Shown: piece after piece, positions 1-64,000 of the stretch | Position numbering within the stretch: position 1 is the stretch's first letter | Layout: each line of letters begins with the position of its first letter | Assembly (NCBI RefSeq): GCF_000025305.1 | Contig: NC_013740.1 | Span: forward strand, 992,001 to 1,056,000 | Origin: Acidaminococcus fermentans DSM 20731 | GTDB lineage: Bacteria > Bacillota > Negativicutes > Acidaminococcales > Acidaminococcaceae | DNA: 64,000 bases | Reading direction: 5' to 3' | The notes under the pieces: generated by a model | The model's database searches: none | The model's input: only the letters and a program-made list of their open reading frames with translations | What the model was told of the DNA's origin: nothing | Position numbers and translations under genes: made by a program

Positions 1-1385
1 TCCCCGCCGGACAGGCTCAGGCTCCGCCGCAGGCCTTTTTCGCCCAGAGGCCCCAGGATCAGGGCCAGGACCACCGCCGCGGTGTTCATGTTGCATTTCC
101 GCATCAGGTAACCGATGATCCCGAACACGAACATGACCTTTACGTCAAAGGCACTGTTGTTGATGGCGAAAGAACCCACCACACACAGCACGAAGATGCT
201 GGGAATCAGGATGGCGTCGGACACCCGGGCGATCTTGGCGAACAGCCGGCAGCCCAGAAGGCCGATCAGCAGCATGAAGAACTGGATCACCACAAACCCG
301 CCAAAGAAAGTATACGTCATGGGAGCATACTTTGTAAAGAGTTCCGGTCCCGGCTGGAGACCGTGGATGATCAGTCCGCCCATGAGCACGGCGGTAACGC
401 TTTCCCCGGGAATCCCCAAGGTCAGGGTGGGAATCAGGGAACCGCCGGTCACCGCGTTGTTGGCGGCTTCCGATCCGGCAATCCCTTCAATGGAGCCCTT
501 GCCGAATTCTTCCGGATGTTTGGAGAACCGTTTGGCTTCGTTGTAGCCCAGGAAGCAGGCGATGGAAGCACCGGCACCGGGCAGGATCCCGATGATGTTC
601 CCGATGATCCAGCTGCGGATCACCGTAGGGGTGATCTGTTTCATTTCCTGGAGGCTCAGCATGATCCGGTCCTTGAATTTGGCGGCTTTGGCCCGTTGGA
701 CAATGGCCTTTTCCGCCAGGATGAAGGCCTGGCTCATGGAGAACAGCCCGATCAGGGCGCAGGTGATGTTGATGCCGTTGTACAGGGAATCCTGGCCGAA
801 CATGAACCGTTCCACACCCTGCATGGGATCCATGCCGATGGTAGACAGCACCAGCCCGAAGGCCCCGGACATAAGCCCCAGGATCATGGAATCCGTATTG
901 ATCCCGGCGATGATGGTGAGCCCGAACAGGCTCAGCCAGAAGTATTCAGGGCTCCCGAATTCCATGGCCAGTTTGGCCAGCATGGGTGCGAAGAAATACA
1001 GGGAAATGCAGCTCAGGAGACCGCCCCAGAAAGAGGCGATGCAGGCTGTGGCCAGGGCTTTCCCGGCTTTCCCTTTCAGGGTCATGGCGTAGCCGTCTAT
1101 GGCGGTGGCCGCCGAAGCCGGTGTCCCGGGGGTGTGGATCAGGATGGCGGAAATGGATCCGCCGAAAATGGCACCGCAGTAAATGCCTCCCAGCATGATC
1201 AGACCGGCGGAAGGTTCCATCCCGAAGGTCAGGGGCAGCAGCAGGGCCACCCCCATGGCAGCGGACAGCCCCGGCATGCAGCCGATGACGATCCCCATGG
1301 TCACACTGGCAATCATGATAACGATATTCATGGGAGAAAGCGCGTTGACGAATCCCATGGCCATCAATGCATATTGATTTTCCAT
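1..1385 (-). CDS. tctA: Tripartite tricarboxylate transporter large permease, TctA family (3' end cut by window edge)
   Basis: The minus-strand frame opens at ATG 1385-1383 behind a GGAGG box and stays open to base 1, giving about 461 residues of a family that normally has about 500. It is the large, roughly 12-helix permease of a TTT transporter, which imports carboxylates using an ion gradient and a periplasmic binding protein. Visible family traits are long hydrophobic helices, the glycine/proline-rich segment CMPGLSAAMGVALLLP near the N-terminus, HTPGTPASAAT, and a second internal motif GNIIGILPGAGASIACFLGY, the two-fold repeat typical of TctA. It follows tctB by 19 bp and tctC upstream, so the three genes form one operon. 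The substrate (citrate or another di- or tricarboxylate) cannot be read from the sequence. Confidence 0.93.
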   Translation of the reverse strand, partial: MENQYALMAMGFVNALSPMNIVIMIASVTMGIVIGCMPGLSAAMGVALLLPLTFGMEPSAGLIMLGGIYCGAIFGGSISAILIHTPGTPASAATAIDGYAMTLKGKAGKALATACIASFWGGLLSCISLYFFAPMLAKLAMEFGSPEYFWLSLFGLTIIAGINTDSMILGLMSGAFGLVLSTIGMDPMQGVERFMFGQDSLYNGINITCALIGLFSMSQAFILAEKAIVQRAKAAKFKDRIMLSLQEMKQITPTVIRSWIIGNIIGILPGAGASIACFLGYNEAKRFSKHPEEFGKGSIEGIAGSEAANNAVTGGSLIPTLTLGIPGESVTAVLMGGLIIHGLQPGPELFTKYAPMTYTFFGGFVVIQFFMLLIGLLGCRLFAKIARVSDAILIPSIFVLCVVGSFAINNSAFDVKVMFVFGIIGYLMRKCNMNTAAVVLALILGPLGEKGLRRSLSLSGG

Positions 1386-1404
1386 CTGTTCATCCCTCCG
1401 CTTC

Positions 1405-1863
1405 CTACAGCAGTTCGTCCAGCAGCAGGCCGGCGGGCAGAGGCACAGCCAGGAATTCGCTGAAGACGATATAGATCAGGACCATGAGCACCACAACGGT
1501 GATGGCCATGTATTTCTTTTCGATGTGGAAAAAGTGCATCATAAAAACAAGATAAAGGATGGCAGCAGGATAGAATCCGATCAGCACCATCAGCACAAAG
1601 AAAAGAATGGAAGCCGCCAGGAAGGTGAAGAACTGCCGGGGCAGGAAATGGGTCCAGACTTCCGGCAGGTCGTTGATGACCGTAAAATGGCCGTGGCAGC
1701 TGCAGGCCATTTTCACCAGCTGCATCAGGGTCAGGACAGCCAGCAGGCCAATGACGAATTTGGGATAGCTCTGTGCCGCAGGAGGCAGCTGCAGTGTCTC
1801 ATAAAAGAAGAAGGCGCAGAATCCCAGCATAAAGATCACAACACTGAGTTCCGATTTTTTCAT
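1405..1863 (-). CDS. tctB: Tripartite tricarboxylate transporter small membrane subunit, TctB family
   Basis: A 152-residue protein with four predicted membrane helices: residues about 5-25, 35-55, 80-100 and 120-145, the last rich in V, L and I. This size and topology match TctB, the small poorly conserved membrane component of TTT transporters. Start ATG 1863 has GAGGGG about 8 bases upstream. It sits between the binding protein gene and the large permease gene on the same strand with short gaps. Sequence identity alone would not assign it, so the call rests on size, topology and operon position. Confidence 0.9.
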   Translation of the reverse strand: MKKSELSVVIFMLGFCAFFFYETLQLPPAAQSYPKFVIGLLAVLTLMQLVKMACSCHGHFTVINDLPEVWTHFLPRQFFTFLAASILFFVLMVLIGFYPAAILYLVFMMHFFHIEKKYMAITVVVLMVLIYIVFSEFLAVPLPAGLLLDELL

Positions 1864-1928
1864 AATGGTTTCCCCTCATAAAGAGGGGCTGCACGGACGG
1901 CAGCCCCCGGTTTCATACACTGTTTCGA

Positions 1929-2924
1929 TCAGGCATCCTGGTACAGTTTGGAGACTACATCTTTGCAGAAGGTCATCTGATCCTGGATCAGTTTGCCCAG
2001 TTCCTTGCTGTCCATGTAGTGGAGTTCCAGACCGGCGTTCTTGTGGTCGCGGATGGTCTGTTCGTCGGTCATGGTCAGTTTGAAGGCTTTTTCATAGAAT
2101 TTGATGATGTTTTCCGGAGTGCCTTTGGGGGCTACCAGAGCACGGGCGGAACCGTACCATTTGTTGTAGTAACCCAGTTCACCCAGGGTGGGGACATCCT
2201 TGTAGCTGTCCAGACGTTTTTCAGAGTATACACCCAGCAGTTTCAGGGCAGCGTTGTTGCCCCGGATCAGAGGTTCCACATCCCCCAGTTTGGCACAGGA
2301 GAAGTCCACTTCGCCCTGACGGAGAGCCAGCAGCTGGTCAGCCGTGCCGCCGTAGGGAACTGCATTGTATTTGAATTTGGCCGTGGTGGCCAGCAGCTGG
2401 GCTGCCGTATGGTTGGAAGCCTGGACCCCGTTGGTGGAGGCTTTCAGTTCGCCGGGATGGGCTTTGGCATATTCCACCAGATCCTTCAGGCTGTTGAATT
2501 TGCTGTCCTTCCGGACCACCACAACCCCGGTTTCCTTCAGATGGTTGCAGATGGGAACGATGCTCTTGTCATCAAAGGAAGCATTCTTGGCCAGAGCCAG
2601 GGTGGTGTAGGTGGGCAGGTTGATGAAGCCGATGGTGTAGCCGTCTGGTTTGGCCTTGGACAGTTCCGTCCAGCCGATCTTTCCGTCCGCACCCGGTTTG
2701 TTTTCAATGACCAGAGTCTTTCCCACGAATTTTTCCGCATCCTTGCACAGTACCCGGGCTCCGGTATCCGTACCGGATCCTGCCTTGTAGGCTACGATGA
2801 CCTTGATGTCCTTGGTGGGTTTCCAGTCATCGGCCGCCTTCTGGGTTTTCTTGCCGCCGCAGGCACCTACTGCCAGAGCCAGGGCACAGATGGCGGACGC
2901 AGCCAGCCACTTTTTGAGTTTCAT
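1929..2924 (-). CDS. tctC: Tripartite tricarboxylate transporter substrate-binding lipoprotein, TctC family
   Basis: A 331-residue extracytoplasmic solute receptor. The N-terminus MKLKKWLAASAICALALAVG is followed by Ala-Cys, a signal peptide with a lipobox (VGAC), so it is probably lipid-anchored in the periplasm. The mature part has the TctC/Bug pattern: IKVIVAYKAGSGTDTGARVL near the start, VENKPGADGKIG about residue 75-87, and the segment VPYGGTADQLLALRQGEVDF in the middle. It is the first gene of the tctCBA operon and has a strong ribosome site (AGGAGGACGATTGT before ATG). It would deliver a carboxylate to TctAB; the ligand is unknown. Confidence 0.95.
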   Translation of the reverse strand: MKLKKWLAASAICALALAVGACGGKKTQKAADDWKPTKDIKVIVAYKAGSGTDTGARVLCKDAEKFVGKTLVIENKPGADGKIGWTELSKAKPDGYTIGFINLPTYTTLALAKNASFDDKSIVPICNHLKETGVVVVRKDSKFNSLKDLVEYAKAHPGELKASTNGVQASNHTAAQLLATTAKFKYNAVPYGGTADQLLALRQGEVDFSCAKLGDVEPLIRGNNAALKLLGVYSEKRLDSYKDVPTLGELGYYNKWYGSARALVAPKGTPENIIKFYEKAFKLTMTDEQTIRDHKNAGLELHYMDSKELGKLIQDQMTFCKDVVSKLYQDA

Positions 2925-2979
2925 ACAAATCGTCCTCCTTTGTAATGAATCAGTAAAAATGTAAAAACTCTGTAAAACT

Positions 2980-2985
2980 ATTGTA
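2980..2985 (-). promoter_or_regulatory. Candidate -10 element of the tctCBA promoter
   Basis: On the minus strand TACAAT lies about 56 bases upstream of the tctC start. No convincing -35 box is seen at 16-18 bp, so the assignment is weak. Confidence 0.3.
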
Positions 2986-3087
2986 GCATATTTCGGAACG
3001 CCCGCCTACTGAATTTTTGGAAAAAACACGCAAGGCATAAAAATCACAGAAAGCCATTTTGTTTATCATGCCTAAAATCAATAATTA

Positions 3088-3117
3088 TTGTTAAAGACTT
3101 AGACTCTATGGTATAAT
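3088..3117 (+). promoter_or_regulatory. Promoter of gldA
   Basis: TTGTTA at 3088-3093, an 18-bp spacer and TATAAT at 3112-3117. TG is one base upstream of the -10, giving an extended -10. Transcription would start near 3124, upstream of the ribosome site at 3184-3191. Confidence 0.75.
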
Positions 3118-3199
3118 GAAAAAACAAAAATCTATCTTGGAAAGACGGGAAAATCTCCGCTTTTGGGGACGGTTCCCCGTAACAAAGGAGGAAACGGCT

Positions 3200-4279
3200 A
3201 TGGCAAGACTGCGTCTCATGCGTGCACCGCTGAAATATGTACAGGGCAACGGAGCTCTGAAGGAATTCTATGAATATTTCAGGGATCTGGGGAAGAACTG
3301 GCTGTTCATCTGCAGCCGGAGCGGCCACCGGACCTGCCATGACAAATTGGAGGAAAGCTTCGGCACCAGCGATACCCATCGGCATTACGAAGTGTTCGGA
3401 GGGATTTCCAGTGTGGGGGAAATCGAGAAATTCCGGAAAATGGTCCGGGCGGAAAACATCGATGTGGTGGTGGGGGTCGGCGGCGGCTCCGCCATCGATA
3501 CCGCCAAGGCCACTGCTTATCATGAAGGGAAACGGGTGGTGATCATTCCCACGGTGGTGGCTACCGACGCTCCCTGCACCGGCCTTTCCGTGATCTACAA
3601 CGATGATGGTTCCTTCAACAGCTATCTGTTCTATCCCAACAACCCGGACGGGGTGCTGGTGGACAGCTGGATCATCGCCCATGCCCCGGTGAAATTCCTG
3701 GTGGCCGGCATGGGGGATGCCCTGGGGACGTATTTTGAAGCCCGGGCCTGTTACCGGACCGATGCTCCCAGCCTGGAAAACGGCGGCATCACCCGGTCCG
3801 CCATGGCCCTGTGCGAACTGTGCTACGAAAACCTGCGGAACTACGGGGCCCAGGCCAAGATGTCCGTGGAAAAACAGGTGGTGACGCCCGCCCTGGATGC
3901 CATCATCGAAACCAATGTGTATCTGTCCGGGGTGGGGGCCGATAATGGAGGCCTGGCCTGCGCCCATTCCTTCTACAACGGGATCACCTCTCTGGGCGGC
4001 CACAGCGCTCCCCATGGGAACTGTGTAGCCTTCGGCACCCTGGTCCAGCTGGTGCTGGAAGGGGTGGAAGAGGATGAATTCCGGGATGTCCAGGGCTTCT
4101 GCAAAGAAGTGGGCCTGCCCACCACCCTGGAAGAACTGGGCATCACCACCGATGAACAGATCCGCCAGATTGCCAAAGCCGCCTGTGTGCCCGGCGAAAG
4201 CATTCACAACATGGTGGCCGACGTAACCGAAGATCAGCTGTATGCGGCCATCGTCCAGGCCGATGCGCTGGGGAAATAG
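3200..4279 (+). CDS. gldA: Glycerol dehydrogenase family protein (GldA-like, metal-dependent)
   Basis: A 359-residue NAD-dependent polyol dehydrogenase of the iron-containing alcohol dehydrogenase superfamily; GldA oxidises glycerol to dihydroxyacetone. The nucleotide-binding motif GGGSAIDTAK is at about 94-103. Candidate metal ligands are Asp173 (GMGDALGTYFEA), His256 (CAHSFYNG) and a His near 272 (SAPHGNC), close to the D173/H256/H274 set of characterised GldA. Start ATG 3200 is chosen because AAAGGAGG lies 8 bases before it and it matches family length; an in-frame ATG 84 bases upstream lies at the -10 box and would precede the transcript. A hairpin follows the stop, so it is probably a single-gene unit. 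The real substrate could be another vicinal diol. Confidence 0.92.
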   Translation: MARLRLMRAPLKYVQGNGALKEFYEYFRDLGKNWLFICSRSGHRTCHDKLEESFGTSDTHRHYEVFGGISSVGEIEKFRKMVRAENIDVVVGVGGGSAIDTAKATAYHEGKRVVIIPTVVATDAPCTGLSVIYNDDGSFNSYLFYPNNPDGVLVDSWIIAHAPVKFLVAGMGDALGTYFEARACYRTDAPSLENGGITRSAMALCELCYENLRNYGAQAKMSVEKQVVTPALDAIIETNVYLSGVGADNGGLACAHSFYNGITSLGGHSAPHGNCVAFGTLVQLVLEGVEEDEFRDVQGFCKEVGLPTTLEELGITTDEQIRQIAKAACVPGESIHNMVADVTEDQLYAAIVQADALGK

Positions 4280-4292
4280 GGGATGATTGACA

Positions 4293-4321
4293 ACAGGGGT
4301 GCTGCCCGGCAGCACCCCTGT
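4293..4321 (+). terminator. Terminator after gldA
   Basis: Inverted arms ACAGGGGTGCTGCC and GGCAGCACCCCTGT around a single C. In practice this is an 11-12 bp stem with a small loop. The T-run is short (TTTAT). Confidence 0.65.
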
Positions 4322-4324
4322 TTA

Positions 4325-4333
4325 TGGTATAAT
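4325..4333 (+). promoter_or_regulatory. Extended -10 of the MATE gene promoter
   Basis: TGGTATAAT lies about 43 bases before the MATE start. No -35 box at normal spacing is seen, consistent with an extended -10 promoter. Confidence 0.5.
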
Positions 4334-4375
4334 AGCAGAAAACGTCCCTAACCGGACAGATCGGCGGTACCTGTT

Positions 4376-5728
4376 ATGTCAGACACAGAAAGCAAAGAAG
4401 CAAAAAAATACAAAAAGATGCTGGAAGCCCCGGTAAAGCCCCTGATTGCTTCCCTGGCCCTGCCCTCCATCATCAGCATGCTGTGCACCAGCTTTTACAA
4501 TATGGCGGATACCTATTTCGTCAGCAAGATCGATACAGCATCCACCGCCGCGGTGGGGGTTACCTTCGCCACCATGGCCATCATCCATGCCATTGCTTTT
4601 TTCTTTGGCATCGGGTCCGGCAACAGCATTTCCCGGCTGCTGGGAGCCAAAAAACGGCCGGAGGCGGAAACCATGGCCTCCACCAGTTTTCTCTACACCT
4701 TCCTTTGCGGGCTGCTGATCGCCGTGCTGGGGAATCTGTTCGCTCCCCAGCTGGCCACCCTGATCGGGTCCACTCCCACCATCCTGCCCTATGCGGTCCA
4801 GTACATGAGCGTGATCCTGGTGGGAGCTCCCGTGATGATGTCCAGCCTGGTGATGAACAACCATCTCCGGTTCCAGGGCAGTGCCGCCTTTGCCATGGTG
4901 GGCATCACCATCGGGGGATTCCTGAATGTGTTCCTGGATCCGCTCTTTATTTTCCAGTTCCGTCTGGGAGTGGCCGGGGCCGCCTATGCCACCATCCTCA
5001 GCCAGTTTGTCAGTTTCTGTATCCTGTTCTGCATGACCCGGCAGGGAGCCAACATTCCCATCCGGTTCCGGAACATGCATCCCTCCTGGCCCATCCTGAA
5101 GGAAATCGTGGCCGGGGGAGCCCCTTCCCTGATCCGCCAGGGGACCCAGAGCCTTTCCACCATTTTCCTGAACGTGGCCGCCGGAGGCTTTGGGGATGCG
5201 GCCATTGCCGCCATGTCCATCGTCACCCGGCTCAGCTTCTTCGCCGCTTCCGTGATCATCGGCTTTGGCCAGGGATTCCAGCCCGTGTGCGGGTTCAGCT
5301 ACGGAGCCCGGAAATACGGGCGGCTCCGGGAAGGGTTCTGGTTTGCGGTGAAGGCGGGGACCCTGTTTGCCCTGCTGGCCGCCGCCGTGGCCATTGTGTG
5401 GGCCGTGCCCATCCTGGGAGAATTCCGGAACGATCCCCTGGTGATTTCCACCGGGGCACAGGCGCTCCGGGCCCAGGCCATGACCTTCTTCCTGGTGCCC
5501 CTGACCATCCTGACCAACATGTGCCTCCAGACCACCCGGAAAACCGGGGGCGCCATGCTGGTGGCCGCCGGACGCAGCGGCCTGTTCCTGATTCCCACCC
5601 TGCTGGTGCTGCCCCGGGCCTTCGGGCTGACCGGGCTGGTGTGGAGCCAGAGCGTATCCGACCTGTGCGGCTTCCTCCTGGCCGCCGTCCTGATCCGGAA
5701 GTTCTTCCAGAAGCTGCCGGAGAAATAA
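4376..5728 (+). CDS. MATE family multidrug/metabolite efflux protein
   Basis: A 450-residue inner-membrane protein with about 12 hydrophobic helices and two homologous halves. The N-terminal MATE signature is seen in PVKPLIASLALPSIIS and NMADTYFVSKI. The second half has IVTRLSFFAASVIIGFGQG followed by FQPVCGFSYGARKYGR, typical of the NorM/MepA-like MatE domain. The family exports cationic drugs or other organic compounds by Na+ or H+ antiport. The ribosome site before ATG 4376 is weak (GGCGG). It lies between two single-gene units and has no obvious operon partner. The substrate cannot be inferred. Confidence 0.93.
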   Translation: MSDTESKEAKKYKKMLEAPVKPLIASLALPSIISMLCTSFYNMADTYFVSKIDTASTAAVGVTFATMAIIHAIAFFFGIGSGNSISRLLGAKKRPEAETMASTSFLYTFLCGLLIAVLGNLFAPQLATLIGSTPTILPYAVQYMSVILVGAPVMMSSLVMNNHLRFQGSAAFAMVGITIGGFLNVFLDPLFIFQFRLGVAGAAYATILSQFVSFCILFCMTRQGANIPIRFRNMHPSWPILKEIVAGGAPSLIRQGTQSLSTIFLNVAAGGFGDAAIAAMSIVTRLSFFAASVIIGFGQGFQPVCGFSYGARKYGRLREGFWFAVKAGTLFALLAAAVAIVWAVPILGEFRNDPLVISTGAQALRAQAMTFFLVPLTILTNMCLQTTRKTGGAMLVAAGRSGLFLIPTLLVLPRAFGLTGLVWSQSVSDLCGFLLAAVLIRKFFQKLPEK

Positions 5729-5733
5729 AAAGC

Positions 5734-5760
5734 GGGGGCGGCAGGCCCGGCCGCCCCGCC
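5734..5760. repeat. Dispersed GC-rich palindromic repeat, copy A (core only)
   Basis: A single core of the repeat found at eight other loci in the window: GGGGGCGGCAGGCCCGG followed by CCGCCCCGCC, an imperfect GC-rich hairpin. It starts 6 bases after the MATE stop codon and may also act as a hairpin after that gene. Nothing else is seen in 5761-5839. Confidence 0.75.
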
Positions 5761-5839
5761 AGGCTGGTGGTGGGTTAGCAGCCGCGTTTGACTTCCTTAT
5801 TCCGTTGTTCTTCCAACGTACTTTCCCTTTCTTCCATGC

Positions 5840-5845
5840 TACAAT
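5840..5845 (+). promoter_or_regulatory. Candidate -10 of the cupin gene promoter
   Basis: TACAAT 34 bases before the cupin start. No -35 at proper spacing; TTGTTC at 5805 is 29 bp away. Confidence 0.3.
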
Positions 5846-5879
5846 ACAGACAACAAAAGGAAAGAAAGCAGGTGGCAGT

Positions 5880-6530
5880 ATGAAACTGGATCCTGGACGG
5901 GTGTTCCGGATGGCGGAAACCAATGCTCCGGTGGCTGGCTGTACCGTTTCCCAGCAGATCGGAGCAGGGAAGAATCCCCTGTGGATCTTTTCCCTGGGAG
6001 AGGGGACGGACATCAGTGCCGAAATCTATCCCTATCACAAGCTGCTCACAGTCCACACCGGACGGCTGGCCCTTACAGGCAGCCTGAAAGGAACGGTACT
6101 GGAAGCAGGCGAGAGCCTGCTCACACCTACGGACGTACCTGTGGGCATGGCGGCAGAAGAAGATACCGTATATACGGAAGTGGAAATCCAGAAGGAGGAT
6201 ATCATGAACAACGCAGTAAAAGCAGGGGAAGCATTCAGACTGGCGGACCTGGTGCCTTATCAGGAAGGCCGTATCGTGAACATGGACGTGGTCCACAACG
6301 ACAAGATGAAATTCGTGGTGATGGCTTTTGACGCCGGCACCGGCCTCAGCGAACACGCCGCACCGGGGGATGCCCTGATATTCGCCCTGGACGGGGAAGG
6401 GATCATCGGCTACGAAGGCCAGGCCCACACCCTGAAAGCCGGAGAACAGTTCCGCTTCGCCAAAAACGGACTCCACTGGGTCAAAGCAGAGAAACCCTTT
6501 AAAATGGGCCTGCTGCTGACGCTGGAATGA
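5880..6530 (+). CDS. Double-cupin domain protein
   Basis: A 216-residue soluble protein made of two beta-barrel cupin modules. The N-terminal half, residues about 35-100, includes TDISAEIYPYHKLLTVHTGR and LEAGESLLTPTDVPVGM. The C-terminal half, about 130-215, includes FDAGTGLSEHAAPGDALIFA and LKAGEQFRFAKNGLHWVKA. The second half keeps histidines that could bind a metal (SEHAAPG, NGLHWV). Start ATG 5880 follows AGGTGG. Such proteins are sugar isomerase-like enzymes or ligand sensors; no reaction can be assigned. It is a single-gene unit followed by a strong terminator. Confidence 0.85.
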   Translation: MKLDPGRVFRMAETNAPVAGCTVSQQIGAGKNPLWIFSLGEGTDISAEIYPYHKLLTVHTGRLALTGSLKGTVLEAGESLLTPTDVPVGMAAEEDTVYTEVEIQKEDIMNNAVKAGEAFRLADLVPYQEGRIVNMDVVHNDKMKFVVMAFDAGTGLSEHAAPGDALIFALDGEGIIGYEGQAHTLKAGEQFRFAKNGLHWVKAEKPFKMGLLLTLE

Positions 6531-6539
6531 TATAAAAAA

Positions 6540-6575
6540 GGCGCTGTGAAAAAATCATCCACAGCGCCTTTATTT
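6540..6575 (+). terminator. Terminator after the cupin gene
   Basis: Nine-bp perfect stem GGCGCTGTG/CACAGCGCC with an 11-base loop, followed by TTTATTT. Confidence 0.88.
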
Positions 6576-6602
6576 CGCTTGCGTCAGCTGGCTTCCATCG
6601 GC

Positions 6603-6630
6603 TAGTGACTAGAGACTAGTGACTAGTGAC
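6603..6630. repeat. Heptameric tandem repeat tract, 4 units
   Basis: Four abutting 7-bp units: TAGTGAC at 6603, 6617 and 6624, and TAGAGAC at 6610. The tract ends exactly where the next hairpin begins (6631). It belongs to the family of locus-specific 7-bp-period tracts in this window. Confidence 0.85.
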
Positions 6631-6660
6631 GGGGTGTGAAAAAGCATTTTTTCACACCCC
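6631..6660 (-). terminator. Hairpin terminator downstream of the EAL gene
   Basis: Ten-bp perfect arms GGGGTGTGAA/TTCACACCCC (6631-6640, 6651-6660), extended by A/T pairs into the loop. It lies 3 bases past the EAL stop. There is no U-run after the stem on the minus strand, so termination efficiency is uncertain. Confidence 0.6.
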
Positions 6661-6663
6661 CTT

Positions 6664-9525
6664 TCACTGTTCTCTCAACCGTTTTATGGCCAGGCGGTAG
6701 AATTTCCGGATTTTTCTTTTTGGATCGGTTCCCAGCCGGGGTTCGGCGGAATGGACGATGCTCCAGCGGAAGGTTACCGTAACCGGGTTTCCCTCCACCT
6801 GATGGATATCCTGGAGCCGTGCCTGGATTTTCCGGGCCAGGGCTTCCGATTCTTTCGGATCTTTCTCCCGGCGCAGGATGGCGAACATGGAATTGAAAAG
6901 CCGGGAAATGGAAGAATTCGTGCCCGCTTCCTCCCGGATGATCCGTCCTTCTTCATGGATCAGTTTCCGCAGCAGAGGCGCTTCGTAGGATTTCTTCAGG
7001 TATTCGTCGAACCGGCTTTCCAGCAGGATCAGGCAGAAGGAATCACCACTGGCTTCCATCTGCTCCTGGGTTTCCATCATATCGTTCAGGAATCCCTGGC
7101 GGTTCTGGAGACCGGAAACAGGATCTTCAAAGGGGGAGGGGAGGGTCTTCCGGAGCTCATGATACACCTGGTCCGCATCAAAAAACGTCCCCATAAGCCC
7201 CACAATCTGTCCGTCCCGGTAGATGGGCCATTTGTAGCAGGCAATATGATGCAGGGCCCCTTTTACGATGCATTCTCCAGGGATATTTTCCACCACTTTG
7301 CCCTTGTGGAGCACATCCAGTTCATCCTGCCGGTACGGTCCGTTGTCCAGATGCCAGTTCATGTCCTCATCGGTCTTGCCGATGATTTCCTGTTCCGAGG
7401 CAAAGCCGTAATGCCGGAGAAAGGCTTTGCTGGCCCCCAGGAAACGCCGTTCCTTATCCTTCCAGAAATAATTGGAATGGGTGTTTTTCCGGAAACTGTC
7501 CCACAGAAGAGCGGGCAGGGTATTCTTGTCTCCCGGAGAAACGGCGGCTACGGTTACCGGGCTGTCAATGGTCCGGGCTGTCGTAAGCAGCATGGGATGG
7601 GGCCCCTTGTAGAACAGGGTGGCCATGGTTTCCCTCCAGGTGTAATTGCCCTGGCTGTCTTTGGCACGGAAGAAATGGGAAATATAGCCTGTGGGACTTT
7701 TTCTGATCCGCTGGACCACCGTATCCTGGTCAAGGTAGGCCAGATAGCCGGACTGGTCTTCTTCATAAACCTGTTCCCGGGTAAATGTGCGGAGCACCGC
7801 CCGCATACCCTGGACTTTTTTGGAGAAGGGGGATTCATTGCTGTTGTTGGCATACATCTGTTCCATGGAGTCTCCGTCAAGATCCACCAGGAAGACTTCT
7901 TCGAACAGGCCGTACAGATACCGGAGATTGGCGTCCAGCTTATTCTGCCGGGAACTGGAACTGTTCTGGGAAATGTTCTGGAATTCCACCTGGACCAGCA
8001 GATGCTGGTTCATTTCACAGACCACCTGGACCCGGACGGCGATATAGTCCCCTTTGTCAACATAGAAAAAGGTTTTCGCACTGTGTTTCTTTCGGGCAAC
8101 CTGGATGAAGGTCCGCAGGGTGCGGATGCTTTCCTTCTTTTCCGGCTGATTCATATTGGTTTCGATATCCTGGATGGTGTATCCCAGTTTTTCCGCCTCT
8201 TCCTCATAAACTTTGTTCCAGAAAAGAAAACGAAGAGTACCTTTTTCGTCCATATCGAAGAGCGCTGTGGAACGGTCGGTCTGGCGGATGACCATGCTGG
8301 CCATATCGTAGAAACGGAACCATTTCCGGGGTTCCACGGTGCGGCCCGCTGCTTCCAGATGGGCCAGGACACCGGCCAGGGGCTGGGGTTTGCCAAAAAA
8401 GTAGCCCTGCATCCGGCCGCAGCCCATGGCTGCCAGGAAGTCCGCCTGTTCCTTTGTTTCCACCCCTTCCACCAGGGTCTTGACTCCCAGATCCTTGGCC
8501 ATGTTAATGACGGAAGCAATGATGCTCCGGGATTTTGCTGTAAAGTTCCGGAGAAAGCCCATGTCCAGCTTGATCAGATCCACCTGGTAATCCTTCAGCA
8601 CATTCAGGGAAGAATAGCCGCTGCCAAAGTCGTCCAGCCAGATTTCATATCCCTTTTCCCGCAGCTGGTCCAGTGCCTGATGGACCACCTGGGCGTTCTG
8701 GGCCAGGGTGCTTTCCGTGATTTCCACATGGAGAAAATCACGGGGCAGGCTGTACTTTTTCCGGGTGTTTTCCACCACACTGAACACATCCATGCTGTCA
8801 AAATCGTATCTGGACAGGTTGAAGGAAACCGGGGTAATGCACAGATTTTTGTCCAGCCGTTCCCGCAGCATCCGGCACACTTCCTCCAGCACATAGGCGT
8901 CCAGCCGGTGGATCAGCCGGGCCTGTTCCAGCACAGGGATGAAGGAGGCCGGGGACAGGAACCCTACCTGAGGATCCACCCACCGGGCCAGGGCTTCCAG
9001 ACCGCACAGTTCGCCTGTCAGGGTGCGGATCACCGGCTGGTAGTACACCTGGATCCAGTGGTTCTCCAGGGCCTCCTCCAGGTGCTCAGTCACATAGTCC
9101 CGGATGTCCCGGTCCACCGGCTGGCCGGTGGGGATGTCGATTTCCTGGAGCGTGCAGAAAAACACCTGGCCCCAGGTTTCCGTATTTACCGTCCGGCCAG
9201 AAACATCCGCATAGCGGATCCGGTTTTTCCGGGTGAACAAGTGGCCCTGGATATGGGAAAACCGGCCGTTCTTTTCGGCCAGTTCGCGCATGATTTCCTG
9301 GAAGCCCCGTTCCCGGTCTTCCGGAGCGAGTATATTGAGACCATCATTGTTGATGTGCCGGCGAAGCTCCTCCAGGTCCCGGCAGTCGAACAGCCGCAGG
9401 GTTTCTCTGTTGGCATAAAGCAGCGGAAAAGGCTCCTGCGACTGTACCACATAAAAACAGCAGGGTAGATTCTCGAAGCAATCCGGGAACGATCCCTTGA
9501 ACGACGTACAATTCGCAGATTCCAT
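6664..9525 (-). CDS. PAS-EAL-PAS-degenerate GGDEF signalling protein (probable c-di-GMP phosphodiesterase)
   Basis: A 953-residue soluble regulator without membrane helices. In order: a PAS-like domain (about 15-130); an EAL domain (about 145-395); a middle region with PAS-like stretches (about 400-690); a clearer PAS domain (about 700-805, HSNYFWKDKERRFLGASKAF); and a GGDEF-like C-terminus (about 815-945). The EAL domain keeps the catalytic set: EALARW, SFNLSR, HVEITES, DDFGSGYSS, LIKLDMGF, VEGVE, MQGYFFGKP. Phosphodiesterase activity is therefore expected. The GGDEF domain keeps the entry motif DPVSGLQNR, but the active-site GGDEF is replaced (around ISRLFNSMFAIL), so it is probably regulatory. 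Putting EAL before GGDEF is the reverse of the common order. Start ATG follows AAGGAG. Confidence 0.9.
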   Translation of the reverse strand: MESANCTSFKGSFPDCFENLPCCFYVVQSQEPFPLLYANRETLRLFDCRDLEELRRHINNDGLNILAPEDRERGFQEIMRELAEKNGRFSHIQGHLFTRKNRIRYADVSGRTVNTETWGQVFFCTLQEIDIPTGQPVDRDIRDYVTEHLEEALENHWIQVYYQPVIRTLTGELCGLEALARWVDPQVGFLSPASFIPVLEQARLIHRLDAYVLEEVCRMLRERLDKNLCITPVSFNLSRYDFDSMDVFSVVENTRKKYSLPRDFLHVEITESTLAQNAQVVHQALDQLREKGYEIWLDDFGSGYSSLNVLKDYQVDLIKLDMGFLRNFTAKSRSIIASVINMAKDLGVKTLVEGVETKEQADFLAAMGCGRMQGYFFGKPQPLAGVLAHLEAAGRTVEPRKWFRFYDMASMVIRQTDRSTALFDMDEKGTLRFLFWNKVYEEEAEKLGYTIQDIETNMNQPEKKESIRTLRTFIQVARKKHSAKTFFYVDKGDYIAVRVQVVCEMNQHLLVQVEFQNISQNSSSSRQNKLDANLRYLYGLFEEVFLVDLDGDSMEQMYANNSNESPFSKKVQGMRAVLRTFTREQVYEEDQSGYLAYLDQDTVVQRIRKSPTGYISHFFRAKDSQGNYTWRETMATLFYKGPHPMLLTTARTIDSPVTVAAVSPGDKNTLPALLWDSFRKNTHSNYFWKDKERRFLGASKAFLRHYGFASEQEIIGKTDEDMNWHLDNGPYRQDELDVLHKGKVVENIPGECIVKGALHHIACYKWPIYRDGQIVGLMGTFFDADQVYHELRKTLPSPFEDPVSGLQNRQGFLNDMMETQEQMEASGDSFCLILLESRFDEYLKKSYEAPLLRKLIHEEGRIIREEAGTNSSISRLFNSMFAILRREKDPKESEALARKIQARLQDIHQVEGNPVTVTFRWSIVHSAEPRLGTDPKRKIRKFYRLAIKRLREQ

Positions 9526-9546
9526 GGTCAGTCTCCTTGCAGATTA

Positions 9547-9575
9547 AAAATAGATTGGTTGCCACGCATTGTCAA
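9547..9575 (-). promoter_or_regulatory. Promoter of the EAL gene
   Basis: On the minus strand, perfect TTGACA (9575-9570), a 17-bp spacer and TATTTT (9552-9547), just upstream of the AAGGAG ribosome site. Confidence 0.7.
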
Positions 9576-9622
9576 TAAGATTCAATAAAATTATCTCACA
9601 ATTTTGACCAAAGAGCAATGGG

Positions 9623-9664
9623 AAAAGGGGGATGTTGCACGTGAAAAATATGCATGCAACAGCC
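9623..9664 (-). terminator. Terminator after the A-type flavoprotein gene
   Basis: Arms GGCTGTTGCA/TGCAACATCC with one mismatch, then CCCTTTT on the minus strand. The stem belongs to the recurring TGTTGCA/TGCAACA hairpin group. Confidence 0.7.
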
Positions 9665-9676
9665 TCCTCGCTTTTC

Positions 9677-10867
9677 TTATTTCACCGCTTCCGCAAATTC
9701 CCGGCCATAGTTCCGGCACAGTTCCTGGCTCTCCTGGTCCGGAGCCCACTGACAGCGCAGGCCGTTGTTGACCACCTGGAACCCGGCACCCTGGAGCAGT
9801 TCCGTGATCTGCTTGACCGACTCCCCGCTCCAGCCGTAGCTTTCGAAAGCGGCCGCCTTCTTGTTCTTGAATTTCAGCCCCCGGATCATTTCCATGATCC
9901 CGCCAATGGAGAACAGATACCCGTAATTGATGGTGGGGGACCCTACCAGGATGGCTTTGGATTTGAAGACTTCAGTGACGATGTCATTCTTGTCGTCCAC
10001 CGCCGAATTGTAGATCTTTACCGTGACCGTAGGATCCGCCTGGTGGATCCCTTCGGCAATGCATTCGGCCATCCGGCGGGTGGAATTCCACATGGTGTCA
10101 TAAATCAGGGTCACCTGGTTTTCCTGGTAATTCTGGGCCCATGCCTGGTAGACCCGTACGATCTGCAGGGGATCCTCCCGCCAGATGACCCCGTGGCTGG
10201 GGCAGATCATGGACACCGGCACATCCATCTTGAGGATTTCTGCAATCTTCCGGGTGACCATGGGACTGTACAGGTTCAGGATGTTGGCGTAGTATTTCAT
10301 GGCTTCCCGGTACAGTTCAGCCTGGTCCACGGCGTCATTGAACAGGGTTTCGCTGGCATAATGCTGACCGAACCCGTCATTGCTGAACAGGATGTTTTCT
10401 CCGGTCATGTAGGTGAACATGGTATCCGGCCAGTGGAGCATGGGAGCTTCGATGAATACCAGCTGGCTGCTGCCCAGATCCAGGGTGTCGCCGGTCTTGA
10501 CGGTAACGTAGTTCCAGTCCTGATGGTACAGCCCCCGGAGAATGGCTTCCCCTTTTTTCGTGCAGTAGATAGGGGTATGCGGGATTTCCCGCATGAGAGT
10601 CGGCAGGGCCCCGCTGTGGTCGTTTTCGTTGTGGTTCATGACGATGTAATCGATGTCTTTCAGGTCGATTTCCCGTTTCAGGCTGGCCACGAATTCTTCG
10701 TCAAAGGGTTTCCAGACCGTATCCATAAGTACGGTCTTCTGGTCCCGGATCAGATAAGAATTGTAGGAAGATCCTTTTTCCGTGGAATATTCATGCCCAT
10801 GGAACTCCGTCAGTTCCCAGTCGATTTTGCCTACCCAAGTCACTTTATCCGTAATCTTCTTTCCCAA
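9677..10867 (-). CDS. A-type flavoprotein (FprA/flavorubredoxin family diiron-flavodoxin protein)
   Basis: A cytoplasmic 396-residue flavodiiron protein; the family reduces O2 to water or NO to N2O in anaerobes. The N-terminal metallo-beta-lactamase-like domain carries the diiron motif HxExDH (NHNENDHSG), then His in PMLHWPDTM, Asp in FSNDGFGQH and His in CPSHGVIW. The C-terminal flavodoxin domain begins about residue 250 (VTLIYDTMWNSTRRMAE) with VGSPTINYGYLFSIGGIME. No C-terminal rubredoxin is present. The AAAGGAG box abuts an ATG at 10876 with no spacing, so the TTG nine bases further on (10867) is preferred as start; either differs by three residues. Probably a stand-alone oxidative or nitrosative stress gene. 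A possible -10 (TATACT) is at 10918-10913 on the minus strand. Confidence 0.93.
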   Translation of the reverse strand: MGKKITDKVTWVGKIDWELTEFHGHEYSTEKGSSYNSYLIRDQKTVLMDTVWKPFDEEFVASLKREIDLKDIDYIVMNHNENDHSGALPTLMREIPHTPIYCTKKGEAILRGLYHQDWNYVTVKTGDTLDLGSSQLVFIEAPMLHWPDTMFTYMTGENILFSNDGFGQHYASETLFNDAVDQAELYREAMKYYANILNLYSPMVTRKIAEILKMDVPVSMICPSHGVIWREDPLQIVRVYQAWAQNYQENQVTLIYDTMWNSTRRMAECIAEGIHQADPTVTVKIYNSAVDDKNDIVTEVFKSKAILVGSPTINYGYLFSIGGIMEMIRGLKFKNKKAAAFESYGWSGESVKQITELLQGAGFQVVNNGLRCQWAPDQESQELCRNYGREFAEAVK

Positions 10868-10988
10868 GAGGAACATCTCCTTTACCGGAACAGATTTTGT
10901 TTTCTTGTCTTTAGTATACCGGGAAGAAGAAAAAATGACCGTTGTTGTGACAACAGTGAGTGAAGAGTGGGACGGACTGAGCTGACAA

Positions 10989-11150
10989 GATCCATTGCGG
11001 GTCCATAGGGGGCGCAGGCCCGGCGCCCCGCCAGAACACCATCTCCGCCGGAAACTCGATAACAGCCGTAGGGGCGAACCAAGGCCGGCAAAGCCGTGCC
11101 GCCTGGTTCGCCCGCTCACGCCGGGGGACCGTCCCGGCCGCCGGTCGGGC
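10989..11150. repeat. Dispersed GC-rich palindromic repeat, copy B (long form, ~160 bp)
   Basis: Begins GATCCATTGCGGGTCC, continues with the core hairpin (GGGGGCGCAGGCCCGG then CGCCCCGCC), a middle part AACTCGATAACAGCCGTAGG, and a second GC hairpin ending near CGGCCGCCGGT. It is nearly identical to copy C, in the same orientation, about 1.6 kb away. It contains no credible gene. Confidence 0.9.
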
Positions 11151-11218
11151 ATGGTATACCAATGGGCCGTCCAATGGCCTGCCAACTGGCAATCAGGGTG
11201 TCCGCCAGATGACAGCAT

Positions 11219-11316
11219 AGATTAGTATAAATAGATTAATATAAATAGATTAATATAAATAAATTAGTTTAGGTTAGATTTAGACTAGACTAGATTAGAT
11301 TAGTTTAGTTTAATCA
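11219..11316. repeat. AT-rich heptameric tandem repeat, 14 units
   Basis: About 98 bases that parse cleanly into 14 blocks of 7. The first six alternate AGATTAG/AGATTAA with TATAAAT, giving a 14-bp super-period; later blocks drift (AGACTAG, ACTAGAT, TAGATTA, GTTTAGT). It is the longest of the 7-bp-period tracts in the window. An 8-bp-period A-rich stretch with GTCAAA at 11324 and 11332 follows. Confidence 0.85.
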
Positions 11317-11787
11317 TAGAAAAGTCAAAAAGTCAAAAAAGACAAATCTCATATACTCCTTAAAGTCCGGTGTCTGTTCCGGTACATTCTTCAAGAAATG
11401 CAATAAAGCGCCCCCACGTCCTGGATAAAGGCTTCACCGAGAACTTGTTGCCACATATGCCATCTGGTATCGGCGACACAGAACCGTGCCGGCGGCAGTG
11501 GCGATGCAGCTTACCAGTCCCATAATCATGACATCGATAATGACTACACCGAATCCGTCATCTACACGGATACGCTGAAGCCCGGCATGTACGTGGCCAT
11601 CATATTCAGCGTCATCTGCCTTGCCGTCCACATAGCGGAGAAAGGCAGTAATTTCCGGATTCCGTGCATTTTCGCTGCCCTTGCTGTTCAGGGATAATCA
11701 TGTTTCTCCGTCCGTTAATTTTATCGTGTTTTTTTTCACAGCAATGGGTAAAAGTGTACATAGGACAGAAATGTGATAAAAAACAGG
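11317..11787. other. Gene-poor stretch with a possible decayed coding remnant
   Basis: No intact gene is seen. On the plus strand a frame is open from about 11447 to TAA 11697. It reads plausibly as a protein tail with one membrane helix (YTDTLKPGMYVAIIFSVICL) but has no start codon or ribosome site. A neighbouring frame upstream reads LDKGFTENLLPHMPSGIGD and then stops. This may be the remains of a frameshifted gene, or chance. The rest (11700-11787) is A/T-rich promoter-like sequence. Confidence 0.25.
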
Positions 11788-11817
11788 TTGTAACTTCCCG
11801 CATGATTATGATAAAAT
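11788..11817 (+). promoter_or_regulatory. Promoter of the exported protein gene
   Basis: TTGTAA (11788-11793), an 18-bp spacer, TAAAAT (11812-11817), about 43 bases before the start codon. Confidence 0.5.
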
Positions 11818-11859
11818 TAAAATCAATAATAATTCTTAAAAATAAGGAGGATGGACCTG

Positions 11860-12330
11860 ATGAAAAAATGGACAATTGTGGGTCTCACAACACTTTTGAC
11901 GCTGGCTGCTTCGGCCGCATTGGCATCGGTACCGCAGAAATCCCTGTACTTGGGCGGCATCGGAATTGGCAGTGAGGGCTCCTATGTACGGCAGATATAC
12001 GGTGCCCCTACAGAAACGGAACGGGAACATTCTGCTTCCCATCCGTCGGGATCGGTGGTGGAATACGAATATGGGGATGGGGTCTCCCTCCATCTGGCGG
12101 AAGGCGTTGTCTATCAGGTAGAAGTGTCTGCCAACAACGGCTGGGCAACTCCGGAAGGGATCCACGTGGGAATGGACGCTTCCCTCCTGGAGGGGACCTA
12201 CGGAAAGCCGGACATGGTCCGTGGGGATAAATCCATCTACAGGGCGGAGGGTCTGCCCGGGGTGGGTCTGATCTTTGAAATCGAAAAGGGAAAAATCGAC
12301 GAAATCGAAATCGGCCCCATCGAACAGTGA
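11860..12330 (+). CDS. Exported protein with a duplicated BLIP/SmpA-like motif, function unknown
   Basis: A 156-residue protein with a signal peptide (MKKWTIVGLTTLLTLAASAA, cleavage likely after ALA about residue 23). The mature part has two similar motifs about 80 residues apart, GIGIGSEGSYVRQIYGAP and GIHVGMDASLLEGTYGKPD. Each is a glycine turn, a short helix and YGxP, resembling the repeat of SmpA/BLIP-like fold proteins. Hydrophobic beta-rich segments lie between. Start ATG 11860 is preferred over ATG 11851, because AAGGAGG ends one base before 11851 but sits 9 bases before 11860. It lies in the islet between repeat copies B and C, with a transposase remnant right after it. It is more A/T-rich upstream than the flanking core genes. 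No function can be assigned. Confidence 0.8.
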   Translation: MKKWTIVGLTTLLTLAASAALASVPQKSLYLGGIGIGSEGSYVRQIYGAPTETEREHSASHPSGSVVEYEYGDGVSLHLAEGVVYQVEVSANNGWATPEGIHVGMDASLLEGTYGKPDMVRGDKSIYRAEGLPGVGLIFEIEKGKIDEIEIGPIEQ

Positions 12331-12336
12331 CGAACA

Positions 12337-12570
12337 TCGTTTGGCCAGAGGAGTATCATCACTTTTAAAGTTACCTGACTGGTTTTCACGCCAGATAAGC
12401 CCGGCGTACTTTGCCAATGCTTCTTGAGAGTTGAAAGCTTCAATATGGCCAATTTCTGCCAGGATACCAGCGGCCATAACAGGTCCAATTCCAGGGATGG
12501 ATAAAAGGCTCTGATAGGCGTTAGGATCTAACCCTCGCAAGGTCTTCCATAGGCATTTTAAGGATTTCCT
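12337..12570 (-). pseudogene. Remnant of an IS110/IS116-type transposase (C-terminal domain only)
   Basis: The minus-strand frame encodes about 78 residues that match the C-terminal Transposase_20 domain of IS110-family DEDD transposases: IPGIGPVMAAGILAEIG, then FNSQEALAKYAGLIWRENQSG. The N-terminal catalytic DEDD domain is missing, and the frame has no start codon of its own. It is bounded upstream by dispersed repeat copy C (from 12572) and downstream by the end of the exported-protein gene 6 bases away, so the element was cut at both ends. IS110-family members are known to insert into REP-like palindromes, which makes contact with a palindromic repeat meaningful. Confidence 0.8.
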
Positions 12571-12571
12571 C

Positions 12572-12727
12572 GCGGGTCCGTAGGGGGCGCAGGCCCGGCG
12601 CCCCGCCAGAACATCATCTCCGCCGGAAACTCGATAACAGCCGTAGGGGCGAACCAAGGCCGGCAAAGCCGTGCCGCCCGGTTCGCCCGCTCACGCCGGG
12701 GGGGCCGTCCCGGCCGCCGGTGGGGCC
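12572..12727. repeat. Dispersed GC-rich palindromic repeat, copy C (long form)
   Basis: Nearly identical to copy B over about 150 bp, from GCGGGTCCGTAGGGGG to CGGCCGCCGGTGGGG, in the same orientation. It lies between the IS110 remnant and the MntA-HepT promoter. Confidence 0.9.
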
Positions 12728-12787
12728 TGTATCCCCGCATACAACGTATCCAAGGACACCCCCCAGCAGGAAAAAAACTGAAAAGTA

Positions 12788-12796
12788 TGATATAAT
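12788..12796 (+). promoter_or_regulatory. Extended -10 promoter of the MntA-HepT gene
   Basis: TGATATAAT with no clear -35. It predicts a transcript start near 12803, which makes the ATG at 12803 leaderless and supports ATG 12848 as the translation start. Confidence 0.6.
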
Positions 12797-12847
12797 GGGC
12801 CCATGATGCTTTGGCAGAGGAGCGAGAGCCTAAAAGAGGGGAAAAAT

Positions 12848-13609
12848 ATGCAGAAACCACTTGGAGCAAAAAAGAATAGAGAGGCTCATGATTCCAGACT
12901 TCATGGAATGACCCTGGAACAATGGAAAATTTTGTACCGGATTTTTTCTCGTTTTCAAAATGAACTCTTATGGGTAAAGCTTTTTGGATCCCGTGCCAGG
13001 GGAGATTACAAAGAAACATCGGATGTGGATCTGGCGATTGCCAGCAAAGAGGACATCCGTACCCCTATGCAGGCGGCATTGGACGAAAGCCAGTTGCCCT
13101 ATACGTTTGATTTAATCGACTATACGAACCAATCCAACAAAAAACTGCAGGAATCCATTGACAGAGAAGGAATCGTGCTTTGGAAAACGAACCAGGAGGG
13201 GAGTCCGATTATGGCCAAAGAACAAATCACCTTAAAATGGGAAGAATACCATAAAGCATTGGGCAGACTGAAAATTGCCTTGCAAAAAGAGCCTGATGCA
13301 GATGGTATTTATCTGGATGCAACCATACAGCGGTTTGAATTTACCTTCGAACTGGGCTGGAAACTCCTGAAAACCATCCTGGATTTCGAAGGGGTGGAGG
13401 TGGCCAGCCCCCGGAGCGCTATCCGGGAAGCCTGGAAAATGCATCTGATCCGGGATGCGGAAAAATGGCTGGACATGCAGCAGAAACGGAACCTGACAGC
13501 CCACACCTACAACGAATCCACCGCAAAGGAAATCTATGGGCTGATCAAAAACGAGTATATCGGATTGCTGGAAGCGTTGGACCAGGAGATGGAAGGGAAA
13601 GAGTTGTAA
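12848..13609 (+). CDS. MntA-HepT fusion: minimal nucleotidyltransferase antitoxin joined to HEPN RNase toxin
   Basis: One 253-residue frame contains two proteins that are normally separate. Residues about 20-113 are an MNT nucleotidyltransferase (HI0073/MntA type) with GSRARG at 47-52, Asp59-Val60-Asp61 and a third acidic residue near Asp88. After an 8-residue linker, residues about 122-250 are an HI0074/HepT-type HEPN domain with the RX4HXY RNase motif at Arg214...His219-Thr-Tyr221. In known MntA-HepT systems the antitoxin AMPylates the HepT tyrosine to neutralise the RNase. Start ATG 12848 has GAGGGG 6 bases before it. A strong AGGAGGGG at 13194-13201 precedes an in-frame ATG at 13211 (residue 122), so free HepT could also be made. 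The first half is visibly more A/T-rich than core genes. The gene is flanked by repeat copies C and D. Confidence 0.88.
   Translation: MQKPLGAKKNREAHDSRLHGMTLEQWKILYRIFSRFQNELLWVKLFGSRARGDYKETSDVDLAIASKEDIRTPMQAALDESQLPYTFDLIDYTNQSNKKLQESIDREGIVLWKTNQEGSPIMAKEQITLKWEEYHKALGRLKIALQKEPDADGIYLDATIQRFEFTFELGWKLLKTILDFEGVEVASPRSAIREAWKMHLIRDAEKWLDMQQKRNLTAHTYNESTAKEIYGLIKNEYIGLLEALDQEMEGKEL
13194..13213 (+). promoter_or_regulatory. Internal ribosome binding site and start for the HEPN part
   Basis: AGGAGGGG at 13194-13201 and ATG at 13211, in frame with the fused gene at the start of the HEPN domain. It looks like the leftover start of an originally separate hepT gene. Confidence 0.6.
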
Positions 13610-13655
13610 GGGATTGCAGGCCCGGCTGTTATACCTTAAATCCGTCCAAAACCGG

Positions 13656-13764
13656 GATCCATTGCGGGTCCGTAGGGGGCGCAGGCCCGGCGCCCCGCCA
13701 GAACACCGTCCCCGCCGGAAACCCGATAACAATTGCAGGGGCAAATCAAGGCCGGGGCATTTGG
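13656..13764. repeat. Dispersed GC-rich palindromic repeat, copy D (partial long form)
   Basis: Starts GATCCATTGCGGGTCC like copy B and continues through the core hairpin and the CCGGAAACCCGATAACA middle part. It breaks off after CAAATCAAGGCCGG, so the second hairpin is missing. Same orientation as B and C. Just upstream, at 13615, a short GCAGGCCCGGC piece repeats the core. Confidence 0.85.
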
Positions 13765-13778
13765 CTTCCTTCATTCAG

Positions 13779-13807
13779 TGGACAATCCCTCCTGAATTGA
13801 TTATAAT
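13779..13807 (+). promoter_or_regulatory. Promoter of feoAB
   Basis: TGGACA (13779-13784), a 17-bp spacer, TATAAT (13802-13807). The -10 overlaps an A/T-rich near-palindrome (TGATTATAATTACA) that could be a Fur-type operator; it does not match the Fur consensus well enough to claim. Confidence 0.7.
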
Positions 13808-13841
13808 TACAAATGCGGTTAGTCTCACGTAAGAACCACAG

Positions 13842-13865
13842 GCTGTCGCCCCGGCGGCAGCTTTT
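13842..13865 (+). terminator. Terminator-like hairpin inside the feoAB leader
   Basis: GCTGTCGCC/GGCGGCAGC (nine pairs, one G-U) with a 2-base nominal loop, then TTTTCTT. It lies between the promoter and the feoA ribosome site, so it may attenuate transcription. Upstream GTAAG (13829) could instead pair with CTTAC (13883). Confidence 0.45.
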
Positions 13866-13904
13866 CTTCACGCTTGAATTTACTTACAGGGGGAATTTGG
13901 ATTT

Positions 13905-14141
13905 ATGCTTTTAAAAGATTTGCGGATCGGGGAATCTGCAGTCGTTGCCAAAATCGAACTGCCGTTCCAGATCGAACGGCGGCTCCAGGCCCTGGGGATG
14001 ACCCTGGGGACCCGGATTCATGTGCTGAACCGGAAGGGAAAGGGCATTATGGTGATCCTGCTCCGGGGCACCCGGTTTGCTTTGGGCTTCAATATGACCC
14101 GGAATATTACGGTGGACAAAGTGGAGGTGGACCATGACTGA
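13905..14141 (+). CDS. feoA: Ferrous iron transport protein A (FeoA, SH3-like)
   Basis: A 78-residue cytoplasmic SH3-fold protein that assists the FeoB Fe(II) permease. The family pattern is clear: an N-terminal LLKDLRIGESAVVAKIE, then RRLQALGMTLGTRIHVLNR and GTRFALGFNMTRNI. Start ATG 13905 has CAGGGGG about 9 bases upstream. It overlaps the feoB start by 8 bases, so the two genes are translationally coupled. The operon is probably iron-regulated, but no clear Fur box is seen. Confidence 0.95.
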   Translation: MLLKDLRIGESAVVAKIELPFQIERRLQALGMTLGTRIHVLNRKGKGIMVILLRGTRFALGFNMTRNITVDKVEVDHD

Positions 14142-16215
14142 CATGCAGCAGCCTGAAAAGCATCTCCACGATGCAAAAAATCTCACCATCGGCTTCATCG
14201 GCAACCCCAACTGCGGGAAGACCACCCTGTTCAACGCCTTTACCGGCGCCAACCTGAAGGTGGCCAACTGGCCCGGAGTAACGGTGGAGAAGGTGGAAGG
14301 GGCCATCCGGCGCCACAACATGAACATTCATCTGGTGGACCTGCCCGGCACCTACAGCCTCACTTCCTATACCATGGAAGAAATCGTGTCCCGGGACTTC
14401 ATCCTCAGCGATGAAGTGGACGTAATCATCAACGTGGTGGATGCCTCCGCCCTGGAACGGAGCCTGTACCTGACCCTCCAGCTGCTGGAACTGGGAAAGC
14501 CGGTGGTCATGGCCCTGAACATGATGGATATCGTGGAAAAACGGGGGATGGAAATCGACCTGCACCGGCTGCCGGAAATGCTGGGGATCCCGGTGATCCC
14601 CGTTTCCGCCCGGAAGCGCCGGGGGCTGGATGTGCTGCTCCATGCGGCCATCCATCACCGGGACGCCAAACACACGGACCCTCTGATCCACGACCACAAG
14701 GCAGTAGGGGCCCATCGGCTGGACCACAAAATGTACGCCATGGTCTATTCCGACCCCATCGAAGACCGGATCGACCAATTGATTGCGGAACTGGAAGATA
14801 AATATCCGGACATCATCAATCCTCGGTGGCATGCCATCAAGCTGCTGGAACAGGACCAGGAAGTGCTGAAAAAACACCCGGTGGACCGGCCGGATATCCT
14901 GGACCAGAACTACGAAACCCGGATCATCCGGGAAAAATATGATTTCATTGAAGAAATCATCCACGAAGTGCTGCTCCACAAGGAAGAAAGCGACAAGCTG
15001 ACGGACCGGCTGGACAAGGTGCTGACGGACCGGTTCTGGGGGATCCCCGTGTTCCTGCTGATCATGGCGGTGGTGTTCTTCCTGACCTTTACCGTAGGGG
15101 ACTGGCTGAAGGGGTATATGGAAGACTTCATCGGCTGGTTCGGAGACGGACTGGAAGGGCTGCTCACCGCCTGGTCCGTCAGCGATGCCCTGAAATCCCT
15201 GATCATCGACGGGGTCCTGGGGGGCGTGGGGACCATTGTCACCTTCCTGCCCAATATCCTGATCCTGTTTTTGACCCTGGGTTTCCTGGAAGATTCCGGG
15301 TATATGGCCCGGGTGGCCTATGTAATGGAAGACGTGATGAGCCGTCTGGGGCTGTCGGGGAAGGCCTTCATCCCCATGCTCCTGGGCTTTGGGTGCACGG
15401 TGCCGGCTGTGATGGCATCCCGTGCCCTGGAACACAAGCGGGACCGGTACAAGGTGATGCTGGTGACGCCTTTTATGAGCTGCAACGCCCGGCTCACCAT
15501 CTATATCCTGTTTGCAGAGATGTTCTTCGGCAGCCATGCCATGGTAGTGGCCTATTCCATGTACCTGATCGGCCTTTTGGTGGCCATCCTGGTGGCTCTG
15601 GTGCTCCATGGCATTGAAAAGGCCCAGCACCGCCAGACGGAAGACTTCCTGCTCATCGAGCTGCCGGAATACAAGCTGCCGGATATGCATACTGTGGGCA
15701 TTTACATGTGGGAAAAGGTGAAGAGTTACCTGGAAAAGGCCGGGACCACCATTTTCGTGGCCACCATCCTGATCTGGTTCCTGCTGAACTTCGGCCCCAG
15801 CGGCTACACCACCGATGCAGGAGAAAGCTTCGGCGCCATTATGGGCCATGTGCTGGTGCCGGTGTTCCGGCCCATCGGCCTGGGCTTCTGGCAGATCTGT
15901 CTGGCTCTTCTGGCCGGGATTTCCGCCAAGGAAGTGGTGGTATCCAGCTGTGCCGTACTCTTTGGCATCACCAACGCCAGCAGCGGGGCCGGCATGGCGG
16001 AATTTGCCGCCGACCTGGAATCCATCGGCTTTACCAGCATCAACGCAGTCTGCCTGATGATCTTCTGCCTGCTGTACGTGCCCTGTGCGGCGGCCCTGGC
16101 TACCATCCACAAGGAAAGCGGCAGCTGGAAATGGACGGCTTTTGAAGCCTTCTTCCAGCTGGCAACGGCCTGGATCGTTACCTTTGTGGCCTACCATCTG
16201 CTGAGCATTTTGTAA
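14134..16215 (+). CDS. feoB: Ferrous iron transport protein B (FeoB, GTPase-permease)
   Basis: A 693-residue inner-membrane Fe(II) importer. The N-terminal G domain has G1 GNPNCGKT (23-30), G3 DLPGTYSL, G4 NMMD and a G5-like SARKR. It is followed by a helical linker and about eight membrane helices with paired Gate motifs (RVAYVMEDVMSRLGLSGKAF then PMLLGFGCTVPAVMASRAL, and ISAKEVVVSSCAVLFGI). Length is typical of the shorter FeoB class. No FeoC follows; the operon ends in a strong hairpin. The role is anaerobic iron uptake. Confidence 0.97.
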   Translation: MTDMQQPEKHLHDAKNLTIGFIGNPNCGKTTLFNAFTGANLKVANWPGVTVEKVEGAIRRHNMNIHLVDLPGTYSLTSYTMEEIVSRDFILSDEVDVIINVVDASALERSLYLTLQLLELGKPVVMALNMMDIVEKRGMEIDLHRLPEMLGIPVIPVSARKRRGLDVLLHAAIHHRDAKHTDPLIHDHKAVGAHRLDHKMYAMVYSDPIEDRIDQLIAELEDKYPDIINPRWHAIKLLEQDQEVLKKHPVDRPDILDQNYETRIIREKYDFIEEIIHEVLLHKEESDKLTDRLDKVLTDRFWGIPVFLLIMAVVFFLTFTVGDWLKGYMEDFIGWFGDGLEGLLTAWSVSDALKSLIIDGVLGGVGTIVTFLPNILILFLTLGFLEDSGYMARVAYVMEDVMSRLGLSGKAFIPMLLGFGCTVPAVMASRALEHKRDRYKVMLVTPFMSCNARLTIYILFAEMFFGSHAMVVAYSMYLIGLLVAILVALVLHGIEKAQHRQTEDFLLIELPEYKLPDMHTVGIYMWEKVKSYLEKAGTTIFVATILIWFLLNFGPSGYTTDAGESFGAIMGHVLVPVFRPIGLGFWQICLALLAGISAKEVVVSSCAVLFGITNASSGAGMAEFAADLESIGFTSINAVCLMIFCLLYVPCAAALATIHKESGSWKWTAFEAFFQLATAWIVTFVAYHLLSIL

Positions 16216-16237
16216 ACAAATAAACAGTTATTGAATT

Positions 16238-16285
16238 ATAAGCAAGAGAAAGAAGAAAAATTCCCCTTTCTCTTGCTTATTTTTT
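16238..16285 (+). terminator. Terminator of feoAB
   Basis: Fifteen-bp perfect stem (ATAAGCAAGAGAAAG at 16238-16252 with its complement at 16266-16280), then TTTTT. The downstream arm also holds the -35 of the next promoter. Confidence 0.92.
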
Positions 16286-16301
16286 CGGTTTGTGGTATAA
16301 A
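16273..16301 (+). promoter_or_regulatory. Promoter of the HMA protein / P-type ATPase genes
   Basis: TTGCTT (16273-16278) inside the feoB terminator arm, a 17-bp spacer, TATAAA (16296-16301) with an upstream TG. Confidence 0.65.
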
Positions 16302-16320
16302 TAAGTCAGAAAAACAATTA

Positions 16321-16338
16321 AACGATTATTTAATCGTT
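16321..16338. promoter_or_regulatory. Palindromic operator candidate before the metal ATPase genes
   Basis: Perfect inverted repeat AACGATTA-TT-TAATCGTT just after the expected transcript start. Placement and A/T-rich 8-2-8 form suit an ArsR/SmtB- or CsoR-like metal repressor. No such regulator gene is in the window. Confidence 0.5.
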
Positions 16339-16362
16339 AGGCGAGAGCAAGGAGGAAGAATC

Positions 16363-16581
16363 ATGAAAAAGAGTTATAAAGTGGAAGTGGACTGTGCCAA
16401 CTGTGCGGCCAAGATGGAAGAAGCGGTGAAGGCCACTCCGGGAGTCCAGGATGCGGTGCTGAACTTCATGTTGCTGAAGCTGAAGGTGACCTTTGCAGAG
16501 GGGGCGGATCCGGCGGAAGTCATGGGCCGCTGCCAGGCGGCTGTGGCCAAACTGGATGACGATTTCAAGATTTACTGTTAA
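16363..16581 (+). CDS. Heavy-metal-associated (HMA) domain protein, putative metal chaperone
   Basis: A 72-residue single HMA domain. The metal-binding loop is VDCANCA with Cys11 and Cys14 (CxxC), replacing the usual GMTCxxC; an extra Cys is the last residue. The ferredoxin-like pattern continues with KMEEAVKATPGVQDAVLNF and a C-terminal strand. Start ATG 16363 has AAGGAGG 6 bases upstream. It lies 35 bp before a P1B ATPase gene that lacks an N-terminal HMA domain, so it probably supplies the ATPase with metal as a free-standing domain. Confidence 0.92.
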   Translation: MKKSYKVEVDCANCAAKMEEAVKATPGVQDAVLNFMLLKLKVTFAEGADPAEVMGRCQAAVAKLDDDFKIYC

Positions 16582-16616
16582 AGAATGGCTGAATGGATAC
16601 CGGAGGGGATGGGACC

Positions 16617-18527
16617 ATGGAACAGGAAAATAAAATTATGATCGGCCGGATCGCCGCCGCCTTTGTGCTGACGGTGGCCGGGGCCTTTCTGCCGGATGCC
16701 TGGAGCGGGGAAGGGGTGACCCTGGAATACCGCTTTCTCCACCTGTTGCCCTATCTGGCGGCCTATCTGACCGTGGCCTGGGACATCCTGCTGAAGGCGG
16801 CGAAAAATATCCGGAAGGGTCAGGTGCTGGATGAGAACTTCCTGATGGCGGTGGCCAGCCTGGGGGCCTTCGGTCTGGGCATCTACCAGAACGGGGACTA
16901 TGCGGAAGCGGTGGCCGTCATGCTGTTCTACCAGGTGGGGGAACTGTTCGAAGACTATGCCGTGGACAAAAGCCGCCGGAACATCAGCGAACTGATGGAT
17001 ATCCGGCCGGATTATGCCAATGTGGAGCGGGACGGGAAACTGGTCCGGGTGGATCCGGATGATGTGGCCATCGGCACCCGGATCATCGTCCAGCCCGGGG
17101 AAAAAGTCCCCATTGACGGCCGGGTGGTGGAAGGCCGGTCCAGTCTGGATACGGCGGCTCTCACCGGGGAAAGCCTGCCCCGGGAAGCGGCCCCCGGGGA
17201 TGAAGTGATCAGCGGCTGCATCAACCTCAGCGGGGTGCTGACCATAGAGACCACCAAAGAGTTCGGGGAATCCACCGTATCCAGGATACTGGATCTGGTG
17301 GAAGACGCCAGCTCCCGGAAAGCAAAATCTGAAGTGTTCATCACCAAATTCGCCCGGGTCTATACCCCGGCGGTATGCAGCGCGGCACTGGCCCTGTTCC
17401 TGCTGCCTCCTCTGGTGCGGATGGCCCTGGGCATGGCGCCTCTGTGGCACATGTGGCTGTACCGGAGCCTGCTGTTTTTGGTGGTCAGCTGTCCCTGCGC
17501 CCTGGTGCTGTCCATTCCTCTCAGCTTCTTTGCGGGGATCGGGGGCGCCAGCCGGCGGGGGATCCTGATCAAGGGATCCAACTATATGGAAACCCTGGCC
17601 CATACGGCCTATGTGGTGATGGACAAGACCGGGACCCTGACCCAGGGGGTGTTTGAAGTTTCCGCCGTCCATCACAACAAACTGGAAGAAAAAAAAGTGC
17701 TGGAAATGGCGGCCCTGGCGGAATGTGCCTCCAGCCATCCCATCAGCAAAAGCCTCCAGCAGGCCTACGGCAAACCCATCGACCGGAGCCGGGTGACGGA
17801 TATCCAGGAATACGGGGGCAAAGGGGTGGTGGCCCGGGTGGACGGCCATACCGTGGCCGCCGGGAACGCCAAACTCATGGAAATGCTCCACATTCCCTAT
17901 GTGAACTGCCATATGGTGGGGACCCTGGTCCATGTGGCCATCGACGGGGCATACCATGGACACATCCTGATCGCCGACCGGATCAAGGACCATGCCGTGG
18001 AAGCCGTCCGGACCCTGAAAGCCAACGGGGTAAAGAAGGTGATCATGCTCACCGGGGATGAGAAACGGACGGCAGAAGCGGTGGCCAAAGAGCTGGGCAT
18101 CGATGAAGTCCACAGCGAGCTGCTGCCCCAGGGAAAGGTGGAACAGGTGGAAGAGCTGATCCGCCGGAAAGAGCCCAAGGAGAAAGTGGCCTTTGTGGGG
18201 GACGGGATCAACGACGCCCCGGTGCTGTCCCTGGCGGATGTGGGGATTGCCATGGGGGCCCTGGGCAGCGATGCGGCCATTGAAGCGGCGGATGTGGTGC
18301 TGATGGACGATGATCCCCTGAAAATCAGCAAAGCCATCCGGATCGCCCGGAAATGCGTGGGCATCGTGTACCAGAACATCGTTTTCGCCATCGGCATCAA
18401 AGGCATCAGCCTGGTGTTGGGGGCCCTGGGCTTCATCAACATGTGGTTCGCCATCTTCGCCGATACCGGAGTCCTGATCCTCTGCGTGCTGAATTCCATG
18501 CGGTGTCTGTTTGGGGGGAGAAAATAA
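16617..18527 (+). CDS. Heavy-metal-translocating P1B-type ATPase, Zn/Cd/Pb (ZntA/CadA) class
   Basis: A 636-residue inner-membrane metal exporter. Motifs in order: TGES (ALTGESLPREA), CPC in SCPCALVLSIPLSFF, phosphorylation site DKTGTLT near residue 336, HP in SSHPISKSL, and GDGINDAPVL. The final membrane region contains FADTGVLILCVLNSMR; an Asp-x-Gly there is typical of the Zn/Cd/Pb (P1B-2) class, not Cu exporters. There is no N-terminal metal-binding domain; the adjacent HMA protein probably fills that role. ATG 16617 is chosen because CGGAGGGG lies 8 bases upstream; an earlier ATG at 16593 lacks a site. Being next to feoAB it might alternatively export excess iron or manganese. Confidence 0.93.
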   Translation: MEQENKIMIGRIAAAFVLTVAGAFLPDAWSGEGVTLEYRFLHLLPYLAAYLTVAWDILLKAAKNIRKGQVLDENFLMAVASLGAFGLGIYQNGDYAEAVAVMLFYQVGELFEDYAVDKSRRNISELMDIRPDYANVERDGKLVRVDPDDVAIGTRIIVQPGEKVPIDGRVVEGRSSLDTAALTGESLPREAAPGDEVISGCINLSGVLTIETTKEFGESTVSRILDLVEDASSRKAKSEVFITKFARVYTPAVCSAALALFLLPPLVRMALGMAPLWHMWLYRSLLFLVVSCPCALVLSIPLSFFAGIGGASRRGILIKGSNYMETLAHTAYVVMDKTGTLTQGVFEVSAVHHNKLEEKKVLEMAALAECASSHPISKSLQQAYGKPIDRSRVTDIQEYGGKGVVARVDGHTVAAGNAKLMEMLHIPYVNCHMVGTLVHVAIDGAYHGHILIADRIKDHAVEAVRTLKANGVKKVIMLTGDEKRTAEAVAKELGIDEVHSELLPQGKVEQVEELIRRKEPKEKVAFVGDGINDAPVLSLADVGIAMGALGSDAAIEAADVVLMDDDPLKISKAIRIARKCVGIVYQNIVFAIGIKGISLVLGALGFINMWFAIFADTGVLILCVLNSMRCLFGGRK

Positions 18528-18529
18528 AT

Positions 18530-18557
18530 GGGGGCTGTTGCACACGCAACAGCCCCC
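18530..18557. terminator. Shared terminator between convergent genes
   Basis: Twelve-bp perfect stem GGGGGCTGTTGC/GCAACAGCCCCC with loop ACAC. The T-rich flank is on the minus strand (ATTTATTTTC), so it mainly serves the flavin reductase-like gene but can stop both. Confidence 0.8.
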
Positions 18558-18563
18558 AATCCT

Positions 18564-19109
18564 CTATTCCACCCCCGCTCCCAGTTGGAATGCTTGCTGG
18601 TTGGTGGGGATATGGTCCATATCCATGTCGTCCGTATGGGTCAGCACCACTTTTCCCAGATTGGTCCATTCCAGCCGTTTCATCAGGTAATCAAAATGGT
18701 CCAGGATGGGCTGGGGATGGCTGCCGCCAACGGCCACCAGGAGAGCCCCGCTTTTGCCGTTCCCATGCAGCTGGTCGTCCCTGCCTTCTGCCAGAGCCCA
18801 GAGACGGTCCATGGCATTTTTCAGCAGACCGCTGTAGGTCCAGAAAAACAGGAGAGTGGCAAAGACAATCACGTCTGATTCCCGGTAGGTGTCATAGATC
18901 CGGTCCATGTCATCGGACTGGGTGCAGGGCCTGGCCGTATCCCTGCCCCCGTGGAGACAGCCCACACAGGGGTGGATGTCCATGGCCCGCAGGGGGAACA
19001 CGGTGACTTCATGGCCCCGGGATTCCGCCCCGGCCTTGAAGGAACGGATCAGGGAATCGGTGAACCCATGGGGACGGAAAGAACCGTTCAATACCATTAT
19101 TTTCGTCAT
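18564..19109 (-). CDS. NADPH-dependent FMN reductase / iron-sulfur flavoprotein-like protein
   Basis: A 181-residue flavodoxin-fold protein. The N-terminal phosphate-binding pattern is LNGSFRPHGFTDSLIRSF; HPCVGCLHGG is the CxxC-type segment of iron-sulfur flavoproteins; VIVFATLLFFWTYSGLLKNA is the FMN-side loop of the family (usual form PVYWGGVSAQLKAF). It would bind FMN and reduce flavin or act as an electron carrier or quinone reductase. The substrate is unknown. AAGGAG sits about 13 bases before ATG 19109, a long spacing. It is a single gene, divergent from the amidase gene. Confidence 0.85.
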   Translation of the reverse strand: MTKIMVLNGSFRPHGFTDSLIRSFKAGAESRGHEVTVFPLRAMDIHPCVGCLHGGRDTARPCTQSDDMDRIYDTYRESDVIVFATLLFFWTYSGLLKNAMDRLWALAEGRDDQLHGNGKSGALLVAVGGSHPQPILDHFDYLMKRLEWTNLGKVVLTHTDDMDMDHIPTNQQAFQLGAGVE

Positions 19110-19160
19110 GACAGTGGCAATGCTCCTTTGTATCGTGTTTTCTCATCAATTGTACTATCC

Positions 19161-19189
19161 ATTATAACAATACCGGAACTCTTTTTGAA
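19161..19189 (-). promoter_or_regulatory. Promoter of the flavin reductase-like gene
   Basis: Minus strand TTCAAA (19189-19184), a 17-bp spacer, TATAAT (19166-19161). Confidence 0.65.
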
Positions 19190-19249
19190 TGGGGGGATTT
19201 GCACCCTTATTTCCCTTGTGTTATCCTTAATGGGTGAGGAGGGAGCACC

Positions 19250-19978
19250 ATGAACAGGAAAAAGAGAACCGGGCAGATCCTTTTGCTGGCCTGTATCCTG
19301 GCTCTGGGCAGCGGGACCTGGGGCTGTGCCCAGGGAACGGGCCGCCAAGTCGTTTCTCCCGGGCAGGGAACGGCGGTACAGGAAAAACAGTCTCCTGAAA
19401 AACCGGCCATGGAATCCAGGCCCATTGCTTTTACGGACCGGCGGCGCCGGCTGATCCGGGAATATGCCCGGATCCACTATGGCCGGGAGATGGAAACCAT
19501 TGTGCCCCAGGCGGTGGTGGTCCACTGGACCGCATCTGATTCCCGGGACGGGGTGTACCGGTACTTTTACAACGAAGAGAATCCCCATCTCCGGAACGGG
19601 ACTCTGAATGTGGCTTCTCATTTTCTGGTGGACCGGGACGGGACCATCTGGCAGCTGACCCCGGAAACGGCGCTGAACCGCCATGCCATCGGACTGAACT
19701 GGTGCGCCATCGGCATCGAGAACGTGGGCGGAGTGGACGGCCGGGAAGACCTGACCCGGGCCCAGCTGGAAGCCAATGTGAATTTGATCCGGTATCTTCG
19801 GGGGAAATATCCCACCATCCAGTGGGTGCTGGGCCATTATCAGCAGGACCAGGCCCGGCATACGTCTTTGTGGAAAGAGAATGTACCGGGCTATTATCAT
19901 GGCAAGACGGATCCGGGACCCCGTTTTATGGCGGGGCTGAAGGAACAGCTTGCCGGAGAAGGAGTGAAGTTCTTTTGA
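19250..19978 (+). CDS. N-acetylmuramoyl-L-alanine amidase (Amidase_2/PGRP fold), exported
   Basis: A 242-residue peptidoglycan hydrolase with an N-terminal signal or anchor (QILLLACILALGSGTWGC; the Cys sits in a poor lipobox, so lipidation is uncertain). The Amidase_2 domain spans about 75-230. Probable zinc ligands are His in VVVHWTAS, His near NRHAIG or GHYQQDQARH, and Asp in KTDPGPRF; ASHFLVDRDGTIWQL is the family core. It cleaves the muramoyl-L-Ala bond in the cell envelope. GAGGAGGG lies before ATG 19250. It is translationally coupled to the next gene (TTGA overlap), suggesting a joint cell-wall function. Confidence 0.9.
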   Translation: MNRKKRTGQILLLACILALGSGTWGCAQGTGRQVVSPGQGTAVQEKQSPEKPAMESRPIAFTDRRRRLIREYARIHYGREMETIVPQAVVVHWTASDSRDGVYRYFYNEENPHLRNGTLNVASHFLVDRDGTIWQLTPETALNRHAIGLNWCAIGIENVGGVDGREDLTRAQLEANVNLIRYLRGKYPTIQWVLGHYQQDQARHTSLWKENVPGYYHGKTDPGPRFMAGLKEQLAGEGVKFF

Positions 19979-20856
19979 AACCATGGAACAAGGGAATTGG
20001 CCTGCTGCTGGCAGGCCTTCTGCTGCTGCCCGGAGGGGTGCTGCCCCGGACGGCGTGGGCTACTGCTCCGGCTGCCCCATCTGCCAGAGCCGCCCTGAGC
20101 CCCCGGATGCAGAAAATCGGGAAGATCATCCAGGGGGCCGGGCCCGCCCAGGTTTATTTCACGGATCTGGGCACCAATCAGAGCCTCTATCGGGGCAGCA
20201 GCACCCTGCCTTCTGCCAGCATGATCAAGGTCTTCATCCTGGCCAGGGCCTATGAGGATCTCCGGAACGGCAGCCTGAGCCGGAAGGAAACCTTCACCCT
20301 CACCCCGGAAAATGTGGTGGGCGGGGCAGGGGTCCTCCAGGGACGGCCTTATGGCACGAAAGTCCCCCTCCAGGAAGCCCTGGACCTGATGATCACTGAA
20401 AGCGACAATACCGCCGCCAACCTGCTCATCGACCGGCTGGGCATGGACCGGATCAATTCGTACCTGCAGAGCCACGGGTACAGCCACAGCGTCCTGCGCC
20501 GGAAGATGATGGATACGAAAGCCATGGAGGAAGGACGGGAAAACATGACCAGTACCCGGGATGTGGCCCTGCTGTTCAAGCGGCTGTACCGGGGAAACTG
20601 TGTGGGACCGGCCCAGGACCGGGAAATGCTGGAGATTTACAAACGGCAGACCGACAACGACAGCATCCCCGGAGACCTGCCCCAGGGAACGGTGGTGGCT
20701 CACAAAACCGGAGAAGTCAGCGATGTGCGCCACGACGGGGGCATCGTCTATACCCCCAAAGGCTCCTATGTGCTGGTGATCTTCACCCGGAACTATACCC
20801 CTTACGAAACCATGGCCGGATTGTCGGAGAAGATCTATCAGGCGTTTGTGGAATAA
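19975..20856 (+). CDS. Class A beta-lactamase-like serine hydrolase, exported
   Basis: A 293-residue protein starting at TTG 19975, which overlaps the amidase stop (TTGA) and has AAGGAG 10 bases upstream. A signal peptide covers about residues 1-30 (GIGLLLAGLLLLPGGVLP, cleavage near AWA). The catalytic serine motif SMIK, SDN (ITESDNTAANLL) and KTG (VAHKTGEVSD) are all present, so the penicillin-recognising fold is intact. The omega-loop ExxLN motif of true class A enzymes is not recognisable (region MMDTKAMEEGRENMTS). Hydrolysis of beta-lactams is therefore doubtful; a DD-peptidase or esterase-like cell-wall role fits the coupled amidase equally well. Confidence 0.82.
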   Translation: MKPWNKGIGLLLAGLLLLPGGVLPRTAWATAPAAPSARAALSPRMQKIGKIIQGAGPAQVYFTDLGTNQSLYRGSSTLPSASMIKVFILARAYEDLRNGSLSRKETFTLTPENVVGGAGVLQGRPYGTKVPLQEALDLMITESDNTAANLLIDRLGMDRINSYLQSHGYSHSVLRRKMMDTKAMEEGRENMTSTRDVALLFKRLYRGNCVGPAQDREMLEIYKRQTDNDSIPGDLPQGTVVAHKTGEVSDVRHDGGIVYTPKGSYVLVIFTRNYTPYETMAGLSEKIYQAFVE

Positions 20857-20892
20857 CGGGGAGTGTGAATTTTTCACACCCCCCGTTTTTAT
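20856..20892. terminator. Shared terminator between convergent genes
   Basis: Stem of ACGGGG and AGTGTGAA with TTCACACC and CCCCGT, then TTTTTATTT on the plus strand. It is one of the GTGTGAA/TTCACAC hairpins. Confidence 0.85.
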
Positions 20893-21569
20893 TTGCACAT
20901 CCCTTTGTTGTCTGAGAAACGTTCCTTCAGCATCCGGTTGATTTCGGCTCTGTCTTTTCCCTGCTTTTCCATCTGCTTGATCAGCTTGTAGGCATGGAAC
21001 AGGGGGGACGGGGCGATTTCAGAACTGAAGAAGCCGATGCCCATGTTCCAGGCCAGTTGTTCGAACACATCGTCCAGGGCTCTGGAATCCAGGCCATTGG
21101 CATAGGCTTTCAGCAATTCCCGCATGGCCTGCCGCATCCGTCCGGCACCCACCGCATTGGCCAGGGAAAGCAGGAGCCGGATGTTGTACGCCAGATACCG
21201 TTTTTCGCTTTTCCAGGTCATATCCCAGAATTCCACCGCCAGTTCTCCCAGCTTTTCATCGATCAGCGGGTAATTGGTGATCACCGCCGGCCGTTCCGGT
21301 GCGTCGTCTCCGTTTCCTTTTGCCTGGGCCCGGTAGAAATACGCGTGGTATTCGTGATCCGCTTTTTTCTCCGTATCATGCACGTAGCCCAGCATTTCCA
21401 TCACTTCATAGAGGGGAATGGGTTCAAAGGATTGGATCACTTCCAGCCCTTCTCCCACAGGAAGCTTCGCCGCCTGGTTTTTCAGCCCTTCCAGGAAATT
21501 GCCCGCAATGCCCCGCACATCGATTTTTTTGAAGCCGCCAACTTTCTCTTTCCATTCCATATTTTTCAT
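20889..21569 (-). CDS. DUF2249 domain protein with a C-terminal AhpD/CMD-like helical domain
   Basis: A 226-residue cytoplasmic protein. Residues about 12-72 match DUF2249: FKKIDVRGIAGNFLEGL, then GEGLEVIQSFEPIPLYEVME. Residues about 110-205 are helical (WKSEKRYLAYNIRLLLSLAN, RMRQAMRELLKAYANG, FEQLAWNMGIGFFSSEI) and resemble the carboxymuconolactone-decarboxylase/AhpD helical core but lack its CxxC pair. DUF2249 proteins often accompany hemerythrins and redox stress genes; no such neighbour is seen. A ribosome site AAAGGGG lies upstream of the start. Function unknown. Confidence 0.75.
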   Translation of the reverse strand: MKNMEWKEKVGGFKKIDVRGIAGNFLEGLKNQAAKLPVGEGLEVIQSFEPIPLYEVMEMLGYVHDTEKKADHEYHAYFYRAQAKGNGDDAPERPAVITNYPLIDEKLGELAVEFWDMTWKSEKRYLAYNIRLLLSLANAVGAGRMRQAMRELLKAYANGLDSRALDDVFEQLAWNMGIGFFSSEIAPSPLFHAYKLIKQMEKQGKDRAEINRMLKERFSDNKGMCK

Positions 21570-21773
21570 ATCCGTTTGCCCCTTTCGTTTGTTCTGTTAT
21601 CTGCAGTCACCATAGGTGTTTTGGTTGGCTCTTTCGTCTTTCTGGAATCAATATAGCATGGCAGGGAAAACAAGTATGTTGGCAATACAACGGACGAAAG
21701 ATTCTCCCAAAGTCCACAGTCCGGGACAGCATCCAGCCGGGTCTCAAAAAGATTTGGGAAGTTGATCTATGCC

Positions 21774-22085
21774 ATGAACTGCAAAGAAGAGGATATGGAA
21801 AAATTCCATTATCCGGAGCTGTTGGGAACCTGGGGGAAAACCATGGACCTGGTTTATGGATACAACGAAGTCCAGTACTGCTGCAATACCTATCAATACA
21901 ATGATTATTCCCGTTACCGGCAGAACCTTTTTGATGGAGCGGACAAGAAGCGGCAGAGGGAGGAAGTCTTTCCCCAGGACCTGAAAAAGTCCTGTGACCT
22001 GGGGATGCGACTGACCCGGATGGCGAAGGAAGCCAGCAAAGCTGGCTTTGAACAACGGAAACCGTTATATAAATCGTTTCTGTAG
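21774..22085 (+). CDS. Hypothetical protein, probably truncated at its 3' end by repeat copy E
   Basis: About 103 residues with no recognised family; it contains HYPELLGTWGKTMDLVYGYN and CDLGMRLTRMAKEASKAGF. The frame is open upstream back to 21657 without a start codon (reads like NKYVGNTTDERFSQS), and the ribosome site before ATG 21774 is poor, so the start is uncertain. The TAG stop (22083-22085) lies inside the GTAGGGG core of the dispersed repeat, so the natural C-terminus was probably lost. It may be a pseudogene. Confidence 0.4.
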   Translation: MNCKEEDMEKFHYPELLGTWGKTMDLVYGYNEVQYCCNTYQYNDYSRYRQNLFDGADKKRQREEVFPQDLKKSCDLGMRLTRMAKEASKAGFEQRKPLYKSFL

Positions 22086-22162
22086 GGGCGGCAGGCCCGG
22101 CCGCCCGCCAAATCAGCCGTTGACCATGTGTTGTGCGGGGCGCCGGGCCTGCGCCCCTACGG
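22082..22162. repeat. Dispersed GC-rich palindromic repeat, copy E (inverted pair)
   Basis: Two cores face each other. GTAGGGGCGGCAGGCCCGG is at 22082; a reverse copy ends CCTGCGCCCCTACGG at 22162. About 30 bp containing CAGCCGTTGACC lies between. This is the bipartite layout of BIME-type REP elements. Confidence 0.88.
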
Positions 22163-22209
22163 TCTTTCTTTTTTATTTCAAAATCAATTTGCAAAATTGA
22201 TTTCCTTAA

Positions 22210-22245
22210 CGACCAACGATGAACGATGAACGATGGACCTGCAGG
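22210..22245. repeat. Heptameric tandem repeat plus short palindrome
   Basis: Four 7-bp units: CGACCAA, CGATGAA twice, CGATGGA (22210-22237). The palindrome ACCTGCAGGT (22236-22245) follows. Upstream, AATCAATTTGC faces AAAATTGATT around 22184-22204. Confidence 0.8.
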
Positions 22246-22312
22246 TTCGTCGGTCTGCCTTCTTTCTCCCTCTATTTTCAAAAAGTTTAACTTTTTTCGC
22301 TCTCCTGTACTG

Positions 22313-22318
22313 TATACT
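22313..22318 (+). promoter_or_regulatory. Candidate -10 of the ABC exporter operon
   Basis: TATACT 36 bases before the start codon. Upstream TTAACT is 19 bp away, a weak -35. Confidence 0.35.
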
Positions 22319-22353
22319 ATGGATAGACAATACAGCACGGGGGGCGGTTTTTT

Positions 22354-24114
22354 ATGTTTGAAGGCAGAATCCGGGAGGTGGGGCGGCCGGACCGGATCCC
22401 TTCCTATTTCGGACAGGAAAAGGCCGTGCTGCTGGTGGTAACGGTCACCGGCATCCTCTACAACCTGGGCATGGGAGCCGGGCCCTATTTCGAAGGCCAG
22501 CTGGCCCAGTGCCTCTACGACATTTACCAGGGGGAAGCCACTGCCGGGGACATGGCCCGTCTGGCGGCGCTCTATGTGGGAGTGATCTTCCTGGTCCAGC
22601 TGGCCCGGGCGGGGAAGCGGTACAGTGTGCGGCTCTTTGCCAACCGGGTGAGCCGGACCATGCGCCATACCCTCTACCACAGCCTGGTGCGGCTGGACGC
22701 CCATGCCCTCCAGCAGGAAAACCTGGGGAACCTGATGACCAAGGCCATGGGGGACGTGGACGCCTGTGCGGAAGGGATGCGGAAATTCACCACGGAGGTG
22801 TTCGATACCGGGGTGGTGATGGTGGTGTACCTGTCCCTGCTGCTGGCCTATGACTGGCGGCTGACCCTGCTGGCCTGTCTGTTCACTCCGGCGGCCTACT
22901 GGATCGCCAACCGGCTGAAGAAACAGGTGGCCCGGGCCAATGGGGTTTACAAGGCCACGGAAGCCCGGCTGAACACCCTGACCCTGGACCGGGTGAGCCA
23001 CGCCCTGACCTACCGGATCTACGGCCAGGAAAGCCGTCGGGATGCCGCTTACGAAACCCAGCTCACCGCCTACGAAAAGGCCAGTGCCCGGGCCAATATC
23101 TTCGAAGGGGCCCTGGGGCCTTTGTATGACGCCATTGCCATGGCCGGCACCGGGATGATCTTCTGGTTCGGGGCGAAAAACGTCCAGGGCACCGGCTGGG
23201 AAGTGTGGAACATCGCCAGCTTCACCACCTTCCTGGCCTGCTTCACCAAACTGGCGGTGAAGACCAGCCATGCGGCCAAGTTGTTCAATGCGGTCCAGAA
23301 GGCCCAGGTTTCCTGGCAGCGGATCAAACCCCTGCTCCGGCAGGCGGCACCGGAACAGGAGGAACAGCTCCTGGGTCCGGTGGAACCGGTGACCCTGGAA
23401 ATCCGGGATCTGTCCTGCCATTATCCGGGCCAGGAGAATGGCCTGGAAGGGATTTCCTTTACCGCCCGTCCCGGGGATATCATCGGCATTACGGGCCCGG
23501 TGGCCTGCGGGAAGAGCCTTTTGGGGAAGGTGTTCCTGGATGAGGTGCCCTGGACCGGCTCCATCCGGTGCAATGGACGGGATTTTTCCGCCCTGGACGG
23601 GCTGCAGCGCCGGAGCCTGATTTCCTATCTGGGCCACGATCCGGAACTGCTGACCACCTCCATCGGAGAAAACATCCGGATGGGAGACCCGGTGGAGGTG
23701 GAAAAATTCCTGGCCATGACCAACCTGGCAGGGGAAGTGGCCGCCATGCCCCAGGGAGCGGATACCCCGGTGGGCAGCGGCGGCACCCGGCTTTCCGGGG
23801 GTCAGCAGGCCCGGATTGCCCTGGCCCGGACCCTGGCCCATGCCCGGTCCATCCTGGTGCTGGACGATCCCTTTGCGGCGGTGGACCGGAAGGGGGAGAC
23901 GAAGATCCTGGATGCCATGAGAAAGACCTTTCCGGACCGGGTGATCCTGCTGATTTCCCATCGGCTCACCCATTTTCCGGAATTTACCGGGGTATTGTTC
24001 CTGGAAAAGGGCCGGGGAAAGTTCGGTACCCATGACCAGCTGCTGCAGGAAGAGCCCGGCTATGCCCGACTGGTGCAGCTCCAGCAGGAAGGAGTGGATC
24101 TGGATGAACAATGA
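22354..24114 (+). CDS. ABC exporter half-transporter 1 (permease-ATPase, degenerate Walker B)
   Basis: A 586-residue type IV ABC exporter subunit: six membrane helices (about 25-315), then an ATPase domain (about 345-575). Walker A is GPVACGKS, the signature is LSGGQ, Walker B is ILVLDDPF with Asp where the catalytic Glu should be, and the H-loop is LLISHRLTH. The next gene encodes the partner and overlaps it by 11 bases, so they form a heterodimer. The E-to-D change marks this subunit's Walker A/B as half of the non-hydrolysing site, as in TM287/288 or BmrCD type exporters. The substrate is unknown; no regulator or peptide substrate gene is adjacent. Confidence 0.92.
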   Translation: MFEGRIREVGRPDRIPSYFGQEKAVLLVVTVTGILYNLGMGAGPYFEGQLAQCLYDIYQGEATAGDMARLAALYVGVIFLVQLARAGKRYSVRLFANRVSRTMRHTLYHSLVRLDAHALQQENLGNLMTKAMGDVDACAEGMRKFTTEVFDTGVVMVVYLSLLLAYDWRLTLLACLFTPAAYWIANRLKKQVARANGVYKATEARLNTLTLDRVSHALTYRIYGQESRRDAAYETQLTAYEKASARANIFEGALGPLYDAIAMAGTGMIFWFGAKNVQGTGWEVWNIASFTTFLACFTKLAVKTSHAAKLFNAVQKAQVSWQRIKPLLRQAAPEQEEQLLGPVEPVTLEIRDLSCHYPGQENGLEGISFTARPGDIIGITGPVACGKSLLGKVFLDEVPWTGSIRCNGRDFSALDGLQRRSLISYLGHDPELLTTSIGENIRMGDPVEVEKFLAMTNLAGEVAAMPQGADTPVGSGGTRLSGGQQARIALARTLAHARSILVLDDPFAAVDRKGETKILDAMRKTFPDRVILLISHRLTHFPEFTGVLFLEKGRGKFGTHDQLLQEEPGYARLVQLQQEGVDLDEQ

Positions 24115-25744
24115 GAATCCTGTATGGAAAAGTGTCAAAGGCACCCTCCAGGCCCATCCCCGGACCTGGGCCCTGGTGGCCGTCCTGGTGGTCCTTTCGG
24201 TGACCACCTCCCTGCTGCCGCCCCTGGTACTGGAAAAAGCGGTGGACAGCCTGACGGAAGGCCGAGGGATCCCCTGGCAGCTGTGGGCTCTCTACATCGG
24301 GCTCATCGTCCTGTCGGACTGCTGTGAAACAGCCCAGAACGGGGCCATCACCCTGTTCGGCCAGAAGGTGACCCACGGGCTCCGGTCCACCCTGTGCGCC
24401 AAGCTGGACCGGCTGCCGGCCCGGTACTTTACCGGCCATCCCAGCGGTCAGACCGCTTCAGTGTTCGTCAACGACGGGGACACCATCGATGCTCTGTATT
24501 CTGACGGAATCGTGGGGATGCTGGCGGACGCCTGCAAACTGCTGGGGATTTTGGGGATCCTGTGGAGCCGGAGCCGGGGCCTGTTCGCCATCCTGTGCCT
24601 GGTGCTGCCCCTGCTGTTTATGCTCACCCGGCATTTCCAGCGGGGGACCCTGGCGGCCCAGCGGGAAAACCGGCGGGCCATCGGACGGGTGAACAGCCAT
24701 GTGCCGGAGACCATCCGAAACATCCGGACCATCCACACCCTGGGGAAGGAACCGTATATGGAAGACCGGTACGATTCCCTGATCACCGACAGCTTCCGGG
24801 CCATCAACCGGGCCAATGTGTTCGACGGGATCTATTCTCCCATCATCCTGGTGACCCAGGCGGCAGTGGTGGCGGTGATCATGGTGGGAGCCTCCCAGGG
24901 GCCTGCCTGGGCGGATCTGTTCGGTCTTTCCGTTGGGTCTGCCGTGGCGGTGATCGCTTATGTGGGGAAGATCTTCGGTCCCCTGGAAAGCATCGGCATG
25001 GAAATCCAGAGCATCCAGAGCGCCATGGCCGGGATCCAGCACATCGGGGAATTCCTGGATGAACCGGAACGGGAACCGGTTTCCGCCAGTCCCCTGCCGG
25101 AAGAACTGCGGCAAAAGGCGGTGGCTTTTTCCCATGTGACTTTCGGGTACGATCCGGCCCGGCCCATCCTCCGGGACTTTTCCTGCAGCCTGGAACCCGG
25201 GGAACAGGCCATCCTCATGGGGCCCAGCGGCTGCGGGAAAAGCACCCTGTTCAAGCTGCTGCTGGGGATGTACAGTCCCTGGCAGGGAAATGTGGCTCTT
25301 TTGGGACACCGGGCCGGGACCATCCCGGAAGGGGAGAAACGCAGTCTGTACGGCTGTGTGGAACAGGAGTTTTCCATTGTTCCCGGAACGGTGGCGGACC
25401 AGGTGACCCTGGGGGACGGTTCGGTGACTCCGGAACAGGTGGACCGGGCCCTGGCCCTGGTGGGACTGAAGGAAACCGTGGACCGGATGCCCCAGGGGAA
25501 GGAAACCCCCATGGGGGACGAACTGTTCTCCCAGGGAGAACTCCAGCTGCTGAACATTGCCCGGGCGGTGGCCAGGGAACCCCGGCTGCTCCTTCTGGAC
25601 GAAATCACCGCCAACCTGGACAGCCAGACGGAAGCCCGGGTGCTGGAAGCCCTGGAACGGGCCGCCCGGGGCCGCACGGTGCTCAGCATCTCCCACCGGT
25701 TCTCCCGGATGATGGCAGGGCAGAGGATCGTGAGGATGGGGTGA
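24104..25744 (+). CDS. ABC exporter half-transporter 2 (permease-ATPase, degenerate signature)
   Basis: A 546-residue partner of the preceding subunit, starting at ATG 24104 with AAGGAG upstream and overlapping the previous gene by 11 bases. Six membrane helices occupy about 25-300. The ATPase domain has Walker A GPSGCGKST, a degenerate signature FSQGE instead of LSGGQ, Walker B LLLLDEITANLD with the catalytic Glu, and H-loop SISHRFSR. Its defective signature complements the defective Walker B of subunit 1, so one of the two composite ATP sites is inactive and the other competent. This arrangement is expected of a heterodimeric exporter. Confidence 0.92.
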   Translation: MNNENPVWKSVKGTLQAHPRTWALVAVLVVLSVTTSLLPPLVLEKAVDSLTEGRGIPWQLWALYIGLIVLSDCCETAQNGAITLFGQKVTHGLRSTLCAKLDRLPARYFTGHPSGQTASVFVNDGDTIDALYSDGIVGMLADACKLLGILGILWSRSRGLFAILCLVLPLLFMLTRHFQRGTLAAQRENRRAIGRVNSHVPETIRNIRTIHTLGKEPYMEDRYDSLITDSFRAINRANVFDGIYSPIILVTQAAVVAVIMVGASQGPAWADLFGLSVGSAVAVIAYVGKIFGPLESIGMEIQSIQSAMAGIQHIGEFLDEPEREPVSASPLPEELRQKAVAFSHVTFGYDPARPILRDFSCSLEPGEQAILMGPSGCGKSTLFKLLLGMYSPWQGNVALLGHRAGTIPEGEKRSLYGCVEQEFSIVPGTVADQVTLGDGSVTPEQVDRALALVGLKETVDRMPQGKETPMGDELFSQGELQLLNIARAVAREPRLLLLDEITANLDSQTEARVLEALERAARGRTVLSISHRFSRMMAGQRIVRMG

Positions 25745-25750
25745 TTGGTT

Positions 25751-25774
25751 GTCAACGGCCAGTGACCAGTGACC
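25751..25774. repeat. Heptameric tandem repeat tract
   Basis: GTCAACG, GCCAGTG, ACCAGTG, ACC in 7-bp register, i.e. CAGTGAC twice. It stops 3 bases before the terminator hairpin at 25778. Confidence 0.7.
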
Positions 25775-25777
25775 GGC

Positions 25778-25823
25778 AAAGGGGCTGTGAAAAAATGAGA
25801 AATCATTTTTTCACAGCCCCTTT
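25778..25823. terminator. Strong bidirectional terminator
   Basis: A 21-bp perfect stem with loop GAAA (arms 25778-25798 and 25803-25823; core GGGGCTGTGAAAAAATGA), then TTTT on the plus strand. It separates the ABC genes from the convergent TPR gene. Confidence 0.95.
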
Positions 25824-25826
25824 TTT

Positions 25827-26843
25827 TCAATATCCCAACTTCTTCTTCAGTTCTTCCATATCCTTTTCCGACAGGAAGGGACGGATCACATCCAGGTAAT
25901 AGTCCGCTTCCTGTTCTCTGCCCGCCTTGTGGCAGGCCTGGGCTCCGCCGGCGGCCAGCCGGAGCACTTCCGGATTGGGGCCCAGGGGGATGTCTTCCTT
26001 CTGGGTGAAGGCGGTGAGTTCTTCCCGGGTGGCCGGCGCCAGTTCATCTCCCAGCTTCTGGGCGATGGTTTCCAGCTGGCCCTTTACGGCCCCTTCCTCC
26101 CCGTAGTTCAGGCTCAGCAGGAAGGCGTACCGGGCACCCTGCCAGTTGCCCTTGTGGAGCAGCCGTTCCCCTTCGTTCCGGTAGCACCGGGCCAGGTCGG
26201 CAGGGCGGAAAGCCTGCCGGAAGGCATCCCGGTTCACCCGTCCGAAACCGTCCCAGTCCTTTTCTTCCCGGAGCACAGACAGATAGCAGAACCGCACCGG
26301 GGCACTGGTGGGATCCCAGCGGAGTCCCTTTTCCAGGGCTTTCCGGGCCGCTTTGGTCTGGCCCTGGGCCAGTTCCAGTTCGCCCAGCAGCAGGTAGAGC
26401 AGATGGAAGGGGAAAGGAGCCTGCTGGACGGCCTTTCTGGGCTGGTAAAACTGCTGGTACAGCACCATTTCCATAGGCTCCGCAAAGGAACGGAATTCCA
26501 CTTCCGAATCCGGCTGGAACAGGGCGGAATGCTCCGCCTCCCGGATATGGGGGGTGAGGATGGCCCGTGCCTTGTCATAATCCCCGGCGCCGGTGAGTTT
26601 CTGGGCTTCCGCCAGATCGGCCCGGAATTTTTCAAAGGCGTGGCTGAACATATCCGCAAAATGTTGCCGGCTCTCTTCCGGCATCAGCTTGTACAGCAGC
26701 TGGGTGCAGGCCCGGATGATTTCCCGGTGCAGGGGATGGTCCCGGTACAGCTCCATGCAGCCCTGCAGATATTTGATGTCTTTCTGGGAGTTCCCGGTCA
26801 GGTTCTCCCGGATGGATTTCAGGATGGATTCCAGTTCTTCCAT
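25827..26843 (-). CDS. TPR-like protein of unknown function
   Basis: A 338-residue, mostly helical cytoplasmic protein. It has tetratricopeptide-like helix pairs, most clearly LLYLLLGELELAQGQTKAAR, then KALEKGLRWDPTSAPVRFCY in the middle and the charged C-terminal helices EADYYLDVIRPFLSEKDMEE. There are no catalytic motifs, signal peptide or membrane segments. GGAGGAAGAATC precedes ATG 26843. It is divergent from pheST and shares a short promoter region. It would serve protein-protein interactions, partner unknown. Confidence 0.7.
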   Translation of the reverse strand: MEELESILKSIRENLTGNSQKDIKYLQGCMELYRDHPLHREIIRACTQLLYKLMPEESRQHFADMFSHAFEKFRADLAEAQKLTGAGDYDKARAILTPHIREAEHSALFQPDSEVEFRSFAEPMEMVLYQQFYQPRKAVQQAPFPFHLLYLLLGELELAQGQTKAARKALEKGLRWDPTSAPVRFCYLSVLREEKDWDGFGRVNRDAFRQAFRPADLARCYRNEGERLLHKGNWQGARYAFLLSLNYGEEGAVKGQLETIAQKLGDELAPATREELTAFTQKEDIPLGPNPEVLRLAAGGAQACHKAGREQEADYYLDVIRPFLSEKDMEELKKKLGY

Positions 26844-26877
26844 GATTCTTCCTCCGATTCATTGCAGTTTGTATTCT

Positions 26878-26906
26878 ATTATACAGCCCTTGCCCCCTTC
26901 CTTCAA
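26878..26906 (-). promoter_or_regulatory. Promoter of the TPR-like gene
   Basis: Minus strand TTGAAG (26906-26901), 17 bp, TATAAT (26883-26878). It overlaps the oppositely directed pheS promoter. Confidence 0.8.
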
Positions 26907-26918
26907 CTGTGCTATAAT
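26890..26918 (+). promoter_or_regulatory. Promoter of the T-box-pheST operon
   Basis: TTGCCC (26890-26895), 17 bp, TATAAT (26913-26918) with an extended TGC. It overlaps the divergent TPR gene promoter almost completely. Confidence 0.75.
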
Positions 26919-26939
26919 AGTTCCATTCAATTCCATACC

Positions 26940-27153
26940 TTGCCATGAACAGGAGAGTACTCATTTCCGGAGGTCACAGAGAGTGGGGAGCAGGTGGGAG
27001 CCCCATACGGAAAGAAACGGGGAAGTTCACCTGGGAGCAACCGGACTGAACGGAGTAGGTCCGGCGCCGGCCCCGTTATCGGCCAGATGAGTGAAAAAAT
27101 AGGGTGGTACCGCGAACCTTCGCCCCTTGTGGGGACGGAGGTTCTATTTTTTT
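26940..27153 (+). ncRNA. T-box riboswitch (phenylalanine specifier) upstream of pheST
   Basis: The hallmark T-box sequence AGGGTGGTACCGCG is at 27101-27114. Stem I begins near 26946 (AGGAGAGTACTC), and the 3' side of its specifier loop reads GGAAGTTCACC, offering UUC (27026-27028), a Phe codon. The intrinsic terminator is GAACCTTCGCCCC/GGGGACGGAGGTTC (27114-27144) followed by TATTTTTTT. Uncharged tRNA-Phe binding would favour the antiterminator and turn on phenylalanyl-tRNA synthetase. Confidence 0.95.
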
Positions 27154-27166
27154 AGGAGGCGTGAAC

Positions 27167-28189
27167 ATGAGCGATAAACTGCAGGAACTGCGGGAGAAGA
27201 TCCAGAAGGATCTCAGTCAAGTCAAAAGTGTGGAAGATCTGAAGAACATCCGGGTCCAGTACCTGGGCAAGAAGGGGGCCCTGACCTCCATTCTCCGGAG
27301 CCTGGGAGACGTGGCGGCGGAAGAACGGCCGAAGATCGGCAAAATGGTCAACGAAGTCCGGGCCAAGATGGAACAGCGGATCAACGAACAGATGAAGCTG
27401 CTGGAAGCCCATCAGATGGAAGAAAAACTGGCCAGTGAAACCCTGGATTTCACCCTGCCGGGACGGAAACCGGCCCTGGGCCATCTCCATCCGGTGACCC
27501 AGACCCTGCGGGACATCAAGAAAGTGTTCATGCGCATGGGGTTCGAAGTGGTGGAAGGCCCGGAAATCGAAACGGACTATTTCAACTTTGAAGCCCTGAA
27601 CCTGCCCAAGGACCATCCGGCCCGGGATATGCAGGATACCTTCTACATCACCGATGACATCCTGCTCCGGACCCAGACTTCCGGGGTACAGGCCCGTACC
27701 ATGCAGAGCCGGGAACCCAACACCCCCATCCGGATGATCTGCCCGGGCACCGTGTACCGGAACGACTACGATGCCACCCATTCTCCCATGTTCCATCAGG
27801 TGGAAGGCCTGGTGGTGGACAAGGATATTTCCCTGGCGGACCTGAAAGGGACCCTGGAACTGTTCTGCAAGGAGATGTTCGGGGACAGCGTGAAGATCCG
27901 GCTGCGGCCCAGCTTCTTCCCCTTCACGGAACCCTCCTGCGAAGTGGATATCAGCTGCGTCATGTGCGGGGGCAAGGGCTGCCGGGTGTGCAAGAACTCC
28001 GGCTGGCTGGAAATCCTGGGGGCCGGGATGGTGCATCCCAACGTGCTGCGGATGAGCGGCTACGATCCGGACAAAATGAAGGGCTTTGCCTTCGGGATGG
28101 GCGTGGAACGGATTGCCATGCTGCGGTACGGCATCGACGATCTCCGTCTGTTCTTCGAAAATGACCTGCGGTTCATCCGTCAATTCTGA
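27167..28189 (+). CDS. pheS: Phenylalanyl-tRNA synthetase alpha subunit
   Basis: A 340-residue class II synthetase catalytic subunit, an alpha2beta2 partner of PheT. An N-terminal coiled-coil (about 1-85, KLQELREKIQKDL) is followed by motif 1 (HPVTQTLRDIKKVFMRMGF), motif 2 (GTVYRNDYDATHSPMFHQVEG) and motif 3 (FAFGMGVERIAMLRYGI). The Phe pocket region PSCEVDISCVMCGGKGCRVC includes four cysteines. ATG 27167 follows TAGGAGG directly after the T-box terminator, so expression depends on phenylalanine tRNA charging. pheT follows after 17 bp. Confidence 0.97.
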   Translation: MSDKLQELREKIQKDLSQVKSVEDLKNIRVQYLGKKGALTSILRSLGDVAAEERPKIGKMVNEVRAKMEQRINEQMKLLEAHQMEEKLASETLDFTLPGRKPALGHLHPVTQTLRDIKKVFMRMGFEVVEGPEIETDYFNFEALNLPKDHPARDMQDTFYITDDILLRTQTSGVQARTMQSREPNTPIRMICPGTVYRNDYDATHSPMFHQVEGLVVDKDISLADLKGTLELFCKEMFGDSVKIRLRPSFFPFTEPSCEVDISCVMCGGKGCRVCKNSGWLEILGAGMVHPNVLRMSGYDPDKMKGFAFGMGVERIAMLRYGIDDLRLFFENDLRFIRQF

Positions 28190-28206
28190 GTGGGAGGCAA
28201 AGGACA

Positions 28207-30645
28207 ATGTTAGCTTCTATTAATTGGTTGAAACAATATGTGGATATTCCCGTAACGCCGGAAGTGCTGGCGGACAAACTGACCCGGGTGGGCCTGGAAG
28301 TGGAACAGGTAATCCATCTGGGCGAAGGCCTGGAAGGGGTCATCACCGGGAAGGTGGCCCAGATCGAACGGCATCCCAATTCTGACCATCTGTGGATCTG
28401 CCAGATGGACCTGGGGCAGGGGGAACTGGTCCAGATCCTCACCGGGGCCCAGAACGTGCATCAGGGGGATATGGTACCGGTGGCCGTGGTGGGCTCCCAT
28501 CTGCCCGGCGGCATGACCCTGAAGGCCGCCAAGATGCGGGGCCTGGATTCCAACGGCATGCTGTGCAGCGCCGGGGAACTGGGCATCGATGCCAAACTGC
28601 TGCTGCCGGAACAGCGGGACGGGATCTTCATCCTGCCGGAAAACACTCCCATCGGGGTGGACGTGAAGGAACTGCTGGGGCTGGATGATGTGGTGCTGGA
28701 TATCGACCTGACCGCCAACCGCAGCGACTGCTTCAACATGCTGGGCCTGGCCCGGGAAACTGCCGCGGTGCTGGGACAAAGCCTGCGTCTGCCCAAACTG
28801 GCCACCCGGGACGAAGCGGCCGGCAGCGCAGCCGACTGCGCCAAGGTGGAAATCCAGTGCAAAGACCTGTGCACCCGGTTCGCCATGCGGATGGTGAAGG
28901 ATATCCAGGTGACGGAATCTCCTGAATGGATGCAGAAACTGCTCCGAGCCGTGAACATCCGTCCCATCAACAATGTGGTGGACGTGACCAACTATGTGAT
29001 GATGGAACTGGGCCAGCCCATGCATGCCTACGACTATGACACGGTGGCGGACCACACCTGGATCGTCCGCCGGGCCCAGGAAGGGGAGACCCTGGTGACC
29101 CTGGACGGCCAGAAACGGGACCTGAATCCCAACATGATCGTCATCGCCGACCCGGAAAAAGCCATTGGTCTGGGGGGCGTCATGGGCGGCCTGGCTACGG
29201 AAGTCACCGGCAAGACCGTGAACGTGATGCTGGAATCCGCCACCTTCTACGGCCCCAGCATCCGGCACACCTCCAAGGACCTGGGCCTGCGCAGTGAAGC
29301 TTCCCAGCGGTTCGAACGGGGGGTGGACACCATCCGGGACCACGATGCCCTGAACCGGGCTGTGCACCTGCTGGAAGAAATGGGCGCCTGCAAGGCCGTG
29401 GCCGGTGTGGTGGAAGACTACCCGGTACCCCAGGAACCGGTGAAGATCAAGGCCCTGCCGGAAGCCCTGCGCCGGCGGATCGGCACGGAAGAAATCACCG
29501 ATGCAGAGATGCGCTCCATCCTGGAAGGGCTCCGGTTCGATGTGGAACCCCAGGCCGACGGAAGCTGGCTGGTCACCGTGCCCACCTGGCGGAACGACTG
29601 CACCTGCGATGCGGACCTGTCTGAAGAAGTGGCCCGGATGTACGGCTACGACAAGATCCCGTCCACCCTGCCCCAGCTGGATATGGCCCGGGGCGGCCAG
29701 GCTCCCATCGAGGACGTGAAGGACAAGGTACGGAACTGCCTGGCGGATGCGGGTCTGGACGAAGTGATGACCTACACCTTCATCAACGCCGGGGACTTTG
29801 ACAAACTGGGACTGGGTGCCGACGACAGCCGCCGGCAGGCCATCCAGATCATCAACCCCATCAGCGACGATTTCCGCACCATGCGCACCACCCTGGTGCC
29901 CAGCCTGCTGAATACCGCCGCCTACAACCTGGCCCGGCAGAACGACCGGGTGGCCCTGTTCGAAGTGGGCCGGGTGTTCCTGCCCAAGGCTCTGCCCCTG
30001 ACAGAACAGCCTGCGGAAAAGACCCGTCTGTGTGTGGTGCTGTCCGGCAAACGGAATGAACTGAACTGGACCGAAAGCAAGGACGCGGTGGACTTCTTCG
30101 ACCTGAAAGGGGACCTGGAACTGGTGCTGGAAGTGCTCCAGGCCAGCGGCGTGACTTACGCCAAACCGGAAGAGAAGTTCCTCCATCCCGGCAAGAGCTG
30201 CACCGTGCTCCATGACGGGAAGGCCGTGGGCTTCATGGGGGCCCTCCATCCCCAGGTGCAGGACCGGTTCGGCCTCAGCGGGGAAACCTTCGTGCTGGAA
30301 CTGGATCTGAGCAGCTTCGTGGAGGGGGCGGAACGGATTCCCCAGTTCACCCATATTCCCCAGTTCCCCAGCACCAGCCGGGATATTGCCGTGGTGGTGC
30401 CCCAGACCGTCAGCGCCGTTGACCTGATGGCGGAAATCCGCACCCAGGCCGGCCCGCTGCTGAAGGATGTGCGGCTGTTCGACGTGTACAGCGGCAAGCA
30501 GGTGAAAGCCGGGTGCAAGAGCGTGGCCTTCAGCCTGACCTTCCAGGATATTACCCGGACCCTCCAGGACAAGGAAATCAACGACATCATCAACCAGGTG
30601 GTGAAGAAAGTCCAGGAACGGTTCGAAGGGGAATTGAGAGAGTAA
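28207..30645 (+). CDS. pheT: Phenylalanyl-tRNA synthetase beta subunit
   Basis: An 812-residue beta subunit. The N-terminal region includes a tRNA-binding OB domain (about 40-150, GLEGVITGKVAQIERHPNSD); the B3/B4 editing region follows (ITKNVVDVTNYVMMELGQP-like stretch and GGVMGGLATEVTG); then the B5 domain (FDVEPQADGSWLVTVPTWRN), the catalytic-like core, and a C-terminal anticodon-binding FDX-ACB domain (FPSTSRDIAVVVPQTVSAVD). Length is normal. GGGAGGC lies before ATG 28207. It forms an operon with pheS. Confidence 0.97.
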   Translation: MLASINWLKQYVDIPVTPEVLADKLTRVGLEVEQVIHLGEGLEGVITGKVAQIERHPNSDHLWICQMDLGQGELVQILTGAQNVHQGDMVPVAVVGSHLPGGMTLKAAKMRGLDSNGMLCSAGELGIDAKLLLPEQRDGIFILPENTPIGVDVKELLGLDDVVLDIDLTANRSDCFNMLGLARETAAVLGQSLRLPKLATRDEAAGSAADCAKVEIQCKDLCTRFAMRMVKDIQVTESPEWMQKLLRAVNIRPINNVVDVTNYVMMELGQPMHAYDYDTVADHTWIVRRAQEGETLVTLDGQKRDLNPNMIVIADPEKAIGLGGVMGGLATEVTGKTVNVMLESATFYGPSIRHTSKDLGLRSEASQRFERGVDTIRDHDALNRAVHLLEEMGACKAVAGVVEDYPVPQEPVKIKALPEALRRRIGTEEITDAEMRSILEGLRFDVEPQADGSWLVTVPTWRNDCTCDADLSEEVARMYGYDKIPSTLPQLDMARGGQAPIEDVKDKVRNCLADAGLDEVMTYTFINAGDFDKLGLGADDSRRQAIQIINPISDDFRTMRTTLVPSLLNTAAYNLARQNDRVALFEVGRVFLPKALPLTEQPAEKTRLCVVLSGKRNELNWTESKDAVDFFDLKGDLELVLEVLQASGVTYAKPEEKFLHPGKSCTVLHDGKAVGFMGALHPQVQDRFGLSGETFVLELDLSSFVEGAERIPQFTHIPQFPSTSRDIAVVVPQTVSAVDLMAEIRTQAGPLLKDVRLFDVYSGKQVKAGCKSVAFSLTFQDITRTLQDKEINDIINQVVKKVQERFEGELRE

Positions 30646-30649
30646 AAAG

Positions 30650-30670
30650 GGGTGTGAAAAAAACACACCC
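30650..30670 (+). terminator. Hairpin after pheT
   Basis: GGGTGTG/CACACCC stem with an A-rich loop, one of the GTGTGAAA hairpins. No T-run follows; the next hairpin supplies it. Confidence 0.6.
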
Positions 30671-30672
30671 TC

Positions 30673-30706
30673 GGTCAACGGTCAGCTGACCGTTGACCAC
30701 TTTTTT
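30673..30706 (+). terminator. Perfect palindrome terminator between pheT and tRNA genes
   Basis: A 26-base perfect palindrome (arms GGTCAACGGTCAG and CTGACCGTTGACC), then ACTTTTTT. The left arm also reads as two 7-bp units (GTCAACG, GTCAGCT). Confidence 0.75.
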
Positions 30707-30717
30707 CAAAAAAACTG

Positions 30718-30746
30718 TTGACAAAAATCCCTATCTATCGTATACT
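30718..30746 (+). promoter_or_regulatory. Promoter of the tRNA-Asp/Gly/Trp cluster
   Basis: TTGACA (30718-30723), 17-bp spacer, TATACT (30741-30746), about 37 bases before tRNA-Asp. Confidence 0.9.
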
Positions 30747-30782
30747 AAACAAGTCAGCGGCGCTGGAAAGCAAAGCGACAAC

Positions 30783-30859
30783 GGCCCAGTAGTTCAGTTG
30801 GTTAGAATGCCGCCCTGTCACGGCGGAGATCGTCGGTTCGAGTCCGTCCTGGGTCGCCA
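30783..30859 (+). tRNA. tRNA-Asp (GTC)
   Basis: A 77-base cloverleaf with acceptor GGCCCAG/CTGGGTC, anticodon loop CTGTCAC (GTC), T-loop GGTTCGAGTCC and encoded CCA. Confidence 0.97.
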
Positions 30860-30861
30860 AT

Positions 30862-30936
30862 GCGGAAGTAGCTCAGTGGTAGAGCATCACCTTGCCAAGG
30901 TGGGGGTCGCGAGTTCGAATCTCGTTTTCCGCTCCA
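30862..30936 (+). tRNA. tRNA-Gly (GCC)
   Basis: Acceptor GCGGAAG/TTTCCGC, anticodon loop CTTGCCA (GCC), T-loop AGTTCGAATCT and encoded CCA. Confidence 0.97.
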
Positions 30937-30937
30937 T

Positions 30938-31011
30938 AGGAGTATAGTTCAATGGTAGAGCAACGGTCTCCAAAACCGTCGATCTGGGTTCGAATCCTAG
31001 TACTCCTGCCA
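30938..31011 (+). tRNA. tRNA-Trp (CCA)
   Basis: Acceptor AGGAGTA/TACTCCT, anticodon loop CTCCAAA (CCA), T-loop GGTTCGAATCC and encoded 3' CCA. Confidence 0.97.
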
Positions 31012-31020
31012 GTGAATTTG

Positions 31021-31050
31021 AAAGGACTTCCTGAAAGGGAAGTCCTTTTT
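31021..31050 (+). terminator. Terminator of the tRNA cluster
   Basis: Eleven-bp stem AAAGGACTTCC/GGAAGTCCTTT with a 6-base loop, then TT. Confidence 0.92.
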
Positions 31051-31087
31051 CGTATATTCTGTCCCCCTTTTTACCCACCAACTCTTC

Positions 31088-31093
31088 TATAAT
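31088..31093 (+). promoter_or_regulatory. -10 element before the HIRAN gene
   Basis: TATAAT 31 bases before the start codon; no clear -35. Confidence 0.45.
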
Positions 31094-31123
31094 GGAAGTA
31101 AGAAAAAGAAAGGTGGGACAATC

Positions 31124-31423
31124 ATGAAAAAGATCTTCATTACCATTACCGGCTGCAACCATTATATGGGCTACGAGGTATTCTGGCGGAAAATGGAACT
31201 GGTGCTGAGGAAGGAACCGGACAACGAATATGATAAGGAAGCCATCCGGGTGGAACTGCCGGGCATCGGCAAAGTGGGCTATGTGGCCAACAGCCCCCAC
31301 ACCGTGCTGGGGGACACCTGCAGTGCAGGACGGATCTATGACAAAATCGGCAAAAAAGCCCATGCCAAGGTAGTGCTGGTCACCGGACGGGGCGTGGTAG
31401 CACAGGTGAAGAAGGAAAAGTGA
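31124..31423 (+). CDS. HIRAN domain protein
   Basis: A 99-residue stand-alone HIRAN domain. The diagnostic pattern is LRKEPDNEYDKEAIRVEL, then GKVGYVANSPHTVL. In larger proteins HIRAN binds single-stranded or damaged DNA 3' ends (HLTF, Rad5), and the free-standing bacterial form is thought to act in DNA metabolism. An N-terminal extension (KKIFITITGCNHYMGYEVF) precedes it. AAGGTGGG lies before ATG 31124. It is a single gene with no repair partners nearby. Confidence 0.85.
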   Translation: MKKIFITITGCNHYMGYEVFWRKMELVLRKEPDNEYDKEAIRVELPGIGKVGYVANSPHTVLGDTCSAGRIYDKIGKKAHAKVVLVTGRGVVAQVKKEK

Positions 31424-31457
31424 AGAAGGAAGAGCGGGACGGCGGGAGCGCTTTTCC

Positions 31458-31488
31458 GTCTCGCGCCAGGCGTCTCACGTCTCACGCC
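31458..31488. repeat. Heptameric tandem repeat tract, 4 units
   Basis: GTCTCGC, GCCAGGC, GTCTCAC, GTCTCAC in 7-bp register, then GCC. A hairpin repeat begins 4 bases later. Confidence 0.8.
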
Positions 31489-31491
31489 AAA

Positions 31492-31519
31492 GGAGACCAT
31501 CTGCCGGGGGCAGATCTCC
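31492..31519. repeat. Hairpin repeat of the ATCTGCC family, copy 1
   Basis: GGAGACCATCTGCC faces GGCAGATCTCC around GGG. Related sequence occurs near 34829, 55236, 57119 and, inverted, 61478. The remaining intergenic stretch to 31638 holds nothing else recognised. Confidence 0.7.
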
Positions 31520-31638
31520 GTGGGTAAAGAAAAAGTCCAGGGTTTGTGTGCGGGGTTTCATAGGTAAGGCTCCTTTATACAACAGATACTTTTATTGTAG
31601 GGAAAAGGGGGATAAGAGTCAATGTTCCCCGGGCCTCC

Positions 31639-31667
31639 TTGACGAAATGAAGAAAATTTGTGATAAT
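31639..31667 (+). promoter_or_regulatory. Promoter of the alcohol dehydrogenase gene
   Basis: TTGACG (31639-31644), 17-bp spacer, GATAAT (31662-31667). An imperfect palindrome (ATTGTCAGA / TCTGAAACAAT, 31695-31716) downstream could be an operator. Confidence 0.75.
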
Positions 31668-31730
31668 AGAATCAGAAAATGTTAAAAATGTTTAATTGTC
31701 AGAAATCTGAAACAATCAGGAGGTGCTTCA

Positions 31731-32786
31731 ATGAGAGGATATGCCATGCTGAAAATCGGGGAATCGGGATGGATCGAAAAGGAGCGGCCGGTATGCGGCC
31801 CCCTGGATGCCATCTGCCGTCCCATTGCTGTAGCCATCTGTTCGTCCGACGTCCATACCCTGTGGGCCGGGGCCATCGGGGACCGGCACAATATGATCCT
31901 GGGCCACGAATGCTGCGCTGAAGTGGTGGAAGTGGGCAGCCTGGTGAAGGATTTCAAACCCGGTGACCGGGTGCTGGTGCCCGCCATTACTCCGGACTGG
32001 AGTTCCGAAGCGGCCCAGGCCGGATGGCAGCAGCATTCCGGCGGGATGCTGGGCGGCTGGAAGTTCTCCAACTATAAAGACGGGGTGTTTGCGGATTTCT
32101 TCCATGTGAACGATGCGGATGGGAACCTGGCCCATCTGCCGGAGGGGATGGACCCGGTGGATGCCTGCATTATGTCCGACATGGTTCCCACCGGCTTCCA
32201 TGCGGTGGAACTGGCGGATGTCCAGTTCGGAGATACGGTGCTGGTCATCGGCATCGGTCCTGTGGGCCTGATGTCCGTCCGGGCCTGTGCCCTACGGGGA
32301 GCCAGCCGGATCATTGCCGTGGGGACCCGGCCGGTGTGCCGTCAGGTGGCCAGGGAATACGGAGCCGATGAATTCATCAGCTACAAGGAAGGCCCCATCT
32401 TCCAGCAGGTGCTGGATATGACCGGCGGCGCCGGGGTGGACCGGGTGTGCATTGCCGGGGGCACGGTGGATACCTTCAGCGAAGCCATCAAATGTCTGAA
32501 ACCCGGGGGACGGATCGGCAACGTGAATTACCTGGGTTCCGGGGATTATGTGAAGATCCCCCGGGTGGAATGGGGCGCCGGGATGGCCAACAAGACCATT
32601 GCCGGAGGGCTTATGCCGGGGGGCCGGCTGCGCATGGAAAAACTTTCCAGCCTGGCCACCAGCGGGCGTCTGGATCTCCACAAGGAAGTCACCCATATCT
32701 TCCAGGGGAAGGAACATGTGGAAGAAGCACTGTTCATGATGCGGGACAAACCTGCCGATCTGATCAAACCGGTGGTCATCTGGTAA
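31731..32786 (+). CDS. Zinc-dependent alcohol dehydrogenase, NADP-type secondary alcohol dehydrogenase family
   Basis: A 351-residue medium-chain dehydrogenase. Catalytic zinc ligands are Cys in AICSSDVHT (about 37), His-Glu in LGHECC (about 59-60) and Asp in SDMVPTGFHA (about 150). This is the Cys-His-Asp set of Thermoanaerobacter brockii and Clostridium beijerinckii secondary ADH, and the structural-zinc cysteine cluster is absent, as in those enzymes. The cofactor segment GIGPVGLMS then AVGTRPVC resembles the NADP-specific GSRP pattern. Likely reaction: interconversion of secondary alcohols and ketones, or aldehydes, with NADP(H). AGGAGG precedes ATG 31731. Confidence 0.9.
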   Translation: MRGYAMLKIGESGWIEKERPVCGPLDAICRPIAVAICSSDVHTLWAGAIGDRHNMILGHECCAEVVEVGSLVKDFKPGDRVLVPAITPDWSSEAAQAGWQQHSGGMLGGWKFSNYKDGVFADFFHVNDADGNLAHLPEGMDPVDACIMSDMVPTGFHAVELADVQFGDTVLVIGIGPVGLMSVRACALRGASRIIAVGTRPVCRQVAREYGADEFISYKEGPIFQQVLDMTGGAGVDRVCIAGGTVDTFSEAIKCLKPGGRIGNVNYLGSGDYVKIPRVEWGAGMANKTIAGGLMPGGRLRMEKLSSLATSGRLDLHKEVTHIFQGKEHVEEALFMMRDKPADLIKPVVIW

Positions 32787-32795
32787 AAATGGAAC

Positions 32796-32835
32796 AGGGG
32801 GGCGCTGCTTGATGGGCAGCAGCCCCCTTCTTTTT
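32796..32835 (+). terminator. Terminator after the alcohol dehydrogenase
   Basis: GGGGGC-GCTGC faces GCAGC-AGCCCCC (one bulge), then TTCTTTTT. It overlaps the 5' region of the GTPase gene, which may rely on read-through. Confidence 0.75.
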
Positions 32836-32853
32836 CCTGCAGGGAGGATTGCC

Positions 32854-33819
32854 ATGAAAATACTCATTGTCTCCGGCTTCCTGGGAGCCGGAAAAACCAC
32901 CTTCATCCGTCATCTGACGGATACGCTTCCCCAGGTGGATTTTGCCATTTTTGAAAATGAAATCGGGGAAACGGACCTGGATGCCAAGGTCCTGCGGGAT
33001 GGGGACCGGAGCCTGAATGTGTACGAAATGACGGAAAACTGCGTGTGCTGCACCGGCAAGGCGGATTTTCTCACCAACCTGATGACCATCCTCTCCGCCC
33101 TGGATCCGGAAGTGCTCATTGTGGAGCCTACGGGAGCAGCCCGGCTCAGTGCCCTGATGGGGGCCATCGAGGGGCTGCAGTACGACGCCCTGGAACTGCT
33201 GCCGCCCCTGACCCTGGTGGATGCCGGGACATTTTTCCGGGAAAAGGATGATTTCAGTGAGCTGCGCCTGGACCAGATCCGTCATGGATCCGTACTGGTT
33301 CTGTCCAAATCGGAACAGCTGTCCCCGGAAGAGACGGCGGTTTACCGCCAGGAACTCCAGGAACTGGCTCCGGAGGCGGAGATCATCACCGGGGATTACA
33401 AAAAACGGTCCGCAGACTGGTTCCGGAGCCTGCTGGAAAAGCGGGGAGGACTAGTCCTGGCGCAAGAGGATCATGAACCCTGCCAGGAACACCACCATCA
33501 TGACCATGACCATCATCACGGAGAAGAGGCCCTGACCACTGTGACCCTGACCCGGGTGGCCGTGCCCCATCCCCTGTACCTGATGCGGTTCCTGGACCTG
33601 GTGACCAAAAGCTGTTTCGGCCGGATTCCCCGGGCCAAAGGGTATCTGCCCTGCGGGAACGAATGGGTCCGGTTCGATCTGGTCCAGGACCGGTGGCTGA
33701 TTACTGGTTTTCCCCCCCAGGCAGAGGCCCGGGTGACCCTGATCGGAACCCGGCTGAAGGAAGAAGCGGCCCGGAGCTGGTTTGAAGGGGCGGAGGGAGC
33801 TGCAAGGTCCGGGCTATAA
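32854..33819 (+). CDS. G3E family GTPase (CobW/COG0523), putative metallochaperone
   Basis: A 321-residue P-loop GTPase with Walker A GFLGAGKT (8-15), the metal-binding CxCC motif ENCVCCTGK (Cys63, Cys65, Cys66), EPTGAA, the guanine motif variant SKSE, a histidine-rich insertion around 208-222 (HHHHDHDHHH) and a CobW C-terminal domain ending in the LIGTRL strand. COG0523 proteins deliver Zn, Co or Fe to target enzymes. ATG 32854 is used because GGGAGG precedes it; an in-frame ATG 45 bases upstream lies inside the terminator hairpin. The preceding gene encodes a zinc enzyme and only 67 bp separate them, so a client relation is possible but unproven. Confidence 0.93.
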   Translation: MKILIVSGFLGAGKTTFIRHLTDTLPQVDFAIFENEIGETDLDAKVLRDGDRSLNVYEMTENCVCCTGKADFLTNLMTILSALDPEVLIVEPTGAARLSALMGAIEGLQYDALELLPPLTLVDAGTFFREKDDFSELRLDQIRHGSVLVLSKSEQLSPEETAVYRQELQELAPEAEIITGDYKKRSADWFRSLLEKRGGLVLAQEDHEPCQEHHHHDHDHHHGEEALTTVTLTRVAVPHPLYLMRFLDLVTKSCFGRIPRAKGYLPCGNEWVRFDLVQDRWLITGFPPQAEARVTLIGTRLKEEAARSWFEGAEGAARSGL

Positions 33820-33830
33820 CAGTTGGCGGT

Positions 33831-34247
33831 TCATTCCGTAAGAAGATAGCTGGCCTTTATGAGAGCCAGGATGGCTTCGTCCGCCAAAGAATTATCCAGC
33901 ACCACAGAAATCCACAGCCGGTGGTTCATGTGATAGGCAGGATAGATGCCGGGAATGTGGTGGAGCTGTTCCGCCTCCTGGGGCCGGATCTTCAGATTCA
34001 TCACGTCGAGCAGGTCAGGGGTGCCATCCTTGTGGAGGACCGTACGCTTCACATTCATGATGAGGGCGAACCATTTCCGGTTGGAAGCATGGCGGAAAAT
34101 TCCGTAGGACTGGTAACGGGCAGAATGTTCCCAGGGAAAATCCGGCCTGACCTGGAACTGGTCCAGGATCTGCCGGGTGAGCCGGTTGGCCTGGGGAGAA
34201 GCAAAAAGGACATCCCGGCAGCAGTGGTCGGCAATGTCTCGCAGCAG
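33831..34247 (-). pseudogene. Truncated MmcQ/YjbR-like gene, N-terminal part missing at repeat copy F
   Basis: The minus-strand frame is open from about 34247 to 33831 and gives about 138 residues: LLRDIADHCCRDVLFASPQA, YQSYGIFRHASNRKWFALIM, MNHRLWISVVLDNSLADEAI. It matches the C-terminal portion of the long YjbR (DNA-binding-like) family, whose members have about 80 further N-terminal residues. Homology ends where the GGGCGCCGGGCC core of the dispersed repeat begins. There is no start codon upstream; the first in-frame ATG is at 34058 and lies inside the conserved domain. The simplest reading is a 5' deletion or insertion mediated by the repeat. Confidence 0.8.
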
Positions 34248-34288
34248 GGCGCCGGGCCTGCGCCCCCTACGGGACGGAACACAATGGC
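34247..34288. repeat. Dispersed GC-rich palindromic repeat, copy F
   Basis: Inverted relative to B-D: GGGCGCCGGGCCTGCGCCCC followed by CTACGGGACGG and CAATGG. It abuts the broken 5' end of the YjbR remnant. Confidence 0.85.
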
Positions 34289-34310
34289 GGGTCGTCGGGC
34301 TTCCCCTGTA

Positions 34311-34319
34311 TGGTACAAT
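34311..34319 (+). promoter_or_regulatory. Extended -10 promoter of the mini-lipoprotein gene
   Basis: TGGTACAAT, 24 bases before the start codon. Confidence 0.5.
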
Positions 34320-34342
34320 AGAAAGAAAAAAGGAGGCCTGCC

Positions 34343-34495
34343 ATGAGAAAATATTGGAGCTTGGCCGCCCTGCTGGTCCTGGCCTTTTTGCTTGTTCTCC
34401 TGGCCGGCTGCGGAGTGGACCAAAGACAGAGGGACGGGAAGACCGGGGCCTCGCCGGTGAGGATCAGTGGGCCGCTTCGGGGCCCAGTCTTCTAG
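34343..34495 (+). CDS. Very small lipoprotein, function unknown
   Basis: A 50-residue frame with a strong start context (AAAGGAGG 7 bases before ATG 34343). It encodes a textbook lipoprotein signal (MRKYWSLAALLVLAFLLVLL, then AGC lipobox with Cys about 23) and only about 27 hydrophilic residues afterwards (GVDQRQRDGKTGASPVRISG). It could be an entericidin-like mini-lipoprotein or a longer lipoprotein gene cut short; the tail has no recognisable domain. Confidence 0.6.
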   Translation: MRKYWSLAALLVLAFLLVLLAGCGVDQRQRDGKTGASPVRISGPLRGPVF

Positions 34496-34506
34496 TCTCT
34501 GGCCGG

Positions 34507-34527
34507 ATGAACGACTCACGATGAACC
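34507..34527. repeat. Heptameric tandem repeat tract, 3 units
   Basis: ATGAACG, ACTCACG, ATGAACC in 7-bp register, just before the DUF1294 ribosome site. Confidence 0.6.
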
Positions 34528-34542
34528 CCAAAGGAGGAACTC

Positions 34543-34824
34543 ATGCCAATCCATTTTACCCCTTTCACTGGGGGGCTTTTGCTGATCAATCTCATTACGT
34601 TTGCCGCTTACGGCTATGACAAATTCTGTGCCAGGCGGGGAGCCTGGCGGGTGCCGGAAATCCGGCTGCTTCTTTTGGCGGCGGTGGGGGGCAGCCTGGG
34701 AGCCCTGTTGGCCATGTTCCTGTTCCGGCACAAGACGAAGCATCTGAAATTCACCATCGGGGTGCCGGTGATCCTGGGGCTGCAGATTTTTCTGGGGGTG
34801 AATTTTCTCATCGCCAGTCAGTAG
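34543..34824 (+). CDS. DUF1294 family small membrane protein
   Basis: A 93-residue protein with three hydrophobic segments: about 8-22, 43-61 (LLLLAAVGGSLGALLAMFLF) and 72-90. The diagnostic DUF1294 motif is YGYDKFCARRGAWRVPE followed by RHKTKHLKF. The function of this inner-membrane family is unknown. AAAGGAGG lies 5 bases before ATG 34543. Confidence 0.9.
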   Translation: MPIHFTPFTGGLLLINLITFAAYGYDKFCARRGAWRVPEIRLLLLAAVGGSLGALLAMFLFRHKTKHLKFTIGVPVILGLQIFLGVNFLIASQ

Positions 34825-34828
34825 CCAA

Positions 34829-34886
34829 AGGAGAAATTTGCAGGCAAATCTTTTGAAGGGGAACGCAGCCCAGCTGCGTTTTCTTT
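34829..34886. repeat. Hairpin repeat of the ATCTGCC/AACGCAGC family, copy 2
   Basis: AAAGGAG, then the palindrome ATTTGCAGGCAAAT, CTTTTGAA, and the hairpin AACGCAGC/GCTGCGTT (34862-34880) followed by TTCTTTC. The second hairpin probably terminates DUF1294 transcription. Confidence 0.65.
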
Positions 34887-34935
34887 CAGAACCATCTTCC
34901 TTTGACCGTTGGCAGCAGCCCTCCGCATTTCCCTC

Positions 34936-34964
34936 TTGCCAAACGTCAAAATGTCAAATATAAT
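34936..34964 (+). promoter_or_regulatory. Promoter of ctsR-radA with possible CtsR half-sites
   Basis: TTGCCA (34936-34941), 17 bp, TATAAT (34959-34964). Two GTCAAA hexamers (34945, 34953) fill the spacer, and TTTGACC (reverse GGTCAAA) is at 34901. CtsR normally binds GTCAAA-type heptads in tandem at 10-bp spacing; here the spacing is 8. Confidence 0.65.
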
Positions 34965-35006
34965 AGAGCATGGGAGAACCTGTCTTTCCCATAGGAGGTA
35001 ATCATC

Positions 35007-35441
35007 ATGCGCAATATTGCCGATGCCATAGAGCAATTCATCATCAGCGAGCTGTTCGCCAATGAACAGGACCGGGTGGATGTGAAGCGGAGCCAGCTGG
35101 CGGAAAAACTGTCCTGCGCTCCCAGCCAGATCACCTATACCCTGACCACCCGTTTCACCCCGGAACGGGGCTACGAAGTGGAATCCAAACGGGGGAACGG
35201 GGGCTTCATCCGGATCATCCGGCTGCCCCGGCAGACCCAGGCCCATCCGCTGCTGCCTTCCGGCAAAGAGGTGAAATCGTCCGGCCAGCTGGTCCAGGCC
35301 CTGGCTTCCCACAAACTGATCACCGGCCGGGAAGCCCGGCTGCTGGATTATTTCCTCCATGTACTGGGGGACCATGTAAGCGAAGAAAACAAGGAACAGA
35401 TTGTGCGGACGGCGTTCCAGCTGCTCCAGGAGGAGGAGTAA
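35007..35441 (+). CDS. ctsR: CtsR family transcriptional repressor of stress/protease genes
   Basis: A 144-residue repressor. The N-terminal DNA-binding region is nearly canonical (MRNIADAIEQFIISELF, VDVKRSQLAEKLSCAPSQIT) with the glycine-rich wing ESKRGNGGFIRIIR that carries the CtsR arginine. The C-terminal dimerisation domain covers about 80-142. GGAGGT precedes ATG 35007. In Bacilli and Clostridia ctsR heads ctsR-mcsA-mcsB-clpC(-radA); here radA follows immediately and mcsA, mcsB and clpC are missing from the locus. Autoregulation through the GTCAAA hexamers in its promoter is likely. Confidence 0.93.
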   Translation: MRNIADAIEQFIISELFANEQDRVDVKRSQLAEKLSCAPSQITYTLTTRFTPERGYEVESKRGNGGFIRIIRLPRQTQAHPLLPSGKEVKSSGQLVQALASHKLITGREARLLDYFLHVLGDHVSEENKEQIVRTAFQLLQEEE

Positions 35442-36815
35442 GTGGCCAAAACACAGACCCATTATGTATGTCAGAACTGCGGGTATTCCACTCCCAAATG
35501 GCTGGGCAAGTGCCCGGAATGCGGCCGGTGGGATACCCTGGTGGAAGAAACGGCGGCGCCGGCTCCCAGCCGGCAGCGGCCGTCTTATCTTGCGGTGACG
35601 GAGGCCCCCACCCCCAAGACCCTGAAACAGGTGGACCGGGTGAAGGTCCAGCGGATGACCACCGGGATCCATGAATTCGACCGGGTGCTGGGAGGGGGCA
35701 TCGTCCCCGGTTCCCTGATCCTTCTGGGCGGGGCCCCGGGCATCGGGAAAAGCACCATCACCCTGGATGTTTCCATGAAGGCGGCGGCCCGGGGTGCCCG
35801 GGTGCTGTATGTTTCCGGGGAAGAAAGCGAAGCCCAGACAGCCATGCGGGCAGAGCGGCTGGGACAGGCCACGGACGCCCTGCAGATCATGACGGCCACG
35901 GAACTGGGCACCATCCTGGTCCAGGCCCGGCAGGTGAAGCCCCGGCTCCTGGTCATCGATTCCATCCAGACCATGTACAACCAGGAACTGGAAAGCGCCG
36001 CCGGCTCTGTGGGCCAGGTGCGGGAATGCACCGCCAAGCTTTTGACCTTTGCCAAGGAAACGGGGATCGCCATCATCATTATCGGCCATGTGACCAAGGA
36101 AGGGAATATTGCCGGCCCCCGGCTGCTGGAACACATGGTGGACGTGGTGCTCCAGTTCGAAGGGGACCGGTCCTACACCTACCGGGTGCTTCGGGCCCTG
36201 AAGAACCGGTTCGGCTCCACCAGCGAATGCGGGATCTTTTCCATGGAAGAGGAAGGGCTCCGGGAGGTGGCCAATCCCTCCGGGCTGTTCCTGGAAGCCA
36301 GGGAAGAAGCGGTGTCCGGTTCGGTGATCACCGCGGCCATGGAAGGGAACCGGCCCATCCTGACGGAAATCCAGGCTCTGGTGTCCCATACCCCATTCGG
36401 TCTGCCCCGGCGGACGGTGGTGGGGGTGGATTTCAACCGGGTGAACATGCTGCTGGCGGTGCTGGAAAAGCGCTGCGGCATGAATTTCGGGGATCAGGAT
36501 GCCTATGTGTGCGCCGTTGGCGGCATGAAAGTGAAGGAGCCGGCTGCGGACCTGGCCATCCTGGGGGCCCTGGTATCCAGCTACCGGAACCGGCCGGTGC
36601 CCATGGGGGTGCTGGCCATGGGCGAAGTGGGCCTTACCGGGGAACTGCGCCGGGTGGGCCTTACGGACCGGCGGATCAAAGAAGCCGCCCAGCTGGGATT
36701 CAAACGGTTCATCGTCCCCAAAGGGAGCTTCCCCCAGGGCAAGGAGCCCAAAGGGGTCACCGTGATCCAGGCCAGGACCGTGGAAGAAGCCATTGCGGGG
36801 ATGTACAGGGAATAG
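35442..36815 (+). CDS. radA: DNA repair protein RadA (Sms)
   Basis: A 457-residue RecA-like helicase for branch migration in recombination. An N-terminal zinc finger (CQNCGYSTPKWLGKCPEC), Walker A GGAPGIGKST, the RadA-specific LKNRFGSTSE (KNRFG motif) and a C-terminal Lon protease-like domain (about 290-455, GVDFNRVNMLLAVLEKRCGM) are present. The start is GTG 35442, immediately after the ctsR TAA, with GGAGGAGG within the end of ctsR, so it is translationally coupled to ctsR. Confidence 0.96.
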   Translation: MAKTQTHYVCQNCGYSTPKWLGKCPECGRWDTLVEETAAPAPSRQRPSYLAVTEAPTPKTLKQVDRVKVQRMTTGIHEFDRVLGGGIVPGSLILLGGAPGIGKSTITLDVSMKAAARGARVLYVSGEESEAQTAMRAERLGQATDALQIMTATELGTILVQARQVKPRLLVIDSIQTMYNQELESAAGSVGQVRECTAKLLTFAKETGIAIIIIGHVTKEGNIAGPRLLEHMVDVVLQFEGDRSYTYRVLRALKNRFGSTSECGIFSMEEEGLREVANPSGLFLEAREEAVSGSVITAAMEGNRPILTEIQALVSHTPFGLPRRTVVGVDFNRVNMLLAVLEKRCGMNFGDQDAYVCAVGGMKVKEPAADLAILGALVSSYRNRPVPMGVLAMGEVGLTGELRRVGLTDRRIKEAAQLGFKRFIVPKGSFPQGKEPKGVTVIQARTVEEAIAGMYRE

Positions 36816-36844
36816 GGGTGCTGCACGTTTTGTGCAACACCCCC
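36815..36844 (+). terminator. Terminator after radA
   Basis: GGGGTG-C-TGCAC faces GTGCA-A-CACCCC around TTTT, then TGTATTTATTT. Confidence 0.8.
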
Positions 36845-36853
36845 TGTATTTAT

Positions 36854-36882
36854 TTGACAGCCCTCTATACTTTTTATATAAT
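36854..36882 (+). promoter_or_regulatory. Consensus promoter of alaS
   Basis: Perfect TTGACA (36854-36859), 17-bp spacer, perfect TATAAT (36877-36882). This is the best sigma-70/SigA-type promoter in the window. About 74 bases of leader separate the expected start from alaS; no T-box is present. Confidence 0.93.
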
Positions 36883-36962
36883 TTATGGGATACGAAATAG
36901 ATTATATTATTCTGGCTGATGGGATTTTCCTTTTTGCTGGAGCGAATTTGGGAGAGTTGGTA

Positions 36963-39590
36963 ATGAAATATTTAAGTGGCAACGAGATTCGACAAAAGTA
37001 TCTTGATTTCTTTAAGGAACGGGGACACCTGGTACTGCCCAGTGCTTCCCTGATTCCCCACGATGACCCTACGCTTCTTCTGATCGGCGCAGGCATGGCT
37101 CCGTTCAAGCCGTACTTTACCGGCAAGGTGAAACCCCCTGCGACCCGGATCACCACCTGCCAGAAATGTGTCCGTACCGGGGACATTGAAAACGTGGGAC
37201 GCACGGCCCGGCACCATACCTATTTCGAAATGCTGGGGAACTTCTCCTTCGGGGACTACTTCAAGAAGGAAGTGATCCCCTGGGCCTGGGAATTTCTCAC
37301 CAAGGTGCTGGAACTGCCGGCGGACAAACTGTGGATCACTGTATACCCCAAGGACCAGGAAGCCTATGACCTGTGGCATGATGTGTGCGGGGTTCCGGCG
37401 GAACGGATCGTGAAACTGGAAGACAACTGGTGGGAAATCACCAGCGGCGGTCCCTGCGGCCCGGATTCCGAAATCCACATCGATCTGGGCGAAGAACGGG
37501 GCTGCGGCAGCCCGGACTGCGGGCCCGGCTGCGACTGCGGACGGTTCCTGGAACTGTGGAACCTGGTGTTCACCCAGTACAACAAAGAACCGGACGGCAG
37601 CTACACCCCGCTCCAGCACAAGAACATCGATACCGGCCTGGGCCTGGAACGGGTGGCTTCCGTGCTCCAGAACAAACCCAGTAACTTTGAAACGGACCTG
37701 ATCTTCCCCATCATCGAATACGCCTGCAGGGTTTCCGGGAAGACCTACAACGCGGATCCCAAGGACGATGTGTCCCTGAAGGTCATCGCCGACCATGCCC
37801 GTTCCGTCACCTTCATGATCGGGGACGGGATCCTGCCTTCCAACGAAGGCCGGGGCTATATCCTGCGCCGGGTACTGCGCCGGGCCATCCGTCACGGACG
37901 CCTCCTGGGCATCCGGAAGGAATTCCTGGTGGGGGCTGCGGACCTGGTCATCGACATGTACGGGGACCATTACACGGACCTGCGGGAAAAGAAAAGCTAC
38001 ATTGAAAAAGTCATCGCCATGGAAGAAAACTCCTTCCTTCAAACCCTGGAACAGGGCACCGATCTGCTGAACCAGAAGATCGACGCCATGCGGAAAGCCG
38101 GCAGCACCGTCCTGAACGGGGAAGACGCCTTCCAGCTGTACGACACCTTCGGGTTCCCCTGGGAACTGACGGAAGAAATCCTGGAAGAACAGGGTTTCAC
38201 CATGGATAAGGAAGGCTTTGAAAAGGCCATGGAAGCCCAGCGGGAAAGAGCCCGTTCCGCCCGGAACGACAAAGAGGGCAAACCGGTGCTCTACGAAACC
38301 CGTCATCTGAAGCTGGGGACCCTGACTGTGGACGAAGCCAGCAAAAACGGGAAAGTGGCGGCCATTTTCCCGGCCCATGACACCCAGCCCATCCAGAACG
38401 CCAAGAGCGGGGATGAACTGGCCGTGATCCTCACCAACACCGCCTTCCATGCAGAAGGGGGCGGTCAGCTGGGGGATACCGGCCGGCTGGTATCCGACAA
38501 GGGCATCTTCAACGTGACCGACACCAAAAAACTGCCGGACGGCTACACCATCCAGCTGGGAACCCTGGAACAGGGCACCCTGAGCGTAGGGGATGAAGTG
38601 GAATTCGAAGTGAACCTGAAACGCCGGGCGGACATTGCCCGGAATCATACGGCCACCCATCTGCTCCATGCGGCCCTGAAACAGGTGCTGGGCAGCCATG
38701 TGAACCAGGCCGGCAGCTATGTGGGACCGGACCGTCTCCGGTTCGACTTCTCCCACTTCTCTCCTTTGACGGAGGAAGAACTGGCCCAGGTGGAAGACAT
38801 CGTCAACGAAAAGATCCTGGATGCAGTGGATGTGGAAATCTCCCAGCAGGAACTGGAAAAAGCCCGGGAAATGGGCGCCATGGCTCTGTTCGGGGAAAAA
38901 TATGGCAAGATCGTCCGGGTGGTGAACGTGCCGGGATACAGCATGGAACTGTGCGGCGGTGTCCATGTGTCCAACACCAGCCACATCGGCCTGTTCAAAA
39001 TCCTGTCCGAATCCAGCGTGGGCGCCGGGGTGCGGCGGATCGAGGCCGTGACCGGACGGGGGGCTCTGGCCTATACCCGGGAACTGGAAAACCTGATCGG
39101 AGAAGCTGCCACTGCGGTGAAGGGCCGTCCCAACAACCTGGTGACCCGGATCAGCGCCCTGCAGGAAGACCTGCGGGCAGAAAAACACCGGGCAGATGAA
39201 ATGGAAAAGAAACTGGTGGCCGCCCAGGCTGCCAGCGTGACGGCGGATGCCAAAGACGTGAAGGGCGTGGCTTTCCTGGCCCAGGAAGTGAAGGTACAGG
39301 ATGTGGATGCCCTGCGGAAGATGGGGGACACCCTCCGGGACAAGACCGGCGGGGTGGTGGTCCTGGCGGCTCCCATGAGCGCCGACAAGGTGAACATCCT
39401 GGTCATGGCCTCCAAGGAAGCCGTGAAGAAAGGCATCCACGCCGGGAAGATCGCCAAGGCTGTGGCCCAGACCATGGGCGGCAACGGCGGCGGACGGCCG
39501 GATATGGCCCAGGCCGGGGGCAAGGATGCCTCCAAAGTCCAGGAAGGACTGGCCAGGGCCCTGGAACTGGTGGAAAGCCAGATCCAGTAA
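36963..39590 (+). CDS. alaS: Alanyl-tRNA synthetase
   Basis: An 875-residue class IIc synthetase. The catalytic domain includes HHTYFEMLGNFSFGDYFKKE (motif 2 region), GLGLERVASVLQ and the motif 3 region. The editing domain has the zinc set NHTATHLLHAALKQ and CGGVHVSNTSHIG. The C-terminal C-Ala domain ends NGGGRPDMAQAGGKD. ATG 36963 is preferred over an in-frame ATG 78 bases upstream, because it starts the conserved MKYLSGNEIRQKYLDFF and has GGGAGAG before it; the upstream ATG would abut the -10 box. It charges tRNA-Ala in the cytoplasm. Confidence 0.97.
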   Translation: MKYLSGNEIRQKYLDFFKERGHLVLPSASLIPHDDPTLLLIGAGMAPFKPYFTGKVKPPATRITTCQKCVRTGDIENVGRTARHHTYFEMLGNFSFGDYFKKEVIPWAWEFLTKVLELPADKLWITVYPKDQEAYDLWHDVCGVPAERIVKLEDNWWEITSGGPCGPDSEIHIDLGEERGCGSPDCGPGCDCGRFLELWNLVFTQYNKEPDGSYTPLQHKNIDTGLGLERVASVLQNKPSNFETDLIFPIIEYACRVSGKTYNADPKDDVSLKVIADHARSVTFMIGDGILPSNEGRGYILRRVLRRAIRHGRLLGIRKEFLVGAADLVIDMYGDHYTDLREKKSYIEKVIAMEENSFLQTLEQGTDLLNQKIDAMRKAGSTVLNGEDAFQLYDTFGFPWELTEEILEEQGFTMDKEGFEKAMEAQRERARSARNDKEGKPVLYETRHLKLGTLTVDEASKNGKVAAIFPAHDTQPIQNAKSGDELAVILTNTAFHAEGGGQLGDTGRLVSDKGIFNVTDTKKLPDGYTIQLGTLEQGTLSVGDEVEFEVNLKRRADIARNHTATHLLHAALKQVLGSHVNQAGSYVGPDRLRFDFSHFSPLTEEELAQVEDIVNEKILDAVDVEISQQELEKAREMGAMALFGEKYGKIVRVVNVPGYSMELCGGVHVSNTSHIGLFKILSESSVGAGVRRIEAVTGRGALAYTRELENLIGEAATAVKGRPNNLVTRISALQEDLRAEKHRADEMEKKLVAAQAASVTADAKDVKGVAFLAQEVKVQDVDALRKMGDTLRDKTGGVVVLAAPMSADKVNILVMASKEAVKKGIHAGKIAKAVAQTMGGNGGGRPDMAQAGGKDASKVQEGLARALELVESQIQ

Positions 39591-39627
39591 AAACAACAGC
39601 AGGATTGCTTGACAAGAAGGTGTGGAA

Positions 39628-40158
39628 ATGGATCCAAAGGAAAAACTGGGAAAAGCCCTGTACCATCTGCTGGAGAAAAAACACCTCCACGATATCACAG
39701 TGGACGAGATTGTCCGGGATGCGGGGCTGAAACAGGAAGATTTTGACCGGTACTGCAAAAGCAAGAAGGAACTGGCCCACTGGGTGTACCTGCATATCCT
39801 GGCCCGGCACGGCCGGGATATCCTGAAAAGCCGGTGCTGGTCCGAAGCCCTGTACAAGAAGTTCCTGCTGTACAAGGCCAACCTGAAGTTCCTCCAGAAC
39901 CTGTACACCAGCTGTGATGTGGAAGACATCCGTCAGACCAACCGGCGGTTCGTCCGGGATGCCTACCATCTGATGCTGAAAAAGGCGGGAGCGGATCTGA
40001 AGAACCCCCACATCCAGTTCGCCACGGAAATGGTGATCTATGGCAGTGAGGAAATGACCATGCGCTGGATCCTGGAAGGGATGGAAGTCCCCATCGAAGT
40101 GATGCTGGTGCTGTTCCAGGAATCCATTCCCCTGATCATCAGTCAGTATTTTTATTAA
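39628..40158 (+). CDS. TetR-like transcriptional regulator
   Basis: A 176-residue protein with an N-terminal helix-turn-helix (about 5-50) in the TetR pattern: ALYHLLEKKHLHDITVDEIV, then RDAGLKQEDFDRYCKSKKEL. The C-terminal helical domain (about 60-175) would bind a ligand and dimerise; it resembles the TetR_C group with DhaS/YbiH-like architecture but is not assignable. ATG 39628 with AAGGTG upstream is chosen over GTG 39622. It lies between alaS and the ireB cluster with its own hairpin; target genes are unknown. Confidence 0.78.
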   Translation: MDPKEKLGKALYHLLEKKHLHDITVDEIVRDAGLKQEDFDRYCKSKKELAHWVYLHILARHGRDILKSRCWSEALYKKFLLYKANLKFLQNLYTSCDVEDIRQTNRRFVRDAYHLMLKKAGADLKNPHIQFATEMVIYGSEEMTMRWILEGMEVPIEVMLVLFQESIPLIISQYFY

Positions 40159-40165
40159 GAAAGTG

Positions 40166-40193
40166 GGAGGCTGCTGCGTCTGCAGCAGCCTCC
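40166..40193. terminator. Hairpin after the TetR-like gene
   Basis: Twelve-bp perfect stem GGAGGCTGCTGC/GCAGCAGCCTCC with loop GTCT. No T-run; a heptameric tract starts at its last base. Confidence 0.65.
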
Positions 40194-40217
40194 AGTCGGA
40201 AGTCAGAAGTCGGAAGC
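40194..40217. repeat. Heptameric tandem repeat tract, 3 units
   Basis: AGTCGGA, AGTCAGA, AGTCGGA, AG in exact 7-bp register, abutting the preceding hairpin. Confidence 0.8.
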
Positions 40218-40266
40218 CTCTGGAAAGGATCTGCCTTGAAAGTCAGATTCCGCCGATTGTGTAAAA

Positions 40267-40351
40267 CCGTAGGGGGCGCAGGCCCGGCGCCCCGCTCAAG
40301 GCACGGACAATCCATGTGCCATGCGGGCGGCCGGGCCTGCCGCCCCTACGG
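40267..40351. repeat. Dispersed GC-rich palindromic repeat, copy G (inverted pair)
   Basis: CCGTAGGGGGCGCAGGCCCGG at the left and a reverse core ending CCTGCCGCCCCTACGG at the right, separated by about 30 bp. The whole forms a long imperfect palindrome like copy E. Just after it AATTTGCCTGCAAATT (40372-40388) is another palindrome. Confidence 0.88.
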
Positions 40352-40403
40352 AACCGATTTACACATTCCTGGAATTTGCCTGCAAATTTATCCAGGGGCT
40401 CCT

Positions 40404-40431
40404 GATTTCAGACTCCCGATTTCAGATTGAG
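40404..40431. repeat. Heptameric tandem repeat tract, 4 units
   Basis: GATTTCA, GACTCCC, GATTTCA, GATTGAG in 7-bp register. It runs into the hairpin GAGCCGC/GCGGCTC (40429-40445). Confidence 0.75.
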
Positions 40432-40470
40432 CCGCTTTGCGGCTCTCCTGCAGCATAAAGGAGGGATACC

Positions 40471-40734
40471 ATGTCTCGTACTACACAGGAAACCACCATG
40501 TTCAAACCGGTTCCGGAGAGCAAAAGTGTTTCGGAGACCATCCGGGAGGTGGCGGAAGCCCTGACGGAAAAAGGGTACAACCCCATCGACCAGCTGGCGG
40601 GCTATCTCCTGAGCGGGGATCCGGCCTATGTGACCAGCTACAAGGACGCGCGGCTGAAGATCCGCCGGTTCGAACGGTATGAACTGATCGAAGCCCTGCT
40701 CCAGGCGTACCTGGAGGGAACGGAACGCAGATGA
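40471..40734 (+). CDS. ireB: IreB family regulatory phosphoprotein (UPF0297)
   Basis: An 87-residue small protein matching UPF0297/Ire[21 protein letters not shown], then [20 protein letters not shown] and a C-terminal [19 protein letters not shown]. In Enterococcus IreB is phosphorylated by the IreK kinase and affects cephalosporin resistance. The Firmicutes gene order ireB-ruvX-DUF1292 is kept. AAAGGAGGG precedes ATG 40471; it overlaps ruvX by 4 bases. Confidence 0.95.
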
Positions 40735-41150
40735 GGATCATGGGCTTGGATCTGGGTACCCGGACCATCGGGGTGTCCGTCAGCGACGAAACCGGCTTCA
40801 TCGCCCGGGGGGTGGAGACCATCCGCCGGAAGGGCCTGGAAAACGATCTGAAGCGTCTTGGCGAACTGGTGGAACAGGAAGAGGTGGGGCAGTTCGTCCT
40901 GGGCTACCCCAAAAACATGAACGGGTCCATCGGCGACAGAGCCAGGGCCAGTGAAGAATTCAAAACGATCCTGGAGGAACGCTTCCCGTCCATCCCGGTT
41001 GTCCTGTGGGATGAACGGCTCTCTACGGTAGCGGCCGAAAAAGTCCTGATCGAGGCGGATCTCCAGAGGAAGAAACGGAAGAAAATCATCGACATGATGG
41101 CCGCGGTGGTCATCCTGCAAAATTATCTGGACAGCCCGAGGAGGAATTGA
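40731..41150 (+). CDS. ruvX: Holliday junction resolvase-like protein RuvX (YqgF)
   Basis: A 139-residue RNase H-fold protein with the motif [15 protein letters not shown] at the N-terminus, [12 protein letters not shown] in the middle and [19 protein letters not shown], with a late Asp-containing helix ([16 protein letters not shown]) as required for the active site. It has been linked to 16S rRNA 5' processing (YqgF/RuvX) and to recombination. The start overlaps the ireB stop (ATGA). Confidence 0.95.
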
Positions 41151-41152
41151 CA

Positions 41153-41467
41153 ATGGCCAAGAAAGACGACGAAACCCTGCTGGAAACGGAAGACCAGGAA
41201 GCGGTGGTGGTGATCACCGACGAAAAAGGCAACGAAACCTATTACCTGGAAGAAATGGTGATCCCCATGGACAGCAAGAACTTTGCCCTGCTGACCCAGA
41301 TCCCGGAAAATGACGATACGGATCCGGACGATGAGGACAATGTGATCATTGCCCGGGTGGATTTCGACGAAAACGGGGATCCGGTGTACCTGGACCCTAC
41401 CGACGAAGAATTTGAAGCGGTCCGGAAAGCCTATGAGGAAATCATGGACGAAATGGACGCCCAGTAA
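41153..41467 (+). CDS. DUF1292 family acidic protein (UPF0473/YrzB-like)
   Basis: A 104-residue strongly acidic protein (AKKDDETLLETEDQEAVVVI, NDDTDPDDEDNVIIARV) with the DUF1292 core GNETYYLEEMVIPMDSKNFA and LDPTDEEFEAVRKAYEEIMD. Function is unknown, but it is conserved with ireB and ruvX in Firmicutes. GAGGAGG lies before ATG 41153. It is two bases from the ruvX stop, in one operon. Confidence 0.9.
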   Translation: MAKKDDETLLETEDQEAVVVITDEKGNETYYLEEMVIPMDSKNFALLTQIPENDDTDPDDEDNVIIARVDFDENGDPVYLDPTDEEFEAVRKAYEEIMDEMDAQ

Positions 41468-41482
41468 ACAGGACGGTCCATC

Positions 41483-42511
41483 ATGCGGAAAAAATTACTG
41501 CCCATCGGGATCCTCCTGATCCTGGCCCTCCTGGGAGGGGGGTACTGGTACCTGGATTATTACAACACCAACACCAGCCTGGCCACGGGCCAGAAAGTCC
41601 GGTTCACGGTGACCCATGGGATGACCACCGGGGACATCGCCACCCTGCTCTACAACAAGAAACTGATCCAGACCCCGGATTCCTTCCGGATGGCCGCCCG
41701 TCTCAAGGGACTGGAAAACCATCTCCAGGCCGGCACCTATGAGATCACCGCCGGCATGAGCGACGGGGAGATCATCAACATCCTGTCCAAGGGGAAGGTT
41801 CATTCCAACCGGTTTGCGGTGCCCGAAGGGGCCACCGTCAACGAAGTGGCCCTGAAACTGGAGCGGGAACACCTGACCACCGCCCAGGAATTCAAGGATG
41901 CCTGTCGGAACTATGCTCCCTATCCCTATATGCAGACCAGCAACCCGGATGTGGTCTACAAGGCGGAAGGGTTCCTCTGCCCGGCCACCTATGATTTTCC
42001 GGAAAACGCCAAGGCCAGCGACATGGTGGCCATGATGGTGAAGGAATTCGACAAGAAGCTGACCCCGGACCTGCGGACGGACATCCGGAAAAGCTATCTG
42101 TCCCTCCGGGACATTGTGAACCTGGCTTCCATGGTGGAACGGGAAGCCACCCACAAGGAAGAGATGCCGCTTATTGCCGGGGTGTTTGAAAAACGGATGC
42201 AGATGGGGATGCCCATCCAGTCCGATACCACCATCCAGTACATCCTGGGGGCCCAGAAGAAGGAAGTCACCTACGACGACCTGGAACTGGCATCTCCCTA
42301 CAACACCTATCTGAACAAGGGGCTGCCTCCGGGACCGGTGGGGAATCCCAGCATGGATGCCATCCGGGCGGTGATCCACCCGGTGATGACCGATTATCTG
42401 TACTTTGTGGCGGATAAGGAAGGGTACCATCACTTTACCAAAACCTACGAAGAACATGTGGCCATGATCCAGAAACTGAATCCTGGAGAAGTCATAGGAG
42501 AAGCACAGTGA
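41483..42511 (+). CDS. mltG: Endolytic murein transglycosylase MltG
   Basis: A 342-residue inner-membrane protein with an N-terminal helix (about 5-25, LLPIGILLILALLGGGYWY) and a periplasmic YceG domain. The family pattern is seen in TAGMSDGEIINILSKGK (LysM-like part), ASMVEREATHKEEMPLIAGV with the catalytic Glu in the VEREA segment, and SDTTIQYILGAQ then YLNKGLPPGPVGNPSMDAI. It cuts nascent glycan strands and sets their length. The stop overlaps the next gene's GTG start. Confidence 0.96.
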   Translation: MRKKLLPIGILLILALLGGGYWYLDYYNTNTSLATGQKVRFTVTHGMTTGDIATLLYNKKLIQTPDSFRMAARLKGLENHLQAGTYEITAGMSDGEIINILSKGKVHSNRFAVPEGATVNEVALKLEREHLTTAQEFKDACRNYAPYPYMQTSNPDVVYKAEGFLCPATYDFPENAKASDMVAMMVKEFDKKLTPDLRTDIRKSYLSLRDIVNLASMVEREATHKEEMPLIAGVFEKRMQMGMPIQSDTTIQYILGAQKKEVTYDDLELASPYNTYLNKGLPPGPVGNPSMDAIRAVIHPVMTDYLYFVADKEGYHHFTKTYEEHVAMIQKLNPGEVIGEAQ

Positions 42512-43728
42512 ACAAACCTGAACTGCTGGCTCCCGCCGGGAGCCTGGAAAAGGGCCGGATGGCCCTTCTGTACGGAGCTGATGCCGTGTACCTGGGCGGG
42601 AAGGCTTTCGGGCTCCGGGCTTTTGCCGCCAATTTTTCCCTGGAGGAGATCCGGGAAATGGCGGCTTTTGCCCATGAAATGGGGAAAAAGGTCTATGTGA
42701 CCGTGAACATCTTCCCCCACAACAGCGATCTGCCGCCTCTGCCGGAGTATCTCCGGAACCTGGATGCAGCCGGGGTGGACGCCCTGCTGGTGTCCGACCT
42801 GGGGGTGTGGAACACCGCCCGGGAAGTGGCGCCCCGTCTGGATCTCCATGTGAGCACCCAGGCCAATGTGACCAACTGGGCCACCGCCCGGGCCTGGGAA
42901 CAGCTGGGTGCCAGCCGGGTGGTGCTGGCCCGGGAACTGTCCCTTGCGGAAATCCGGGAGATCCGGGAAAAGATCCGCGCGGAAGTGGAAGTGTTCGTCC
43001 ACGGGGCCATGTGCATTTCCTATTCCGGCCGGTGCCTTTTGAGCAACTACTTCACCGGGAGGGACAGCAACCGGGGAGCCTGTGCCCAGGTGTGCCGGTG
43101 GGAATTCGGCCTGACGGAAAAGAACCGGCCCGGAGAAGTGTTCCCGGTGGCGGAAGACGAACGGGGCACCTACATCATGAATTCCCGGGACTTGTGCCTG
43201 ATGGACTGTCTGCCCCAGCTGATGGAAGCCGGAGTCAGCAGCCTGAAGATCGAAGGCCGGATGAAAAGCGTCCATTATGTGGCTTCCGTGGTCAGCGCCT
43301 ACCGGAAGGCCATCGACCTTTGCTGGCAAGATCCGGAGCATTTCACCGTGCCCCAGAGCCTCCGGGCGGAACTGGACAAAGTGTCCCACCGGCCCTACAC
43401 CACCGGGTTCGCCCTCCGGAAGACCGGTCCGGAAGACCAGGTGTACACCACCAGTTCCTATGAACAGACCGCGGATTTCGTGGGCCTGGTCCGGAGCTTC
43501 GATGCCCCTTCCGGCCGGGTGCAGGTGGAACAGCGGAACCATGTGAAGGCCGGGGAAGTGCTGGAAGTGCTGAACCCTGCCGGCCAGGTGTTTCCCTGGA
43601 CCCTGGAAGCCATGGAAGACGGGGAAGGGAACCCCATCACCGCCGCACCCCATGCCCAGATGCTGTTCACCGCCAAGGGGGATCCCCGGATGACGCCCTT
43701 TTCCCTGATCCGGCGGCTGAAGGGCTGA
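42508..43728 (+). CDS. U32 family peptidase / tRNA hydroxylation protein (TrhP/YegQ-like)
   Basis: A 406-residue protein starting at GTG 42508, which overlaps the mltG stop (GTGA). U32 signature elements: ELLAPAGSLEKGRMALLYGA, DLHVSTQANVTNWATARAWE, FVHGAMCISYSGRCLLSNYF and the cysteine pattern GACAQVCRWEF. A C-terminal beta domain (about 310-406) follows. Family members were called collagenases but several are tRNA or rRNA hydroxylation enzymes that use prephenate-derived chemistry and an Fe-S centre; which applies here is unknown. It is the last gene of the ireB-mltG operon. Confidence 0.92.
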   Translation: MNKPELLAPAGSLEKGRMALLYGADAVYLGGKAFGLRAFAANFSLEEIREMAAFAHEMGKKVYVTVNIFPHNSDLPPLPEYLRNLDAAGVDALLVSDLGVWNTAREVAPRLDLHVSTQANVTNWATARAWEQLGASRVVLARELSLAEIREIREKIRAEVEVFVHGAMCISYSGRCLLSNYFTGRDSNRGACAQVCRWEFGLTEKNRPGEVFPVAEDERGTYIMNSRDLCLMDCLPQLMEAGVSSLKIEGRMKSVHYVASVVSAYRKAIDLCWQDPEHFTVPQSLRAELDKVSHRPYTTGFALRKTGPEDQVYTTSSYEQTADFVGLVRSFDAPSGRVQVEQRNHVKAGEVLEVLNPAGQVFPWTLEAMEDGEGNPITAAPHAQMLFTAKGDPRMTPFSLIRRLKG

Positions 43729-43763
43729 AACAAAACAATTTGTAACAAAGTACACGGAAACCC

Positions 43764-43793
43764 TTGCTTTTTTTCGGGGTTTAAGAGTAAAAT
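43764..43793 (+). promoter_or_regulatory. Promoter of the M24 peptidase-efp genes
   Basis: TTGCTT (43764-43769), 18 bp, TAAAAT (43788-43793). Confidence 0.6.
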
Positions 43794-43840
43794 AGATTAG
43801 TCGAACCGATTCTGTTCGGCAGTCACAAGGAGACGATAGG

Positions 43841-44890
43841 ATGAAGGCACTGGAAAGACTTCGGGCTTTTCTGGAACAGGAAAAAGTGGACGGGATCTTC
43901 ATCAAGGGAGATTCCTCCATCCGGTATTTCACCGGGTTCACCGGCGGGGAAAGCCTGCTGTATGTGGATGCCCGGCGGGCGGTGATCATCACTGATTCCC
44001 GTTATACCCTGCAGGTGCGCCAGCAGGCACCGGAGTGCGAACTGGTGGAGCATCTCCACGGGTTCTGGCCGGAAGCGGCCAAACTGCCTCAGTCGGACAA
44101 CCTGGCCCTGGATGGGGATTATTTTTCCTATACGGAACAGTGTGCCCTGGCAGCGGTCCTGCCCCATGCCGCCTGGAAGAATGTGAACCTGGTGGGCCTG
44201 CGGGCGGTGAAGACTCCGGAAGAGATGCAGCTCATCCGCCGGGCGGTGGCCATTTCCGACGAAGCCTTCCTCCAGCTGCTGCCCCATATCCGGGCCGGCC
44301 GAAAGGAAAGCGAACTGGCGGCGGAACTGGAATACAACATGCGGAAGCTGGGGTCCACCAAGCCTTCTTTTGAAACCATCTGTGCCTCCGGCAAACGGAG
44401 CGCCCTGCCTCACGGGGTGGCCTCCGACAAGGTGGTGGAAGAAGGCGACTTCATCACCTTCGATTTTGGCGCCACCTATGGGGGCTACTGCTCCGACATC
44501 ACCCGGACGGTGGTGGTGGGGAAGGCCGCTCCCTGGCAGAAGGAAATCTATGACATCGTCCTCCAGGCCAACCTGCTGGGCGAAAAGACCCTGAAGGCCG
44601 GGCTTACCGGCATCCAGGTGGACGGGGCCGTCCGGGACTTTATCGGGTCCAAGGGCTACGGGCCCAACTTCGGCCATGGTCTGGGCCACGGCGTGGGCCT
44701 GGACATCCACGAAAAACCGGTGCTGAACCGGGCCAACGGCCAGCCTCTGCCGGCCGGGGCTGTGGTGACCATCGAACCGGGCATCTACCTGCCGGACAAG
44801 GGCGGGGTCCGGATCGAAGACACGGTGCTGGTGACGGAAACGGGCTGCGAACGGCTCACTTCCGTCCCCAAGGAACTGAAAGAACTCTGA
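43841..44890 (+). CDS. Xaa-Pro aminopeptidase (M24B family)
   Basis: A 349-residue cytosolic metallopeptidase. An N-terminal creatinase-like domain (about 1-120) precedes the pita-bread catalytic domain. The dinuclear metal ligands are visible: Asp in [10 protein letters not shown], Asp in CSDITRTVV, His in [13 protein letters not shown], Glu in TIEPGIYLP and Glu in RIEDTVLV. It would remove N-terminal residues preceding proline. AAGGAGACG lies before ATG 43841. As in many Firmicutes the gene is directly followed by efp, and EF-P helps make proline-rich proteins. Confidence 0.94.
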
Positions 44891-44927
44891 TTTACCCATA
44901 CTAATTTATTTTTTGGAGGTTGTTTTC

Positions 44928-45485
44928 ATGATTTCTACGAACGATTTTAAAACTGGCGTAACGGTTGAAATTGACGGCGATGCCTGGCAGGTCGTCGAAT
45001 TCCAGCATGTAAAACCGGGCAAAGGCGCTGCTTTCGTACGGGCCAAAATGCGCAACCTGTGCACCGGCGCTGTAGTTGAACGGACTTTCAACGCAGCTGA
45101 ACGTCTGCCCAAAGCCATTGTGGAAAGAAAAGACATGCAGTATCTGTATGAAGCCGATGGCACCTATGTGTTTATGGACAACGAAACCTATGATCAGATC
45201 GAACTGAACAAGGATCAGCTGGGCAACGCCATCAACTTCCTGAAGGAAAACATGGACGTGAAGATCATCAGCTTCAAGGAACGGATCCTGGGCGTGGAAC
45301 TGCCCAACACGGTGGAACTGACCGTAGTGGAAACCGAACCGGGGATCAAAGGGGATACCGCTACCGGCGGCAGCAAGAACGCCAAGATGGATACCGGTTA
45401 TGTGGTGAAGGTTCCTCTGTTCATCAACGAAGGGGACGTGCTGCAAATCGATACCCGTACCGGGGACTATATCGCAAGAGCATAA
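44928..45485 (+). CDS. efp: Elongation factor P
   Basis: A 185-residue translation factor that relieves stalling at polyproline. The KOW-like N-domain has the loop [18 protein letters not shown] with Lys32 at the tip, the usual modification site, and two OB domains follow, ending [11 protein letters not shown] 44928 is preceded by GGAGG with good spacing; an in-frame ATG 15 bases upstream lacks a site. No modification enzyme (EpmA, EarP, YmfI) is in the window. Confidence 0.97.
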
Positions 45486-45499
45486 CAAACAACAAATGG

Positions 45500-45527
45500 G
45501 GGGCTGTCGCAGGACAGCCCCGTTTTG
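45500..45527 (+). terminator. Terminator after efp
   Basis: GGGGCTGTC/GACAGCCCC with loop GCAG, then GTTTTG. Confidence 0.87.
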
Positions 45528-45577
45528 TATTCCGGCTGCTCTCCAGGGCGGACCGGATCTGGATAAAGGATATTTTT

Positions 45578-46186
45578 ATGAAAACAATCTATCTGGTGCG
45601 CCATGGGGAGACCCTGGCCAACCGGCAGGGCATCCTCCAGGGCTGGAGCAACAATCCCCTGGATGATACAGGCCGGAAACAGGCGGCGGCCCTGGTGACC
45701 CGGGCATCCCGGGTGCCCCTGGACGCCATCTATACCTCCGATCTGATCCGCACCCGGGAAACGGCGGCTCCTCTGGCGGAGGCCCGGGGACTGGAACCCA
45801 CCGTGCTCCCGGGGCTCCGGGAAATTTCCTTCGGGAAATGGGACGGCCATCATCTGAAAGAAATCCAGGAAAAGGATCCGGACACCCTCCGGGACATTTT
45901 CCTGAAGCCGGGCCAGGTGGACCTGGAGGCGGAAGAAGATCTGGCCGCCTCCCAGGAACGGGCCTGGGAAACCTTTACGGGCCTGGCGGAGGGCATGGAC
46001 CCGGACGGCACCATCCTGTGCGTCAGCCACGGAGGTCTGATCCGGCTCCTGGTGTGCCGGATCCTGGGCTTTTCCATCGACAACATGTGGCGGATGAGCC
46101 TGGCCAACACCGCCTTCGTCCAGGTGGTCCGGACGGAGGAATACGGGTTCCGGGTGGACAAGCTGAACGATATGGGGATGCTGTGA
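45578..46186 (+). CDS. Histidine phosphatase family protein (phosphoglycerate mutase-like)
   Basis: A 202-residue enzyme with the N-terminal RHG motif (YLVRHGETLANRQGILQGW), LDAIYTSDLIRTRETAAPLA and the second catalytic His in LCVSHGGLIRLL. It belongs to the branch containing PhoE and alpha-ribazole phosphatase (CobC). No cobalamin genes are near, so the substrate is open. AAAGGAT precedes ATG 45578. Confidence 0.9.
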   Translation: MKTIYLVRHGETLANRQGILQGWSNNPLDDTGRKQAAALVTRASRVPLDAIYTSDLIRTRETAAPLAEARGLEPTVLPGLREISFGKWDGHHLKEIQEKDPDTLRDIFLKPGQVDLEAEEDLAASQERAWETFTGLAEGMDPDGTILCVSHGGLIRLLVCRILGFSIDNMWRMSLANTAFVQVVRTEEYGFRVDKLNDMGML

Positions 46187-46251
46187 GACCCTTGACTCAT
46201 CTGTTATAATAATAGATACATATATATCTTTCAAATGAGGGAGCGATTTTT

Positions 46252-47139
46252 ATTTTAGAATTCAAGCACATCAGCATCGACGACAAGCCGATCTTTGATG
46301 ATTATTTTACAGAAGAAGATTACCACGCCTCGGAATGCTGCTTCGGCTCCATTTTCATCTGGCGGAACCAGTATGACAGCTACTGGGGCATCAGCCACGG
46401 CTGTCTCATCATCAAGGTCACCGTACACGGCACCACCTTTGTGCTGCCGCCTTTCGGGGGGGTCAACGAAGACCTGCCCAAGGTGCTCTGCGCCCTGAAA
46501 CAGTATTTCAAGGGGGAACCCTTCGAAATGCACGGCATCTACGAGCACACCATCGAACGGTTCCAGAAATACCTGCCCCAGGTGAACAAGTTCACCACGG
46601 ACCGGGACAACTGGGACTATGTGTACCAGCGGTCCAGCCTGGCCAGCCTCAGCGGCCGGAAGCTCCACGGCAAAAAGAACCATTACAACCAGTTCATCAA
46701 GGACAATCCCGAGTTCGTCTACGAACCCATCACCCCGGCCAACAAGGACGAATGCATCGCCTACGGGAAGGAATGGGTGGAAAAACGGGAGCTTACCGAC
46801 CCCTCCATCGTGGCCGAATACGATGCCATCAAAGAAGGGCTGAACAACCTGGAAAAACTCCAGCTCCGGGGCGGGCTGATCCGTCTGGACGGCCAGGTGA
46901 AGGCCTTTACCTTCGGGGAACGGGCCGGGAAGAACACCGCAGTGATCCATGTGGAAAAGGCGGATCCGGATATCCGGGGCCTGTACACCGCCATCAACAA
47001 GGAATACATCGCCCACGAATGGCCGGATGTGACCTACATCAACCGGGAAGAGGACATGGGCAAGGAAGGGCTCCGGGAAGCCAAGGAATCCTACAAGCCC
47101 GCGTTCATGGTGAAGAAATACAATACGGTGATCCGGTAA
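46252..47139 (+). CDS. DUF2156 protein (GNAT-like, lysyltransferase C-terminal type), apparent ATT start
   Basis: A 295-residue DUF2156 protein, related to the acyl- or aminoacyl-transferase domain of phosphatidylglycerol lysyltransferases. The family N-terminus LEFKHISIDDKPIFDDYF is encoded right after AGGGAG and an 8-base spacer, but the codon in start position (46252) is ATT. Between the upstream in-frame TAG (46213) and here no ATG, GTG or TTG exists; the first conventional start (GTG 46441) would delete 63 conserved residues. Later motifs: RQNLFMW-like IFIWRNQYDSYW, SSLASLSGRKLHGKKNHYNQ, YINREEDMGKEGLREAKESY. It is probably cotranscribed with the next Eis-like acetyltransferase gene, 12 bp away. 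Confidence 0.85.
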   Translation: MLEFKHISIDDKPIFDDYFTEEDYHASECCFGSIFIWRNQYDSYWGISHGCLIIKVTVHGTTFVLPPFGGVNEDLPKVLCALKQYFKGEPFEMHGIYEHTIERFQKYLPQVNKFTTDRDNWDYVYQRSSLASLSGRKLHGKKNHYNQFIKDNPEFVYEPITPANKDECIAYGKEWVEKRELTDPSIVAEYDAIKEGLNNLEKLQLRGGLIRLDGQVKAFTFGERAGKNTAVIHVEKADPDIRGLYTAINKEYIAHEWPDVTYINREEDMGKEGLREAKESYKPAFMVKKYNTVIR

Positions 47140-47151
47140 AGGAGGAAAACC

Positions 47152-48333
47152 ATGGATTTTCGTTTGCTCCAGGAAAGCGCCCTGTCCCAGGCGGCGGACC
47201 TGTGGGACTACTGTTTTGAAAAGAAGGGAACCCCTTTTTATGAATGGTATTTCCGGGAATATGCCCTGAAGCAGAACCGGATCCTGGGCGGGTTCCAGGA
47301 CGGGAAGCTCCGGACCATGCTCCATCTGAATCCCTACGTGCTCCGGGTCCGGGGCCGGGACTGGAAGGTCCCCTATATCGTGGGGGTGGCCACGGACCCG
47401 GTGGCCCGGGGACACCATGTGATGGGCCAGCTGATGGATACGGCCTTCACCATGCTCCGGGCCATGAAGGTGCCCTTTGTGATCCTCATGCCCATTTACG
47501 CCGGCATCTACCAGCCCTACGGTTATGCCTGGACCCATCTCCGGAAGCATTACACCCTGCCCCTGGCCGGACTGGACCTGGCAGGCCGTACCCTGGACGG
47601 TTATGAGCCGGAACGGGTGGATACCGCCAAAGCCCGGGACCTGGTGGCTCCGGTCTACGCCAGAAGCATGGAACGGTACCACGGATATGCGGTACGGGAT
47701 CAGCGGGTGTGGGACAATCTCCTCATCACAGCCGCCCAGGAAAATTTTGAGACGGTGATTCTCCGGAATGACGGTGCGCCGAAAGCCTATGCGTTGTATA
47801 ATAGAGAGGGTGACAAAGTGACCGTCCAGGAACTGGCAGCGGTGGATCCTCCGGCGAAGATCCGGCTGCTCCAGTATTTCAAGGGGCTGGCGGGGATCCA
47901 CAAGACCCTGGACTGGCTGGCACCGGAAGATGATCTGACCTGGACCCAGCTGCCGGACCAGGCCCTGGCCCCGAAAGAAGCTCCTTTCATGATGGGCCGG
48001 GTGATCAACGCGGCGGCCTGTCTGAAGGCTCTGGCCGTGCCGGAGGACCTTTTGGGGAAGACCCTGGTCCTGGCCCTGAAGGACGAACAGATCGCCCTCA
48101 ACACCATGCTGGTGAAACTGGAATTCACCCGGGAAGGCATCAGGCTGCTGAACACCCTGGACGATCCGGAAGTGCTGCTGGATGCAGGGACCTTCACCCA
48201 GCTGTTTTTCGGACTTATGGGACCGGCACAGCTGCAGCAGGCCGGCATGATCTATGTGGACAGTAAAAATGCGCTGGAAATCCTTGACAAATTGTTCCCG
48301 CGGGAGAATAATTTTATCAATGAGTATTTTTAA
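47152..48333 (+). CDS. Eis-like GNAT acetyltransferase with SCP2-type C-terminus
   Basis: A 393-residue protein. The N-terminal GNAT domain (about 1-150) contains the acetyl-CoA segment VATDPVARGHHVMGQLMDTA. A second GNAT-like domain follows (about 150-290), and the C-terminus (about 295-385) is SCP2/sterol-carrier-like (GKTLVLALKDEQIALNTMLV, TFTQLFFGLMGPAQLQQAG). This three-part build is that of Eis, which acetylates aminoglycosides and peptides at lysines. Substrate here unknown. AAAGGAGG lies before ATG 47152; it shares an operon with the DUF2156 gene. Confidence 0.88.
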   Translation: MDFRLLQESALSQAADLWDYCFEKKGTPFYEWYFREYALKQNRILGGFQDGKLRTMLHLNPYVLRVRGRDWKVPYIVGVATDPVARGHHVMGQLMDTAFTMLRAMKVPFVILMPIYAGIYQPYGYAWTHLRKHYTLPLAGLDLAGRTLDGYEPERVDTAKARDLVAPVYARSMERYHGYAVRDQRVWDNLLITAAQENFETVILRNDGAPKAYALYNREGDKVTVQELAAVDPPAKIRLLQYFKGLAGIHKTLDWLAPEDDLTWTQLPDQALAPKEAPFMMGRVINAAACLKALAVPEDLLGKTLVLALKDEQIALNTMLVKLEFTREGIRLLNTLDDPEVLLDAGTFTQLFFGLMGPAQLQQAGMIYVDSKNALEILDKLFPRENNFINEYF

Positions 48334-48344
48334 GGGAGGCTGTC

Positions 48345-51300
48345 ATGAGCGACAAGATTAGAAGAGTATTTGTGGAGAAGAAGAAAGAATATGCTGTGGA
48401 AGCAGCAGGTCTGTGTTCCGATCTCCAGCAGACCCTGGGGCTGAAGAATCTGAAAAGCGTCCGGATCCTGAACCGGTACGATCTGGAGGGCCTCAGTGAC
48501 GAAGAATACCAGGAAGCCAGAAGCCTGGTGCTCAGCGAAGCACCGGTGGATGTGGTCCGGGATGAAGAAGTGGAAATCCCTGCCGGCATCCGCAGCTTTG
48601 CCGTGGAACTGCTCCCGGGCCAGTACGACCAGAGAGAAGATTTTGCCGCCCAGTGCATCCAGGCCATCACCCAGGGACAGCGGCCCATTGTGGCAGCCGC
48701 CAAAGTGTTCCTGCTGGAAGGTGACCTGTCCGACGCCGACTTTGAAAAAATCAAGAAATACTGCATCAACCCGGTGGAAGCCCAGGAAGCGGCCATTGAA
48801 AAGCCGGAAACCCTGGATATGACCTGGGATGTGCCCAAACCCGTAGCCGTGCTGGACGGCTTCCGGAGCCTGGACAGAAAAGGCCTGGAAGACTTCCTGA
48901 ACCAGCAGGAACTGGCCATGAGCCTGGAAGACCTGGCCTTTATCCAGGAATACTTCCAGAAAGAAAACCGGGATCCCTCCATTACCGAAATCAAGGTGCT
49001 GGATACCTACTGGTCCGACCACTGCCGGCACACCACCTTTGAAACCAAACTGGAAAACGTTTCCATCACCGACGGCGTATACACCCAGCCGGTGGCGGAA
49101 GCCTATGACCTGTACAAGAAAGACCGGGATTTTGTCTACGGTGCCGACACCAAACGCCCCATCACCCTGATGGACATGGCATGCCTGGCCACCAAGAAGC
49201 TGAAAAAGGAAGGGAAGATCCCCGACCTGGATGCTTCCGAAGAAATCAACGCCTGCAGCATCGTGGCCCCCATTGACGTGGACGGCAAAAAAGAAGACTG
49301 GCTGGTGATGTTCAAGAACGAAACCCACAACCATCCCACCGAAATCGAACCCTTCGGCGGTGCCGCCACCTGCCTGGGCGGGGCCATCCGGGATCCCCTC
49401 AGCGGCCGGAGCTATGTGTACCAGGCCATGCGGGTCACCGGGTCCGGCGATCCCCGTACCCCTTATGAACAGACCCTGAAAGGCAAGCTGCCCCAGCGGA
49501 AGATCACCCTGGGCGCTGCAGCCGGCTACAGCTCCTACGGCAACCAGATCGGTCTGGCCACCGGTTCCGTGGAAGAATACTACCATCCCAAATTCGTGGC
49601 CAAGAGAATGGAAGTGGGGGCCGTCATCGGGGCTGCTCCCCGGGACGCCGTGGTCCGGGAACGTCCGGCTGCGGGCGACCTGATCGTGCTGCTGGGCGGC
49701 CGTACCGGCCGTGACGGCATGGGCGGCGCCACCGGTGCCTCCAAGGAACACACCACCAAATCCCTCAGCGAATGCGGTGCAGAAGTCCAGAAGGGGAATG
49801 CCCCCAACGAACGGAAGATCCAGCGGCTGTTCCGGGATCCGGAAGTGACCCGGCTGATCAAACGGTGCAACGACTTCGGGGCCGGCGGGGTATCCGTGGC
49901 CATCGGCGAACTGGCACCGGGCCTGGTAATCAACCTGGACAAGGTGCCCAAGAAATACGAAGGCCTGGACGGCACGGAACTGGCCATCAGTGAATCCCAG
50001 GAACGGATGGCCGTGTGCATCGCCGCCAGCGACCTGGACAAATTCATGGCCGCTGCCGCCAAGGAAAACCTGGAAGCCACGGTGGTGGCGGAAGTGGCGG
50101 AAGATCCCCGTCTGGTGATGTACTGGAGAGGGGAAAAAATCGTGGACCTGTCCCGGGCTTTCCTGGATACCAACGGCATTCCCCAGAAATCCAATGTGGT
50201 GGTGGACGGAGTGGAAGAAACCTCTCCCTTCAACAGCACCCCGGAAGAAGTGGAAGGCAAAAAGGATATCAAAGAAGCCTGGCTGGCCAACCTGGACCGG
50301 CTCAATGTGTGCAGTGAAGAGGGCCTGGGCGAACGGTTCGACGGCTCCATCGGCCGGGGCAGCGTACTGATGCCCTACGGCGGCCGGAACCAGCTGACCC
50401 GCACCGAAGGCATGGCGGCCCGTCTGCCGGTACTCCACGGCAAGACCAACGCCACCTCCATCATGGCCAGCGGCTATGATCCCAACGTGTGCTGCTGGAG
50501 CCCGTACCACGGGGCCATGTACGCCGTGGTGGAAGCCGTGTGCCGGGCTGCGGCCATGGGGGCCGACCCGAAGAAACTGCGTCTTTCCATGCAGGAATAC
50601 TTCCCCAAACTCCATACGGAACATACCTGGGGCCGGCCTTTCGCCGCTCTCCTGGGTGCCTATAAAGCCTGCTGCGAACTGGAACTGCCGGCCATCGGCG
50701 GCAAGGATTCCATGAGCGGCACCTTCATGGACCTGGAAGTTCCGCCTTCCCTGATCTGCTTCGCCGTAGGGGTTATGGACGGCCGGGATACCATCTCCAA
50801 CGAATTCAAACAGGCCGGCAACACAGTGGTGTTCATCCCGGTACCCTGCGATGAACACGAAGTGGTGGATTACCCCGCCCTGCGGACCCTCCTGGACAGC
50901 GTCCACAAAGCCATCCTGGGCAAACGGATTCTCACCGCCGGCGTGGTGAAGGAAGGGGGCGTGGCAGCCGCCATCTCCTCCATGTGCCTGGGCAACGGTC
51001 TGGGCTTCGGGTTCGTGAAACCCTTCCTCCATGAGGAATGCCTGTTCACCCTGCAGCCCGGCGGGTTCCTGGTGGAAATGGCACCGGGGGCCGATCCGGA
51101 CAAAGTCTTCGCCGGCAATGATTTCCTGGTGCTGGGCTCCCTGACCGACGACGGCAAAGTCACCGTCAACGACACCGCCATCACCCTGGACGAAATCAAA
51201 GCCGCCTATACCCGCACCCTGGAAGGGGTATTCCCCTCTGTGGTGAAGGATTCCGGCAAGGAAATCTGCCGGATGCCCTATTACCGGAATGACCTGCCCC

Positions 51301-52121
51301 TGACCGCGCCCTACAACGTGGCCCAGCCTCGGGTGTTCATTCCCGTATTCCCGGGCCTGAACTGCGAATACGACACCGCTGCCGCCTTTGAAGCAGCCGG
51401 TGCCAAAGCCGATATCTGTGTGATCCGGAACCTGACTCCGGAAGCCATCAAGGAAAGCGTGGAAGAAATGGCCAAACGGATCAAAGAAGCCCAGATCCTG
51501 GCCATTCCCGGCGGGTTCTCCGCCAGTGACGAACCGGAAGGATCCGGCAAGTTCATCGCCACCATGTTCCGGAACCCGGCCCTGAAGGAAGCGGTGCTGG
51601 ATCTCTTGTACAACCGGGACGGCCTGGCCCTGGGGATCTGCAACGGTTTCCAGGCCCTGATCAAACTGGGTCTGGTGCCCTATGGAGACATCCGTCCGCT
51701 GACGGAAACCTCTCCCACCCTGACCTTCAACACCATCGGCCGGCACATTTCCCGGATGGTGGAAACGAAAGTGGTTTCCAACAAATCTCCGTGGCTGGCA
51801 CTCACCGAACCCGGTGACATCCACACGGTAGCCGTATCCCACGGGGAAGGCCGGTTCGTGGCCACGGAAGAAGAGATCAAGAAACTCTTCGCCAACGGCC
51901 AGGTGGCCACCCAGTATGTGAACCAGGCAGGGGATCCCACCATGGAAAGCCCCTACAACCCCAACGGCTCCCTGTATGCCATCGAAAGCATCACCAGCCC
52001 CGACGGGCGTGTGCTGGGCAAGATGGGCCACACCGAACGGTTCACCGAGGGTCTCATGAAGAACATCCCGGGGAACAAACTGCAGCCTCTGTTCCTGGGC
52101 GGCGTGCAGTACTTCAAGTAA
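48345..52121 (+). CDS. purL: Phosphoribosylformylglycinamidine synthase, single-chain PurL
   Basis: A 1258-residue enzyme for the fourth step of purine synthesis (FGAR + ATP + glutamine to FGAM). Domain order: PurS-like N-terminal region and linker (about 1-215, LDTYWSDHCRHTTF at its end); two AIRS-type ATP-binding modules (NETHNHPTEIEPFGGAATC, then FGAGGVSVAIGELAPGL; later GGRNQLTRTEGMAARLPV and GGKDSMSGTFMDL); and a C-terminal glutamine amidotransferase (PVFPGLNCEYDTAAAFEAAG, nucleophile Cys in GICNGFQAL, late His-Glu after AVSHGEGRF). It is the fused form, so no purS or purQ is needed. It stands alone, away from other pur genes. GGAGGC lies before ATG 48345. Confidence 0.97.
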   Translation: MSDKIRRVFVEKKKEYAVEAAGLCSDLQQTLGLKNLKSVRILNRYDLEGLSDEEYQEARSLVLSEAPVDVVRDEEVEIPAGIRSFAVELLPGQYDQREDFAAQCIQAITQGQRPIVAAAKVFLLEGDLSDADFEKIKKYCINPVEAQEAAIEKPETLDMTWDVPKPVAVLDGFRSLDRKGLEDFLNQQELAMSLEDLAFIQEYFQKENRDPSITEIKVLDTYWSDHCRHTTFETKLENVSITDGVYTQPVAEAYDLYKKDRDFVYGADTKRPITLMDMACLATKKLKKEGKIPDLDASEEINACSIVAPIDVDGKKEDWLVMFKNETHNHPTEIEPFGGAATCLGGAIRDPLSGRSYVYQAMRVTGSGDPRTPYEQTLKGKLPQRKITLGAAAGYSSYGNQIGLATGSVEEYYHPKFVAKRMEVGAVIGAAPRDAVVRERPAAGDLIVLLGGRTGRDGMGGATGASKEHTTKSLSECGAEVQKGNAPNERKIQRLFRDPEVTRLIKRCNDFGAGGVSVAIGELAPGLVINLDKVPKKYEGLDGTELAISESQERMAVCIAASDLDKFMAAAAKENLEATVVAEVAEDPRLVMYWRGEKIVDLSRAFLDTNGIPQKSNVVVDGVEETSPFNSTPEEVEGKKDIKEAWLANLDRLNVCSEEGLGERFDGSIGRGSVLMPYGGRNQLTRTEGMAARLPVLHGKTNATSIMASGYDPNVCCWSPYHGAMYAVVEAVCRAAAMGADPKKLRLSMQEYFPKLHTEHTWGRPFAALLGAYKACCELELPAIGGKDSMSGTFMDLEVPPSLICFAVGVMDGRDTISNEFKQAGNTVVFIPVPCDEHEVVDYPALRTLLDSVHKAILGKRILTAGVVKEGGVAAAISSMCLGNGLGFGFVKPFLHEECLFTLQPGGFLVEMAPGADPDKVFAGNDFLVLGSLTDDGKVTVNDTAITLDEIKAAYTRTLEGVFPSVVKDSGKEICRMPYYRNDLPLTAPYNVAQPRVFIPVFPGLNCEYDTAAAFEAAGAKADICVIRNLTPEAIKESVEEMAKRIKEAQILAIPGGFSASDEPEGSGKFIATMFRNPALKEAVLDLLYNRDGLALGICNGFQALIKLGLVPYGDIRPLTETSPTLTFNTIGRHISRMVETKVVSNKSPWLALTEPGDIHTVAVSHGEGRFVATEEEIKKLFANGQVATQYVNQAGDPTMESPYNPNGSLYAIESITSPDGRVLGKMGHTERFTEGLMKNIPGNKLQPLFLGGVQYFK

Positions 52122-52132
52122 GCAAAACAGGG

Positions 52133-52165
52133 AAGGGGTTGCTGCATGTGCGGCAACCCCTTTTG
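52133..52165 (+). terminator. Terminator after purL
   Basis: AAGGGGTTGC/GCAACCCCTT with a 9-base loop, then TTG. Confidence 0.88.
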
Positions 52166-52178
52166 TGTATGACTTTGG

Positions 52179-52219
52179 TCCTATGTCATTCGTATGCGTC
52201 ATAGGTCATAGGTCATGCC
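52179..52219. repeat. Heptameric tandem repeat tract, about 6 units
   Basis: TCCTATG, TCATTCG, TATGCG (one base short), TCATAGG twice, TCATGCC. It lies 13 bases after the purL terminator. Confidence 0.75.
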
Positions 52220-52291
52220 CTTTTGGAAAGCAATTTTTGCCAATTTCGTTTGCATGAAAAATGCATCATTCATTAAAGGAGAAGATTCTGC

Positions 52292-55219
52292 ATGGAACTT
52301 TCTGTTGGGGCAAAACTCCATGGTTTTGCCGTACAAAAAATCACCCCTCTGCCGGATATCGAAGCCACGGCCTATGAAATGATCCATGAGGTCAGCGGCG
52401 CCCGGCTGTTCTACCTGGCCAGCCAGGACGACAACAAAGTGTTCACCATCGGGTTCCGGACCCCCAGCCAGGATGATACCGGGGTGGCCCACATCACCGA
52501 ACATTCCGTCCTCTGCGGCAGCCGGAAATACCGGCTGAAGGAACCCTTCGTGGAACTGGTGAAAGGCTCCCTGAACACCTTCCTGAACGCCATGACCTAC
52601 ACGGACAAAACCGTGTATCCGGTGGCCAGCCGGAATGCCAAGGACTTCCGGAACCTGGCGGACGTGTACCTGGACGCGGTGTTCTATCCCCTGACCGGGG
52701 AAAATCCCTTTACCCTGCGCCAGGAAGGCTGGCATTACGAACTGGGCCAGGGAGAGGACAAGCCCCTGGTGTACAACGGCGTGGTCTACAACGAAATGAA
52801 GGGGGTCTATTCCTCCCCGGACGCCATCGAGGAACATGAGGTGATGAAGGCCCTGTTCCCGGATTCCCCTTACCGGTTCGAATCCGGCGGCCTGCCTTCC
52901 GCCATTCCCCAGCTGACCCAGGAAGGATTCGTGGCCTTCCACAAAAAATACTACAGCCCGGAAAACGCTTATATCTACCTGTACGGGGATGTGAACATCG
53001 ACGACTGGCTGGACTACATGGACCGGGAATACCTGAGCCGGTTCCCCAAGACCGGCACCCTGAAAGTGGAGATCCCCCTCCAGGCTCCCTTCGACCAGAC
53101 CCGGGAAGTGAAAGCCTCCTACCCGGTGCCCGAAGGGGATGACACCGCCCACAAGACCTACCTTTCCATGAACATCGTGGTGGGGTCCGCCCTGGACCAG
53201 AAGCGGATCATGGCCCTGAAGCTCCTGACCCATGTGCTCCTGGACGGGAACAATGCGCCCCTGCGGCTGGCGCTCCTTCGGGCGGGCATCGGCAGCGACG
53301 TATCCGGCAGCCTGAACGGCTCCCAGCTCCAGCCCGTGTTCTCCGTGGAAGTCAGCGGCTCCGACCCGGATAAGGAAGACCAGTTCGTGAAGGTGCTCTA
53401 CCGGACCCTCCAGGACCTGTCCCGGAACGGGATTCCCCGGCGGCTTCTGGAAGCAGAACTGAATTCCGAAGAATTCAAGATGCGGGAAGCGGATTTCAAC
53501 ATCTATCCCAAAGGCCTGATCTACGGCCTGAACGTGATGGAAACCTGGCTGTACGGGGGAGACCCCACCACCTGCCTCCGGTTCACCGACTGTCTGGACT
53601 TCCTGCGCAGCGCCATCGACAAGAAGTACTATGAACAGCTCATCGAAAGCGTGCTGCTGGACAACACCCACAAATGCCTGGTGACCCTGACCCCGGAACC
53701 CGGGAAGGAAGCCCGGGATGCTGCCCGGTTTGCGGAAACCATGGCGGAAAAGAAGAGCCATATGGACCAGAAACAGCTGGAAGAAGTGGCGGCCATCGCC
53801 GATGAGCTCCATGCCCGGCAGGCGGCTCCCGATACCCCGGAAGCCCTGGCCTCCATCCCCCTGCTCCAGCGGTCCGACATTGCCCGGAAGAACGATTTCG
53901 AACATCCCCAGGTGACGGAAGAAGGGAAGCATACCCGGCTGGTGCTCCATCAGTTCACCAACAAAATCGCCTATTTCGACTGGTGCTTCGACCTTACCGG
54001 CCTGCCGGAAGACAAGCTGTGCTATGCCTACCTGCTCACCGACGTACTGGGGAAGGTGGACACCGATGACTATTCCTACGAGGAACTGACCACACTGGCG
54101 GACCTGTATCTGGGGGGGCTGAACTTCGAAGTGAAGCCCTACTGCAGGTACAGCGACACCAACAGCTACCGGAACGTGTTCAAGGTATCCGCCAAGGTGC
54201 TGGAAAAGAACGAGGACAAGCTGTTCGCCATCCTCAGCAGCATCGCCCTCCGGAGCCATGTGGACGACAGGAAGCGGCTGAAGGAAATCGTCAGCGAAGT
54301 GAAGACCGACTGGGACAACAACTTCTTTGCCCGGGGGATGACCGTGGCCACCCTGCGGCTCATGAGCTACTTCTCCAAGTCCGCCCGGAGCCTGGAACAT
54401 GACCAGCTGACCTATTACCAGTTCCTCCAGGATCTGTGGGCCCATTTCGATGAGCGGGCCGAAGAAGTGGCCGCCAATCTGAAAGCCCTGCTGCCCGCCT
54501 TCTTCCATCAGGATGAACAGCTCCAGTCCCTGTCCTGCGACCGGGATATGGAAGAGGAGGCCCTGGCAAAAGTGGCCGCCTTTACGGCTCAGCTGCCCCA
54601 TTCCCCCTATGCGGGGAAACCGGCGCCGGACCTGGCAGCTCCCGGGAAGAACGAAGGAATCACCACCTCCGGGAAGGTCCAGTACGTATTGGCCGGGGGG
54701 AACTTCCACGACCACGGCTACCACTATACCGGGGCCATGAAAGTGCTGGAAACCATCCTCCGCTACGGTTACCTGTGGACCAAAATCCGGGTCCAGGGCG
54801 GAGCCTACGGGGCCGGCACCCGGTTCGACCCCACCGGCACCTTCTACCTGTCCAGCTACCGGGATCCCAAACTGGCGGAAAGCCTCCAGGCCTACCGGGA
54901 TCTGCCGGAGTACCTGGAAAAATTCCAGGCTTCCGACCGGGAAATGACCAAGTACGTGATCGGCACCATCAGCCTGGTGGACACCCCCCTGACCCCGGCC
55001 ATGCACCTGGAAAAGGCCATCACCGCCCAGATGAAGGGGACCCCGGAAGACCTGGCCCAGAAGAAACGGGACCAGATCATCGACTGCACCCCGGAAGACA
55101 TCCGGGCCCTGGCGCCCCTGGTCCGGGATGTGCTCTCCGACGGCTACCTGTGCGTGGTAGGCGGCGAAGGGAAGATCGAAGAGAACAAGGGATTGTTTGA
55201 ACGGGTGATCAAGGCGTAA
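52292..55219 (+). CDS. M16C insulinase-family zinc metalloprotease (presequence-protease type)
   Basis: A 975-residue clamp-like peptidase built from four M16 domains. The inverted zinc motif HxxEH is intact in HITEHSVLCGSRKY (about 72), with the distal Glu in VVYNEMKGVYSSPDAI. This is the M16C (PreP/Cym1, bacterial Zn-dependent peptidase) type. The C-terminal half holds the paired inactive domains (YTGAMKVLETILRYGYLW, VQGGAYGAGTRFDPTGTFYL). There is no signal peptide, so it probably degrades peptides in the cytoplasm. AAAGGAG precedes ATG 52292; it is a single-gene unit. Confidence 0.94.
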   Translation: MELSVGAKLHGFAVQKITPLPDIEATAYEMIHEVSGARLFYLASQDDNKVFTIGFRTPSQDDTGVAHITEHSVLCGSRKYRLKEPFVELVKGSLNTFLNAMTYTDKTVYPVASRNAKDFRNLADVYLDAVFYPLTGENPFTLRQEGWHYELGQGEDKPLVYNGVVYNEMKGVYSSPDAIEEHEVMKALFPDSPYRFESGGLPSAIPQLTQEGFVAFHKKYYSPENAYIYLYGDVNIDDWLDYMDREYLSRFPKTGTLKVEIPLQAPFDQTREVKASYPVPEGDDTAHKTYLSMNIVVGSALDQKRIMALKLLTHVLLDGNNAPLRLALLRAGIGSDVSGSLNGSQLQPVFSVEVSGSDPDKEDQFVKVLYRTLQDLSRNGIPRRLLEAELNSEEFKMREADFNIYPKGLIYGLNVMETWLYGGDPTTCLRFTDCLDFLRSAIDKKYYEQLIESVLLDNTHKCLVTLTPEPGKEARDAARFAETMAEKKSHMDQKQLEEVAAIADELHARQAAPDTPEALASIPLLQRSDIARKNDFEHPQVTEEGKHTRLVLHQFTNKIAYFDWCFDLTGLPEDKLCYAYLLTDVLGKVDTDDYSYEELTTLADLYLGGLNFEVKPYCRYSDTNSYRNVFKVSAKVLEKNEDKLFAILSSIALRSHVDDRKRLKEIVSEVKTDWDNNFFARGMTVATLRLMSYFSKSARSLEHDQLTYYQFLQDLWAHFDERAEEVAANLKALLPAFFHQDEQLQSLSCDRDMEEEALAKVAAFTAQLPHSPYAGKPAPDLAAPGKNEGITTSGKVQYVLAGGNFHDHGYHYTGAMKVLETILRYGYLWTKIRVQGGAYGAGTRFDPTGTFYLSSYRDPKLAESLQAYRDLPEYLEKFQASDREMTKYVIGTISLVDTPLTPAMHLEKAITAQMKGTPEDLAQKKRDQIIDCTPEDIRALAPLVRDVLSDGYLCVVGGEGKIEENKGLFERVIKA

Positions 55220-55235
55220 AATGCGGTCAACGGAC

Positions 55236-55290
55236 GGAGGAGACCATCTGCCGGAGGCAGATGCTTTTGAACAGAAACGCAGCTGGCGCT
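55236..55290. repeat. Hairpin repeat of the ATCTGCC/AACGCAGC family, copy 3
   Basis: GGAGGAGACC, hairpin ATCTGCC/GGCAGAT, CTTTTGAACAGAAACGCAGC, then TGGCGCTGC. It shares its order of parts with the copies at 31492 and 34829. Confidence 0.75.
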
Positions 55291-55325
55291 GCAAAGGGAC
55301 CCGTGCAGCGGGTGCCTTCCTTCGT

Positions 55326-55353
55326 CCAGTGACCAGTGACATGTGACCAGTGA
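55326..55353. repeat. Heptameric tandem repeat tract, 4 units
   Basis: CCAGTGA at 55326, 55333 and 55347 and CATGTGA at 55340. It ends one base before the terminator hairpin. Confidence 0.85.
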
Positions 55354-55354
55354 C

Positions 55355-55405
55355 AAAGGGACTGTCCCTGTGTATGTTTTTTACACAGGGGCAGTCCCTT
55401 TATCT
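55355..55405. terminator. Strong hairpin between the M16C gene and DAHP synthase
   Basis: AAAGGGACTG-T-CCCTGTGT faces ACACAGGG-G-CAGTCCCTTT around ATGTTTTTT (one internal mismatch), then ATCTTG. Confidence 0.85.
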
Positions 55406-55413
55406 TGTTTTTG

Positions 55414-55422
55414 TGGTATAAT
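55414..55422 (+). promoter_or_regulatory. Extended -10 promoter of the DAHP synthase gene
   Basis: TGGTATAAT, 31 bases before the start codon. Confidence 0.6.
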
Positions 55423-55453
55423 GAATACAATTTACACCAAACGGAGGGATACA

Positions 55454-56494
55454 ATGGAACTGGAAATGGAGTTCATCCGCAAAATGCCCTCTCCCCAGGA
55501 ACTGAAGGTTGATCACCCTGTGGAGCCGGCCATCTATGAAACCAAACGGCGCCGGGACGCTGAGATCCGGGACATCCTCACCGGGAAAGACAGCCGCTTT
55601 CTGCTGATCATCGGTCCCTGCTCCGCGGACAATGAGGACGCTGTGGTGGACTACTGCCAACGTCTGGCCGAAGTCCAGGAACAGGTGAAAGATACCCTGT
55701 ACATCATTCCCCGGGTCTACACCAACAAACCCCGGACCATCGGGGTGGGCTACAAGGGCATGGCCCACCAGCCCGATCCCGAAGGGAAGGAAGACATGCT
55801 GGCCGGGATCATCGCCTGCCGGAACATGCACATCCGGGTGATCCGGGAAACCGGCTTCACCTGCGCCGAAGAAATCCTGTACCCGGAAAACCACCGGTAC
55901 CTGTCCGATCTGATCTCCTATGCAGCCATCGGGGCCCGGTCCGTGGAAGACCAGCTCCACCGGATGATCGCCAGCGGGGTGGGAATCCCGGTGGGGATGA
56001 AGAACCCCACATCCGGGGACATCTCCGTAATGCTCAATTCCATCGCCGCCGCCCAGCATGAACAGCAGTTCCTGTTCCGGGGCTGGGAAGTGCGGACCAA
56101 GGGGAACCCTCTGGCCCACGCCATCCTCCGGGGGTATGTGGACAAATTCGGCAAGAGCCTGCCCAACTACCACTATGAAGACCTGGTCCGGCTCCATGAA
56201 GAATACGGCAAGCGGGACCTGGAAAACCCGGCGGTGGTCATCGATGCCAACCATGCCAATTCCGGGAAGAAATACCTGGAACAGATCCGGATCGCCAACG
56301 ATGTGCTCTACAGCCGCCACATGAACCCGGACCTGAAGAAGATGGTCAAGGGGATCATGATCGAAAGCTACATCGAAGACGGCAGCCAGAAAATCGGCGA
56401 AGGGGTCTACGGAAAATCCATCACCGATCCCTGCCTGGGCTGGCCCAAGACCCGGGATCTGATCCTGGAACTGGCCGGACGGGTGGATTACTGA
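55454..56494 (+). CDS. 3-deoxy-7-phosphoheptulonate (DAHP) synthase, class I AroFGH type
   Basis: A 346-residue enzyme that joins PEP and erythrose-4-phosphate as the first step of aromatic synthesis. Motifs: LIIGPCSADNEDAVVDYC, IIPRVYTNKPRTIGVGYKG, IGARSVEDQLHRMIASG, GMKNPTSGDISVML and VVIDANHANSGK, with a late metal ligand region IMIESYIEDGSQ. The N-terminus (residues about 1-45) is of the short regulatory type seen in AroG relatives, not an attached ACT or chorismate mutase domain. ATG 55454 follows GGAGGG. The next gene is a tandem-ACT protein 18 bp downstream. Confidence 0.94.
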   Translation: MELEMEFIRKMPSPQELKVDHPVEPAIYETKRRRDAEIRDILTGKDSRFLLIIGPCSADNEDAVVDYCQRLAEVQEQVKDTLYIIPRVYTNKPRTIGVGYKGMAHQPDPEGKEDMLAGIIACRNMHIRVIRETGFTCAEEILYPENHRYLSDLISYAAIGARSVEDQLHRMIASGVGIPVGMKNPTSGDISVMLNSIAAAQHEQQFLFRGWEVRTKGNPLAHAILRGYVDKFGKSLPNYHYEDLVRLHEEYGKRDLENPAVVIDANHANSGKKYLEQIRIANDVLYSRHMNPDLKKMVKGIMIESYIEDGSQKIGEGVYGKSITDPCLGWPKTRDLILELAGRVDY

Positions 56495-56512
56495 GAATAG
56501 GGAGGACATACC

Positions 56513-56926
56513 ATGCTGAAACAGATTTCGCTTTTTGCAGCCAACCATAAAGGGGCCCTGGGGAAGATTACCAACGACCTGGCCCGGGAAAACATCAACA
56601 TCTACACCATGCTGGCCACGGACAGCGCCGAATTCGGCATCATCCGGCTGATCGTGGACAATCCGGACAAGGCCCTGGAAGCCCTCCAGAAAGCCGGCTA
56701 CCAGTGCCGGATCGACTATGTGCTGGCCGTGGATATGGCCAGCGACCAGCCCGGTACCCTGGATAAGATCCTGACCCATCTGAAGGACGCCAACGTGTTC
56801 GTCCGGTATCTTTACATCTCCTTCGACCGGAAAACCTCCAGCCCCATCGTGGTGCTGAAAACCGACGAACCCGAAACCGAAACCTTCCTCCAGGGGAAAG
56901 GGTATGCCCTGCTGGACCGGTTCTGA
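56513..56926 (+). CDS. Tandem ACT domain protein
   Basis: A 137-residue protein with two ACT domains: about 1-68 (KQISLFAANHKGALGKITND) and about 70-135 (YVLAVDMASDQPGTLDKILT). ACT domains bind amino acids. It shares an operon with DAHP synthase, so an obvious inference is feedback sensing of an aromatic amino acid, but free-standing tandem ACT proteins of this type are functionally uncharacterised. GGGAGG lies before ATG 56513. Confidence 0.9.
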   Translation: MLKQISLFAANHKGALGKITNDLARENINIYTMLATDSAEFGIIRLIVDNPDKALEALQKAGYQCRIDYVLAVDMASDQPGTLDKILTHLKDANVFVRYLYISFDRKTSSPIVVLKTDEPETETFLQGKGYALLDRF

Positions 56927-56937
56927 CGTTTTTCTTA

Positions 56938-57110
56938 CCCGTAGGAGGCGCAGGCCGGTTGCCCCGCCTGGTGCACGAAATTCCAACGACCCATTGCAAT
57001 ACCGTAGGGGCCGCAGGCCGGGCGGCCCGCAAAATGCACGGCCTGACGATACCGGCACCGTAGGGGATGAGCAAGACCGGCGCAGCCGTGTCGCCCGGTC
57101 ATCCCGTTTC
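56938..57110. repeat. Dispersed GC-rich repeat cluster, copy H (three diverged cores)
   Basis: CCCGTAGGAGGCGCAGGCCGG, then ACCCATTGCAATACCGTAGG with GGCCGCAGGCCGGGCGG, then GCACCGTAGGGGATGAGCAA with ACCGGCGCAGCCGTGTCGCC. It resembles copy I closely, including GAAATTCC/CAAAATGCACGGCCTG pieces. No gene is seen in 56927-57306 apart from the terminator at 57184. Confidence 0.8.
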
Positions 57111-57118
57111 TGCAAAAG

Positions 57119-57157
57119 GATACCATCTGCCAGGGGCAAATGCGAAGCATTTGGCGT
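57119..57157. repeat. Hairpin repeat of the ATCTGCC family, copy 4 (diverged)
   Basis: ATACCATCTGCCAGGGGCA followed by the hairpin CAAATGC/GCATTTG. It is directly followed by heptamer-like CCGCTGA, CCGTTGA (57165-57178). Confidence 0.6.
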
Positions 57158-57183
57158 CCATCAGCCGCTGACCGTTGACAAAG

Positions 57184-57212
57184 GCCGCCGGAGGTTCCGG
57201 CGGCTTTTTTTT
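57184..57212 (+). terminator. Intrinsic terminator
   Basis: GCCGCCGG/CCGGCGGC with loop AGGTT, then eight T. It is about 260 bp past the ACT gene and probably ends the DAHP synthase-ACT transcript. Confidence 0.9.
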
Positions 57213-57239
57213 GTCCATTTTTTTGGACGGGGGATGAGG

Positions 57240-57245
57240 TATAAT
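57240..57245 (+). promoter_or_regulatory. -10 of the hypothetical-HD gene pair
   Basis: TATAAT 62 bases before the start codon; no good -35. Confidence 0.45.
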
Positions 57246-57306
57246 AAAAATAGAAAAAGGATGGAAGCAAGAATCCAAAGACAAGTTTCTATAGGAGGAA
57301 CAAGGT

Positions 57307-57813
57307 ATGGAGAATCAATTGCTGGATCAGTTCGGTCCTCAGCACTGTGGGGTGTTCCTGGGAGTGGAGTCTGCAGATCTGGATGCGCTGCGGCAATGGC
57401 TTCGTCTGGTGGATTTCCACTGTGAATGGGTATGGGGCGACAGGGAACCCTGCTGCCAGGTGCTGGTCCATATGAATGTGCTGTATCGGCCGGTGTTGGA
57501 GCGGCTAGGGACCGCCATGTGCCGGCGGTTCGGACAGAAAGGATATCTTTTCGCCGATGAAAACGGCCAGGCCTGGGAATTTCCTCAAAAGGGAGGGACG
57601 GGCAAAGCACTGGGATTGCTGACACCTCAGGTGTTGGATCAGTTTTACAGCGGCCTTCTGGGGGAACCCTTCCACTTCCAGGAGTTCCGGTCCATGTATC
57701 ATGTGAATGCCGGGGTGCCCGCAATCATCATGGCCCAGCACGTCCATGATCTGATGGAAAAATATCAGGACTGGGATGTACGGTTCCTGGAAGAGCATGG
57801 AAAATCCAAATAA
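57307..57813 (+). CDS. Hypothetical protein
   Basis: A 168-residue soluble protein without a family I recognise. Notable are MENQLLDQFGPQHCGVFLGV at the N-terminus, a cysteine pair in WGDREPCCQVLVHMN, a middle segment FGQKGYLFADENGQAWEF and a C-terminal helix IIMAQHVHDLMEKYQDWDVR. No signal peptide or membrane helix. TAGGAGG lies about 12 bases before ATG 57307. The HD hydrolase gene follows after 18 bp, so the two are probably co-expressed. Composition is ordinary for coding sequence here, and the frame is real by ribosome site and spacing. Confidence 0.65.
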   Translation: MENQLLDQFGPQHCGVFLGVESADLDALRQWLRLVDFHCEWVWGDREPCCQVLVHMNVLYRPVLERLGTAMCRRFGQKGYLFADENGQAWEFPQKGGTGKALGLLTPQVLDQFYSGLLGEPFHFQEFRSMYHVNAGVPAIIMAQHVHDLMEKYQDWDVRFLEEHGKSK

Positions 57814-57831
57814 GGACAAGGAGTGGTGAAG

Positions 57832-58263
57832 ATGGATAAACTGGTATTGGCCTATGAGGTGGCAAAAAAATTCCACGAAGGACAGAAAGACCGGGCAGGG
57901 AAACCTTATATCAACCATGTGAAGTTCGTATCGGATCAGGTACTTCCTCTGGGAGAAGAGTATGCCCTGGTGGGGATGCTCCATGATACCCTGGAAGACA
58001 CGGCCATGGACCGGGGAACCCTGGAACAGCTGTTTGGGAAAACCGTGGCGGATGCGGTAGCTCTGCTGACCCATGACAAGAAGGTGCCCTATCTGGACTA
58101 TGTGCGGCAGATCAAAGAGAGCGGGAATCCCTACGCCATCGCCGTGAAAAAGGCGGATCTGCGGAACAACATGGATCTGACCCGGCTGCCGGAAGTGACG
58201 GAAAAGGACAGGGAACGGGTAGAAAAGTACCGGAAGGCATATGGAATTCTGAGTGAAGCGTGA
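57832..58263 (+). CDS. HD domain hydrolase, small alarmone hydrolase (SpoT/Mesh1-like)
   Basis: A 143-residue single HD domain resembling the hydrolase half of RelA/SpoT: HEGQKDRAGKPYINHV, GMLHDTLEDTAMDRGTLEQL (HD pair and ED diad) and VKKADLRNNMDLTRLP (distal Asp). This matches the small alarmone hydrolase pattern, so (p)ppGpp or a related nucleotide is a reasonable substrate. There is no synthetase, TGS or ACT domain. ATG 57832 with AAGGAG 8 bases upstream is chosen over GTG 57823. A partner synthetase is not in the window. Confidence 0.85.
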   Translation: MDKLVLAYEVAKKFHEGQKDRAGKPYINHVKFVSDQVLPLGEEYALVGMLHDTLEDTAMDRGTLEQLFGKTVADAVALLTHDKKVPYLDYVRQIKESGNPYAIAVKKADLRNNMDLTRLPEVTEKDRERVEKYRKAYGILSEA

Positions 58264-58267
58264 AGAG

Positions 58268-58436
58268 GACGGCGCAGGCTGGCAGAGAACAGGCCACCGC
58301 AGGGCAGGAAGGCGGCCCCGACAGACCCATTGCGGTGCCGTAGGGCGCCGGGGAGCCCGCGAAATGCACGGCCTGTCGATACCGGAACCGTAGGGGATGA
58401 CCGGCGCAGCCGTGTCGCCCGGCCATCCCGCATCCG
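58268..58436. repeat. Dispersed GC-rich repeat cluster, copy I
   Basis: ACGGCGCAGGCTGG, then GACCCATTGCGGTGCCGTAGG with GCGCCGGGGAGCCCGCGAAA, then GGAACCGTAGGGGATGACCGG and GCGCAGCCGTGTCGCCCGG, ending CATCCG. It parallels copy H block by block. The downstream end runs directly into the LysR gene's -35 box. Confidence 0.8.
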
Positions 58437-58465
58437 TTGACACCCCTTCCCCTCTGTGCTACAAT
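58437..58465 (+). promoter_or_regulatory. Promoter of the LysR gene, -35 at the repeat boundary
   Basis: TTGACA (58437-58442), 17 bp, TACAAT (58460-58465) with TGC upstream of the -10. Confidence 0.85.
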
Positions 58466-58486
58466 GCCCCCGAAGGAGGGGATATC

Positions 58487-59350
58487 ATGGATACCCGGGC
58501 CATCCGCTGTTTCCAGCAGGTCTATGAAAAGAAAAGCATCCACCAGGCCGCCAGGGGACTGTTCCTGACACCCCAGGGGGTGAGCCGGATCATCGGGGTC
58601 CTGGAGGGGGAACTGGGGGCACGGCTTTTTGTCCGTACGCCCCGGGGCATGGAACCCACCCTGGAAGGCCGGTATTTTTATGAACACAGCCGTCCTTTTA
58701 CGGCTCAGCTGCTGAACCTCCAGCTGGGGATCCAGGAAATGAAACGGCAGCAGCAGGGGCTCCGGGTGGGGCTTGCCTGCGGGGTGCTCCATGTGATTTC
58801 CGTGGAGCGGCTCCAGGAAACGGCTGCCCGGTATCCGGAATTCCACCTGGAGTGGGTGGAGGATTTCAATGAGAATATCCTGAAACTGCTGCAGGAAGGG
58901 ACGCTGTCCTGCGGCTTCTGTGTGGGACCGGGAGCCCCGGACGGCTTTTTCCGGCAGGAGCTGTTCCGGGCGCCGGTGTGCGCCATTCTGTATCCGGGGC
59001 ATCCTCTGTACGGAGCGGAGAGCCTTTCGGTGGAAGACCTGAAAGAGGAGCCCCTGCTGTGCCTCAACGAACATTTTTCTATTTACCACAATCTGGCGGA
59101 ACGGTGCGGGGATTTTGGTTTTACCCCTCACTTTGCCGTCAAGACCATGGAAAGCAGCCTGATCCGCCGGTTCTGCCAGGAAGGCCGGGGGGTGGGCATC
59201 GATGCGGCCATCCATCCAGAGGAACCGCCTTTGCGGCAGATCCCCCTCCGGGAGGCGGCTCCCTGGCAGGTGGCGTTGGTCTGCCCTCAGGGGAGGGAAA
59301 AGGAACCGCTGCTCCAGGCAATCCTGGGTTCTTTTGCTTGTGAAGGATAA
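58487..59350 (+). CDS. LysR family transcriptional regulator
   Basis: A 287-residue LTTR. The N-terminal winged HTH has the usual pattern (AIRCFQQVYEKKSIHQAARG, LFLTPQGVSRIIGVLEGELG, LFVRTPRGMEPTLEG), and the substrate-binding domain spans about 90-285. ATG 58487 follows GAAGGAGGGG. It reads in the same direction as the downstream flavin oxidoreductase, with a terminator between; it may control that gene in response to its substrate, which is inference from position. Confidence 0.92.
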   Translation: MDTRAIRCFQQVYEKKSIHQAARGLFLTPQGVSRIIGVLEGELGARLFVRTPRGMEPTLEGRYFYEHSRPFTAQLLNLQLGIQEMKRQQQGLRVGLACGVLHVISVERLQETAARYPEFHLEWVEDFNENILKLLQEGTLSCGFCVGPGAPDGFFRQELFRAPVCAILYPGHPLYGAESLSVEDLKEEPLLCLNEHFSIYHNLAERCGDFGFTPHFAVKTMESSLIRRFCQEGRGVGIDAAIHPEEPPLRQIPLREAAPWQVALVCPQGREKEPLLQAILGSFACEG

Positions 59351-59375
59351 AAGCGTCAATAAAATGTTGATACCT

Positions 59376-59411
59376 GCTGCCGTTTCCTTGCTGGACGGCA
59401 GCTGATTTTTT
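59376..59411 (+). terminator. Terminator after the LysR gene
   Basis: GCTGCCGT/ACGGCAGC with an 11-base loop, then TGATTTTTT. Confidence 0.85.
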
Positions 59412-59416
59412 ATGAT
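59388..59416 (+). promoter_or_regulatory. Promoter of the flavin oxidoreductase gene
   Basis: TTGCTG (59388-59393) in the terminator loop, 17 bp, TATGAT (59411-59416). Confidence 0.55.
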
Positions 59417-59463
59417 AGGGTGGTAAGGAAAAATACAGGTACAACAATCCAAGGAGGCAAACT

Positions 59464-61410
59464 ATGCTGCGCAAATTTCCCCATCTGTCCAGTCCCATCA
59501 CCATTGGCCGGACCACTTTCCGGAACCGGATCTTTTCTGCACCCATGGGAGGCACGGACATTACCAACGACGGGTGCATCGGCCCCAAATCCACGGCTTT
59601 TTACGAACTGAGAGCCAGGGGTGGGGCCGGAGCGGTCACCGTTTCCGAGCTGATGGTCCATCCGGCCACCGATGGATCCCATGCCTATCATCTGGATGAA
59701 AGCATCCTGAATTCCCTGGCGGCAGCCACCTGTACGGCCGATGCCATCCGCCGGCATGGTGCCATCCCTTCCATCGAACTGTCCCATTCCGGCCAGTTTG
59801 CCGGTACCTACATGACGGACAAGAACCGGCAGCACAATCTGCACCAGTGGGGGCCCAGCGACGGGGTACGGGCTGACGGGGTACCCGTACGGGCCCTGAC
59901 CCAGGAGCTGATCGATGATATTGTGGCGGCCTACGGCCACGCCGCGGGTCTGGCCAAACGGGCGGGCTTTGAAATGGTGATGATCCACGGGGGCCACGGC
60001 TGGCTGATCAACCAGTTCCTGTCCCCCCTGTTCAACCACCGGACGGATGCCTACGGAGGCAGCCTGGAAAACCGGACCCGGTTTGCGGTGGAAGTGCTCC
60101 AGGCGGTGCGGGCTGCGGTAGGGCCCTTTTTCCCCATTGAATTCCGGATGAGCGGGGCGGAATTCACCGAGGGAGGATACGGACTGGACGAAGGGGTGAA
60201 GATAGCCCAGGCCATCGAGCCCTATGCGGATCTGCTCCATGTCTCTGCCGGCACCTACCAGAAGACGTTCGGGATCACCCATCCTTCCATGTTCGAGGAC
60301 CACGGCCGGAATGTGTACCTGGCGGCGGAAATCAGAAAGCATGTGTCCAAGCCGGTGGCCACCATTGGCGGGCTCACGGATCCGGCCATGATGGAAGAAA
60401 TCATTGCTTCCGGGAAGGCGGATGTGGTGTATATGGCCCGGCAGCTGCTGGCGGACCCGGAAACGCCCCGGAAGATCGACGAAGGCCGGGAGGAGGAAAT
60501 CGTCCACTGCCTGCGCTGTTTCACCTGCATGGCGGAACGGGCTGCCACCGGTACCCGCCGGTGCACGGTGAATCCTCTCATCGGCCGGGAACTGGACGGC
60601 ACGGAAGTCCAGCCGGCACCGGTGCGGAAGAAGGTGGTGGTAGTGGGCGGGGGCCCCGGAGGCCTGTATGCCGCCTATACCGCCGCCCGTCGGGGGCACC
60701 GGGTGGTCCTGATGGAAAAAGAAGGGGAAGTGGGGGGCATCCTGAAAAGCGAGCAGGCCATTCCCTTCAAAAAGGAAATGTATGGTCTGGCCCATACCTG
60801 TGAGCTGCTGGCCCGGAAGGCGGGGGCAGAGATCCGGCTGAACACGGAAGCCACCCCGGAAACAGTGGAAGCGGAGCAGCCCGATGCCCTGATCATCGCC
60901 GCCGGATCCCGGCCCCTGGTTCCGCCCATCAAAGGGCTGGACGGGGACAATGTGGTGATCGTGAACAATTATTACAGGGAGAAAGACAAAGTGGGGGACC
61001 ATGTGGTGGTGTTCGGCGGCGGTCTGGCCGGCTGTGAATGTGCCATCCACCTGGGCCGGGAAGGGAAAAAGGTGGAGATTGTGGAAATGCGGCCCACCCT
61101 GGCTCCTGACGCCAATGTGCGCCACCGGCCCCTGCTGCTGGCGGAAATCGCCAAAACCGCCACGGTCCATACGGGATACAAGGGAATGGAAGTGACCCGG
61201 GAAGGCATCCTGTGCACGGATCCCTCCGGAGCCCAGGTGCTGGTGCCCGGGGATACGGTGATCTGCGCCCTGGGACAGCGTTCCCGGACGGATGTGGTGG
61301 AAGCGCTCCGGGATTGTGCCCCCTTTGTAAGGGTCATCGGGGATGCGGCCAAAGTGTCCACCATCACCAATGCGGTGTACTGGGGCCATTGGGCGGCCAT
61401 GGATATTTGA
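59464..61410 (+). CDS. Old yellow enzyme-type oxidoreductase (2,4-dienoyl-CoA / 2-enoate reductase family, BaiCD-like)
   Basis: A 648-residue three-part flavoenzyme: an N-terminal OYE TIM barrel with FMN (about 1-345; FSAPMGGTDITNDG, ELSHSGQFAG, MVMIHGGHGWLINQFLSPLF); a 4Fe-4S cysteine cluster (CLRCFTCMAERAATGTRRC, about 355-375); and a C-terminal FAD/NAD(P)H domain (GGGPGGLYAAYTAARRG at about 397, second Rossmann VVFGGGLAGCECAIHLG). Such enzymes reduce the alpha,beta double bond of enoates, dienoyl-CoA or unsaturated steroids in anaerobes. The substrate here is unknown. AAGGAGG precedes ATG 59464. It lies next to a LysR gene in the same orientation. Confidence 0.93.
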   Translation: MLRKFPHLSSPITIGRTTFRNRIFSAPMGGTDITNDGCIGPKSTAFYELRARGGAGAVTVSELMVHPATDGSHAYHLDESILNSLAAATCTADAIRRHGAIPSIELSHSGQFAGTYMTDKNRQHNLHQWGPSDGVRADGVPVRALTQELIDDIVAAYGHAAGLAKRAGFEMVMIHGGHGWLINQFLSPLFNHRTDAYGGSLENRTRFAVEVLQAVRAAVGPFFPIEFRMSGAEFTEGGYGLDEGVKIAQAIEPYADLLHVSAGTYQKTFGITHPSMFEDHGRNVYLAAEIRKHVSKPVATIGGLTDPAMMEEIIASGKADVVYMARQLLADPETPRKIDEGREEEIVHCLRCFTCMAERAATGTRRCTVNPLIGRELDGTEVQPAPVRKKVVVVGGGPGGLYAAYTAARRGHRVVLMEKEGEVGGILKSEQAIPFKKEMYGLAHTCELLARKAGAEIRLNTEATPETVEAEQPDALIIAAGSRPLVPPIKGLDGDNVVIVNNYYREKDKVGDHVVVFGGGLAGCECAIHLGREGKKVEIVEMRPTLAPDANVRHRPLLLAEIAKTATVHTGYKGMEVTREGILCTDPSGAQVLVPGDTVICALGQRSRTDVVEALRDCAPFVRVIGDAAKVSTITNAVYWGHWAAMDI

Positions 61411-61434
61411 AAATTGTCCGCGGTCAGCCGACGG

Positions 61435-61471
61435 AAAGGGGATGTTGCACGTGAACTGCAACATCTCCTTT
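61435..61471 (+). terminator. Terminator after the flavin oxidoreductase
   Basis: AAAGG-G-GATGTTGCA faces TGCAACATC-T-CCTTT around CGTGAAC; last T's continue TTTG. Another TGTTGCA/TGCAACA stem. Confidence 0.8.
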
Positions 61472-61477
61472 GTCCAG

Positions 61478-61530
61478 GGGCAGCTGCGTTTCTGTTCCAA
61501 GGCAAACGTCAGACGCGTTTGCCTGCCTTC
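61478..61530 (-). repeat. Hairpin repeat of the AACGCAGC family, copy 5 (inverted)
   Basis: On the minus strand GGAACAGAAACGCAGCTGCC matches copy 3 at 55271 (GAACAGAAACGCAGCTGG). The part before it holds the hairpin GGCAAACG/CGTTTGCC (61501-61522). Confidence 0.65.
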
Positions 61531-61542
61531 GTTCAGTGACCA

Positions 61543-61573
61543 GGGGTGTGAATTCTTTCACACCCCCTTTTTT
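61543..61573 (+). terminator. Terminator upstream of the his operon
   Basis: GGGGTGTGAA/TTCACACCCC with loop TTCT, then CTTTTTTT. Preceded by CAGTGACCAG (61534), a single heptamer-like unit. Confidence 0.9.
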
Positions 61574-61610
61574 TATGCGAAAAAAATTTTCATAAATTCA
61601 AAAAAACTAC

Positions 61611-61639
61611 TTGCATTTATCGCGTCATCGTAGTAAAGT
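61611..61639 (+). promoter_or_regulatory. Promoter of the yerC-hisZGD operon
   Basis: TTGCAT (61611-61616), 17 bp, TAAAGT (61634-61639). ACTAC at 61606 and GTAGT at 61630 flank the spacer as distant inverted arms. Confidence 0.55.
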
Positions 61640-61660
61640 ATTAAATCAGTAAAGCACTTG

Positions 61661-61678
61661 TTCCGGAGCTCTCCGGAA
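61661..61678. promoter_or_regulatory. Palindrome in the his leader, candidate operator
   Basis: TTCCGGAG-CT-CTCCGGAA, a perfect 8-2-8 inverted repeat between the promoter and the first gene. It could be a site for the TrpR-like regulator encoded next, or an RNA hairpin. Confidence 0.45.
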
Positions 61679-61713
61679 CGGAAGCATATTTATTGAAGAA
61701 AGGGGTTACGATC

Positions 61714-62016
61714 ATGGTAGCCGGATTGAATGAACGGGAACTGAAACAGCTGGCCAAAGCCTTTACCCTGCTGAAGGATCTGGACGGGAGCCTGGCTTTC
61801 CTGGAAGACATCTGCACCCCCAACGAGCTGAAGGCCCTGAGCCAGCGGCTGGAAGTGGCGGTGCGTCTTCACCGGGGCGAAAATTACGCCAAGATTGTCA
61901 AGGATACGGGCGCCAGCAGCACCACGGTATCCCGGGTCAATCGCTGTCTGAACTACGGGGCAGGAGGATACCGAACCCTGATCCCCATCTTGACTGAAGG
62001 AGCTAACGAGAAATGA
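61714..62016 (+). CDS. TrpR-like regulator (YerC/YecD family), likely regulator of histidine genes
   Basis: A 100-residue TrpR-superfamily protein: LNERELKQLAKAFTLLKDLD, ICTPNELKALSQRLEVAVRL and the HTH RGENYAKIVKDTGASSTTVS, then RVNRCLNYGAGGY, a clear YerC signature. Such proteins have been proposed as histidine-responsive repressors (HisR) where they sit with his genes. Here it is the first gene of the his operon and overlaps hisZ by 4 bases, which supports autoregulated control of the operon. ATG 61714 is chosen (AAAGGGG upstream) over TTG 61693. Confidence 0.9.
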   Translation: MVAGLNERELKQLAKAFTLLKDLDGSLAFLEDICTPNELKALSQRLEVAVRLHRGENYAKIVKDTGASSTTVSRVNRCLNYGAGGYRTLIPILTEGANEK

Positions 62017-63188
62017 GCAACAGTACTGCACTGCGGATCCCTTACGGGACAAAAGATATTCTGCCGGGGGATGCCCGGCTGAAACGGGAACTGGAAGACC
62101 GGGTGGCCGCCAATTTCCTTTCCTGGGGCTATGATGAAGCCATCACCCCCACCTTTGAATATGCCGATACCTTTGCCCTGAGCGGCGCCGGCATCAGCGA
62201 TGAAAGCATGCGGTTCATGGACCGGAACAACCGGACACTGATGCTGCGCAGCGAAATGACCACCCCCCTGGCCCGGATGGTGGCCACCCGTCTGAAGAAC
62301 GACAAGGGTGTGAAACGGCTGTTCTACATCGCCAATGTGTTCCGGCACGAACAGACCCAGGCCGGCCGCCAGTGTGAATTTTCCCAGGCGGGGATCGAAA
62401 TGATCGGGGCGGAAGCGCCCATGGCTGACGCGGAAGTGCTGGCCCTGGCGGTGAGCAGCCTGAAAGCCGCCGGGCTCCAGGATTTCCTGATCAGCGTGGG
62501 CCACAGCGCCTTCCTGGCCGGGATCATGGAAGAAGCCGGGCTGACGGAAAAGCAGGCGGATTTCGTAAAGACCATGATCCTCTCCCACAACGCGGTGGGC
62601 CTGGAAGAAGCTGCCGTCCGCTTCATCCCCAAGGATCTGAAGGACCTGTTCCGGGATCTGCTGTATCTCCAGGGAGGCCGGGACCTGCTGGATGACCTGG
62701 AAGGCCGGGTGAAGAACCAGAAGAGCCTGGATGCTCTGAAGAACCTGAAGGCCATCTACAAACTGGCGGAAGCCTACGGGGTGGCCCAGTACCTGTCCTT
62801 CGACCTGTCTCTGATCCGGAATTTCGACTACTACACCGGTATGGTGTTCGAGGCCTATGCTCCCCAGATCGGGTTCAACATCTGCGGCGGCGGCCGGTAC
62901 GACCATATGATGGAAGCCTTCGGGGATCCGGAACCGGCTACGGGATTTGCCCTGGGCATCGACCGGATCATCCTGTCCCTGCGCCGGGACGGCCGGTTCA
63001 ACAGGGAATCCAAATGGGACATTTACGTGGCCTGGGCTCCGGGATGCCAGGAAAAAGCCATCCAGAAGGCGCTGGAACTGCGCAATGGCGGCAAGAACGT
63101 GAAAGTGGCCACCAACGCCCTGACCCCGGAAGAGGCGGCCAAGGCCTGTGCGGAAAACCGGTGCGAAGCCGTAGCATATGTAGGATAG
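62013..63188 (+). CDS. hisZ: ATP phosphoribosyltransferase regulatory subunit HisZ
   Basis: A 391-residue HisRS-like protein without tRNA-charging ability that activates short-form HisG. Class II synthetase fold: PYGTKDILPGDARLKRELED, MLRSEMTTPLARMVATRL (motif 2-like with FYIANVFRHEQTQAGRQ), and GGGRYDHMMEAFGDPEPATG then FALGIDRIILSL (motif 3-like). The C-terminal about 60 residues form a short anticodon-binding-like tail. The presence of the short HisG next door confirms HisZ over true HisRS. Start ATG overlaps the previous stop (ATGA). Confidence 0.94.
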   Translation: MSNSTALRIPYGTKDILPGDARLKRELEDRVAANFLSWGYDEAITPTFEYADTFALSGAGISDESMRFMDRNNRTLMLRSEMTTPLARMVATRLKNDKGVKRLFYIANVFRHEQTQAGRQCEFSQAGIEMIGAEAPMADAEVLALAVSSLKAAGLQDFLISVGHSAFLAGIMEEAGLTEKQADFVKTMILSHNAVGLEEAAVRFIPKDLKDLFRDLLYLQGGRDLLDDLEGRVKNQKSLDALKNLKAIYKLAEAYGVAQYLSFDLSLIRNFDYYTGMVFEAYAPQIGFNICGGGRYDHMMEAFGDPEPATGFALGIDRIILSLRRDGRFNRESKWDIYVAWAPGCQEKAIQKALELRNGGKNVKVATNALTPEEAAKACAENRCEAVAYVG

Positions 63189-63201
63189 GAGAGAAAAGGG
63201 A

Positions 63202-63852
63202 ATGGATTACTTAACAATTGCCCTGCCCAAGGGAAAACTTTTTGCCAAGTCTGTGGAACTCCTGGCCAAGGTGGGCTATGCTGCGGACAATGTGGTGGAG
63301 GATTCCCGGAAGCTGGTCATCACCAATGAAGAAACCAAGGTAAAATTCATCATCGTCAAGACCGTGGACCTGCCCACTTATGTGGAATACGGAGCGGCGG
63401 ATATCGGCATCATCGGCAAGGATGTGCTCAATGAGGAACGGAAGGACATCTACGAACTGCTGGATATGGGCTACGGCGGCTGCCATCTGATGATGGCGGT
63501 GCCGGAATCCAAGGTACTGCCGGAAATCACCGATTACGCCCATATGCGGGTGGCTACCAAATATCCCAAGTGCGCGGCGGATTTCTTCGACAAGCTGGGG
63601 ATGCAGATGGAAATCATCAAACTGAATGGTTCCATCGAACTGGGGCCCATTGTGGGGCTCAGCGAAATGATCGTGGATATTGTCCAGACCGGCCGGACCC
63701 TGCGGGAAAACCATCTGAAGGAAGTGGCTTCGGTGTTCCCGTCCACCGCCCGTCTCATTGCCAATAAAGTCAGCTTCAAGATGCAGTACGACCGGATCCG
63801 GAAGCTGGTGGAAGATCTGAAAGTAGTCCTGAAGGAGGAAAAACCGGAATGA
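63202..63852 (+). CDS. hisG: ATP phosphoribosyltransferase, short form HisG
   Basis: A 216-residue catalytic subunit for the first step of histidine synthesis (ATP + PRPP to PR-ATP). It has IALPKGKLFAKSVELLAKVG at the N-terminus, DLPTYVEYGAADIGIIGKDV, VATKYPKCAADFF and the PRPP loop IVDIVQTGRTLRENHL. The C-terminal regulatory ACT-like domain of long HisG is absent, so it requires HisZ. GGAGAG lies before ATG 63202; the stop overlaps hisD (ATGA). Confidence 0.97.
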   Translation: MDYLTIALPKGKLFAKSVELLAKVGYAADNVVEDSRKLVITNEETKVKFIIVKTVDLPTYVEYGAADIGIIGKDVLNEERKDIYELLDMGYGGCHLMMAVPESKVLPEITDYAHMRVATKYPKCAADFFDKLGMQMEIIKLNGSIELGPIVGLSEMIVDIVQTGRTLRENHLKEVASVFPSTARLIANKVSFKMQYDRIRKLVEDLKVVLKEEKPE

Positions 63853-64000
63853 AAGTCTATGATGAAAGAAAAAGCACGGCGGAAGAAATCAGCCGCCTGC
63901 TGGAAAAGAAATCCTTTGATGAAGTGAAACTGTCCCCGAAAGTGGCCGCCGCTGTGGAAAAGATGTTCGGCCGTCCGCTTACTGCGGCAGAAGAAGTGGA
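63849..64000 (+). CDS. hisD: Histidinol dehydrogenase, N-terminal fragment (cut by window edge)
   Basis: The 50 residues visible begin MKVYDERKSTAEEISRLLEK and continue SFDEVKLSPKVAAAVEKMFG. The placement after hisG with a 4-base overlap and an N-terminal helical segment typical of HisD support the call. The catalytic part lies outside the window, so the assignment leans on operon order. HisD oxidises L-histidinol to histidine with NAD. Confidence 0.75.
   Translation, partial: MKVYDERKSTAEEISRLLEKKSFDEVKLSPKVAAAVEKMFGRPLTAAEEV

Follow-up and report, generated by a model that had tools for sequence, protein, structure and literature searches.

We found that the MNT (minimal nucleotidyltransferase) and HEPN domains of a predicted toxin–antitoxin pair are joined in one gene of the gut bacterium Acidaminococcus fermentans DSM 20731, and that a conserved second start signal lies inside this gene, where the HEPN domain begins. 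Judged from its sequence, the locus is likely to be a class I HEPN/MNT (type VII) module in a single gene with a second gene nested in it, from which the fusion and a predicted free HEPN protein would both be made. The window, which is the whole stretch of 64,000 nucleotides that was analysed, holds the gene as a single uninterrupted frame of 253 amino acids plus stop at 12848-13609 (+), with no stop codon between the MNT and HEPN domains (Table 1). The gene is single-copy in the host genome (one contig, 2,329,769 bases). An earlier note on this DNA had placed MNT and HEPN in one reading frame, and this agreed with our results, as the frame is open throughout and Pfam found both domains.

Table 1. 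Features of the fused gene and its upstream region (window coordinates)
Feature	Position	Strand	Basis
Candidate -10 element TATAAT, upstream of the gene	12791..12796	+	Sequence match
Shine-Dalgarno GAGGGG of the full-length gene	12836..12841	+	Duplex energy -8.2 kcal/mol
Fused MNT-HEPN gene	12848..13609	+	Open frame, 253 aa + stop; Pfam domains
MNT domain (predicted antitoxin/adenylyltransferase), residues 20-117	12905..13198	+	Pfam PF18765/PF01909; fold like Legionella MNT chains 8xeo/8xeh
GSX10DXD catalytic motif, G47 to D61	12986..13030	+	Conserved in fused homologues
Internal Shine-Dalgarno AGGAGGGGAG in linker codons	13194..13203	+	Duplex energy -10.8 kcal/mol, stronger than at the main start
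HEPN domain and predicted nested gene (132 aa) for a putative RNase toxin subunit	13211..13609	+	PF08780, TIGR01987; fold matches
Internal ATG start codon (Met122), at which HEPN helix 1 begins	13211..13213	+	Conserved start codon; AlphaFold model
Q161/R162/F163/E164, corresponding to the Q44/E47 metal site that was proposed in Legionella HEPN	13328..13339	+	Alignment with 8xdj, PMC11586414
RX4HXY motif RNLTAHTY with predicted AMP-acceptor Tyr221	13487..13510	+	Conserved in fused homologues

Position 12848 is the likely start of the full-length gene because it has a Shine-Dalgarno sequence of its own, with a far better duplex energy than the -0.9 kcal/mol at an alternative ATG at 12803, which was rejected as it lacks a Shine-Dalgarno sequence. 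The TATAAT hexamer upstream is a weak promoter candidate, since it is a sequence match only and the consensus scan gave no -35 hexamer to pair with it.

The N-terminal half matched the Polbeta/NTP_transf_2 family of Pfam at residues 38-117 (E 1.9e-14), the C-terminal half matched NTase_sub_bind, PF08780, at residues 130-249 (E 1.1e-36), and a linker of about 7 residues lies between the two domains. Profile scores assign the HEPN half to the HI0074/PF08780 type, as it passes both TIGR01987 (HI0074 family, 122.3 bits against a cut-off of 55.8) and PF08780 (126 bits against 31.8). Its top fold matches were the HEPN toxin 8xdj and 1wty, and its length in the fused gene is that of split HEPN genes. 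The motifs were placed correctly in the earlier note: the protein has GSRARG at residue 47, the DxD as S-D59-V-D61, and R214-x4-H219-x-Y221 at 214-221. Among 37 fused homologues, the nucleotidyltransferase site keeps its serine, D59 and D61 in all, and the glycine and the third aspartate, D88, in 36 each; the R and Y of RX4HXY are kept in all 37 and the H in 35. The Q/E metal pair is likewise retained (Q 34/37, E 37/37). At the level of sequence, both proposed HEPN active sites, RX4HXY and the Q/E pair, are thus intact in the fused family, and AMPylation of Tyr221 is plausible from membership in the family, the tyrosine being conserved in 37/37. The AlphaFold model of the fusion had a mean pLDDT of 84 and placed HEPN helix 1 at residues 122-145; with a pTM of 0.57, the relative placement of the two domains in it is unsure.

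Class I HEPN/MNT systems were defined as an MNT with GSX10DXD and a HEPN with RX4HXY, given by PF08780 or PF01934 plus PF01909, and the same authors placed PF08780/PF01909 pairs in this class (PMC7641770). The gene has both motifs and the PF08780 domain with PF01909, but it is a variant and not a standard member of the class because it is one reading frame instead of two adjacent genes. It also carries a conserved internal Shine-Dalgarno sequence with a start codon, the sequence mark of a gene within a gene. The name MntA-HepT, which the gene had been given before, is loose, as the Legionella HEPN-MNT system is closer. The NCBIfam equivalogs (cut-off 60 bits each) were missed with 43.9 bits for MntA and 16.2 bits for HepT.

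The fusion is conserved: full-length fused genes were found in 31 of 380 Negativicutes genomes, the host included, and the other fused genes are 43-64% identical. The closest homologue, from Megasphaera sp. NM10, is fused and 64% identical, and about 29 further Negativicutes genomes have fused genes at 43-57%. A few more were found in other Bacillota, including Clostridia, and one on a conjugative plasmid of Ilyobacter (Fusobacteriota). A tree built from 95 HEPN domains grouped the fusions of Negativicutes in one clade (support 98/91), with the gene here as sister to that of Megasphaera; fused genes from Clostridia (100/97) and from viruses or phages (100/94) formed separate clades. The viral contigs gave no match when scanned with the protein alone, and the second fused clade was recovered when they were scanned with the alignment. 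In its members on phage or viral contigs (L094, L102, L104, L105) there is no linker, and the HEPN Met comes directly after the MNT C-terminal DGxxL/I. By its place in the tree the fusion is an old clade trait, and the natural reading is at least two independent fusion events, although a single event may underlie both the clostridial and the Negativicutes clade.

Within the same bacterial family, every other relative that was detected is split or a remnant. A congener has a decayed MNT fragment alone (L002:1501-1700), 73% identical and without HEPN. The nearest relative belongs to a different family of the class and the congeners do not have the gene, which suggests that it was acquired by horizontal transfer. 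Some matches were not fusions on inspection: in L045 and L046, what looked like fused frames of 251-255 aa proved to be split pairs with HEPN first, preceded by long frames unrelated to them, and an Aeromonas plasmid match spanning both domains consists of split genes. Two relatives are broken (L096, L097), and two others (L095, L098) keep the HEPN frame without MNT. The latter fits poorly with a potent toxin, but both frames may be dead because they are without the start of HEPN helix 1.

The earlier note had pointed to a strong Shine-Dalgarno sequence and ATG (13194-13213) at the HEPN start, and the duplex energy and the start of helix 1 at residue 122 in the model bear this out. A start codon was found at, or one codon from, the Met122 column in 32 of 33 homologues. 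In the 32 non-redundant rows this column has ATG in 28, GTG in two, TTG in one, and ATT with an ATG one codon upstream in one. Every Val (two) and Leu (one) in the column is written as GTG or TTG, which points to initiation and not to a need for the residue, in three cases only. The one exception, the Ilyobacter plasmid fusion (L090:3031-3741), has lost the internal start codon and also has a mutated Gly47 in the GS motif; it is perhaps changed or dead.

Other in-frame ATGs and synonymous shuffles of the homologous genes served as the null for the Shine-Dalgarno signal. In 32 fused homologues, the mean energy was -8.6 kcal/mol at the internal start versus -3.1 kcal/mol at 151 other in-frame ATGs (p 2e-15) and -7.1 kcal/mol for the shuffles (p 3e-5), with p values that ignore kinship, and across the fused alignment the Shine-Dalgarno signal was at its strongest in the internal-start column. 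Glycine codons of the linker are biased to GGA/GGG (odds ratio 2.6, p 0.0035, again ignoring kinship). The conserved residues of the linker are Met122 (88%) and Gly118 (81%), most of their neighbours being variable, and the Gly118 codon is part of the internal Shine-Dalgarno sequence. A few members have a weak one (L078 and L079, -3.9 kcal/mol; L069, -4.7 kcal/mol), and the conservation of Met122-Thr123 could instead reflect a role in capping the helix. That fusion and free toxin are both made, as had been proposed earlier, gains comparative support from an internal start and Shine-Dalgarno sequence conserved across saturated divergence.

The internal start could also be a relic of a two-gene ancestor, in an obligate fusion with a single product in which MNT AMPylates HEPN in cis. 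A relic is the natural starting point because two-gene MNT-first relatives carry, at the equivalent position, a Shine-Dalgarno sequence and the start of HEPN. In the viral clade B, as in split MNT-first pairs, the Shine-Dalgarno sequence simply consists of conserved RDG-type codons that belong to MNT itself. Clade B therefore says less about a selected start. On the other hand, four-fold sites differ at 72% between representatives and are saturated, so that, with proteins 43-63% identical, a relic would be expected to have disappeared by decay; instead, the start is kept with different codons, its Shine-Dalgarno signal is above the synonymous expectation, and in the main clade this signal sits in the linker that clade B does not have. 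We consider the relic explanation unlikely. A recent loss of the stop codon, which was suggested in the earlier note as a way to lock the toxin, or a sequencing error in a normally two-gene system would be in line with the split genes and remnants in the same bacterial family. However, the nearest homologues are fused rather than split, the gene here lies inside their supported clade, and the split genes of the family sit on other branches. This old clade rules out a recent stop loss or a sequencing error for practical purposes.

The fusion might instead be a domesticated nucleotidyltransferase, with HEPN as a substrate-binding domain only, as in kanamycin/spectinomycin nucleotidyltransferases, and with a small molecule or another protein as the target. 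According to PMC3710099, the RNase residues are typically missing from HEPNs that are joined to MNTs, the founding annotation of HI0074 was "substrate-binding subunit", and weak full-length fold matches to AAD(9), AadA and ANT(4') were obtained. In addition, the R and H of RX4HXY were argued to be non-catalytic in Legionella (PMC11586414), so the conservation of this motif alone is no proof of RNase activity. Yet RX4HXY is kept in 35-37 of the 37 homologues and the Q/E metal site is retained too, the closest structures are a HEPN toxin and an MNT antitoxin, and it is not obvious what purpose a free HEPN start would serve if the protein were a plain enzyme of two domains. Membership in the ANT/KNTase families failed by score (ANT(9), 17.5 of 340 bits; ANT(3'')-Ic, 16.2 of 545), and RX4HXY, expected to be absent there, is intact. 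Domestication of this kind appears quite improbable.

The fused gene lies in a species-specific pocket upstream of feoAB, and the DNA becomes similar to that of congeners from about 13776 or later. The pocket is bracketed by a 131-nt repeat in three copies (10997-11127, 12572-12702 and 13664-13794; 72-98% identical to the reference copy), and the repeat has 45 full or partial matches across the genome. The C-terminal remnant of an IS110/IS116-family transposase in the pocket (PF02371; 11839-12666, -) reads in one frame with a repeat copy and is pseudogene-like. Elsewhere, the fused homologues have unrelated neighbours, namely polA/mutM, Schlafen/AlbA (twice) and a type I restriction-modification operon (once). 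In the last case, in another Negativicutes genome (L154:5113-7871), the gene lies between the N6-methylase gene hsdM and the specificity gene hsdS, and in two genera (L151:4305-6711, L153:4489-6850) a Schlafen/AlbA_2 gene is directly 3' of it. A fixed cargo or defence partner was rejected because the neighbours differ among the fused homologues, as would be expected if the gene is a small mobile module.

For the one-gene module that we favour, initiation at 12848 would give the 253-aa MNT-HEPN fusion, and a second strong in-frame initiation at 13211 would give the free 132-aa HEPN from the same mRNA. By homology to the Legionella and Shewanella systems, HEPN is probably an RNase that MNT silences by AMPylating the motif tyrosine. 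The free HEPN would assemble with the HEPN domains of the fusion, and the RNase would be kept silent by AMPylation of Tyr221, for which MNT would act in cis or in trans. The MNT:HEPN stoichiometries reported for two-gene complexes are 2:6 (PMC7641770) and 1:4 (PMC11586414). A strict 1:1 fusion cannot give such an excess of HEPN, and the extra HEPN from the internal start would restore it. What the sequences show is the fusion, its intact motifs and the conservation of both the fusion and the internal start; two protein products, RNase toxicity, AMPylation, this stoichiometry and any part played in defence or in element maintenance are inferred.

Toxin–antitoxin modules are normally two genes whose products need to be in balance. 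A nested start kept in dozens of related genes, despite changes in the surrounding DNA, suggests that the same gene also makes an extra free toxin subunit, and, if this is true, a one-gene module would show how a single mRNA can fix the balance. No free toxin would be visible in databases because an annotated fused homologue has one name and no second product. Whether the gene represents a family of single-gene type VII modules is a proposal that we hold with even confidence for and against; in it, a selected internal start would make free toxin, the ratio of the two initiation rates would set the toxin:antitoxin stoichiometry, such fusions would have arisen at least twice, and the intragenic product would be the toxin and not the antitoxin as in Rpn.

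MNT-HEPN fusions as such are already known: a "HEPN-MNT fusion on pAgK84" and PF08780/DUF86 domains "occasionally fused to MNT" were described in Makarova 2009 (PMC2701414) and Anantharaman 2013 (PMC3710099). The passages on these fusions make no mention of an internal start, and no earlier report of a conserved nested start in MNT-HEPN was found in our literature search. Unlike the typical MNT-fused HEPNs of PMC3710099, the family here keeps the HEPN RNase residues; if they are active, this counters the published expectation of mostly inactive domains in such fusions.

The nearest characterised system is the HEPN-MNT of Legionella pneumophila (type VII; 8xdj, 8xeh, 8xeo; PMC11586414) and not the MntA-HepT of Shewanella. 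The Legionella HEPN is alike (E 2e-17; fold match at 36% identity, rmsd 1.5), and the MNT fold and the Q/E and RX4HXY motifs are common to both systems, but there two separate genes give a complex of 1 MNT to 4 HEPN, and here there is one gene with a nested start. The Shewanella system (SO_3165/SO_3166; PMC7641770) has the same GSX10DXD and RX4HXY signatures; it consists of two genes, and its HepT belongs to PF01934 whereas the domain here is PF08780 and below the NCBIfam HepT/MntA cut-offs. HI0073/HI0074 of Haemophilus influenzae (1no5, 1jog), to whose HI0074 family (TIGR01987) the HEPN half belongs, are two separate proteins, whereas the gene here encodes a fusion. The closest parallels to the proposed gene organisation come from unrelated proteins. 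In the RpnL/RpnS genes-within-genes (PMC10327210), an in-frame internal start yields a shorter product that serves as another subunit of the complex, as proposed here, but the short product of Rpn is the antitoxin and here it would be the toxin. Similarly, Cas11d is made from within cas10d and works like the proposed nested HEPN.

Follow-up and report, generated by a model that had tools for sequence, protein, structure and literature searches.

A stretch of minus-strand coding sequence in Acidaminococcus fermentans DSM 20731, at 33831–34250, is probably (we put the chance at roughly 0.6) a young pseudogene that retains the 3′ three-fifths of a long-YjbR gene. It lies at the right end of a ca 2.7-kb segment, adh-cobW-yjbR′, which is absent from two sister species, and the joins would have arisen through illegitimate or short-homology recombination, with a REP-like repeat copy as the site of breakage or joining. 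Positions are given in the window, that is, the whole stretch of 64,000 nucleotides that was analysed (992,001 to 1,056,000 of contig NC_013740.1); the genome has 2,329,769 bases in one contig. The features discussed below are collected in Table 1.

Table 1. Features of the segment, its edges and its flanks, in window coordinates.
Feature	Position	Strand	Remarks
Left flank	31518–31629	−	85% identical to a G003 stretch; there, by eye, a minus-strand gene begins, the G003 version being longer
Left TTCCCC of the 6-bp direct repeat at the segment edges	31625–31630	+	
Segment with adh, cobW, yjbR remnant and repeat	31631–34300		absent from the equivalent site of sister species G003 and G007
Alcohol dehydrogenase-like gene (adh)	31731–32786	+	93% identical to the adh of G004; named from matching annotated plasmid genes
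CobW-family gene (cobW)	32854–33819	+	start assigned at an ATG; convergent with yjbR, its end being 11 bases short of the yjbR stop
3′ remnant of a long-YjbR gene	33831–34250	−	139 codons and stop; whole PF04237 domain retained; no usable start upstream of 34058
Solo REP-like repeat copy	34244–34272	−	headed by GTAG if the minus strand is read; the core with CTACGG spans 34247–34272; overlaps the first two or three aligned codons
Bases between repeat and segment edge	34273–34300		28 bases; unlike the missing YjbR part (compared within 34273–34342)
Right TTCCCC of the 6-bp direct repeat at the segment edges	34301–34306	+	
Right neighbour, small lipoprotein-like gene	34343–34495	+	also present in G003 and G007; reading frame and name assigned by eye

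The identity of the remnant is clear from its domain. Residues 50–154 of the minus-strand frame 33831–34301 match PF04237 (YjbR) with an E-value of 1.6e-17 and 64.3 bits, against a curated cut-off of 30.1. When the frame is aligned with the first 227 residues of the 228-residue protein L096 (Veillonellaceae bacterium Marseille-P2974), its residues 18–155 pair with residues 89–226 free of gaps, so that the alignment covers the DNA between 34250 and a point just short of the stop codon (33831–33833). An earlier note on this DNA had described a coding match that runs uninterrupted from this stop to the repeat, whose core begins at 34247, and the alignment bears this out. The coding similarity ends at the start of the 29-bp repeat; since the repeat takes in the first two to three aligned codons (A-L-L), the junction, at about 34243–34250, can be placed only to a few bases.

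The N-terminal 88 residues and the start codon are absent at the locus. The note was right that the N-terminal part is lost, its estimate of about 80 residues being too low by this alignment, and right about the start codon as well, as the open frame lacks ATG, GTG and TTG everywhere upstream of 34058. Because the N-terminal part of ca 88 residues that precedes the domain in the long family is missing here and was not found in the genome, we regard the sequence as a remnant and not as a full member of the long YjbR family; it probably gives no YjbR protein. The equivalog model PRK10250.1 (MmcQ/YjbR, NCBIfam) scores the remnant at 27.4 bits, below its curated cut-off of 183 bits, and the intact long relatives P0002 (32.3 bits) and L096 (31 bits) fall below it likewise. 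There is no sign of foreign origin in the third-position GC content of 0.70, which is inside the range of the neighbouring genes (0.70–0.81).

The break looks recent, given that the remnant contains no stops and retains all of the conserved columns in its kept part (28 of 28). Out of 32 columns conserved at 90% or more among 75 proteins, it differs at four, and all four are gaps upstream of the break. The dN between the remnant and its three relatives L096, L097 (Allisonella histaminiformans) and L098 (Mitsuokella multacida) is 0.20–0.22, while pairs among these three give 0.23–0.26; as dS is saturated or nearly so, no dN/dS ratio was drawn. Either the break is recent or constraint persists, and the former is more likely because a start codon is lacking.

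The three closest intact relatives have 224–228 residues and are 70–73% identical to the remnant, and for the closest five the identity over the kept part is 64–73%. A scan with one genome per species gave 142 relatives, the best 80 of which were analysed. The match begins at residue 1–6 of the 139-residue fragment in 73 of these 80 loci, and at least 88 open codons lie upstream in 71 of the 73, the remaining two being cut by a contig end. The upstream ATG is at least 86 codons away in 68 of the 71 and 70–77 codons away in three. Seven of the best 80 loci encode short YjbR proteins, which match from residue 20–24.

One could still imagine that what remains functions as a short YjbR gene, translated from 34058 or from a non-standard start codon close to the repeat. 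Short YjbR proteins do exist, the frame is open over 210 codons and holds rare start codons such as CTG and ATT, and the conserved columns are kept and the dN is not raised. However, a recent break accounts for this conservation, 34058 is inside the Pfam domain, and by eye there is no Shine-Dalgarno-like run just upstream of it. The earlier note had named intact, genuinely short orthologues starting at 34058 as what would speak against a truncation; they were sought, and none of the best 80 of the 142 loci starts at this position (fragment residue 65). We therefore consider a functional short gene very improbable.

The same note had proposed an alignment with intact orthologues of related strains and a search for the missing 5′ part elsewhere, next to another repeat copy; no intact orthologue came to light in the genus, and no 5′ part in the own genome. 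In a class-wide search of 380 genomes, 123 including the own genome match the orthologue from genome G043 at E ≤ 1e-10, the own genome only from residue 89. Long YjbR is present in other genera of the family, but it was not found in the eight other genomes of the genus (E ≤ 0.001). Only G006 among them has any YjbR match at this threshold; it is 34% identical over 118 residues, and we rejected it as the intact orthologue since it is a different YjbR. Searching the own genome with the full-length G043 orthologue (227 residues, 57% identical) gave nothing beyond the remnant, and a profile built from six orthologous N-terminal parts had no match there at E ≤ 10. Weak matches to the lost 5′ part in G002 (E 0.16), G008 (E 0.28) and G003 (E 0.79) were taken as chance. 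Nor is the lost half on the far side of the repeat: the best score of 34273–34342 against the missing N-terminal part is 16, compared to a shuffle mean of 21.5, and 299 of 300 shuffles reach it.

We now turn to the repeat itself. Its core, GGGCGCCGGGCCTGCGCCCC, is located at 34247–34266, and the window holds 12 core matches at up to three mismatches, where 0.04 would be expected; several of the 12 are the same place counted on each strand. The core followed by CTACGG, at up to two mismatches, occurs 51 times in the own genome, the reversed pattern not at all; the corresponding numbers are 17 in G007, 5 in G003 and 0 in six other genomes of the genus. On the minus strand the sequence reads CCGTAG and then a predicted 6-bp stem with a 7-nt loop, so that the GTAG stands outside the stem as in GTAG-type REPs, although on neither strand does the 29-mer fold with a better energy than its shuffles (z −0.08 and −0.42). 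Inverted pairs of the kind called REPINs are found within 40267–40361 and 22070–22165, with fold z of −5.8 and −6.2, while the copy at 34244 is solo. Further palindromic repeats headed by GTAGGGG but with other stems, for example GTAGGGGCGAACC...GGTTCGCCC, are present at 11068, 12643, 57004, 57060 and 58390 in the window, and are apparently related repeat classes.

No RAYT flanked by copies was found in the own genome. The sole PF01797 match at E ≤ 0.01 is a frame of 137 codons beside a TnpB-like frame, and its 3.4-kb locus contains neither CCGTAG nor CTACGG; we take the pair to be an IS200/IS605 element. As the only Y1 transposase match adjoins a TnpB-like frame and has no repeat copy near it, we found no RAYT matching the repeats.

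The repeat and 28 further bases separate the broken yjbR end from the right edge of the segment, and these 28 bases have no second copy in the own genome, except for a few bases adjoining the repeat. In G003, window positions 31518–31629 and 34301–34796 match the neighbouring stretches 7055–7166 and 7163–7669, which overlap by four bases. In G007, 31576–31629 (the weaker left match, 76%, E 2e-4) and 34301–34511 match 7508–7561 and 7558–7768, again overlapping by four bases. The left flank thus runs straight into 34301 onward in both species, which means that 31631–34300 is extra in the own genome relative to both. A shared run of six or more bases, such as the TTCCCC at the two edges, was seen at two random window breakpoints in a fraction of 0.00175 of 20,000 trials; the identity may be due to chance, or be a target duplication made by some element.

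The segment sits between a HIRAN-domain gene and the small lipoprotein-like gene, at a variable spot behind a tRNA-Asp/Gly/Trp cluster. In G003, ca 8.3 kb separate the equivalents of 31515 and 31518. In G007, the tRNA-Trp gene and the HIRAN gene are ca 39 kb apart (G007:C34 10856 to 49744), and the end of the tRNA (window 30993–31020) is matched on both sides; this stretch looks like an element integrated at tRNA-Trp. To the left of the segment, 31518–31561 is by eye the beginning of the minus-strand gene that is longer in G003; this appears to be another gene remnant, adjacent to the insertion.

The two complete genes of the segment are patchily distributed. At E ≤ 1e-20, cobW was found in the own genome, G004 and G006 among the nine of the genus, and not in G003, G007, G005 and G008; adh, at E ≤ 1e-60, was found in the own genome and G004 among six searched, again not in those four, and was seen in G006 by local comparison. 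In G004 and G006 the adh-cobW pair is flanked by genes that are presumably serC-like and lemA-like (in G006 by eye). A move of the segment from this position was considered; as the site is conserved in the own genome, G003 and G007 without adh-cobW, it does not identify the source of the segment. The DNA identity to the G004 pair is 75% over 31656–33724; since the match starts at 31656 and ends at 33724, the noncoding part left of adh is also shared with G004, and the yjbR remnant is not. Neither adh nor cobW was found near YjbR in other genomes at E ≤ 1e-5 (0 of 16 distinct YjbR loci, L061 and L101 being the same contig and counted once). A search of plasmids gave 19 records with partial matches only, at 60–80% identity and up to 30% of the query, in the adh part.

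The earlier note had read the locus as direct evidence that the repeat, or recombination at it, destroyed a gene. Part of this stands, namely that the gene is truncated and that a repeat copy is at the break. That the repeat was the cause does not follow, because the break is at the edge of a larger inserted segment absent from sister species and no state before the break was found, there being no intact copy in the eight other genomes of the genus and no 5′ half beyond the repeat or elsewhere. The repeat may be the cause, a joining site or a later passenger. In the reading that we prefer, the joins would have arisen during formation or insertion of the segment, through recombination that was illegitimate or relied on short homology, as the 6-bp identity at the outer edges suggests, and the REP copy at the inner break would mark a site of breakage or joining instead of a clean insertion. 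The repeat could equally have been inserted first. An ancestral yjbR may have been lost, which is conceivable because of the long YjbR in other genera; an intermediate with adh-cobW beside an intact yjbR was absent from the 16 distinct YjbR loci.

Closer to the earlier note is the scenario in which a mobile REP transposed into an intact yjbR and a later deletion, going outward from the repeat, took the 5′ half. The repeat is exactly at the break, and the copy numbers given above vary within the genus. The paired copy at 40267–40361 is in a stretch (40191–40456) that G007 lacks and in whose place G003 has a different sequence, and another copy follows a YadA-type frame with a partial anchor match. 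Still, with the 5′ half not on the far side of the repeat, this scenario must assume a second event, no RAYT with REPs was found in the genome, and the copies seldom touch recognizable genes. On balance we consider it rather unlikely, though well ahead of the other alternatives.

The last of these points comes from a scan confined to exact copies, which covered 24 out of 26, all but the copies at genome positions 1005670 and 1658703. Frames were cut at the ends of the 3-kb loci, and Pfam matches were accepted at E ≤ 0.001 in one batch and E ≤ 0.01 in the others; the YjbR frame, taken as P0001 from 34301 onwards in its reading direction, was scanned separately, and the remaining 29 in batches. 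Thirty frames of at least 110 codons cross the core, and only the yjbR, YadA-type and IS110 frames match a Pfam family, so that a repeat copy touching a recognizable gene is the exception.

The YadA-type adhesin frame (L197, genome 193036, 391–1557 on the plus strand) matches its anchor domain only at 4–38 of 60 and is then followed by a paired repeat copy; it may be another case of a gene that lost one end at a repeat. The IS110-type transposase remnant (window 12172–12690, minus strand) adjoins the repeat copy at 12578–12603 and has only Transposase_20, with no N-terminal domain matched in the frame. IS110 elements are described as inserting into REPs (PMC1525189). A more general proposition would be that a REP family which lacks a RAYT transposase of its own is still moving in this genus, and that its copies are breakpoints where genes (yjbR, the YadA-type adhesin, the IS110 remnant) permanently lose one end, so that the spread of REPs drives gene loss. 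We regard this as improbable and offer it as a speculation.

An assembly artefact at the repeat was also considered, as the junction falls at a multi-copy sequence. This is scarcely credible: the genome is finished in a single contig, the core spans only 26 bp, and the flank beyond the segment keeps the order of the sister species. According to the genome report, Sanger finishing reads resolved the repetitive regions (PMC3035267).

What we have here looks like a fairly ordinary, recently broken gene; the same genome report counts 75 annotated pseudogenes in strain VR4 (PMC3035267). The remnant provides a small and clear case of a gene that was broken at a repeat within a region of rapid turnover, and a warning that a repeat at a broken gene end need not have caused the break. 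Should it be true that the repeats of this genus sit at many such ends, they would serve as markers for the spread and the harm of REPs that lack a RAYT.

Finally, the locus can be compared with known systems. The long YjbR proteins (PF04237) of Negativicutes and Clostridia, such as L096, L097 and L098, have the same C-terminal end as the remnant but possess the N-terminal part of 88 residues together with a start codon. With L096 as query, the relatives of the domain with a solved structure, judged by sequence, are PSPTO_3016 (2kfp, 3h9x) and, more weakly, 2a1v and YjbR (2fki). A literature search on REPIN and RAYT in Firmicutes found nothing, and no report of REPs in Acidaminococcus was among the matches listed. 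The main text of the survey of GTAG repeats names Proteobacteria, Cyanobacteria, Chloroflexi and PVC as carriers and does not mention Firmicutes (PMC3733652), while the later paper on the RepRanger tool refers to REPs in Bacillota such as Bacillus subtilis (PMC12306157). Genes interrupted by REPs are among the cases that the survey describes (PMC3733652), and there too a REP touches coding sequence; those REPs are inside frames, whereas for yjbR no second half could be found. Unlike the described GTAG-tagged REPs and REPINs (PMC3733652; PMC3116915), the present repeat has no copy-flanked RAYT that we could find in its genome. Otherwise it resembles them: the GTAG head stands outside a GC-rich stem-loop that is short, the copies number in the tens, and they occur both solo and as inverted pairs with differing stems.
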